Part shown: in pieces, positions 1 to 33,262 of the stretch
How the letters are laid out: each line of letters starts with the position of its first letter
How positions within the stretch are numbered: the first letter of the stretch is position 1
The notes under the pieces: model-generated
The model's database searches: none
What the model was told of the DNA's origin: nothing
What the model saw: the letters and a program-made list of their open reading frames with translations, nothing else
Program-made: the position numbers and the translations under genes
NCBI GenBank assembly: GCA_026996295.1
Contig: JALWLL010000108.1
Span: 1 to 33,262 of the forward strand
DNA: 33,262 nucleotides
Reading direction: 5' to 3'
From: Sulfurimonas sp.
GTDB taxonomy: Bacteria; Campylobacterota; Campylobacteria; Campylobacterales; Sulfurimonadaceae

Positions 1-731
1 GTAAAAATATCATGTTCCTCTCAACTCCCTTTGATCATGAGAGTATTGAGATGTTACATGCACTCGGTTTGGAGATATTTAAAATACCAAGTGGCGAGAT
101 AACCAACCTGCCTTATTTACGAGCGATCGGAGCTTTGAAGAAAAAGGTAGTTTTATCAACCGGTATGGCTGATATGGGTGAGATAGAAGATGCTTTGGAT
201 ATTTTGGGCAGTGCGGGAACACCCAAAGAAGATATCACTGTTTTACATGCAAACACGATGTATCCGACACCGATGGAGGATGTCAACTTAAGAGCGATGG
301 TAACTATAGGGAAGAGTTTTGATGTAGCATACGGCTATAGTGATCATACTCTTGGCATAGAGGTAGATATTGCTGCGGTTGCTATGGGTGCGTGTATGAT
401 TGAAAAACATTTTACCCTTGATAAAACTATGGAGGGCCCAGACCATAAAGCTTCGCTTGAACCTCATGAACTAAAAGCTATGGTGGAGTCCATTCGTAAC
501 ATAGAGCTGGCTCTTGGAAGCAGTGTGAAAAAACCGAGTACAAGTGAAAAACCAAATATGAAAGTTGCAAGAAAGTCGATAGTTGCTGCCAAGAAGATCA
601 AAAAAGGGGAAGTGCTCTCAGAAGAGAACCTCGCGATCAAACGACCGGGTAACGGGATAAGCCCTATGCGATGGGATGAGATCTTGGGAACTTTGGCGAG
701 CAAAGATTACCTTGAAGATGAACTGATATGA
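1..731 (+). CDS. legI: N-acetylneuraminate/legionaminate synthase, 5' partial
   Basis: NeuB-family synthase that condenses phosphoenolpyruvate with an N-acylated hexosamine to give a nine-carbon nonulosonic acid in the cytoplasm. The frame is open to the left edge (first full codon at 3), so roughly the first 100 residues are missing and the ATG at 12 is internal. Visible family signatures are FLSTPFD, KIPSGEITN, the LSTGM strand, YPTPMEDVNL, GYSDHT and IEKHFT. A C-terminal SAF/antifreeze-like domain occupies about the last 65 residues. The stop overlaps the next start (ATGA), so the two are translationally coupled. The next two genes are legG-like and ptmE-like, which favours N,N'-diacetyllegionaminic acid over sialic acid as product. 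The family is certain and the exact sugar is inferred. Confidence 0.9.
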   Translation, partial: KNIMFLSTPFDHESIEMLHALGLEIFKIPSGEITNLPYLRAIGALKKKVVLSTGMADMGEIEDALDILGSAGTPKEDITVLHANTMYPTPMEDVNLRAMVTIGKSFDVAYGYSDHTLGIEVDIAAVAMGACMIEKHFTLDKTMEGPDHKASLEPHELKAMVESIRNIELALGSSVKKPSTSEKPNMKVARKSIVAAKKIKKGEVLSEENLAIKRPGNGISPMRWDEILGTLASKDYLEDELI

Positions 732-1879
732 AAAAAAAACGAGTATGTATAGTTACCGGAACCCGCGCAGAGTACGGGCTTTTTTACCCCATAATGCAAA
801 AGATCAAAACTTCTCAATATCTTGAGTTGCAGTTGGTAGCTACTACCATGCATATGAGTCCGGAGTTTGGAAGTACATACAAACAGATCGAAGCAGACGG
901 TTTTGTGATCGATGAAAAAATAGAAAATCTGATCGCTTCTGATACCAAGTCTGCCATTGCCAAGTCCACCGGTTTGGCTACCATGTTGCTCTCTAGTACC
1001 TTTGAGAGACTCAATCCGGATATCGTACTTCTTTTGGGTGACAGGTTTGAAACCCATGCAGCTGCTACAACGGCAATGCTTATGAATATCCCTATCGCCC
1101 ATATACACGGTGGAGAGATTACCGAGGGTGCTGTTGATGAGCAGATACGCCACTCTATCACCAAGATGGCGCAGCTTCATTTCACATCTACACAGGAGTA
1201 TAAAAAGCGTGTTGTGCAGATGGGGGAAGATGCATCGAGAGTGTTTGTCAGTGGAGCACCCGGGATCGACAATATTCTCAACATGCAATTGCTCTCAAAA
1301 GAGCGTTTGCAACAAGAGCTTGGATGGGAGTTTCAGGATAAGTCGGCACTTTTTACCTACCACCCTGTAACACTAGAAGATTCTTCCAAGGTCAAAGATG
1401 AGATTGAGGCAATATTGAAAGTGTTGCACGACTCTGAACTTCAGGTGCTTTTTACCTATGCAAATGCTGATGATAACGGAAGAGTTATCAACCAAAAAAT
1501 AGAAGAGTTTAGCAAAACGGATCCAACAAGGTTTAAAGTGGTTAAAAATCTTGGACAGTTGCGTTATTTGAGTGCTATGAAACATGTTGATCTACTTATT
1601 GGTAACACTTCAAGCGGGATCATAGAAGCGGCGAGTTTTCATAAACCTGTTGTCAACATAGGAGAGAGACAAAAAGGGAGACTTCAAAGTGGCAATGTGC
1701 TTGATTGTGGTATAAAAACATTAAAAAATGCGATAAATAAAGCTCTTTCAAGTGATTTTAAATCGAAATGTGAAAAGATAGAAAATATTTATGGTCACGG
1801 TGATGCAAGTGGATTCATTGTTGATACTCTTCAAAAGAAGAAATTCTCGGTTAGAAAACAATTTGTGGATGAGGGATAG
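728..1879 (+). CDS. legG: UDP/GDP-N,N'-diacetylbacillosamine 2-epimerase (hydrolysing), LegG/NeuC family
   Basis: A 383-residue NeuC-type hydrolysing 2-epimerase of the GT-B fold. It releases the nucleotide and inverts C2 to give the 6-deoxy-mannosamine-type substrate of the NeuB-type synthase. Recognisable segments are the N-terminal VTGTRAEYGLFYP, GDRFETHAAAT, IAHIHGGEITEGAVDEQIRH, FTYHPVT and the C-terminal GNTSSGIIEAASF phosphate-binding region. Length is normal for the family. It starts inside the stop of the upstream synthase (4-base overlap) and is followed after 5 bases by the ptmE-like gene, so the three form one operon. NeuC acting on UDP-GlcNAc cannot be excluded from sequence alone, but the ptmE neighbour supports the legionaminic route. 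Confidence 0.9.
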   Translation: MKKKRVCIVTGTRAEYGLFYPIMQKIKTSQYLELQLVATTMHMSPEFGSTYKQIEADGFVIDEKIENLIASDTKSAIAKSTGLATMLLSSTFERLNPDIVLLLGDRFETHAAATTAMLMNIPIAHIHGGEITEGAVDEQIRHSITKMAQLHFTSTQEYKKRVVQMGEDASRVFVSGAPGIDNILNMQLLSKERLQQELGWEFQDKSALFTYHPVTLEDSSKVKDEIEAILKVLHDSELQVLFTYANADDNGRVINQKIEEFSKTDPTRFKVVKNLGQLRYLSAMKHVDLLIGNTSSGIIEAASFHKPVVNIGERQKGRLQSGNVLDCGIKTLKNAINKALSSDFKSKCEKIENIYGHGDASGFIVDTLQKKKFSVRKQFVDEG

Positions 1880-1884
1880 ATGAG

Positions 1885-2979
1885 ATGAAGGATGTTGAGA
1901 AAGTAAAGCTGACGGTTAACTCGACTATAAAGGGTGCTTTGAAAATCATTGATGAGGGTAACATCAAAATAGCTATAGTGGTTGATAAAGATGATAAACT
2001 TATAGGGACATTTAGTGACGGAGATGCAAGAAGAGCCATTTTAAACAATAAAACTTTAGATGATACGATAGAGGATATATACTCTAAAAAACCGATAGTT
2101 GCAAATATCAATGACAGTAAAGAAAAAATTATTAATATATGCACATCTAAAAAGACATACCAAATCCCGGTAGTTGATGATAACGGGAAGCTTGTAAGCA
2201 TCAGTATTTTGGACGAACTTTTGAAACCGGAGGTACATGCTAACAAAGTTGTACTGATGGTTGGTGGACTCGGATCGCGACTGAGACCTTTGACGGAAAA
2301 TGTTCCCAAGCCTATGTTGCATGTCGGGGATAAGCCGATTTTGCAGACTATAGTTGAAAAGTTTGTCAGCTATGGTTTTGTCAATATTATTATGTGTGTG
2401 AACTATAAGTCGGAAGTTATTCAGGATTATTTTGGGGATGGTTCAAGATTTGGTGCAAGGATAGAGTATGTTTTTGAGGATAAACGGATGGGTACGGCAG
2501 GTGCTCTTAGTCTTTTACAAGAAAAGCCTAAAAAACCGTTTTTTGTCATGAATGGTGACTTGCTTACAAATATCAATTTTGAGAATCTTTTGGATTTTCA
2601 TATGGCAAATCGCGCAACAGCCACTATGTGCGTAAGAAAGTATGATTTTCAAGTTCCTTACGGTGTTCTCAAGATTGACAATGGCAAGATAAAAGCTATC
2701 GAGGAGAAGCCTGTTCATAAATTTTTTGTAAGTGCAGGTATCTATCTGTTAAATCCATCCTCTTTGGAGCTCATTCCAAAAGATGAGTTTTATGATATGC
2801 CGACTCTTTTTGAAAAACTGATTGCTCTGAATGAAAATGTGGTCTCCTTCCCAATTAGAGAATATTGGCTCGATATTGGAAAAATGGATGAGTATGAAAG
2901 AGCCAATAGAGAGTACCATACACATTTTTTTACTAGCGATTATCCCTTTAAGGGATGGCTCAAAGGGAGTACCTCGTAA
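1885..2979 (+). CDS. ptmE: CBS-domain sugar-1-phosphate nucleotidyltransferase (PtmE-like, glucosamine-1-P guanylyltransferase)
   Basis: The N-terminal ~115 residues form a CBS pair (IVVDKDDKLIGTFSDGDARR, and IPVVDDNGKLVSIS). This is followed by a nucleotidyltransferase domain with the activating loop VGGLGSRLRPLTENVPKPML at about 127-146, GTAGAL, the metal-binding NGD, and a C-terminal YWLDIGKMDEYERAN. The architecture is that of Campylobacter PtmE, which makes GDP-glucosamine for legionaminic acid. An RBS-like GAGGG lies at 1871. The last ~18 codons look foreign: the protein should end soon after the DEYERANREY segment, but the frame runs on out of phase through a scrap of a cytidylyltransferase gene (2921-3034). 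The natural C-terminus therefore appears lost at a deletion junction. The enzyme itself looks intact. Confidence 0.88.
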   Translation: MKDVEKVKLTVNSTIKGALKIIDEGNIKIAIVVDKDDKLIGTFSDGDARRAILNNKTLDDTIEDIYSKKPIVANINDSKEKIINICTSKKTYQIPVVDDNGKLVSISILDELLKPEVHANKVVLMVGGLGSRLRPLTENVPKPMLHVGDKPILQTIVEKFVSYGFVNIIMCVNYKSEVIQDYFGDGSRFGARIEYVFEDKRMGTAGALSLLQEKPKKPFFVMNGDLLTNINFENLLDFHMANRATATMCVRKYDFQVPYGVLKIDNGKIKAIEEKPVHKFFVSAGIYLLNPSSLELIPKDEFYDMPTLFEKLIALNENVVSFPIREYWLDIGKMDEYERANREYHTHFFTSDYPFKGWLKGSTS

Positions 2980-3034
2980 AAGCTTAAAAAATTTTTGTGG
3001 ATTTTATAAGAGCAGAAAAAATAATGGAGAGTAA
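2921..3034 (+). pseudogene. Remnant of CMP-nonulosonate cytidylyltransferase (neuA/legF-like) N-terminus
   Basis: In the frame beginning at 2921, overlapping the end of ptmE in another frame, the translation reads LLAIIPLRDGSKGVPRKSLK followed by NFCG. This is the N-terminal CTP-binding signature of NeuA/LegF/PseF cytidylyltransferases (hydrophobic-IPxRxGSKGxxxKN). Similarity stops after about 25 residues; the frame reaches a stop at 3032-3034 and no further cytidylyltransferase sequence follows before the next gene at 3038. About 200 codons are missing. I read this as the 5' stub of a deleted gene fused out of frame to ptmE. A chance match is unlikely because the GSKG-PRK core and its position after the hydrophobic strand are both right. 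Confidence 0.75.
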
Positions 3035-3037
3035 AAA

Positions 3038-4033
3038 ATGAAATTAATTGCCGAAACGGCTTGGCATCATCAGGGCGATTTTGAATTTATGAAAGATTTA
3101 ATTTTTAAAATTTCAAATGAAACACAGGCTGATGTTGTAAAGATGCATATTACAATAGACTTTGATGAGTACATGGATAAAAGCCATTTGGCATATGACT
3201 TGTTAAAACCATGGGTTTTTACAAAGGAGCAGTGGGGAGCTCTTATTGAGATTGTCAGAAAAAGCAACAAAGAGTTGATGCTTTTAGCAAATGACACAGA
3301 AGCTGTCATGTTTGCTTCTTCATTTAAACCAGAGTATATGGAGATCCATTCTGTATGCTTAAACGATCTTTTTTTACTTAAGAAGATGAAAGAGGTTCTT
3401 ACGCCTGAGACCAAAATGATTTTAGGTGTCGGTGGGACAGATTTGTATGAAATAGAGTATGCTATGAATTACCTAGAACATGCAAATACTATTTTAATGT
3501 TCGGATTTCAGAACTACCCGACCATATATAAAAATGTTAATTTCAAGAAAATGAGAAAAATAATGGATCTGTACCCATGTTTAGAGTTTGGTTATGCCGA
3601 CCATACTGTATGGAACAGCCCTCATAATGAGCTAGTGACACTGTTGGGTGCTGCTAATGGTATGGATTATATTGAAAAGCACGTTAGCACACTTTATGGT
3701 GAGGAGAGAGTTGATTGGGCGGCGGCTATCTCTATTGATATGTTTAACTCTTTAGCTAAAAACTTGAAGCTTTTAGAAGAACTTAACGGTGATGGCAAAC
3801 TTGAAATGAACGAGGGTGAGTTAAAGTATTCTGTATTTGGACCTATGAAAAAAGCGGCTATACTCATCAGAGATGTAAAAAAAGATGAAATTTTTTCAGA
3901 AGATATGATAAAGTTCACACGTACGCAGAGTATATCTGATATGTCACAAATCGATATCATTAACTCATTTGGCAAAAAATTGCAAACTGATATGCGTGAA
4001 GGTGAAGTTTTGATGCATAGTTCATTTTTATAA
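3038..4033 (+). CDS. Divergent NeuB/SpsE-like nonulosonic acid synthase
   Basis: A 331-residue protein with the NeuB fold in outline: N-terminal AETAWHHQGDFEFMKDLI (family pattern E....HxGD), ADVVKMH, NYPTIYKNVNF, the GYADHTVWN motif, IEKHVSTL, and a C-terminal SAF-like domain from about residue 265. It is clearly diverged from the synthase at 1-731. The KIPSGE segment is replaced by MEIHSVCLND and the LSTGM segment by GVGGTDL, so substrate or activity may differ. GGAG at 3025 serves the ATG at 3038. The next gene is SpsF-like, which recalls the spsE-spsF pairing of Bacillus spore-coat polysaccharide loci. The family is secure; the sugar is unknown. Confidence 0.8.
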   Translation: MKLIAETAWHHQGDFEFMKDLIFKISNETQADVVKMHITIDFDEYMDKSHLAYDLLKPWVFTKEQWGALIEIVRKSNKELMLLANDTEAVMFASSFKPEYMEIHSVCLNDLFLLKKMKEVLTPETKMILGVGGTDLYEIEYAMNYLEHANTILMFGFQNYPTIYKNVNFKKMRKIMDLYPCLEFGYADHTVWNSPHNELVTLLGAANGMDYIEKHVSTLYGEERVDWAAAISIDMFNSLAKNLKLLEELNGDGKLEMNEGELKYSVFGPMKKAAILIRDVKKDEIFSEDMIKFTRTQSISDMSQIDIINSFGKKLQTDMREGEVLMHSSFL

Positions 4034-4044
4034 CGGAGTTTATG

Positions 4045-4848
4045 ATGAAAATAGGTTTTTTGATAACGGCACGGTTAAAGTCAAGTAGATTGCGATTGAA
4101 GCTTCTCAAGCCGCTTAACGGATACAGTGTGATAGAACGTGTTATCCATAGAGCTCAAAAGGTGGAGGAGTGTGATGATATTGTTCTGTGTACTTCACAG
4201 TCCAATCAAGATCTGCCGCTTTTAAGGATCGCACAAAAAAACGGTATATATTATTTTAACGGAAGTTCAGAAGATGTCTTGCAAAGGATGCTTGACGCTG
4301 CTGAGCTTTTCAATATGGACTATATTATAGGTATTACAGCGGACAATCCACTTTTTTCCATATATCATGCGAATTTGATCTCCGATATGATACGAACTGA
4401 TCCGGGTTTAGATTTTATCTATACTACAGGGATGCCTATAGGTGTCAATATCTATGGCATTAAAGTAAAAGCTCTTAAAACAGTCTGCACAATCAAAGAG
4501 GAGATTGACACAGAGATATGGGGTTATCTACTAAACCGCCCTGAAATCTTCAATGTAAAAGAGGTTCCAGCGTCAGACGAATATAAATGTGGTGATTATA
4601 GAATGACACTAGATGAGATAGATGATTATAAATTTTTTGCTAGGCTGTATAAAGAGTTTCCAAAAGAGGGTGTCATAGAGCTTTTAGATGCTTATGAAGT
4701 TTTGCAAAAGCTGCCTGAAATCGCAACAATTAATTCACATGTACTACAAAAAGATTTGGATATAGAAGTAAAACAAAGAATTGCAATGTTTTATGAACAA
4801 AACAAAGAAAAAATTTTAAATATCAAAGAAGATATTTATCAATCATAA
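4045..4848 (+). CDS. SpsF-like polysaccharide nucleotidyl-/cytidylyltransferase
   Basis: About 267 residues resembling the SpsF family of cytidylyltransferase-related proteins. The N-terminus GFLITARLKSSRLRLKLLKP corresponds to the family's QARMGSTRLPGKVL loop. VLCTSQSNQD, FNGSSEDVLQRML and GITADNPLF (metal-binding D) follow, as does YRMTLDEIDDYKFF, the equivalent of the family's R-x-T-x-D-x-x-x-D. Two in-frame ATGs occur; GGAG at 4035-4038 is 3 bases from the first (4042) and 6 from the second, so 4045 is preferred. It follows the divergent synthase by 11 bases. With the neuA-like gene reduced to a remnant, this protein may be the activating enzyme for that synthase's product. That role is inference. 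Confidence 0.75.
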   Translation: MKIGFLITARLKSSRLRLKLLKPLNGYSVIERVIHRAQKVEECDDIVLCTSQSNQDLPLLRIAQKNGIYYFNGSSEDVLQRMLDAAELFNMDYIIGITADNPLFSIYHANLISDMIRTDPGLDFIYTTGMPIGVNIYGIKVKALKTVCTIKEEIDTEIWGYLLNRPEIFNVKEVPASDEYKCGDYRMTLDEIDDYKFFARLYKEFPKEGVIELLDAYEVLQKLPEIATINSHVLQKDLDIEVKQRIAMFYEQNKEKILNIKEDIYQS

Positions 4849-4861
4849 ACAAGGATAGCAT

Positions 4862-5371
4862 ATGGCAGTTTTTGGAAATATAAGCGATATAAAAGAGTAC
4901 TATAGAGATATAAAGCAATTGCAGGTGGTTTTTGAGTACTTACAAAATGCTGTTAGCTCAGGGAGTGAGATAAATAAACGTATTCTTGCTCTTGAGAATG
5001 ATCAGTACGAAAAAGTTATATTGACAGAAGATATCTTTGCAATAGAGCAATCATATGTGACAAGAACACCGCAGGAGTCCTTTTTTGAAGCACATCAAAA
5101 GTTTGTTGATTTTCAATGTATGGTGAAAGAAAAAGAGAGTATGCACGTGTTGCATATAGACAAGTTGACACAAACAGCAGAGTACAATCAAGAAGATGAC
5201 TATACAAAGTATGGTGTTGATGTTGAAAGCTCACAGCTTCTTGTTGATGCGGGTGATGTGGCGATTTTTTTTCCTAAAGATGGGCATATGCCGGCAATGC
5301 AGCTACAAGACACTCCCCAAAGAATTTATAAAACAGTTGTAAAAGTTCCATACAGATATTTTAGCAAATGA
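4862..5371 (+). CDS. YhcH/YjgK/YiaL family protein (NanQ-like sugar anomerase)
   Basis: A 169-residue cupin-like protein of the YhcH/YjgK/YiaL (DUF386) family. It shows the signatures FFEAHQKFVDFQCMV (family E-x-H-x-x-x-x-D-x-Q) and IFFPKDGHMPAMQL. The family includes E. coli NanQ (YhcH), reported as an N-acetylneuraminate anomerase. Lying directly after a NeuB-like synthase and an SpsF-like transferase, it plausibly speeds anomer exchange of the free nonulosonic acid before activation. An RBS AAGGA sits at 4851-4855. It is slightly longer than the ~150 residues usual for the family because of an N-terminal extension. A catabolic role is less likely because no transporter or aldolase is nearby. 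Confidence 0.8.
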   Translation: MAVFGNISDIKEYYRDIKQLQVVFEYLQNAVSSGSEINKRILALENDQYEKVILTEDIFAIEQSYVTRTPQESFFEAHQKFVDFQCMVKEKESMHVLHIDKLTQTAEYNQEDDYTKYGVDVESSQLLVDAGDVAIFFPKDGHMPAMQLQDTPQRIYKTVVKVPYRYFSK

Positions 5372-5424
5372 TACAAAAAAGATGAAAGAAGCCACAATCA
5401 GTGAAAAACACAGTTACTTTTGCG

Positions 5425-5430
5425 TATAAT
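5425..5430 (+). promoter_or_regulatory. Probable -10 box upstream of kpsS-like gene
   Basis: TATAAT in the context TGCGTATAAT, 24 bases before the ATG at 5454, in an 82-base gap after the NanQ-like gene. There is no convincing -35, as is usual for Campylobacterota sigma-70 promoters. Confidence 0.6.
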
Positions 5431-5453
5431 AACTTTAAAAAATTAAGATTATT

Positions 5454-6638
5454 ATGAATACAATCGGTGAGATAAAAAATAAGAACATACTTTTTTTGCA
5501 AGGTCCTATGGGATCGTTTTTTAAGAAGCTTGATACAAAGTTTCAACAAGAGGGTGCAAGAACCTATAAAATAGGTTTCAATATGGGGGACAGTTTTTTT
5601 TCAAATCATAAAAACTATGTGCCATACAGGGGCAAAGAGGATGAGTGGGAAGATTTTATCTCTCAGTTTTTGCAAAAGAGACATATAGATAAAATTTTTC
5701 TTTTTGGTGATTGTAGATTTTATCAAAGTGTTGCCATCAAAGTAGCATATGGACTCAATATAGATGTATTTGTATTTGAAGAGGGGTATATTCGACCTGA
5801 TTATATCACTATGGAGCGGTTTGGGGTCAATGATTACAGCCATATAAGTAGAGATGCCGAGTTTTATAGAAATTTGGAAGATATTGAAGTAGTAGAGCCT
5901 GAAGCAGCAAAGCAAAGCAAGTTTGAGATGGTTATGAGTGCCATTATCTATTATTTGCTTTCAAATCTTTTTCAGTTTAGATATCCCCACTACAGACATC
6001 ACAGAGACTTCTCTGCTATAAGAGAAGCTTTTTTTGGAGTAAGAGGACTTGTTAGAAAGCTGATTTATCCTTATTTTGAGGAGGGGTATCTTCAAGAGAT
6101 ACAACACAGACTCTCGAAAAAGTATTTTTTTGTACCATTACAAACGCATAATGATTTTCAAGTGCTTAAACATTCCGGATATGGCTCTATAGAGAAGTTT
6201 ATCATAGAAGTTTTAGATTCTTTTGCCAAACATGCACCTGAGCAGACCCGGCTGGTTTTTAAACATCACCCCGTTGATCGTGGAAGAAAGAACTATAAAA
6301 CGTTTATTATGGAACAGGCTGCCGCCTTGGGTGTTGAGAAAAAAGTGTTGGTTGTGCATGATATCCATCTTCCAACATGCTTGAAACATGCTATAGGGAC
6401 TGTTACCATCAACAGTACGGTTGGGATTTCATCTATTTATCATAAGACACCGACTATTACACTCGGTAATGCTATTTATGATATTGAAGGGCTCACCTGT
6501 AAAGGGATGAAGCTCGATGATTTTTGGCATACACAAGTGATACCTGATGCAGACTTATTTAATAAATTTCGTAATTATCTTATCAGTACTACACAACTCA
6601 ATGGTAGTTTTTATGGGAAAATGCCAAAACTTAAATAA
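5454..6638 (+). CDS. kpsS: Capsule polysaccharide biosynthesis protein, KpsS-like Kdo transferase
   Basis: A 394-residue KpsS-type protein, matching the family's usual length. It opens with NILFLQGPMGSFFKKL and carries the hallmark VFEEGYIRPDYITMERFGVN near residues 104-123. FVPLQTHNDFQV, VFKHHPVDRG and TINSTVGISSIYHKTPTITL follow in the C-terminal half. In group 2 capsule systems KpsS and KpsC add the Kdo linker to the phospholipid anchor on the inner face of the cytoplasmic membrane. KpsC and export genes are not in this window, so the rest of the capsule locus must lie elsewhere or to the left. A -10 box 24 bases upstream suggests its own promoter; no strong ribosome site precedes the ATG. 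Confidence 0.88.
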   Translation: MNTIGEIKNKNILFLQGPMGSFFKKLDTKFQQEGARTYKIGFNMGDSFFSNHKNYVPYRGKEDEWEDFISQFLQKRHIDKIFLFGDCRFYQSVAIKVAYGLNIDVFVFEEGYIRPDYITMERFGVNDYSHISRDAEFYRNLEDIEVVEPEAAKQSKFEMVMSAIIYYLLSNLFQFRYPHYRHHRDFSAIREAFFGVRGLVRKLIYPYFEEGYLQEIQHRLSKKYFFVPLQTHNDFQVLKHSGYGSIEKFIIEVLDSFAKHAPEQTRLVFKHHPVDRGRKNYKTFIMEQAAALGVEKKVLVVHDIHLPTCLKHAIGTVTINSTVGISSIYHKTPTITLGNAIYDIEGLTCKGMKLDDFWHTQVIPDADLFNKFRNYLISTTQLNGSFYGKMPKLK

Positions 6639-6666
6639 CTTAAGTAATATCAAATAAATATCACAA

Positions 6667-6672
6667 TATAAT
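6667..6672 (+). promoter_or_regulatory. Probable -10 box for the c-di-GMP gene pair
   Basis: TATAAT in the 77-base gap after kpsS, about 44 bases ahead of the TTG start at 6716. Gap composition is very AT-rich and no clear -35 is seen. Confidence 0.5.
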
Positions 6673-6715
6673 TTTTTATGATGTAACATATCTGAATTTA
6701 TTAAAAGAGTTATAA

Positions 6716-9487
6716 TTGATTAAAAAACTAACAAGTGTTTCTATTACAAATAAAATATACTTACCATTGATCTTTATAATTTTATTTGGGCTAAGTATCG
6801 TTGCTTTTAATTCCTACATCTCTCTTGAGTCTATTGAAAAAAAAGCAAAAGAAGATATAAAAAAAGAGCTTCAGTCCTATATAACACAAGAGTTGGATAA
6901 AAAATTTCAAGTCAGTTTAACCAATGCCATAAGTATCTCTATCAATCAAAATATTATCAATGCCCTTCAAAATAAAGATAGAAAATTGGCGCAAGAGGTG
7001 GTCAGTAAGCTTATAGGTAATTTTCAAAAATATACAAAACACAAAAATATACAAATACATATCCACGATAGAGAACTCAAAAGCTTTTTGAGAAGTTGGA
7101 ACTACAAAGCATATGGAGATGATCTGAGTGGTTTTAGAGATGCACTGAAGTATGTCAATGAGAATAAGCTTCCTATCTTAGCCACAGAAAATGGCAGAAT
7201 TGGGATGCAAATAAGAGGAATTGCCCCAATTTTTGATGGGGAAGAGTTTATTGGAACCATAGAGGTTATGCAGGACTTTAACCCTTTGGCTGTGAATGCG
7301 AAGAAAAATAAAAACTATTCGGTCGTAGTGTTTAACTGTGAAAAAAATTTTCAAAGCATAAAAAAATTTGCGCAAGAAAAAAGGTTAGGTTCTCGAGCAA
7401 TGATACTTTCTCAAGATTATGAGATCACCGATAAGGTACTGTATAAATCTTTACAAAGAGAGTATGATCACGAAGCCATGACGCACGAAGGGCTCGTTAA
7501 AATCGGGAACTATTATGTTAGCAGTATTGATATGCAAAACTTGAAAGGTCAAAAAATCGGTTGTATTTTGATCGCAGCCGATAAAGAATATGTGAACCGT
7601 TATCTTGATCAGGCTAAAGAGACCTACTTTAAACTTGTTTGGATCCTTTTGATTGTTGATATGCTTATTCTCATTACTCTTGTGTATTTACTCAATACTA
7701 TTGTAAAACAGCCTATAGCAAAGTTGCAAAAAAGTTTGGTCGAGATTAACCAAAAGATCAAAAAAGGCGCAACACCGCTTGAAGTATATAAAAACAATAA
7801 GCTCTCCTATATGTTTCATGATGAGATGGGTGTTATCAGTGTGACCATTAACACACTCCTAAGAACAATGGCGCAGACATTTAAGAAGTTGCAACAGTCT
7901 CAAAAACATGCATCAGAGTATATTAAAGCGATTTATGCGGGAGGGCTTGTCTCAACCAGTGATGTTAGTGGAAATATCACATATATTAATGAAGAGTTTT
8001 GTAAGGTAACGGGATACACCCCAAAAGAGGTGATCGGCAAATCTCACAGTATATTTAGAGATCCAACAACACCAAAAAGTACGTATGTTAAACTTTGGGA
8101 GACGATAAGCGCGGGGAAAATCTACAATGATATCTTAAAAAATGTGAAAAAAGACGGGAGTACTTTTTATACAAATACAACGATTATTCCTATTAAAAAC
8201 GATAAAGATGAAATAGTTGAGTATATAGCTTTTAGAGATGATATAACGGAACTTGTGAACTCGAAAAAAGAGTTAAGAAAAACTTTTTTGAGAGATTCAT
8301 TGACCAATTTGGGTAACAGGTTTAAAATGCTCTCAGATATATCGCCAGAGTGTTATTTAGCCATTTTAGATATTCAGTCATTTAAAGAGATCAATGAGTT
8401 TTACGGCTATAAAACAGGTGATAAAGTTCTGAAAAATCTTGCAAGTAGGCTCTTTGGCTATTTTGACTCCAGAGGGATGGAGGTGTATCATTTAAACGGG
8501 GATGAGTTTGCAATTATCTCAAATAGAGATACAGTCACTCAAAACGGCTTTTTTGAACTGGTCAAAGAGTTTTTAGAGCAAACAAAAAAAGGGGAGTTCT
8601 CTTTAGATGACAATATAAGCATTATTGTACAGCTTACATGTGGTATATCTTATGATGGAGATAACCTTGTCAACTATGCAGATGTAGCACATCAACATGC
8701 TAAAAAAACAAATAAAGATCTTGTAGAATATACAAATGATATCAATACAGACCAAGAGTATGAGAAAAAACTTGCGTGGACAAAAGAGATTAGAGAAGCG
8801 ATAGCAGACAACAGAATTGAAGCATATTATCAACCTATTGTGAATTACGAAACTTCCAAAATAGAGAAGTATGAAACATTGATGCGACTTATTAAAAAAG
8901 ATGGAGAGGTTGTTTCCCCTTTTCATTTTTTAGATATTGCCAAAAAGACCAGAGTGTATAAAGAGCTTACAAAAATAGTGGTCACAAAGGCTTTTGAGAA
9001 GTTTGCCGATACAGAGTATGATTTTTCAATCAACTTAAGTATTGAAGATATAATGTTTCATGATATAGAGTCATGGATCTTTGATCTTGCCGTGTCTAAA
9101 GGTGTGAACGAAAAGCTCGTCATAGAACTGGTTGAGTCTGAGGGTATTGAGTCTTTTGAGATGATAGACAAGTTCATTCAAAAAGCAAAAGAGTATAAGA
9201 TGAAGATTGCTATTGATGATTTTGGAACAGGCTACAGTAACTTTGAATATTTGATAAAACTCAATGCCGATTTTATTAAAATTGATGGAAGCCTCATCCG
9301 TGATATAGATACAAACGAAAAGCTTTGCGGTGTTGTAGAGACAATTATCACTTTTGCAAAAAGAAATGATATCAAGGTGATAGGTGAATTTGTCTCAAGT
9401 CGTGGCGTTTATGAAAAAACAAAAGAGATGGGTATAGATTATGGGCAAGGGTACTATTTGGGTATCCCTATGAGTGAATTGCAATGA
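6716..9487 (+). CDS. Membrane sensor with PAS, degenerate GGDEF and EAL-type domains
   Basis: 923 residues. A membrane segment at ~14-36 and another at ~305-327 flank a ~270-residue periplasmic sensor resembling a double Cache domain. A HAMP-like linker, a PAS domain (~405-515, TSDVSGNITYINEEFCKVTGYTP), a GGDEF-type domain and a C-terminal EAL-type domain (~690-920) follow. The cyclase motif reads NGDEF, so diguanylate cyclase activity is doubtful. In the phosphodiesterase domain the motif reads ETL, but NLS, the ELVES glutamate, IDDFGTGYSN, FIKIDGS and QGYYLG are kept, so c-di-GMP hydrolysis looks possible. The start is TTG at 6716, with AGAG upstream; no nearby ATG would keep the first helix. 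It is coupled by a 4-base overlap to the next cyclase gene. Confidence 0.88.
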   Translation: MIKKLTSVSITNKIYLPLIFIILFGLSIVAFNSYISLESIEKKAKEDIKKELQSYITQELDKKFQVSLTNAISISINQNIINALQNKDRKLAQEVVSKLIGNFQKYTKHKNIQIHIHDRELKSFLRSWNYKAYGDDLSGFRDALKYVNENKLPILATENGRIGMQIRGIAPIFDGEEFIGTIEVMQDFNPLAVNAKKNKNYSVVVFNCEKNFQSIKKFAQEKRLGSRAMILSQDYEITDKVLYKSLQREYDHEAMTHEGLVKIGNYYVSSIDMQNLKGQKIGCILIAADKEYVNRYLDQAKETYFKLVWILLIVDMLILITLVYLLNTIVKQPIAKLQKSLVEINQKIKKGATPLEVYKNNKLSYMFHDEMGVISVTINTLLRTMAQTFKKLQQSQKHASEYIKAIYAGGLVSTSDVSGNITYINEEFCKVTGYTPKEVIGKSHSIFRDPTTPKSTYVKLWETISAGKIYNDILKNVKKDGSTFYTNTTIIPIKNDKDEIVEYIAFRDDITELVNSKKELRKTFLRDSLTNLGNRFKMLSDISPECYLAILDIQSFKEINEFYGYKTGDKVLKNLASRLFGYFDSRGMEVYHLNGDEFAIISNRDTVTQNGFFELVKEFLEQTKKGEFSLDDNISIIVQLTCGISYDGDNLVNYADVAHQHAKKTNKDLVEYTNDINTDQEYEKKLAWTKEIREAIADNRIEAYYQPIVNYETSKIEKYETLMRLIKKDGEVVSPFHFLDIAKKTRVYKELTKIVVTKAFEKFADTEYDFSINLSIEDIMFHDIESWIFDLAVSKGVNEKLVIELVESEGIESFEMIDKFIQKAKEYKMKIAIDDFGTGYSNFEYLIKLNADFIKIDGSLIRDIDTNEKLCGVVETIITFAKRNDIKVIGEFVSSRGVYEKTKEMGIDYGQGYYLGIPMSELQ

Positions 9488-11331
9488 AGATGAGCGTTAA
9501 AAACAAAAATCTGTTTTTTATTACATTTTTACTTATCGCTTTTGCAGTCATGATAGTTATCATGATCTTTATGCAACAAGAAAAAAAGTTGCTGAAGGTA
9601 GAAAAAGAGTACTTTAACAATGTTGAGTTTCTTTATGCAAAAGTTGTCAAAAAGTACGAAACATTTTATACAGACAGGATTTTAGAGATCATTAACCATA
9701 AAGGTCTCAAACAAGCCTTGCGTGAAAAAGACAGAGAAAAGGTTTATGAGCTTGTTGTAGGTAAATGGAACATGCTCAAGCAAGAAAACCGTGATATGTA
9801 CGTGATGCAGTTTCTTTCACCTGATGGAAAAGTTTTTTTAAGGATGAATAATCCAAACAAATATGGTGACAATGTCGCAAGTTACAGAGGTATGGTAGAA
9901 AAAATTCATAATGAAAAAAAAGTGCTCTATGGTTTTGACACATGCTCAGGGGAACTTGTTTTTAGGATTATGCAGCCCATTTTCTATAAACATAAGTATC
10001 TCGGTGCTTTAGAGCTTGGTATAAAGCCGGATTATATTTTAAATGAGTTGCATTATTACCATAATATTGAGGGTGCTTTGGTAGTGCAAAAATGCCCAAA
10101 AGCAAAGGTTGACATCGGTTTAAACAAGATAAATATCGGCAAGTATTTTTTACAATATGATATTTTAACGAATGAACATATTTTAGAGTATCTTCCCAAA
10201 GATTATAACTTTGAGAGTTTCATAAACATCTATCTTCCGGATGGAGAGATCAAATCTGTATACTCTTTTGATATAAAAGATTTTAAAGGAGAGGTTGTCT
10301 CCAAGGTTTTGTTTTTTAAAGATATTACCAAAGAGGTAGAGGAGTTTCATGCCAATATGTTCACACTATCATTGTTTTTGATGTTAGCGGTGTGTATTAT
10401 GCTCATAGTGGTTAATTTTGCCTTTAATGCAACGATAAAAAGTTTGGAAAACAGTTATGAGGATGTGAGTGAGTACAAAAGGATGATCAATGAAAATGTG
10501 ATCGTCTCAGCAACTGATTTGCAGGGCACTGTTGTAGATGTCAGTGAGCTTTTATGCAGGGTGTGCGGCTATACAAAAAAAGAACTGCTGGGGAAAAGGT
10601 TTGATGTTTTGAGGCATCCTGATATGACTCAGGAGTTTTTTGACAAGCTTTGGAGCGATCTCAAAAGAGACAACAGTTGGAGTGGGGAAGTAAAGAACCG
10701 TAAAAAAAATGGAGAAGCGTATTGGGTTTCTTTACATATTCAAGCAAAATACAAAGATGGTACCTTGATTGGATATGACAGGATTATGCATGATATAACA
10801 GATAAAAAGATCAATGAGGAGCTTTTGATCACTGATGCTTTAACACATATACACAACAGAAGACACTTTAACGATATGTTCCCTAGAATGATCAATGCAC
10901 TTAAGCGAGACGGCGGCTATTTGAATTTTCTTATTTTGGATATTGATCATTTTAAACAGTACAATGACACCTATGGACACCAAAGAGGAGACGAGGCGTT
11001 GGTAGCTGTAGCGCAGGTACTGAAAAAAGCTCTCAGAAGAGGAAGCGATTATTGTTTTAGACTCGGCGGGGAGGAGTTTGGTATCTTGTATAAGAGTCAG
11101 GATAAACAAGAGGCGTATGCTTTTGCACAGACGATCCGTGAAGTGATTATCTCTTTAGATATCGAGCATAAAAACAATGGTACCGAAGGTATTATAACCG
11201 CTTCATTTGGTTTGGTTTGTATGAGAAGTGATGAGCTTGTAGATGATACAGCGATGTACGCACTCGCGGATGAGTACTTGTATCGTGCGAAGAAAAATGG
11301 AAGAAACAGAGTTGAGTCCAACATATCTTGA
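9484..11331 (+). CDS. Membrane diguanylate cyclase (Cache-like sensor, PAS, GGDEF)
   Basis: 615 residues. A membrane helix at ~12-32, a periplasmic sensor of ~260 residues with a Cache-like GELVFRIMQPIF strand and a second helix at ~298-320 come first. A PAS domain (~330-440, SATDLQGTVVDVSELLCRVCGYTKKE) and a GGDEF domain (~450-612) follow. The active-site loop is intact (FRLGGEEFGIL), and RGSD lies five residues before it, the position of the inhibitory RxxD c-di-GMP site. It should therefore make c-di-GMP and be product-inhibited. The start overlaps the stop of the EAL-type gene by four bases, so a probable cyclase and a probable phosphodiesterase with similar sensors are co-translated. The 3' end overlaps the next gene by 35 bases. 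Target process unknown; the polysaccharide neighbourhood is suggestive only. Confidence 0.9.
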   Translation: MKMSVKNKNLFFITFLLIAFAVMIVIMIFMQQEKKLLKVEKEYFNNVEFLYAKVVKKYETFYTDRILEIINHKGLKQALREKDREKVYELVVGKWNMLKQENRDMYVMQFLSPDGKVFLRMNNPNKYGDNVASYRGMVEKIHNEKKVLYGFDTCSGELVFRIMQPIFYKHKYLGALELGIKPDYILNELHYYHNIEGALVVQKCPKAKVDIGLNKINIGKYFLQYDILTNEHILEYLPKDYNFESFINIYLPDGEIKSVYSFDIKDFKGEVVSKVLFFKDITKEVEEFHANMFTLSLFLMLAVCIMLIVVNFAFNATIKSLENSYEDVSEYKRMINENVIVSATDLQGTVVDVSELLCRVCGYTKKELLGKRFDVLRHPDMTQEFFDKLWSDLKRDNSWSGEVKNRKKNGEAYWVSLHIQAKYKDGTLIGYDRIMHDITDKKINEELLITDALTHIHNRRHFNDMFPRMINALKRDGGYLNFLILDIDHFKQYNDTYGHQRGDEALVAVAQVLKKALRRGSDYCFRLGGEEFGILYKSQDKQEAYAFAQTIREVIISLDIEHKNNGTEGIITASFGLVCMRSDELVDDTAMYALADEYLYRAKKNGRNRVESNIS

Positions 11332-11917
11332 ATTTTTTGAAACCATCAAAATAGAGAACGCTCAGATATTTCATTTGGACTATCATCAAAAGCGTTATGA
11401 GAGTGTTTTACGCTCTTTTGGAGTGTATGAGTACAAAAACCTTAAGGATTATATCGATCCTCCGCTAAAGGGGCTGTATCGTTGTAGGCTTGTATATAAA
11501 GTACACAAGAAGACGCACTCTATAGATGTTGCATATATGCCGTATAAAAAAAAAGATATTCAATCTTTGCAAGTGGTATATGATGATACTATCGAGTATA
11601 GGTATAAATCAACAAACAGGGATCGTATTAACAAGCTTTTCTTAGCAAGAGGCAGGTGCGATGATATACTTATTGTGAAAAACTCCTTAGTCACAGATAC
11701 AAGCATAGCAAATATAGCCTTTTATGATGATGCAAAGGGGTGGATAACACCCAAAGAGCCCCTCTTAAAAGGAACGACGCGAGAAAGGCTTTTAGAGGAA
11801 GGATTTTTAAGTGAAAAAGATATTGAGGTGCAGGAGTTAAAACATTTTTCTAAAATAGCACTTGTAAATGCCATGATAGGTTTTGATGTTATAAAAGGGT
11901 GCCAAATTTTGCTATAA
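11297..11917 (+). CDS. Short aminotransferase class IV protein (PabC-like)
   Basis: 206 residues from the ATG at 11297, where EFFETIKIENAQIFHLDYHQ gives a standard class IV N-terminus (FFET...HxxR). Longer frames upstream translate only the preceding gene out of phase. The likely PLP lysine is in YRYKSTNRDRINKL, and VTDTSIANIAF corresponds to the cofactor-binding E-x-S-x-x-N segment with Asp in place of the usual Glu. LLKGTTRERLLEE is the standard C-terminal GxTR motif. It may be a 4-amino-4-deoxychorismate lyase for folate synthesis, but it is shorter than typical PabC (~270) and pabB is not adjacent. It overlaps the cyclase gene by 35 bases in another frame. Confidence 0.72.
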   Translation: MEETELSPTYLEFFETIKIENAQIFHLDYHQKRYESVLRSFGVYEYKNLKDYIDPPLKGLYRCRLVYKVHKKTHSIDVAYMPYKKKDIQSLQVVYDDTIEYRYKSTNRDRINKLFLARGRCDDILIVKNSLVTDTSIANIAFYDDAKGWITPKEPLLKGTTRERLLEEGFLSEKDIEVQELKHFSKIALVNAMIGFDVIKGCQILL

Positions 11918-11918
11918 T
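11913..11918 (+). promoter_or_regulatory. Probable -10 box before the SspB-like gene
   Basis: TATAAT in GCTATAATTGC, overlapping the stop of the aminotransferase gene and 48 bases before the GTG at 11967. The same GCTATAATTGC string precedes the ffh-rpsP leader at 24538. Confidence 0.6.
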
Positions 11919-11966
11919 TGCATTTAAAGAGTAGTAACTGCTCCTATTTGGTACAAGGAAACAATC

Positions 11967-12428
11967 GTGCTAGACAATGTAATTAACGATCCTAAATTTG
12001 TCTCTTTAATGCAAAAACATATAGAAGAGCTCCTGATACACTTTTTTGAAAAAGAACAAAACTATGGGATATTATGTAAAATCGAAGATGTCTCATTCAA
12101 CCCAATGCTTCCAGAGAGTATAAATACAGAGTTTAGACCTTTGACTTTGTTTTTTTTAGCCGGTTATACGTTTGAAACGGCACATATTCAAGATGATTTT
12201 TTGATCTTTGAAGCAGGTTTTGGACCTGAAAATTTTGGAAGTGTTGTAAGCGTTCCCTTGTTGAGTATTATGCAGATTATTATCGATGAAACGCCTGTTT
12301 TTATTAACTTGGCAAGTTATAAAAAAGAAACAACAACACCTACAAAAGCTCTCAATAAAAACGGGGTGAAAAACTCGATGGACTCTTTTTTGTCAAATCC
12401 TGAAAATTCAAAGTTTTTGAAAAAGTAG
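11967..12428 (+). CDS. Small conserved protein, possibly SspB-like
   Basis: 153 residues from a GTG start preceded by AAGGAAAC. There is no signal peptide or membrane segment. The central part (about 50-115) contains RPLTLFFLAGYTFETAHIQD, an acidic FLIFEAGFGPENFGS and VVSVPLLSIMQIIID. The order of a strand ending in a small residue-FG-x-x-x-x-VP followed by a hydrophobic helix recalls the ClpXP adaptor SspB. The C-terminal ~40 residues are low-complexity and probably disordered, ending in FLKK; SspB also has a flexible tail ending in a ClpX-binding peptide. The resemblance is weak and by eye only, so the function is uncertain. It is likely monocistronic. Confidence 0.6.
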   Translation: MLDNVINDPKFVSLMQKHIEELLIHFFEKEQNYGILCKIEDVSFNPMLPESINTEFRPLTLFFLAGYTFETAHIQDDFLIFEAGFGPENFGSVVSVPLLSIMQIIIDETPVFINLASYKKETTTPTKALNKNGVKNSMDSFLSNPENSKFLKK

Positions 12429-12433
12429 TCTGA

Positions 12434-12454
12434 CTTCTCAAAAAAAGAGAAGTA
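12434..12454. terminator. Hairpin between convergent genes
   Basis: ACTTCTC, an A7 loop and GAGAAGT form a 7-bp stem between the stops of the plus-strand 153-residue gene and the reverse LysR gene. Read on the minus strand it is followed after eight bases by a T5 run, so it may terminate the LysR transcript. The plus-strand T-run is poor. Confidence 0.5.
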
Positions 12455-13357
12455 CTAGATTTTGGTGAGGGATAAGAGGTAGTTAACTACATTGTCCACA
12501 AAAGCATCATGCTTTCTCTCTTTTAAATAAGCGATATAAAACTTTCTTTCTATTTTGTAGTTTTTGAGTCTTGCTTCAAAGAGTCTCCCTTGTGCTATTT
12601 CACTTTGTATAACATGGCGTGACATGATCGATACCAAAGGTCTTTGTGCTGTTTTATCAGCATTTACGATGGACTCTTTGATGGCTGTTGGACTTGCTAG
12701 GACACCGATAACATTGAAGCTGTTACACTGCACTCCCATCTCTTCAAACACTTCAGAAGTAAGCTTTCTTGTATGGGAGTTTTCATCACGACATATCCAG
12801 TCATAGTTATAAAGATCGTCCGCTTTGAGTTGCTTTGGAAGTGGCTGGTTGGAAAATACAACAAGCTCATCCTCAACCCATTCTCTGTAGATGATCCCCT
12901 CTCTAAAGATAGGTGATTCTATAAGTGCGACATCGATCTTTTTCTCTTCAAGTTGATCAAGGATCTCATCAGAAAGAGCAACTTGCATATAGACCTCATT
13001 GTTGATCTTCTTTTTGATCTCCCCTAGATAGTTTGGAAGAACATAGTTCCCAATAGCAAAAGAGGATCCCATAACAAAAGTGAACTCTTTGTTGATGATT
13101 TTAAGAAGCTCTTTTTCGCTGTTTGCAATCGCTTTTTCAAGTCTAAGAGCAATTCTAAAGAGATCTTCACCCTCTTTTGTCAGTAAGATACCGTTTTTCT
13201 TTCTTTCAACGATCTTTGTATCAAGATAATCTTCTATAAACTTTATCTGCTGCGTAACAGCCGGTTGTGAAATACCGAGTTTTGCCGAGGCTTTTGAGAA
13301 GCTTTTTTCTTTAATAACCATCAAAAAAGTTTGTAGTTTTGCAAAGTCTTTTAGCAT
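12455..13357 (-). CDS. LysR-family transcriptional regulator
   Basis: 300 residues, the standard LysR length. The winged helix-turn-helix occupies residues ~5-65, with SFSKASAKLGISQPAVTQQI as the recognition region. A two-lobed effector domain follows from ~90 (FVMGSSFAIGNYVLPNYLGE, then LVVFSNQPLP). The domain resembles CysB/CbbR-like members of the family but the ligand cannot be named. The ATG at 13355-13357 has GGGA upstream on the minus strand and a -10 box at 13389-13394. It is divergent from the helicase gene; LysR proteins often act on the divergent promoter, but a housekeeping helicase is an unlikely target, so its regulon probably lies elsewhere. Confidence 0.92.
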   Translation of the reverse strand: MLKDFAKLQTFLMVIKEKSFSKASAKLGISQPAVTQQIKFIEDYLDTKIVERKKNGILLTKEGEDLFRIALRLEKAIANSEKELLKIINKEFTFVMGSSFAIGNYVLPNYLGEIKKKINNEVYMQVALSDEILDQLEEKKIDVALIESPIFREGIIYREWVEDELVVFSNQPLPKQLKADDLYNYDWICRDENSHTRKLTSEVFEEMGVQCNSFNVIGVLASPTAIKESIVNADKTAQRPLVSIMSRHVIQSEIAQGRLFEARLKNYKIERKFYIAYLKERKHDAFVDNVVNYLLSLTKI

Positions 13358-13388
13358 TATATTCCCTATAAGTATTATTAATATAAAA

Positions 13389-13394
13389 ATTATA
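13389..13394 (-). promoter_or_regulatory. Probable -10 box of the LysR gene
   Basis: TATAAT on the minus strand (ATTATA on plus), 32 bases upstream of the LysR ATG, in a very AT-rich divergent region. Confidence 0.5.
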
Positions 13395-13448
13395 ACCTAT
13401 TATTATAATTATTGCAACTCTTTTGTAATGATTTAAATAATTTTTAGA

Positions 13449-13454
13449 TATAAT
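13449..13454 (+). promoter_or_regulatory. Probable -10 box of the helicase-truB-csrA operon
   Basis: TATAAT in TTAGATATAATATTT, 35 bases before the ATG at 13489. The following genes to at least smpB are packed with overlaps or gaps of a few bases and likely share this promoter. Confidence 0.6.
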
Positions 13455-13488
13455 ATTTAAAAATAGATATATTAACACAGTGGTTCTT

Positions 13489-15537
13489 ATGGAAAAAATA
13501 TTTGACAAATTAAATGAAGCACAAACGGCGGCAGTAAAATGTACTGAGGGTCCCGTTTTGATTTTGGCCGGAGCAGGCAGCGGGAAAACAACTACGATCG
13601 TCTCCCGTTTGGCATATCTCATCGAAGTTCTGGGTATTCCGGCTTCTAGTACCCTGACACTGACTTTTACAAACAAGGCTGCAAAAGAGATGCGTGATAG
13701 AGCTCTTGATATGATATCTGAAAGCTCATACCCGCCGCTTTTATGTACTTTTCATAAGTTTGGATTATTATTTTTAAAATTCAACATCCATCTTCTGAAT
13801 CGACAAAACAATTTTGTGGTTATTGATACCGATGATAAAAAAAGAATTATCAAAAAAATAAACTCTGAGATCCCGACAGCACTTATAGCGAGTGAGATTT
13901 CAAGATATAAGAACTCCCTCATGAGCCCTGATGATGCTTATAAGCAGGCGGAGCTTTTTAACTATCAGCAAATTGCCAAAATATATGAAGAGTATGAGAG
14001 CTATCTGCTTGAAAACAATTTGGTGGACTTTGATGATCTTATCTCTTTGACCTACAAACTTTTAGATGAACACGCAGAACTTGCACAAAAGATCTCTCAG
14101 AAGTATCAGTATATTATGATTGATGAGTACCAAGATACAAATGAATTGCAATTAAAACTATTACAAAAACTTTGTTTGAGTCATACCAATATCTGTGTTG
14201 TCGGTGATGATGATCAAAGTATCTATGGCTGGCGTGGGGCACATATACGAAATATTATGGAATTTGACAGTGATTTTAAGGGTGCCAATGTTTTTAAACT
14301 TGAAAATAACTACCGCTCACGTGAACCTATTTTAAAAGTAGCAAATGCGCTTATAGAACATAACCGTTCACGTCTTGGAAAAAAGCTTATCGCCACACGT
14401 GGAAGCGGTGATGATGTTACTATTTTAAATTCTAATGATGAGAACGAAGAAGCAAGAAAGATCGCTCAAAAAGTTACAAAGCTTCTGGACTCCGGAGTGC
14501 CTGCAAACAACATAGCAGTGCTCTATCGTGTGAATGTTTTAAGCCGTTCCATAGAAGAGGGGCTCAACCGTGCAGGAATCGCTTACAAACTCGTAGGGGG
14601 GCTTCGCTTTTACGACAGAGCCGAGATCAAAGATCTTATAAGTTATATTCGGGTGATCACCAATTTTCATGATGACTTCTCATTTAAACGTATTGTCAAC
14701 AAGCCAAAACGTGGTTTGGGCAAAGCCAGCATAGAGAAAATCGAGCTTGCGGCACATGCAAAGAGTAGCTCTATATTTGAGTATATTACAAATGTGCCCC
14801 ATGCAGAGCTTGAAGCACTTGTGAGAAAGAAAAATGCAAAAACCCTTAAAAATTTTATCAAAAATATCCAAGAGGTTGCCAGAGTTGCACAGGAGTCAAC
14901 ATACAGGTTTATAGATGTTTTGGAAGATACTTTTCATCTAAAAGATATCTATAAAGGGATGCAGGATGAGGCTGAAAGAGTGCTCAATATGGACGAATTT
15001 TACGGACTCTTTCGTGATTTTGTTAAAAATAAGCCTGAAGCTTCCATAGATGAATTTTTAAACGAGTTGACACTGCAAAGTGAACAGGATCAGATTGAAG
15101 GTGAGTGCATCTACATGATGAGTATTCACGCTTCTAAAGGTTTGGAGTTTGATCATATATTTATCATCGGTATGGAAGAGGGCTTTTTACCGCTTGTGGG
15201 TGATGGAAGCGATCTTGAAGAGGAGCGCCGACTCGGGTATGTCTCTTTTACGCGAGCCAAAGAATCTTTGACACTTTCACATGCAGCAAGCAGATTTTAC
15301 AAAGGTCGCAGAAGTGATCTACAAAAAAGCCGCTTTTTTAATGAAGCAGGTTTGTGTGAAGGTTCGTTGAAACTTGAGAAAAACACATCCTACAAAAAAG
15401 GTGATCTCGTACGTCATAAAATTTTTGGAACGGGGCGTGTAACGGGAGTAAGCAAATCGGGCAGAGAGTTTAAACTCAGCATAAATTTTGCAGGTACAAA
15501 AAGAGATATACTTGCATCCTTTGTAGAGAGACTATGA
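13489..15537 (+). CDS. UvrD/Rep/PcrA-type superfamily 1 DNA helicase
   Basis: About 682 residues with the full set of SF1A helicase motifs: Q motif LNEAQTAAV, Walker A GAGSGKTTT, TLTFTNKAAKEM (Ia), YIMIDEYQDTNE (II), VVGDDDQSIYGWRGA (III), LENNYRS (IV), MMSIHASKGLEFDHIF (V) and YVSFTRAKESL (VI). The C-terminal VRHKIFGTGRVTGVS segment resembles the PcrA/UvrD tail. It unwinds DNA 3'-5' in repair and replication restart. An alternative GTG start nine bases upstream (13480) has no better ribosome site; the ATG is preferred. The stop overlaps truB by four bases. The same order (rep-like, truB, csrA, ispE, smpB) is what I recall from C. jejuni. Confidence 0.93.
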   Translation: MEKIFDKLNEAQTAAVKCTEGPVLILAGAGSGKTTTIVSRLAYLIEVLGIPASSTLTLTFTNKAAKEMRDRALDMISESSYPPLLCTFHKFGLLFLKFNIHLLNRQNNFVVIDTDDKKRIIKKINSEIPTALIASEISRYKNSLMSPDDAYKQAELFNYQQIAKIYEEYESYLLENNLVDFDDLISLTYKLLDEHAELAQKISQKYQYIMIDEYQDTNELQLKLLQKLCLSHTNICVVGDDDQSIYGWRGAHIRNIMEFDSDFKGANVFKLENNYRSREPILKVANALIEHNRSRLGKKLIATRGSGDDVTILNSNDENEEARKIAQKVTKLLDSGVPANNIAVLYRVNVLSRSIEEGLNRAGIAYKLVGGLRFYDRAEIKDLISYIRVITNFHDDFSFKRIVNKPKRGLGKASIEKIELAAHAKSSSIFEYITNVPHAELEALVRKKNAKTLKNFIKNIQEVARVAQESTYRFIDVLEDTFHLKDIYKGMQDEAERVLNMDEFYGLFRDFVKNKPEASIDEFLNELTLQSEQDQIEGECIYMMSIHASKGLEFDHIFIIGMEEGFLPLVGDGSDLEEERRLGYVSFTRAKESLTLSHAASRFYKGRRSDLQKSRFFNEAGLCEGSLKLEKNTSYKKGDLVRHKIFGTGRVTGVSKSGREFKLSINFAGTKRDILASFVERL

Positions 15538-16358
15538 ACCGACTTTTTGTAGCATATAAACCATCGGGTATTGGCTCGAACCTCTTTCTCTCAAAGTTAA
15601 AAAGAAAATACAAAACAAAAAAAGCAGGTTTCTCGGGTACACTTGATCCCTTTGCAAAAGGGGTGTTGCTTATAGGGATGGGCTCTCATACGAAACTGTT
15701 TCGTTTTTTAAACAAAACACCAAAAACCTATAGAGCGACCTTATGGCTTGGGGCATGTAGTGACTCTTTAGATACCGAGATGATAGAAAAAGTGCATATC
15801 TTGCAAGGCTTTAGCGAGCAAAGGGTTTTAGAGGTGTTGCACTCACTGGAGGGGGAGCTGGAGTATGAGCCTCCTATTTTCAGTGCCAAACGCATTAACG
15901 GACAGCGGGCATATGATCTTGCAAGAGCAGGAAAAGAGTTCACACTCAACACTATACACTCTAGCGTTTATGATATCAAGCTTCTGAGTTATTGCCATCC
16001 GTTTATAACATTTGAGGCAACTGTTTCAGAAGGAACATATATTCGCTCTTTAGGGTATATGATCGCTCAGAGACTTGGTGTGGAGTGTGGAAGCTTGAGT
16101 GCTTTAGAGAGGCTCAGTGAAGGGCAGTTTCGCTATAATAATGAAGAGGCTTTGGATATAAAAAGCTCTTTAAATATCCCTCAGAATTTTTATACCGGGG
16201 ACAGAGACAATCTCAAATATGGAAGAGTTCTTGCTATAGAAGATCTAAAAGAGAAAAATGACGGGTATTATTGGCTGGATAACGGTGATAATATTTCAAT
16301 TATAAATATTCAAAATCAAACAGTTACATATGAACTGGGTAGGATATATACATGTTAG
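15534..16358 (+). CDS. truB: tRNA pseudouridine(55) synthase TruB
   Basis: 274 residues. The catalytic aspartate lies in GFSGTLDPFAKGVLLIGMG, the TruB signature (family G-T-L-D-P-x-A-x-G-V-L). KTYRATLWLGACSDSLDTEG-like spacing (here SLDTEM), PPIFSAKRINGQRAYDLARA and VSEGTYIRSLG follow in family order. The C-terminal part beyond ~210 is short and weakly conserved. It makes pseudouridine 55 in the T arm of tRNAs. It overlaps the helicase stop by four bases and the csrA start by seven, suggesting strict translational coupling. Confidence 0.95.
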   Translation: MNRLFVAYKPSGIGSNLFLSKLKRKYKTKKAGFSGTLDPFAKGVLLIGMGSHTKLFRFLNKTPKTYRATLWLGACSDSLDTEMIEKVHILQGFSEQRVLEVLHSLEGELEYEPPIFSAKRINGQRAYDLARAGKEFTLNTIHSSVYDIKLLSYCHPFITFEATVSEGTYIRSLGYMIAQRLGVECGSLSALERLSEGQFRYNNEEALDIKSSLNIPQNFYTGDRDNLKYGRVLAIEDLKEKNDGYYWLDNGDNISIINIQNQTVTYELGRIYTC

Positions 16359-16582
16359 TATTAGCTCGAAAATTAGAAGAGTCTATTGTTATTGGAGATG
16401 ATATCACCATAAAGGTTATATCGATTGACAAAGGTGTCGTCAAGCTCGGCATCGATGCACCATCAAATATCTCAATAGTCAGAAGTGAACTTTTAGAAGA
16501 TGTCAAAGACTCCAACATAGCAGCTTCCAAAGAGGTTGCATTGAGTGATTTGAGCACTCTAAGTAAAATACTTAAGAAGTAA
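16352..16582 (+). CDS. csrA: Carbon storage regulator CsrA
   Basis: 76 residues. MLVLARKLEESIVIGDDITI is the typical CsrA N-terminus, and the second conserved block VKLGIDAPSNISIVRSELLE carries the RNA-contacting arginine. CsrA dimers bind GGA-containing leaders and control translation of motility, biofilm and metabolic genes. A ~20-residue tail after the core is unlike E. coli CsrA but not unusual. In Campylobacterota, CsrA is regulated by FliW rather than by CsrB RNAs (family knowledge); fliW is not in this window. The gene overlaps truB by seven bases and precedes ispE by five. Confidence 0.96.
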   Translation: MLVLARKLEESIVIGDDITIKVISIDKGVVKLGIDAPSNISIVRSELLEDVKDSNIAASKEVALSDLSTLSKILKK

Positions 16583-16587
16583 GATCT

Positions 16588-17364
16588 ATGAAAGTGTATA
16601 AAGCGTACGCCAAAGTAAATGTTTTTTTAAAAATTACAGGCACAAGAGGTGTGTACCATGAGATTATCTCACGTTTTATGAAAGTGCAAAATCTTTATGA
16701 TGAACTCTCTTTTATCGCAAAAGATTCAAAAGAGTTTGAGATCATCGGAGATTTTGCCTGTGACACACAGCAAAATACAATATATAAGGCTTATGAAGCG
16801 CTTTTAAAAGCAACATCTTCTGAGTCTTTAGAAGCTTTGATGCAAACATATGCCGTAAAGGTAAAAAAATCGATCCCCGCTTTTGCAGGTCTTGGAGGTG
16901 GAAGCAGTGACGCGGCAACCTATCTGAAGATGTGCAACGAAGTGCTTCATTTGGGATTGAGTCAAAATGAGCTGGCTCAGATAGGTCTTAAAGTGGGTGC
17001 GGATGTCCCCTTTTTTATCTATGACTACAACAGTGCAAATGTCAGCGGCATAGGTGAGGTGGTCGAGGAGTTTAAAGAGGATCTTTTGGCATTTGAGGTG
17101 TTTACTCCGGATGTACAGATCAGTACACCAAAGGTGTATCAGGTTTACAGAGAGTACTTTTTTGACCCCATAGACGGTTTTAGAGTTCAAGAGCTTAAAA
17201 ACACACCCTCTTTGGATATTTTACAAACTATGGCGGCTGATGAGGCAAATGACCTTTTTAAACCGGCTTTACAGCAATATAAAGAGTTAAAAGAGTATTA
17301 TCGTCACGGTTGGCATTTCAGTGGCAGTGGCAGCAGTTTTTTTAAACTAAAAGAGAGTGTATAA
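16588..17364 (+). CDS. ispE: 4-diphosphocytidyl-2-C-methyl-D-erythritol kinase
   Basis: 258 residues of the GHMP kinase fold. [10 protein letters not shown] at the N-terminus carries the conserved Lys/Asn, the ATP-binding loop is [12 protein letters not shown] at ~100-111, and GADVPFF holds the catalytic Asp. [12 protein letters not shown] is the C-terminal motif 3. It phosphorylates CDP-methylerythritol in the MEP isoprenoid pathway. It is slightly shorter than E. coli IspE (283), as expected in Campylobacterota. It shares one base with smpB (TAATG). Confidence 0.94.
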
Positions 17365-17816
17365 TGGGTGAAACGATAGCAAAGAACAAAAAAGCTTATC
17401 ATGATTATTTTATAGAAGAGAAGTTTGAAGCGGGTCTTGTACTTACGGGCAGTGAAGTGAAGGGGATACGAGCCGGACGGGTAAACCTAAAAGACAGTTT
17501 CATACGTTTTGTCGCTGATGAAGCCTTTTTGTTCAATGCCCATATAGGGCGGCTTGAGACAACGCATCATTATTATTCTCATGAAGAGAGAGGCAGCAGG
17601 AAACTTTTGCTGCATAAAAAAGAGCTGCAAAAGATGCACAAAGCTGTCACACGTGATGGCTATACCATCGTACCTTTACAACTTTACTTTAATGCACGCA
17701 ATATTGTAAAACTGCAAGTTGCCATAGCAAAGGGAAAACAACTGCACGACAAAAGAAATGACTTAAAAGAAAAAGATCAAAAACGTGATATAGCAAGAGC
17801 TATGAAGGATTATTAG
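17364..17816 (+). CDS. smpB: SsrA-binding protein SmpB
   Basis: 150 residues with the SmpB signature: [69 protein letters not shown] and the basic tail [20 protein letters not shown]. It is the tmRNA partner that recruits ssrA RNA to stalled ribosomes. The ssrA gene itself is not seen in this window. One-base overlaps join it to ispE upstream and to the M23 peptidase gene downstream. Confidence 0.96.
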
Positions 17817-18685
17817 TGAAGTTTTTTTTAGCTATCTTTTTACTTTTGTCCTCTTTACATGCTCTTAATGTTGAGATATCAAGCTCAGAAGTGGCAAACG
17901 GAAAAACCGTTTTGTTTGTCTTTGAGAAAGAAAAAGATGTAAAATACAAGAGTTTACTCTACAATGACAAATACTACACAATATCGCAACACCCTCTTAG
18001 CAAGAGTAAAATGTACGCTCTTGTACCCATAAGTTATTATGAAAAACCAAGTGATAAAAAAGTAAAGTTGTTCTATGAAGAGAAAGAAAAAGAGAGAGAA
18101 AAAACATACTTTTTACGGGTGAGGGATGCTCAGTATACAAAAGAAAACATCAAAGTAAGCAACTCAAAAGTACACCTGAGTGCAAAAGATAAAAAGCGGG
18201 CATCAAAAGAATACACAGAAGCCATGAAAGTGTACAACACTGTGTCGCCCAAGAGCTACATAAGTTCTGAATTTATCGCTCCCTTGCAAAGCAAGATCAC
18301 AAGCTCTTTTGGAAAAGCAAGGGTATATAATGGTACACTCAAGGGGTATCACAGTGGAACAGATTATCGAGCTAAAGTGGGTGAGAGAGTAAAAACAGCC
18401 AATGACGGTGTCGTGGTGCTGGTAAAAAATAGATTTTACTCGGGCGGTTCTATTGTCGTTGATCACGGGCAGGGAATATATACATGCTATTTTCACCTGA
18501 GTCGCTTTCACGTAAAAGAGGGTGAGAGAGTAAAAAAGGGACAGGTTATCGGACTTTCGGGTAAAAGCGGAAGGGTGACAGGTCCACATTTACATTTTGC
18601 TGCTAGAGTAAACGGTGTACAGGTTGATCCACTTCAGTTGATGGCACTTATGAATGAGAATATTTTAAACAAGGATGATAGATGA
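17816..18685 (+). CDS. Exported M23 (LytM-type) metallopeptidase
   Basis: 289 residues starting at a GTG that overlaps the smpB stop. The N-terminus KFFLAIFLLLSSLHA is a signal peptide with probable cleavage near residue 17. A ~130-residue beta-rich region precedes the C-terminal M23 domain (~160-280), whose zinc ligands are visible as HSGTD (H-x3-D) and HLHF (H-x-H), with a further conserved His in YFHLS. All ligands are present, so an active periplasmic endopeptidase on peptidoglycan cross-links is expected. It is related in layout to the cell-shape peptidases Csd1-3/Pgp3 of helical relatives, but which one it matches cannot be said from sequence inspection. Confidence 0.9.
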   Translation: MKFFLAIFLLLSSLHALNVEISSSEVANGKTVLFVFEKEKDVKYKSLLYNDKYYTISQHPLSKSKMYALVPISYYEKPSDKKVKLFYEEKEKEREKTYFLRVRDAQYTKENIKVSNSKVHLSAKDKKRASKEYTEAMKVYNTVSPKSYISSEFIAPLQSKITSSFGKARVYNGTLKGYHSGTDYRAKVGERVKTANDGVVVLVKNRFYSGGSIVVDHGQGIYTCYFHLSRFHVKEGERVKKGQVIGLSGKSGRVTGPHLHFAARVNGVQVDPLQLMALMNENILNKDDR

Positions 18686-19266
18686 CAGTATTTCAACTAC
18701 TACTACTCGGTGCGGCGGCGTTTTTCGCCTATAAAATATATGAGCACATACAAACTTTGCAAGAACCAAAAGATGGTGACGGCTCAAGAACAGCCGATGC
18801 TTTTTCAACGTTTGATGCAACAGATCTTATAGAAAAAGCTGATGAAGCTATGCAAAAAGGGGATTTGCAAAAAGCTTTGGCTATTTACTCAGAGGCAAAT
18901 ATTAAAGCGCCAAACTCTTCTGAGACACTTTTTAAAATGGGTTATACACTTGCACTTCAAGAGAGAGACACAGAAGCTTTAGAGTACTACAAAGAGGCTT
19001 TGGAACTTGATAAAAGCAACACCTATATCCATCAGGCGATGGCTTCTATATATAGAAAAAACGGTGAGTACTCATCTGCTAGGATGCATCTAAACGAGTC
19101 TCTTGCCATAGATGATTCCAATCCGATTACATACTATAACTATGGAAATCTTTTAGCGGATATGAAACACTTTGATGAAGCAAAAGAGATGTATAAAAAT
19201 GCTTTGGAGTTAGATGCTGATTTTGTTGAAGCAAAAGAAGAACTAGAAAAACTCCAAGAGAAGTAA
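18682..19266 (+). CDS. Membrane-anchored TPR protein
   Basis: 194 residues, overlapping the M23 peptidase stop by four bases. An N-terminal membrane helix (TVFQLLLLGAAAFFAYKIY) acts as anchor. A short linker and at least three or four tetratricopeptide repeats from ~55 follow (ALAIYSEANIKAPNSSETLF, ALEYYKEALELDKSNTYIHQ and AKEMYKNALELDADFVEA). TPR arrays are protein-binding scaffolds. Coupling to an envelope peptidase suggests a role in organising envelope enzymes, but the partner is unknown. Confidence 0.85.
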   Translation: MTVFQLLLLGAAAFFAYKIYEHIQTLQEPKDGDGSRTADAFSTFDATDLIEKADEAMQKGDLQKALAIYSEANIKAPNSSETLFKMGYTLALQERDTEALEYYKEALELDKSNTYIHQAMASIYRKNGEYSSARMHLNESLAIDDSNPITYYNYGNLLADMKHFDEAKEMYKNALELDADFVEAKEELEKLQEK

Positions 19267-19269
19267 GCT

Positions 19270-19992
19270 ATGAAAATTTCACATATTTATGAATATTTAG
19301 ATAATTTATCTCCATTTGAACTACAAGAGTCGTGGGATAATTCCGGTCTGCTTATTGGCGATTTTTCCCAAGAGGTTACTCAAGTTGTTCTGAGTATAGA
19401 TGTGGATGAAAAACTTGTTGATTCACTTGATGATGATACGCTTCTTATTACACATCATCCCATCATATTTGGCGGTCTTAAACAGTTGGAGTTTAGTAAA
19501 TATCCTGCAAATTTAATCCAAAAAATGATCAAAAAAAATATCTCCAACATTGCGATGCACACCAATTTTGATCAGACCCATCTCAACGAATATGTTGCAC
19601 AGGAAGTTCTTGGATACACCATAACTCATAAAGATGGTTTTGTTGCTTATTTTGATGTAAATGAAGATTTTACCACTTTTTCAAAAAAAGTTTCTTCAGC
19701 TTTTGGACTTTTGCATGCAAGATGTGTTAAATGTAGTGATATTGTAAAAAGAGTTGCACTTACAACAGGATCAGGATGCTCTTTAATGCGCTCTATAGAC
19801 GCGGACTGCTTCTTGACAGGTGATGTGAAGTACCATGATGCGATGGAAGCAAAAAGCATAAAACTCTCTTTGATTGACATTGGACATTACGAAAGTGAGC
19901 ACTTTTTTGCACAAATTTTACAAACACATTTGAAAAATTTAGGTTTAGAAGTTATAATTTCATCATCGGAAAACCCATTCACCTATATCTAG
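19270..19992 (+). CDS. Nif3-like dinuclear metal protein (YbgI/DUF34 family)
   Basis: 240 residues, the length of the short bacterial form. Metal-binding residues are visible as LITHHPIIFGG (HH), the AMHTNFDQ segment (H and D), and C-terminal GHYESEHF (H and E). The N-terminus SPFELQESWDNSGLLIGD is also typical. Members form toroidal hexamers with a two-metal site; the biochemical role is still debated. It is placed before the zinc-ribbon gene, as I recall from C. jejuni. The ATG at 19270 lies three bases after the TPR gene's stop. Confidence 0.92.
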   Translation: MKISHIYEYLDNLSPFELQESWDNSGLLIGDFSQEVTQVVLSIDVDEKLVDSLDDDTLLITHHPIIFGGLKQLEFSKYPANLIQKMIKKNISNIAMHTNFDQTHLNEYVAQEVLGYTITHKDGFVAYFDVNEDFTTFSKKVSSAFGLLHARCVKCSDIVKRVALTTGSGCSLMRSIDADCFLTGDVKYHDAMEAKSIKLSLIDIGHYESEHFFAQILQTHLKNLGLEVIISSSENPFTYI

Positions 19993-20043
19993 CGATTTTT
20001 ATAGTCAAAAGTGGTACAAAAAAGCAAGCCAAAAAGGAGCCCA

Positions 20044-20757
20044 ATGAACCAGCATCTAAAACAACTAATAGACCTTTCTTATGTAGATAAAGAGATCGAT
20101 GCATTCGAACCTCAGATAGAAGAAGCAAACTACAAGTATGAAGCAGCACTGGCAAAAAAGCAAAGTATAGACTCAGATATCGAAAATCTTACAAATGAGA
20201 TCAAAGAGGAAGAGCTTAAAAAGCACAAAAATGAATTGCACCTTCAAGAACTTTCAGCAAAATTGGAAGAGAACTCTAAAAAAAGTGCTGAAGTAAAGAC
20301 TGAACGTGAGATGAAATCTTTACAACTTGAAGAGGAGATTGCAAAAGAGCAGGTGACTTTTGCAAATGAAGAGATCGAGAGACTTGAAAAGATCATTGAA
20401 GCTAAAAAAGAGCAGGTTGAAGCTTCTAAAGCATCTTTGGTAGAACTTGAAACAAACCTTGAGGCTGTAAAAGCAGAAGTTGATGAAAAACTGGCAGTGA
20501 TTAACAAAGCAAGACAAGAAGTGTTTGCTAAAAAAGAGAAGCTTGTCGGCACGATGAACCAAAAAGGTTTGTCTTTTTATCAAAAAATTCGTCGTTGGGC
20601 TAAAAACTCTACAGTAGTTCCTGTAGAAGATCAAGCCTGTATGGGATGTCATATGGTTATCAGCGATAAGATATATGCCGATGTAATAAAAGCTGAGGAG
20701 ATTACAACATGTCCACACTGTGGTCGTATTCTCCATGTGGAAGCTACTGAAGAATAG
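20044..20757 (+). CDS. Coiled-coil protein with C-terminal C4 zinc ribbon
   Basis: 237 residues from the ATG at 20044, which has a strong AAAAAGGAG site upstream; a frame-extending ATG at 20011 lacks one. Residues ~10-170 are a long Glu/Lys-rich coiled coil with heptads. The C-terminus carries two CxxC pairs, CMGCHMVIS and CPHCGRIL, forming a zinc ribbon (DUF164/zf-C4 family, like Chlamydia CT398 and H. pylori HP0958). HP0958 (FlgZ) binds flagellin mRNA and RpoN and is needed for flagellum assembly, so a similar role is possible here. That transfer of function is family knowledge plus inference. Confidence 0.88.
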   Translation: MNQHLKQLIDLSYVDKEIDAFEPQIEEANYKYEAALAKKQSIDSDIENLTNEIKEEELKKHKNELHLQELSAKLEENSKKSAEVKTEREMKSLQLEEEIAKEQVTFANEEIERLEKIIEAKKEQVEASKASLVELETNLEAVKAEVDEKLAVINKARQEVFAKKEKLVGTMNQKGLSFYQKIRRWAKNSTVVPVEDQACMGCHMVISDKIYADVIKAEEITTCPHCGRILHVEATEE

Positions 20758-20759
20758 GC

Positions 20760-21932
20760 TTGAAGCCGTTTACTTTTTTTTATTATATTTTAAGTGTAGT
20801 GCTCTATTTGGTGGCACTGCCACTTTTAATTACTCTCTCATTTAAGCAAAAATACAAACAATCTATTCCTGCACGTTTTTTTCTTTTTAAAAATCCAAAA
20901 TTTAAAAAAGATGAGGGTATTTGGTTTCATGTGTGCTCTTTGGGTGAAGCAAAGGCTCTGCGTCCTATTCTTGAGTTGATCAACACAAATAAGATCAAGA
21001 TCACAACAATCACGCAAACCGGAAATCAAGAGGCTAAGAAATACAACGCAGAAGTAAGATACCTTCCCTATGAGATGTTTTTACCTTTTTGGATGAAAAA
21101 ACAAAAGCTTTTAGTGGTGTTGGAAGCGGAGTTTTGGTATATGCTTTTTAGAGTAGCTGCAGCGCAGGGAACAAAGGTTGTTCTACTCAACGCCCGTATA
21201 TCAGAAAAAAGTGCAAAAAAGTACTTACAGTTTGCCTGGTTTTACAGGCGGCTTCTAGAGAATGTGGAAGTTATTTATGCGCAGAGTGAGGCAGATAAAA
21301 ACCGTTTTTTGGCACTAGGAGCTAAAAATATAGAAGTGATCGGAAATATAAAACTTGCTCAGAAGATCGAAAAAACCAAAGAGTATCTCAAACCTCTCAG
21401 GCAGACCATAGTAGCGGCGAGTACACATGATGGTGAAGAGCAAAGCATACTTGAAGCTTTTGAAACCTACAGGAAAAACAATGATGCTGCACTGATAGTA
21501 GTACCGAGACATCCTGAGCGATTTGAAGATGTGTATGCTCTTATGGAGGCGTTTGCAGAAAAAAATGCCTGGAGCATCTCCAGATTCTCTCAATCGCAGA
21601 AGTTTGATAAGGATCTTGTCTTGGTAGATGCAATGGGTGAACTCAATAACATCTATGCCATAAGCGACATAGCGATTTTAGGTGGAGCTTTTAAAGATGA
21701 TGTGGGTGGTCACAATCCGCTTGAACCGGCATACTTTAACTGTAAGATCATTACAGGAAAGCACTTTTTTCATCAAAAAGAGCTTTTTAAATATATACAC
21801 CATGTTCAATACATTGAAGACAATGAGATTGCACAAGCTCTAGAAATCTCCAAAGAGTTACCCGGTTCGATGGTGGAGCAAGAGATAGATTTACAAACGA
21901 TAGTGAATAAAATATTACAAAGCAGGAGCTGA
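20760..21932 (+). CDS. waaA: 3-deoxy-D-manno-octulosonic acid (Kdo) transferase WaaA
   Basis: 390 residues from a TTG start two bases after the zinc-ribbon stop. An N-terminal membrane anchor (YYILSVVLYLVALPLLITL) is followed by a GT-B glycosyltransferase. Family signatures are WFHVCSLGEAKALRPI with the catalytic Glu, LEAEFWYMLF, NARISEKSAKKY, IGNIKLA, VVPRHPERF, and ILGGAFKDDVGGHNPLEPA. It adds Kdo to lipid A precursor on the cytoplasmic face of the inner membrane. Length is slightly under the usual ~420. The following RluA-type gene starts after one base. Confidence 0.93.
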   Translation: MKPFTFFYYILSVVLYLVALPLLITLSFKQKYKQSIPARFFLFKNPKFKKDEGIWFHVCSLGEAKALRPILELINTNKIKITTITQTGNQEAKKYNAEVRYLPYEMFLPFWMKKQKLLVVLEAEFWYMLFRVAAAQGTKVVLLNARISEKSAKKYLQFAWFYRRLLENVEVIYAQSEADKNRFLALGAKNIEVIGNIKLAQKIEKTKEYLKPLRQTIVAASTHDGEEQSILEAFETYRKNNDAALIVVPRHPERFEDVYALMEAFAEKNAWSISRFSQSQKFDKDLVLVDAMGELNNIYAISDIAILGGAFKDDVGGHNPLEPAYFNCKIITGKHFFHQKELFKYIHHVQYIEDNEIAQALEISKELPGSMVEQEIDLQTIVNKILQSRS

Positions 21933-21933
21933 A

Positions 21934-22668
21934 ATGGCAGAAGAAAAAGCGTATAAATTATTGGCCCAACAAGAGGGGATTTCAAACTCTCAGGCAAAGT
22001 CTATGATAGACAGGGGTTTGGTATATGTAGGTAACAAAAAGGTTATGATTGCTCGTGGAGAGATCGATACAAAAACGATCTTTAGAGTACAAAAAATAGA
22101 AAAATTAAAGCCTATATTTGAAAATGATGATATAGTAGTGGTTGATAAACCCGCATTTGTGAACTCAGATGAGATTGAGCGACAGATAAAAGGTGCAAAA
22201 CTTTTACACAGACTTGATCGTGAAACAAGCGGTGTTTTGATGCTTGTGAAAAATGAAGAGTTTCGTGAGCGTGCAATTAAAGAGTTTAAAAAAGACAAGG
22301 TTTATAAAGAGTATATTGCATGGGTTGAGGGGATTGTAACAGAGCCTCATGATATCGATAAGCCGATACTAACCCAAAAGAAAAACAACAAAGCATACTC
22401 AAATGTATCGGGAAAAGGAAAACCTGCAAGAACAGAAGTGTTTCCTGATATAGTAAGTGCAAGAAAAACAAAAGTGAAGTGTATCATCCATCATGGAAGA
22501 ACACACCAGATAAGAACACACCTTCGCTATATCGATCACCCGATTGTCGGTGATGAACAGTATGGCGGAAGACGTGCAAAAAGAGTGATGCTTCATGCAT
22601 ATAAAGTAAGACTCTTAGGGATGGAGTTTGTCGCAAAAGAACCGAGTGCTTTTGTGAACTTTGAATAA
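21934..22668 (+). CDS. RluA-family 23S rRNA pseudouridine synthase with S4 domain
   Basis: 244 residues. An N-terminal S4 RNA-binding domain (AYKLLAQQEGISNSQAKSMI, then DRGLVYVGNKKV) precedes a RluA-type catalytic domain. The active-site Asp lies in LLHRLDRETSGVLMLVKN. GRTHQIRTHLRYIDHPIVGD is the second family signature. It isomerises specific uridines in rRNA; which position cannot be decided by eye. The domain is shorter than E. coli RluC/D. It follows waaA by one base. Confidence 0.92.
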   Translation: MAEEKAYKLLAQQEGISNSQAKSMIDRGLVYVGNKKVMIARGEIDTKTIFRVQKIEKLKPIFENDDIVVVDKPAFVNSDEIERQIKGAKLLHRLDRETSGVLMLVKNEEFRERAIKEFKKDKVYKEYIAWVEGIVTEPHDIDKPILTQKKNNKAYSNVSGKGKPARTEVFPDIVSARKTKVKCIIHHGRTHQIRTHLRYIDHPIVGDEQYGGRRAKRVMLHAYKVRLLGMEFVAKEPSAFVNFE

Positions 22669-22688
22669 AAGATAAAACAACTGAGCCT

Positions 22689-23063
22689 ATGCAAAAGATA
22701 TATAAAGCGCAACATATATTTAATATTATTACAAAAGAGGGGACACAAGAGAGAACTCTGGCAACTGAAGAGAAGATGCCCGTGCTTGTAGTTAATGATA
22801 AAAATGCCACCTTGGAGTTTATTCTTGAGGGGATGATCTTTCAGGAGATAAAAAGATTTGTGAAGGTGTCAAAAATCTTAAATCAGTGGCATGATGAAGA
22901 TGATGGTTCTGTGCTTTATTGCCAGGAAGATAATAAGCTGATAACAGCTGAGATAGAGGGTAAGATCTTGGCTAAAAGTTTGGTGATAACTGAACTCAAT
23001 GAGAGTAAAGATCAAATGATAGAGTACTTTTACGACTTGACACTGAGTGAATTTAAGTACTAG
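22689..23063 (+). CDS. Conserved hypothetical protein, 124 residues
   Basis: I do not recognise this protein. It has no signal peptide, membrane helix or metal-binding cluster. Composition is acidic with beta-strand-like alternation (MPVLVVNDKNATLEFILEGM, SVLYCQEDNKLITAEIEGKI). It lies 20 bases after the pseudouridine synthase gene and before the ffh promoter, so it probably ends the waaA transcript. The start shown has only a weak ribosome site (GAGCC). Coding is supported by uninterrupted frame, codon use like its neighbours, and position between two convergent-free conserved genes. Confidence 0.65.
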   Translation: MQKIYKAQHIFNIITKEGTQERTLATEEKMPVLVVNDKNATLEFILEGMIFQEIKRFVKVSKILNQWHDEDDGSVLYCQEDNKLITAEIEGKILAKSLVITELNESKDQMIEYFYDLTLSEFKY

Positions 23064-23097
23064 TGAATATAAAAGAAAACGTAAAGTAATATCTCGA

Positions 23098-23103
23098 TAT
23101 AAT
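23098..23103 (+). promoter_or_regulatory. Probable -10 box of ffh
   Basis: TATAAT in CTCGATATAATTCGCC, 44 bases before the ffh ATG. A strong AAGGAG ribosome site at 23137-23142 follows. Confidence 0.65.
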
Positions 23104-23147
23104 TCGCCACTTTTTATACCAATATAAGAGAAGTTTAAGGAGACTAT

Positions 23148-24503
23148 ATGTTTGATACGTTAACGGATTCATTTACAAATGCCATAAAGAAAATTCGTTT
23201 TCATGATGATGACAAAGCTCTGACAAAAGCGCTCAATGAACTCAAAAAATCTCTTTTAAAAGCTGATGTAAACCATAAAGTTGTCAAAGAGCTGATAACA
23301 AAAGTTCAGCTTGAAACCAAGAAAAATGGTATCGGGAAAGAACAGTTTTTAGATGCACTCAGAAAAACACTCAATGAGCTCCTTGAAGTCGGCGGCAACA
23401 GAGGTTTTACTTTTGCACCCAACCCACCAACCGTTATCTTAATGACAGGTCTTCAAGGTTCGGGTAAAACTACCACGACCGGTAAACTTGCGCTCTATCT
23501 GAAAAATAAACAGAAAAAAGTTCTTATTGTCGCAGCAGACCTTCAGCGTTTAGCAGCCGTTGAGCAACTTCGCCAAATCACTTCTCAGATAGAGGTAGAA
23601 CTTTATGATGATGAAGCAACAAAAAATCCTGTTGAAGTGGTTCGCTCGGCGATAGAGTATTCCAAGTCAAAACTTTATGATGTTATTCTTATAGATACTG
23701 CGGGACGTTTGGCAATAGATGATGAGCTTATGGATGAGCTTGAAGCTGTGAAGCAAGTTGCTTCCCCTGATGAGATCTTTTATGTGGCTGATTCTTTAAC
23801 AGGTCAGGATGCTGTAAGAACAGCAACTACATTTAAAGAAAAAATAGGTATCGACGGAGTGATCCTTTCAAAATACGATGGCGACGCAAAAGGTGGTGTT
23901 GCCCTTGGTCTTGCTTCTCAGGTTGAAGTACCACTGCGCTTTATAGGTAGCGGTGAAAAGATGGAAGATCTTGAGGTTTTCCTTCCTGAACGTGTTGTGA
24001 ACCGCCTTATGGGTCTTGGTGACATTGAAGGGCTTGCTGAAAAAACAGCTTCTGTGATTGATGAGAAACAAGCAAAAAAACTCACGAAAAAGATCCAAAA
24101 AGGAAAGTTTAACTTCAATGACTTCTTGGAACAGATGGAATCCATGAAGAAAATGGGTAGCATGAAATCACTTCTTGGGATGATTCCCGGCATGGGCAAT
24201 ATGTCAAAAGCTTTGAAAGATTTTGATCTTGAAAATTCAAGTGAACTTAAAAATATCAAGGCGATGGTGAGTTCCATGACAGCCAAAGAGAGAGAAAATC
24301 CTGATCTCTTAAACAACTCCCGTAAACAAAGAATCGCAAAAGGTTGTGGTCTGGAAATTGTTGAGATCAACAGAATGATCAAGCAGTTTAAAAATGCCGG
24401 TAAAATGGCGAAAAAATTCTCAGGTAAAAACGGGATGAAGCAACTACAATCTATGATGGGACAAGCAGGTGGTCCGGGTGGCATGGGCGGTTTACAAAAA
24501 TAG
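23148..24503 (+). CDS. ffh: Signal recognition particle protein Ffh
   Basis: 451 residues. The N domain (1-~90, with ALNELKKSLLKADVNHKVVK) and the G domain follow the SRP54 pattern, with P-loop GLQGSGKTTTTGKLA, ADLQRLAAVEQL, DTAGRLAIDDEL and SKYDGDAKGGVALG. The methionine-rich M domain (~300-430) has MIPGMGNMSKAL and the RNA-binding helix near SRKQRIAKGCG. The tail is Gly/Met-rich. It binds signal peptides and 4.5S RNA for co-translational targeting to FtsY and SecYEG. It is followed by a 260-base gap with RNA-like structure before rpsP; I saw no 4.5S RNA signature in that gap. Confidence 0.97.
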   Translation: MFDTLTDSFTNAIKKIRFHDDDKALTKALNELKKSLLKADVNHKVVKELITKVQLETKKNGIGKEQFLDALRKTLNELLEVGGNRGFTFAPNPPTVILMTGLQGSGKTTTTGKLALYLKNKQKKVLIVAADLQRLAAVEQLRQITSQIEVELYDDEATKNPVEVVRSAIEYSKSKLYDVILIDTAGRLAIDDELMDELEAVKQVASPDEIFYVADSLTGQDAVRTATTFKEKIGIDGVILSKYDGDAKGGVALGLASQVEVPLRFIGSGEKMEDLEVFLPERVVNRLMGLGDIEGLAEKTASVIDEKQAKKLTKKIQKGKFNFNDFLEQMESMKKMGSMKSLLGMIPGMGNMSKALKDFDLENSSELKNIKAMVSSMTAKERENPDLLNNSRKQRIAKGCGLEIVEINRMIKQFKNAGKMAKKFSGKNGMKQLQSMMGQAGGPGGMGGLQK

Positions 24504-24537
24504 TTCGACTTTCATTGCTTTTTAGTGAAACTTTGGC

Positions 24538-24543
24538 TATAAT
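24538..24543 (+). promoter_or_regulatory. Probable -10 box upstream of the structured ffh-rpsP leader
   Basis: TATAAT in GGCTATAATTGCGC, 35 bases after the ffh stop. Transcription would begin near 24550, just before the first hairpin. Confidence 0.65.
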
Positions 24544-24549
24544 TGCGCT

Positions 24550-24740
24550 GAAATTAAAATCTTCTTAAACAATACCTCTGTGATAAGAAGATTCTTAACC
24601 AAATTACCGGTTAAATGTGTACATCCAACTATAGAGATGGTGAGAGGGAAGCTACTTATTTATAGATGTCAATCTATCTACAATACGACTTCCGACAACT
24701 CCTACTCTTTATAATATGCATACATGTAACCGGTAATAGG
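24550..24740 (+). ncRNA. Candidate structured RNA or leader upstream of rpsP
   Basis: The 260-base gap has no protein frame worth calling but is highly structured. AATCTTCTTA (24558-24567) pairs perfectly with TAAGAAGATT (24584-24593). ATTACCGGTT (24603-24612) pairs perfectly with AACCGGTAAT (24728-24737), and the stem continues inward (24613-24624 with 24716-24727) with two mismatches and one G-U, giving about 22 positions. Inside are ATAGAT-GTCA-ATCTAT (24662-24677 region) and a GGAAG/CTTCC pair. It may be a ribosomal-protein leader, a riboswitch or an independent small RNA such as a 6S-like molecule. It does not match 4.5S RNA, tmRNA or RNase P motifs that I know. Confidence 0.5.
24710..24715 (+). 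promoter_or_regulatory. Possible second -10 box directly before rpsP
   Basis: TATAAT in CTCTTTATAATATGC, 48 bases before the rpsP ATG and inside the 3' arm of the long stem. If used, rpsP would have its own promoter and the upstream RNA could be a separate transcript. Confidence 0.4.
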
Positions 24741-24763
24741 TAAAATAAAATACAGGAAAACAA

Positions 24764-24985
24764 ATGACAGTAATTAGACTTACTCGTATGGGAAGAAAGA
24801 AAAGACCATTTTATCGTATCGCGGTAACAGACAGCCGTAAACGTAGAGATGGTGGTTGGATAGAGCTTATTGGTTATTATAACCCACTGACAAAAGAGCT
24901 TAAAGTTGATAATGAAAGAGTTGATTACTGGTTAGGCGTGGGTGCTCAGATGAGTGATCGCGTGAAAAAGATTACTGGTCGCTAA
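24764..24985 (+). CDS. rpsP: 30S ribosomal protein S16
   Basis: 73 residues with the S16 signature [20 protein letters not shown] and [20 protein letters not shown]. It is a structural protein of the 30S body. An AGGA ribosome site at 24754-24757 precedes the ATG. It starts the rpsP-KH-rimM-trmD-rplS operon, a near-universal bacterial arrangement. The KH gene follows after one base. Confidence 0.97.
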
Positions 24986-24986
24986 G

Positions 24987-25223
24987 ATGATAGCTGACTT
25001 TGTCGCTGAATTTGCCAAACTTATAGTTTCATATCCTGAAGATATAAGGGTTGAGGTAAATGAGGGTGACGAAATAACGGAAATAGTGCTTTATGCCAAT
25101 CAAGTTGACGTTGGAAAACTGATAGGCAAAGAGGGTAAGATGATCGGTGCTATAAAAACCGTAATCTCCGGCTGCAAAGCTAAAGATGGTGTGAGTTACC
25201 GTATAAATGTCGAACCAGTATAA
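24987..25223 (+). CDS. KH-domain RNA-binding protein (KhpA/YlqC family)
   Basis: 78 residues forming one KH domain, with the GxxG loop in VGKLIGKEGKMIGAIKTVIS. It belongs to the small KhpA/YlqC proteins encoded between rpsP and rimM in many bacteria, which bind RNA and in Gram-positives pair with KhpB. The 3' end overlaps rimM by 17 bases in another frame. Confidence 0.92.
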   Translation: MIADFVAEFAKLIVSYPEDIRVEVNEGDEITEIVLYANQVDVGKLIGKEGKMIGAIKTVISGCKAKDGVSYRINVEPV

Positions 25224-25767
25224 AGCAAAGATCTCTGAAGAGAAAAAGCTTCTACATATCGCAACTCTGGGTAAAACCGTTGGAGTACGAGGTGATATGA
25301 AGCTGCATATCAAATGTGATTTTCCGGATCAGTTTAAAGATGGTGCAACTTTTTTGATCAATGCAAAAGAGAGCATCACTTTAGAGAGTGTCAACCTTGC
25401 AAGAGGTTTGGCCAGAGTTTTGGGAGTCACATCTGTTGAAGATGCCAAAAGATATACAAATGTAAAGCTATTTACAACCTATGATGAGACAAGAAAGAAT
25501 TGCCACTTGAAAGAGGGGGAATTTTTTTGGTTTGATATTGTAGGCTGTGATGTCGTTGAAGATGGTAAAATCTTGGGGAAGGTTCAAGAGGTGCAAAGGA
25601 TAACTACCAGTGATTACTTGAATGTAAAAACGAGTGATGCGTTGCTTAAAGCTGGGTATGCTACAAGCTTTTTGCTTCCATACCATGAACCTTTTATACT
25701 TCATACTGATATAGAAAACAAATCTATAGAAGTAAGTGGCGGTTTGGATATTTTAGAAGCTTCTTGA
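25207..25767 (+). CDS. rimM: Ribosome maturation factor RimM
   Basis: 186 residues. The N-terminal RimM domain shows [20 protein letters not shown]. The C-terminal PRC-barrel shows [20 protein letters not shown] and the LLPYHEPFI strand that ends the family. It assists 16S 3'-domain assembly around S19. The ATG at 25207 lies inside the KH gene (17-base overlap); a start further in would remove the first beta strand. The stop shares one base with the trmD start. Confidence 0.93.
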
Positions 25768-26492
25768 TGACCTTTACTTTTGTTACATTATTTCAAAATC
25801 TTATAGAGGGTTACTTTCAAGACTCTATTTTAAAAAGAGCTCTTGAAAAAAAGATTATCAATGTTGATTATCTCAATCCTAGAGATTATACTCTAAACAA
25901 GCATAAAAAGGTTGATGATACTGCTGTTGGCGGCGGTGCCGGTATGGTTATGAATCCTCAACCGCTTTTTTATGCTTTAGAGGAGTTGAAAAAAAATGAT
26001 GAAAATGTTCATATAGTTTTTTTAACTCCTGTAGCAAAGCCATTTAAGCAAAATGATGCAAAAAGGTTAGCTGCAAAGTCCCATATTGCCTTTGTGAGTG
26101 GAAGGTATGAGGGGATTGACGAACGAGTTATTGAAGAGTTTGCCGATGAAGTTTTTTCTATTGGGGATTACATACTGACCGGAGGCGAGCTTGCCTCTTT
26201 GGTTTTGTGTGATGCGATCAGTAGAAATGTAGATGGAGTGCTTGGAAATGCCGAATCTTTAGAGATTGAGAGTTTTGAGACGCCACTTCTGGAAGCACCA
26301 AGCTTTTCAAAACCAAAGATATATGAAGACTTAAGTGTTCCATCAGAATACTTAAAGGGAAATCATAGTAAAATTCGCTCACTAAAATTAGCCTTGTCTG
26401 AATGTAAGACCAAGTTTTTCAGGCCGGAGCAACTTAAGAAACATAATTGCACTGCCGCTTTAGGATCTCAAATAAAGAGAACCAAGTCTTAG
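25767..26492 (+). CDS. trmD: tRNA (guanine-N1)-methyltransferase TrmD
   Basis: 241 residues. Trefoil-knot SPOUT methyltransferase signatures are [36 protein letters not shown], and [33 protein letters not shown] and [12 protein letters not shown] follow. It makes m1G37 in tRNAs reading CNN codons, preventing frameshifts. An in-frame TTG three bases earlier is possible, but the ATG at 25767 (TGATG junction with rimM) is the natural start. Confidence 0.96.
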
Positions 26493-26502
26493 TGTAGATG
26501 AG

Positions 26503-26526
26503 AAATGAAGGAATTCCTTCATTTTT
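26503..26526 (+). terminator. Perfect palindrome with T-run between trmD and rplS
   Basis: A 22-base perfect palindrome (26503-26524) centred on GGAATTCC folds as a 9-bp AAATGAAGG/CCTTCATTT stem with an AATT loop and continues into T residues. It could be an attenuator or RNA-processing hairpin setting the L19 level relative to trmD. Its position 25 bases before the rplS start within a conserved operon argues against full termination. Confidence 0.55.
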
Positions 26527-26550
26527 ATGAAATAAAATTAAGGATAACTT

Positions 26551-26910
26551 ATGAGAAATAAGTACATAGAAAATTTTGAAAAATCACAAGTGTCTGAGAA
26601 AAATATTCCAGATTTTCGTGCTGGTGATACTGTTCGTTTAGCAGTAACAATTAAAGAAGGTAGCAAAACTCGTGTTCAAGCATATGAAGGTGTTTGTATC
26701 GCAAAAAGAGGTCAGGGAACTGGTCAAACTATAACTGTTCGTAAGATTGGTGCCAATGGTGTAGGTATTGAAAGAATTTTCCCTATTTACTCTGATTCAA
26801 TTAACGAGATCAAAGTTATTCGTCGTGGTCGTGTACGCCGTGCTAAACTATTTTACCTACGTGAACTTGCAGGTAAAAAAGCTCGTATTAAAGAACTTAG
26901 AAGAAAGTAA
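26551..26910 (+). CDS. rplS: 50S ribosomal protein L19
   Basis: 119 residues with the L19 pattern: [80 protein letters not shown], and the basic C-terminal [15 protein letters not shown]. It is a structural protein at the 30S-50S interface. AAGGA lies upstream. It closes the rpsP operon; a weak hairpin covers its stop codon. Confidence 0.97.
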
Positions 26911-26919
26911 TCTTCTAGG
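26896..26919 (+). terminator. Possible terminator hairpin at the end of rplS
   Basis: CTTAGAAGA (26896-26904) pairs with TCTTCTAGG (26911-26919) over nine positions including one G-U, with the stop codon in the loop and only three T after it. A weak terminator or 3'-end stabiliser. Confidence 0.4.
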
Positions 26920-27012
26920 TTTAACCCCTAATTATCCCACATCCTTTAGATCTAACGCTTACAATTTCCATAAATAACATAATTTTTTTATAAACTTTAA
27001 ATATTTTAGTAG

Positions 27013-27018
27013 TATAAT
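27013..27018 (+). promoter_or_regulatory. Probable -10 box of the peptidase/ATP-grasp operon
   Basis: TATAAT in TAGTAGTATAATCAAA within the 146-base gap after rplS, 38 bases before the M20 ATG. An AT-rich, T-tract region (26980-27000) upstream replaces a -35 element. This suggests that the four-gene cassette is transcribed apart from the ribosomal operon. Confidence 0.6.
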
Positions 27019-27056
27019 CAAACGAATTTGCTTTCAATTTTACGTTTGGGATACCC

Positions 27057-28169
27057 ATGAAGTACTTAGATGATCTAAAAACAGTTGTGAAAATCAACTC
27101 ATATACCAAAAATAAAAGTGGCGTTGATAAAGTTGGTAAAGTTTTTGACATATGGCTGAAAGAGTTAGATTTTAGCTGTCACATATATAAAAGAGAACTC
27201 ATCGGTGATCATCGTTATTATACCTCTGCAAAAGACAAAAGTTCAAAAAAATTATTGCTGCTTGGGCATCTAGATACCGTTTTTGCACCCGGAAAATTTG
27301 AGAACTATTCAGAAGATGAACACTGGGTTTATGGTCCAGGTGTATGTGATATGAAGGGTGGCAATATTGTTGCACTTCAGGCACTTCGAGAGTTACACGA
27401 GGAAGGTATTAAGCTAAAAAATATAGACATACTTTTTGTAAGTGATGAAGAAACAGGTAGTGATGATTCTAAATTTTTGACATCAAAATTAGCACAAAAG
27501 TATGATTATTGTTTTGTATATGAGGCAGCGGGAGAGAACCTTGAAGTGGTAACGGGAAGAAAGGGTGTGGGAACTTTCACTATAGATATTCAAGGGGTTG
27601 CTGCACATGCCGGTAATAATTATGTTCATGGAAGTGATGCCAATCTTGAAGCATCTTATAAGTTGCAAAAGCTTGTTCAACTTACAAATCTTGAGCTTGG
27701 AACAACTGTGAATGTTGGGAAGATAGAGGGCGGTATAGGGGCAAATACGATCTCTCCTCATGCACATATAGTGTTTGAGATCCGTTATAAATCAGAAGCA
27801 GAAAGGGATCGGCTGCTACGTGAAATAAATACCATAGTACAAACTAACTATGTACAAGGCTGTGTGAGTGTACTAAGAGGTTCTATTCAAAGAGATGTTA
27901 TGCAAACGACACAAGCTTCACTTGATCTGATTGAGAATATTACACATATTACAGGTTCTAAGTTGACTTATGAAGAGAGAGGCGGTGTGAGTGATGCAAA
28001 TATTGTAAGCTCAAACGGTGTAGTCACGCTAGATGGCTTTGGTCCTTTTGGCGATGGTGATCACACCAGCAATGAGAGAGCTTCCAAAGAGAGTTTTCAA
28101 TCCAGAATAGAACTAAGTAAAAAACTTTTTAGATATTTTATCAATAATTTAGATTTTAAAGGGGAATAG
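27057..28169 (+). CDS. M20 family metallopeptidase, carboxypeptidase G2-like
   Basis: 370 residues of the M20/M28-type di-zinc fold. Ligands and catalytic residues are visible: H71 and D73 in LLGHLDTVF, D98 in GPGVCDMKGG, E131/E132 in VSDEETGS, E156 in VYEAAGE, and H336 in GDGDHTSNE. The dimerisation domain contains GVAAHAGNNYVHGSDANLE and GGIGANTISPHA. The pattern is closest to carboxypeptidase G2 (glutamate carboxypeptidase), which removes C-terminal glutamate from N-acyl or folyl substrates. There is no signal peptide, so it should act in the cytoplasm. It is the first gene of a unit with two ATP-grasp ligases and an M14 carboxypeptidase; the next gene starts immediately after its stop. 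Substrate unknown. Confidence 0.9.
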   Translation: MKYLDDLKTVVKINSYTKNKSGVDKVGKVFDIWLKELDFSCHIYKRELIGDHRYYTSAKDKSSKKLLLLGHLDTVFAPGKFENYSEDEHWVYGPGVCDMKGGNIVALQALRELHEEGIKLKNIDILFVSDEETGSDDSKFLTSKLAQKYDYCFVYEAAGENLEVVTGRKGVGTFTIDIQGVAAHAGNNYVHGSDANLEASYKLQKLVQLTNLELGTTVNVGKIEGGIGANTISPHAHIVFEIRYKSEAERDRLLREINTIVQTNYVQGCVSVLRGSIQRDVMQTTQASLDLIENITHITGSKLTYEERGGVSDANIVSSNGVVTLDGFGPFGDGDHTSNERASKESFQSRIELSKKLFRYFINNLDFKGE

Positions 28170-29072
28170 ATGTCAGATAGAACAATAGGAATGTGGTTAT
28201 ATAGTAACGGTGGCGGAGACAAAATTGGCAAGAAGATCATTAAAAAATTAAAAGAGCGGGGTATTGAAACCATCGACAATATAAATCTCAGACACGCAAT
28301 CGCTAAAAATTCCCATATCCTTTATAAGGATATCAAGCTTGATAAGCTTGATCTGTTTTTCTCTTACAATGCAGGGGAACAAACGCAGTATCAAATGTAC
28401 TTGTATCAGGCACTTAACCGTGTGATACCTATGATAAATACTTATGATTCTTTTGCTTTGACAGAAGACAAATTTCAGACATCTTTTGTTTTAAGAAATG
28501 CCGGAGTGAAAACAGCAGACTATAAGCTATGTCATAGAGACGATGGGCATCAACTTAAAAAGATCATTAAGAAATGGGATAAAATGGTTTACAAGCCAAC
28601 AGACGGCTGGGGTGGCGTAGGTCTTACCAAGATTGAGAATGAGGCAAACCTTGATATGTTACTGCCATTTTTAAACCAAATGGATTTGCGTTATTTTTAT
28701 GTAGAGAAGTTTATCAATTATGACAATACAGATTTTAGAGTTGATATAGTTGATGGAGAGTTTATCGGTTGTTATGGCAGAAAAGCAAGCGGTACTGACT
28801 GGAGAACTAATGTAACCTCAGGCGGAAGTGTGTTTATGCGTGATGCAAACGATGATATAATTGCCGTAGCAAAAAAGGCAGCAAAAGTGTGTGGCGTGGA
28901 TATTGCAGGGGTGGATATTATTTATGACAGGGAAAAAGAGGAATATATTGTTTTAGAAGTTAACGGTATTCCGGCATTTGCAACACCGGAGCAGGAGAAA
29001 ATGGGACTAGATTTTAATGAGAAGAAGATAGAGAAAATTGTAGAACTCATTGATAAAAAAACAAAAAAATAA
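28170..29072 (+). CDS. RimK-like ATP-grasp ligase
   Basis: 300 residues. The ATP-grasp core spans ~95-270: K101 (TEDKFQTSFVL), K142 in VYKPTDGWGGVGL, E179 in YVEKFI, then DFRVDIVDGEFIGCYGR, DWRTNVTSGG, and the metal-binding VLEVNGIPAF with E263 and N265. All expected ATP and magnesium residues are present. RimK-type enzymes join an amino acid to a carboxylate through an acyl phosphate (for example, glutamate onto ribosomal protein S6, or lysine-carrier and coenzyme ligases). The N-terminal ~90 residues are a short pre-ATP-grasp domain. It starts at the base after the M20 stop and is followed by a second ATP-grasp gene. The amino acid and acceptor cannot be told from sequence. Confidence 0.88.
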   Translation: MSDRTIGMWLYSNGGGDKIGKKIIKKLKERGIETIDNINLRHAIAKNSHILYKDIKLDKLDLFFSYNAGEQTQYQMYLYQALNRVIPMINTYDSFALTEDKFQTSFVLRNAGVKTADYKLCHRDDGHQLKKIIKKWDKMVYKPTDGWGGVGLTKIENEANLDMLLPFLNQMDLRYFYVEKFINYDNTDFRVDIVDGEFIGCYGRKASGTDWRTNVTSGGSVFMRDANDDIIAVAKKAAKVCGVDIAGVDIIYDREKEEYIVLEVNGIPAFATPEQEKMGLDFNEKKIEKIVELIDKKTKK

Positions 29073-29088
29073 TTTCAAAGGAGCAGAG

Positions 29089-30411
29089 ATGAAGCAGAAG
29101 AAGCTACCAAAAATAGGCTTTTTATATTTAGATTATGTTTTAAGGTTTTTTGATCATAGTAATTTTAAAGGGTGGCCTGATAAGATTGAGACAGTTACTT
29201 ATCATTGGAAAAATGATAAGGTTCGCTTTATTAATGAGGTGAGAAGAAAAAATATCGATGTACTTATAGGAAATATCCCTGCAACAGCCTATGAGACCTT
29301 TAAAGAGATAGCTACCGCTCTTCCAAATGTACGCTTTATTCCATCTATTGAAACACAGTTCTCAAATAAATCAAAAGAGAATGTCACCCTTTTTTGTGAA
29401 AAGTATGATCTTCAGGCACCACAAACATTTATATCTTATGATGAAAAGGAGGCAGATGAGTATTTTAAAAATTGCTCCTACCCTCAGATCATCAAAAGAA
29501 GTTACGGACCTTCAAATTATGGGGGTTACTATGTACATAAAGTTGACACATATAAGGAAGCTACCCAACTTTTAGAGGAGAAAAAATACAAACCGGTATA
29601 TTCTCAAGATGCTATCGCTCTTAAAGACAGCGGAGATATCCGTGTTATGCTTATTGGTCATAAGCCTGTTTGTGCTTTTTGGCGATACTCGGGTGAGGGT
29701 GAGTGGATCACCAATACTTCCCAAGGTGGAAGCATGAGTTATGAAAATGTACCTATGAATGCGTTGGAGCTTGCAGTCAAGGCAAGTAAAGCTGCTAAAG
29801 CCGAATACTGGGCTTGTGATATAGCGATCGATGAGCATACTTTAGAACCTTACATTTTAGAATGTGCGACAGCGTTTGCAGCATTTCCGTATATACGGGA
29901 TTGGATAGGTCAGTATATTATGTGGGATCTTAGTGGTGGAAGATTTAGGCTGCCGCACGTACCGCTTTTTTCGTGGGAAGAGCTAGGAAAGATGAGCCCT
30001 TCTGTGCTTAGAACATTAAGACATCTTTATTTTGCGCGCTATGAGCCATCTTGTGACGGGGCATATTGGCTGGCAGATAAAGGAGGTTTTGATATGGAGT
30101 TGACCGAGACCTCTAGCGTAGAAGATATACCTGAATCGATAAAACCTCCTTTATCTGAAGATCAACTTCCAGAAGTGGTTAGGGGTGAAGATATACAAGA
30201 ACCTTCAGAATTTGAGCATCATAAAATGTACGTTCTTGAAAATATATCTCTAACAGAGCTTATGACTCTACCCGGTATGGACGAAGAGATCGCTGTTAAG
30301 ATTAAAGAGTTTATAGAGAGTGAAAATATTACTTCCTTTGAAGCATTGGATGAGTATGATTTCGCTTCAAATCAACAAATTAGCCAATGGGCTAAATTTT
30401 TCAAAAAATAA
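29089..30411 (+). CDS. ATP-grasp protein with C-terminal helix-hairpin-helix domain
   Basis: 440 residues from the ATG at 29089, chosen for its AAAGGAG site (a frame-extending ATG at 29050 lacks one). The ATP-grasp region (~95-275) shows IIKRSYGPSNYGGYYVHKV, DIRVMLIGHKPVCAFWRYSG, WITNTSQGGSMSYENVP and YWACDIAIDEHTLEPYILEC. The final metal motif reads ECA (258-260) where RimK-type ligases have E-x-N, so the metal-binding Asn is missing. A ~100-residue linker, partly acidic and Pro-rich, follows. Residues ~384-425 resemble a helix-hairpin-helix module (ISLTELMTLPGMDEEIAVKI), as in ComEA-like proteins. It may be a ligase with altered metal binding or a regulatory partner of the preceding ligase. 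Confidence 0.82.
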   Translation: MKQKKLPKIGFLYLDYVLRFFDHSNFKGWPDKIETVTYHWKNDKVRFINEVRRKNIDVLIGNIPATAYETFKEIATALPNVRFIPSIETQFSNKSKENVTLFCEKYDLQAPQTFISYDEKEADEYFKNCSYPQIIKRSYGPSNYGGYYVHKVDTYKEATQLLEEKKYKPVYSQDAIALKDSGDIRVMLIGHKPVCAFWRYSGEGEWITNTSQGGSMSYENVPMNALELAVKASKAAKAEYWACDIAIDEHTLEPYILECATAFAAFPYIRDWIGQYIMWDLSGGRFRLPHVPLFSWEELGKMSPSVLRTLRHLYFARYEPSCDGAYWLADKGGFDMELTETSSVEDIPESIKPPLSEDQLPEVVRGEDIQEPSEFEHHKMYVLENISLTELMTLPGMDEEIAVKIKEFIESENITSFEALDEYDFASNQQISQWAKFFKK

Positions 30412-30428
30412 TTTTTTAAGGTAATCAT

Positions 30429-33017
30429 TTGAGACAACAATACAGTTCTTACGCAGAGTGTGTCGAGTTTTTTAAAAAAGCTCAAAAAACCAATCCGGAT
30501 CTTTTTCATGTTGAATCTATAGGAGAGACATGGGAAGGCAGAGATATCATTGCGGTAACTATTACGAAAAATATTCAAAAACACCAAGAAAAACCGGCAT
30601 TATTTTACACCGGTACAATACATGCCAGAGAATGGATAGGTATCGAGCTTGCTTTGAGCTTTGCCAAATATATACTTGAACATATAGATTATGATCCGCA
30701 GCTCAATGAGATTTTAGACAAGACTACACTCTATATGGTCCCGTGTGCAAATCCGGATGGGTTTGAGTATTCAAGAAATCATTTCTCTTTTTGGAGAAAA
30801 AACAGAAGACGCAATGCCGATGGTAGTTTTGGAGTAGATCTCAACAGGAACTTTGCAGTTGGTTTTACTCCAAACAAAAACACAACATCCAATGTTTACT
30901 CAGGTCCTAGCGCTTTTAGTGAGCCTGAAACAGCAGCACTTCGAGATTTTGTTTTGGAGCATAAAAATATTACGATCGCTTTGGATTACCATTCACAAGG
31001 AAATGTTTTTTTCCCTGCACACAACTTTATACATGAAGATGCAGAAGATGCAATAGATTTAAACCTATTGGCAGGGAACATGGCTGAGGAGATCAAAAAA
31101 GAATCAGGGCGTGAGTATGGGGTACATATGGGTAAACCTCCTGTGCATCTTATCTCTGGAAGTGGCAGGGAGTTTTATTATGCTCAAGGCGCACTCTCTT
31201 TGGTTGTAGAGGTAGGTACAAGAAACATCAGTGATTATATAGAGCATATGAGTGAAAATATAGATGAGAACATTCCCGCTCTTGTATATGCACTCTCAGA
31301 AGTGAATAACTATAAAAAAGAAGAAGCACTTCCAAGGGTAAAAAATTTTGTAGCTACAAGTGTAGGTTCAAGAGAGATCGAGCTTTGCTGGGATTATATT
31401 GAAGATGAAACAGTATTTTTTGAGATATATAGATCAAAAAAGAAAAAGGGATATGCACAGAGTTCCAATAGAATCGGGATGACGAAACTCAAAAGCTTTA
31501 CAGATAAGAACCTGCCCTCATCTACGAACTATTACTACTATATTCGGGCAGTTTGTAAACGAAGAAAAATTAAATCTCCTTTTGGACAACTTCTGGGTGT
31601 AAGAACACATCCTGCTGAGAGTATGTTTTCAAAAATCCTGTACCCTTTAGCAGATAAAGTGGGTTATGTGGGAGAGAAAACGAAAAAAAATAGTGAGCAT
31701 TTTGGTGTTAATTCTCTTTTTGTCGGTATCTCTGAAAAAAAAGGTGAGTGCCTGGGTGTTTGTGGATTTTCTTTAAAAACCATACCGGAGAATGCTATTA
31801 TAACGTCTGCTTCTGTATCTTTTTACCCTATGAACAGAGTTTCTGTGCAGGTTGAGAGTTATGGTGAGTGGCGCGTTGGTCAGATGGATGAGCGAACAAT
31901 TGGTAAGCTTGATAGTTTTGATGACATTAAAAATGTAAAAATGCTCTCTTATATAGATAGACCAACAGGATCCGCACAACTTTCTCAGGGTATATGGAGA
32001 ACATATAAGTTCGCAAAGCAGGAGTTAGATGTTTTACAGAAGTCACTTAAAAGAAGAGAAGCATACTTTAGGATGGAGGGGCCATCCTCTTTACCTCTTG
32101 ATCGTGCTTCGCAACTTATGCAGTGGGATATAGGATACGGTAAGTTCAGCGGTGGTTTGACCTACAGACCAAAACTCGACATTTCTTATACTATCAACGA
32201 AGCAAGAATTGATCTTCAATCTTCACATGAATGTAGTGCACTTAAAGATAATATGCTCGATTCAACATTACAGGTAGGCTTTGATAATAACGGCAATAAA
32301 GAGTATGGATGTATTGAGTTTGATCTCTCTAATTTGCCCGAAACAGACAATACTGTTATATCGAGTGCATACATAGAGATGGAAGCAGACAAAATTAATG
32401 CGCTTAACAGTTTGCGTTTTCATATAGAGATGGTAGTGCCGTGTTCGGGTGAGAAAACCTATGATAAAATCAAAAACAGAGAAGTGATAGAGCGCATAGG
32501 ATATGATGTAAGTGTCTCTGATATTAAAGAGTCATCCAAGCAAAGATTCGTCTTTGACAGATATACAATCAATGAAATGATCGATAGTGTAAAAAACACT
32601 AAAAAAGTGGTGTTTGTAATCTCTGCATCATCTCATAAGCCTTTTTGTAAATCTCAAAGTGTTAACTGGCTTGATGTAAAACAGATAAATAAACCTTCTT
32701 TGGTAATTAATTATATTAAAAAAAGAAGACATGCACCGCCAAGTGTGAAAAATTTACGCCATTCAATAGAAAATGATATTATAAAACTTGAGTGGGATAT
32801 TCCAAATGATGAGGCTTATAAAGGGGCTATCGTTGTAAAGAATGCTTTTAAAGTTCCATGCTCTCCATATGATGGACAAAAATTATATGGAGGTATGGAT
32901 AATTATACATATGATAATTTTGGAGATAAAGATGTACATAAGTATTATGCAGTATTTTCATACGATGATGTTCCAAACTTTTCAGAACCGATATTTATAG
33001 AAGTTAATAAGCCATAA
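30429..33017 (+). CDS. Large M14 zinc carboxypeptidase with Fn3-like and DNRLRE-like modules
   Basis: 862 residues from a TTG start with AAGG upstream. The M14 catalytic domain fills ~1-290: zinc ligands H65 and E68 in GTIHAREW, H188 in LDYHSQGN, substrate-binding NR139-140 in DLNRNF, and catalytic E261 in VVEVGT. All key residues are kept. Beyond it come an Fn3-like domain (~300-390), two related beta modules (~395-590 and ~595-770) and a final Fn3-like segment. The two modules resemble DNRLRE-type domains (FSLKTIPENAIITSASVSFY and IEFDLSNLPETDN with ISSAYIEME). Such modules are usually extracellular, yet no signal peptide is visible. It follows the second ATP-grasp gene by 17 bases. M14 enzymes include the deglutamylases that reverse ligase-made glutamate tails; whether this one does is inference. 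Confidence 0.87.
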   Translation: MRQQYSSYAECVEFFKKAQKTNPDLFHVESIGETWEGRDIIAVTITKNIQKHQEKPALFYTGTIHAREWIGIELALSFAKYILEHIDYDPQLNEILDKTTLYMVPCANPDGFEYSRNHFSFWRKNRRRNADGSFGVDLNRNFAVGFTPNKNTTSNVYSGPSAFSEPETAALRDFVLEHKNITIALDYHSQGNVFFPAHNFIHEDAEDAIDLNLLAGNMAEEIKKESGREYGVHMGKPPVHLISGSGREFYYAQGALSLVVEVGTRNISDYIEHMSENIDENIPALVYALSEVNNYKKEEALPRVKNFVATSVGSREIELCWDYIEDETVFFEIYRSKKKKGYAQSSNRIGMTKLKSFTDKNLPSSTNYYYYIRAVCKRRKIKSPFGQLLGVRTHPAESMFSKILYPLADKVGYVGEKTKKNSEHFGVNSLFVGISEKKGECLGVCGFSLKTIPENAIITSASVSFYPMNRVSVQVESYGEWRVGQMDERTIGKLDSFDDIKNVKMLSYIDRPTGSAQLSQGIWRTYKFAKQELDVLQKSLKRREAYFRMEGPSSLPLDRASQLMQWDIGYGKFSGGLTYRPKLDISYTINEARIDLQSSHECSALKDNMLDSTLQVGFDNNGNKEYGCIEFDLSNLPETDNTVISSAYIEMEADKINALNSLRFHIEMVVPCSGEKTYDKIKNREVIERIGYDVSVSDIKESSKQRFVFDRYTINEMIDSVKNTKKVVFVISASSHKPFCKSQSVNWLDVKQINKPSLVINYIKKRRHAPPSVKNLRHSIENDIIKLEWDIPNDEAYKGAIVVKNAFKVPCSPYDGQKLYGGMDNYTYDNFGDKDVHKYYAVFSYDDVPNFSEPIFIEVNKP

Positions 33018-33022
33018 ATCCT

Positions 33023-33059
33023 ATATTTTCATCACTCTTAGTTAGGGTGATGAAAATAT
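33023..33059 (+). terminator. Strong hairpin after the M14 gene
   Basis: A 13-bp perfect stem, ATATTTTCATCAC (33023-33035) with GTGATGAAAATAT (33047-33059), extendable by three inner pairs to leave a 5-base loop. It lies five bases after the M14 stop. There is no T-run after it, so it may act as a processed 3' end or a weak terminator closing the cassette before the rRNA promoter. Confidence 0.65.
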
Positions 33060-33104
33060 CCAAAACTTCTCATAATTTTAAGAACTTTCTAAGCAATTAC
33101 TCCC

Positions 33105-33110
33105 TATAAT
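33105..33110 (+). promoter_or_regulatory. Probable rRNA operon promoter (-10 box)
   Basis: TATAAT followed by a GC-rich discriminator (TCCCGTCC), a form typical of stringently controlled rRNA promoters. Transcription would begin near 33117 and lead into the leader described next. Confidence 0.6.
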
Positions 33111-33116
33111 TCCCGT

Positions 33117-33262
33117 CCACAAACAAAGAGACCTAAAGTTTAGGCTTCAAGAGACTTCGAGCAGAGGTTTTGAAGATTGTTTGAGATCATTGAAAACTAA
33201 GCAAGTAAATAGACTTAATAACAACAATTAAGTTGAAGTTACTTAGAAATAACTAATAACAA
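33117..33262 (+). other. Probable rRNA operon leader (16S gene just beyond the window)
   Basis: No protein frame is seen. The leader has a small CCTA/TAGG hairpin (33132-33144), a CTTCAA/TTGAAG stem (33145-33150 with 33170-33175), and TCATTGAAAACTA at 33187-33199, which resembles the boxA-like TTTGAAAACT string that precedes 16S rRNA genes in many bacteria. The AT-rich end with TTAAGTTGAAGTTACTTAG is consistent with the 5' strand of a processing stem. The mature 16S start (AGAGTTTGATC) is not reached, so the rRNA call is inference. Confidence 0.55.

Follow-up and report, generated by a model that had tools for sequence, protein, structure and literature searches.

Four adjacent genes of a Sulfurimonas sp. 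genome, encoding an M20 peptidase, two ATP-grasp proteins (GraspA and GraspB) and an M14 carboxypeptidase, are inherited as a set by approximately one quarter of the sampled Campylobacterales and by scattered other bacteria. The reading that we prefer, with about as much confidence as doubt, is that the set constitutes a single intracellular pathway in which amino acids are ligated to a shared acceptor at the expense of ATP and are subsequently removed by hydrolysis. The genes lie as follows in the window (the whole 33,262-nucleotide stretch of DNA that was analysed):

27013..27018, forward strand: TATAAT, a candidate -10 element (from reading the sequence) approximately 39 nt upstream of the M20 start
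27057..28169, forward strand: M20, carboxypeptidase G2-like peptidase, 370 aa
28170..29072, forward strand: GraspA, RimK/LysX/MptN-like ATP-grasp ligase, 300 aa, with canonical ExN (E263, N265) and R190
29089..30411, forward strand: GraspB, divergent ATP-grasp protein (residues ~1-300) with an HhH tail (~380-440), 440 aa
30429..33017, forward strand: M14 carboxypeptidase (residues 1-295) followed by FN3-like and DNRLRE-like beta domains, 862 aa

The open reading frames bear out the layout of the original prediction: M20, a RimK-like ATP-grasp protein, a second ATP-grasp protein with an HhH tail and a modular M14, separated by 0, 16 and 17 nt. GraspB starts at the ATG at 29089, which has a GGAG-type ribosome site and agrees with its relatives; a longer frame from the TTG at 29050 is an over-call. 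The M14 start codon is TTG; its relatives begin at the identical residue, mostly with ATG. Pfam domains are Peptidase_M20 and M20_dimer in M20, RimK (PF08443) in both GraspA and GraspB, and Peptidase_M14 in M14, the DNRLRE-like domain of which scores below its curated cut-off. The unit had also been credited with a probable promoter of its own: the TATAAT hexamer is there, but a sigma-70 scan, whose total of 22 sites compares with 24.2 expected for shuffled sequence, lists none at that position, and the promoter is plausible only. Rfam and tRNA scans of the whole window yield nothing. The four-gene arrangement itself is not a matter of chance, since dozens of loci distributed over three phyla show the same genes in the same order.

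Could the operon simply bring together two peptidases and two ligases with separate household roles? Each of the M20, M14 and ATP-grasp families is widespread by itself, which makes the question a reasonable one. When each of the four proteins is searched in one set of 298 Campylobacterota genomes (with only strong-level M20 matches counted, and with a broken piece of GraspB in genome G088 excluded), M20, GraspA, GraspB and M14 are found in 32, 31, 31 and 32 genomes, respectively; 30 of the 34 carriers have all four genes and the other four have a subset (pairwise Fisher p from 2e-36 to 3e-41, that is, down to the order of 1e-41, phylogeny being ignored). A corresponding count for the two ATP-grasp proteins in 349 Campylobacterales genomes places GraspA in 98, GraspB in 98 and both in 95, leaving three of each apart (p = 9e-78, again ignoring phylogeny). 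Contig edges account for four of these six discordant genomes: the first bases of GraspB are visible at the contig end in two of them (G408 and G411), and GraspB itself runs off the contig in two others (G383 and G398). Because the p-values ignore phylogeny, the structural evidence (gene order and the retention of unlinked genes) is the stronger. Three genomes (G353, G357 and G362) have the four genes on four separate contigs and retain them all, and two others (G062 and G175) retain GraspB though it lies 750-840 kb from the other three genes. That unlinked genes are kept in the former three genomes argues that the linkage is functional rather than merely positional. The original prediction of a joint system held that the genes should be found together in related genomes; they are, even where they are unlinked. 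Coincidental neighbourhood is refuted in this sample by co-occurrence and by retention without linkage, and we regard it as extremely improbable.

The order M20-GraspA-GraspB-M14 holds across different families (the M20 is divergent in some cases), and the two discordant genomes that remain after the contig-edge cases are split precisely into operon halves: G045, in which the cassette sits on a 4.2 kb contig, has only M20 and GraspA, and G263 has only GraspB and M14. Gene order and these two genomes, a small number, suggest two ligase/peptidase couples, M20-GraspA and GraspB-M14. Mirror-tree distances, which are descriptive, correlate at 0.67-0.79 among M20, GraspB and M14 and at only 0.45-0.56 between GraspA and the other three. 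The lower correlation of GraspA is a consequence of the exchange of two subtypes: GraspA sequences form two well-supported clades that substitute for one another between loci, and three loci (L069, L108 and L120) carry two GraspA copies. Clade replacement and double copies suggest that GraspA ligases of different specificity feed one pathway.

What might such a pathway do? The peptidases offer one approach to this question. A comparison with solved folds, made for the catalytic domain of M14 and the core of GraspB, matches the former to carboxypeptidases T, A and B (Z ~32 to carboxypeptidase T). M14 has counterparts of the A/B-type zinc ligands H69, E72 and H196, and of R127, N144, R145 and E270; its residues H65, E68, R123, N139, R140, H188, E261 and R247 are invariant in 23 sequences. 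With its catalytic residues invariant, the enzyme should be active. R247 falls at position 255 of CPA in an alignment with carboxypeptidase A4, and this position is occupied by Arg in 87 and by Lys in one of the 88 distinct sequences matched by a search pattern. Arg255 confers specificity for acidic C-terminal residues on carboxypeptidase O (PMC9925722); the same specificity is predicted for M14 by this precedent, which is not proof. Tyr248 of the A/B-type enzymes is not kept: H240 aligns with it, and relatives have Lys or another residue.

No signal peptide is visible in any aligned M14 ortholog, the catalytic domain standing at the very start of the protein, and none is seen in M20; we take both peptidases to be probably cytosolic. 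(A note on location: FN3/DNRLRE-type beta domains are usual in secreted proteins, and export of M14 by a route that dispenses with a signal peptide would separate it from the cytosolic ligases.) What M14 has in common with carboxypeptidase O and with the cytosolic M14 deglutamylases is the carboxypeptidase fold, together with the CPO-like acidic-specificity Arg at 255. CPO, however, is a GPI-anchored or secretory protein, whereas this M14 is a product of 862 aa that lacks a visible signal peptide and bears FN3/DNRLRE-like domains; unlike CPO and the deglutamylases, it is operon-linked to ligases.

The top solved relative in the M20 family profile is carboxypeptidase G2 (1cg2, 3.3e-38). The metal and catalytic residues H71, D98, E131, E132, E156 and H336 are kept, and so are N230, R243 and R279, the equivalents of CPG2 N275, R288 and R324, which we take, from the CPG2 structure, to bind glutamate. 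The likeness to CPG2 resides in the metal ligands and in these three residues. It does not extend to the active-site K208, which is replaced by glutamate (E163) in M20, or to a signal peptide.

GraspA has the RimK ATP-grasp fold and motifs (PF08443, 66.8 bits against a cut-off of 21). ExN is present in every distinct sequence that the pattern matches, 89 out of 92. Its closest curated models, MptN, RimK_fam and LysX, all score below their cut-offs; it misses both the RimK equivalog NF007764 (51.1 against 331 bits) and rimK_fam (128.7 against 143.4). In Pseudomonas RimK, the terminal Glu of bound poly-glutamate touches N262 and R189, and the inner glutamates touch S7, R8, R64, S14 and S68 (PMC10092738). 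Alignment identifies GraspA N265 and R190 as the equivalents of N262 and R189, places Y66 at R64, E70 at S68 and, if extended upstream at constant offset, N13 at R8. GraspA thus retains RimK's site for the last amino acid, whereas the part that binds the chain has changed; ligation is likely, and an S6-like poly-glutamate extension is not. The "tail" of the original prediction, if understood in the sense of RimK poly-glutamate, is consequently disfavoured; the proposal of glutamate or acidic chemistry is supported at the level of residues: Arg255 in M14, the CPG2-like character of M20, and the R189/N262 equivalents in GraspA. Judged by sequence, the catalytic and specificity residues of the peptidases and the RimK-like contacts of GraspA make a cycle of amino-acid ligation and removal likely.

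Might the acceptor be a protein? A conserved protein would then receive an acidic C-terminal extension that the carboxypeptidases trim, in the manner of RimK/RimB or of tubulin glutamylation. That both ligases are RimK-fold proteins, the specificity residue of M14 and the large M14 accessory domains are in keeping with this proposal, but the two arginines with which RimK holds the growing chain, Arg8 and Arg64, are N13 and Y66 in GraspA. A ribosomal acceptor, suggested originally by location, fares poorly. The rplS gene is upstream of the cassette in part of Sulfurimonas and in a few other loci, and is missing from this position in other families, where unrelated housekeeping genes flank the cassette; its lineage-specific presence means that the location of the cassette is no pointer to the ribosome. 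The C-termini of ribosomal protein S6 are long Ala/Glu-rich tails, most of them ending in Glu, in 15 carriers and 14 non-carriers alike. Also in favour of a protein tag, the EF-P gene lies directly upstream of a solo GraspB in many Sulfurimonas loci, and upstream of M20 in one locus (L145), but this adjacency is found only in Sulfurimonas-type loci. All things considered, we think trimming of a protein tag rather unlikely. A more far-reaching reading, a novel and reversible amino-acid tagging pathway made up of the GraspA/M20 and GraspB/M14 couples, acting on a universal acceptor (EF-P or a cofactor, for example) and moving from phylum to phylum as a self-sufficient cassette, is unlikely too.

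The model of GraspB folds like ArgX, LysX and RimK (Z 20-21.6), ArgX and LysX being closest, and its core is strongly conserved. The Asn of ExN is replaced by Ala260, the motif reading E-C-A or E-S-A in all 118 matched sequences among 122 distinct ones; the D244-x13-E258 spacing is otherwise as in GraspA, Cys259 is conserved and Cys243 is present in nearly all sequences. Since the ExN Asn contacts the terminal Glu in RimK, GraspB either uses another residue and substrate or has lost catalysis; it may be catalytically dead. The HhH tail is real: relatives match HHH_3 (4e-27) and HHH_5, and the modelled tail has a pLDDT of ~87-93, the window's own tail having no Pfam match. The number of its HhH units ranges from one to several, and a 381-382 aa form (G353 and G357) has no tail at all; being variable and sometimes missing, the tail is accessory.

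The likeness to ArgX and LysX raises the prospect of carrier-based biosynthesis, in which an amino acid is placed on a LysW-like carrier, modified, and freed by the M20 enzyme. The M20 family does include LysK-type hydrolases, and an M20 hydrolase partners the ligase in the LysX/ArgX-LysW systems also. The cassette, however, has no LysW carrier gene and no genes for the downstream kinase, reductase or aminotransferase, and the curated LysX and LysK cut-offs are not reached; we consider this explanation very unlikely.

Complete four-gene units are found outside the Campylobacterota in Thiomicrorhabdus heinhorstiae, in three Desulfuromonadales loci and in Photobacterium sp. DA100, and represent horizontal presence. 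Across the compared loci, no fifth conserved gene travels with the cassette, and small ORFs beside it are not conserved across lineages, so that the absence of a precursor peptide gene, as first noted, stands. The named hosts (Malaciobacter halophilus, Poseidonibacter, Sulfurospirillum arcachonense, Hydrogenimonas, Thiomicrorhabdus, Photobacterium) belong to genera of mostly marine or saline habitat, and within the genus of S. arcachonense M14 occurs in only 2 of 6 genomes. These facts invite the suggestion of an osmolyte module: the ligases would build a short acidic peptide as a compatible solute, and the peptidases would recycle it at falling salinity. The NAGGN operon PA3459-PA3461 is a precedent for pairing a peptide-forming enzyme with a peptidase; it encodes a glutamyl aminopeptidase, and requires an asparagine synthase and an acetyltransferase (PMC8070244). 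The cassette would share with it the conjunction of non-ribosomal peptide bond formation and a dedicated peptidase, but the ligase family differs, the peptidases are carboxypeptidases, the acetyltransferase and asparagine-synthase partners are absent, and GraspA scores 30.7 against the 569 bits of the NAGGN synthetase cut-off (TIGR03103). Moreover, the groups to which the hosts belong are in any case largely marine, and an osmolyte leaves the HhH tail and the large M14 accessory domains unexplained. We hold this to be an unlikely explanation as well.

For the cycle of ligation and removal that we favour, the following division of labour can be offered: 1) GraspA would be a working RimK/LysX-type ligase that has kept the residues for the terminal amino acid and has a different acceptor site. 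2) GraspB would be a second, LysX/ArgX-like ligase or a partner that handles the acceptor, in which the metal/amino-acid site has been remodelled and the HhH tail is optional. 3) M14 would strip acidic (Glu/Asp) residues from the C-terminus. 4) M20 would act like a glutamate carboxypeptidase on the product that M14 trims or on what that product breaks down to. 5) The acceptor would be encoded outside the cassette, would be common to several phyla, and is more probably a metabolite or a short peptide than a dedicated precursor.

How does this compare with what is already described? The RimK-RimB(-RimA) system of Pseudomonas combines the RimK ligase with a retropepsin-like aspartic endopeptidase as eraser (PMC11957791, PMC10092738). 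It resembles the cassette in having a RimK-fold ligase and a peptidase that reverses the ligase product; the cassette, in contrast, has two metallocarboxypeptidases and two divergent ATP-grasp proteins, its GraspA is without the chain-binding arginines, and no link to S6 is seen. RimABK was rejected as a classification, there being no gene for a RimB retropepsin-like peptidase beside the cassette among the conserved neighbours examined. So were a graspetide (RiPP) pathway, with the MvdC model at 15.2 against 425 bits and no precursor or small ORF conserved across lineages, and a defence system, with no PADLOC match, no phage match and housekeeping flanks. None of the curated families and defence models describes the four-gene set. 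In the open literature we found no paper joining Sulfurimonas, ATP-grasp and carboxypeptidase, and none describing HhH, ATP-grasp, RimK and M14 together; earlier mention of the combination or of the neighbourhood is possible. The parts belong to known families; a name or a described function for the set was not found.

The set is small, and several bacteria in cultivation carry it whole (Malaciobacter halophilus, Poseidonibacter, Sulfurospirillum arcachonense and Thiomicrorhabdus heinhorstiae), which makes it directly accessible to experiment. One can think of it as an unnamed four-enzyme pathway, present in approximately one quarter of the sampled Campylobacterales and with its members retained even when scattered over the chromosome, that either makes a metabolite or modifies a common molecule.

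Upstream of the cassette, an inverted repeat lies between trmD and rplS, the gene that precedes the cassette, and by eye it is terminator-like:

Window 26500-26530: inverted repeat GAAATGAAGGAATTCCTTCATTTTT, trmD-rplS interval.

The gene for GraspA, the RimK-like ATP-grasp protein, is doubled within or adjoining a single cassette at three of the compared loci (L069, L108 and L120); the L069 pair is 83% and 59% identical to the GraspA of the window. GraspB, the divergent ATP-grasp protein, also occurs in more than one copy and form. The window's own genome encodes a second GraspB of 477 aa on contig C53 (L021:723-2156), unlinked to the cassette, its tail being (HhH)2 (PF14520) and different from that of the cassette copy. 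A short form of 381-382 aa, without the HhH tail, is found at L182:3382-4527 and L184:6822-7970, in genomes in which all four cassette genes are scattered. At many Sulfurimonas loci a GraspB gene standing apart from the cassette follows an EF-P gene on the same strand, at a distance of ~30-110 nt:

L028-L037, L050, L058, L136-L144: solo GraspB 3' of EF-P gene.

At L145 it is the M20 carboxypeptidase gene that EF-P precedes.

Most named carriers of the cassette belong to marine or saline genera; the M14 carboxypeptidase is present in only two of the six genomes of the Sulfurospirillum arcachonense genus. In Sulfurimonas genome G088 a disrupted piece of GraspB containing two stops lies at C1:157170-157472, and M20, GraspA and M14 are absent from the genome as searched; this piece, together with the three missing genes, is consistent with loss of the whole four-gene system there.
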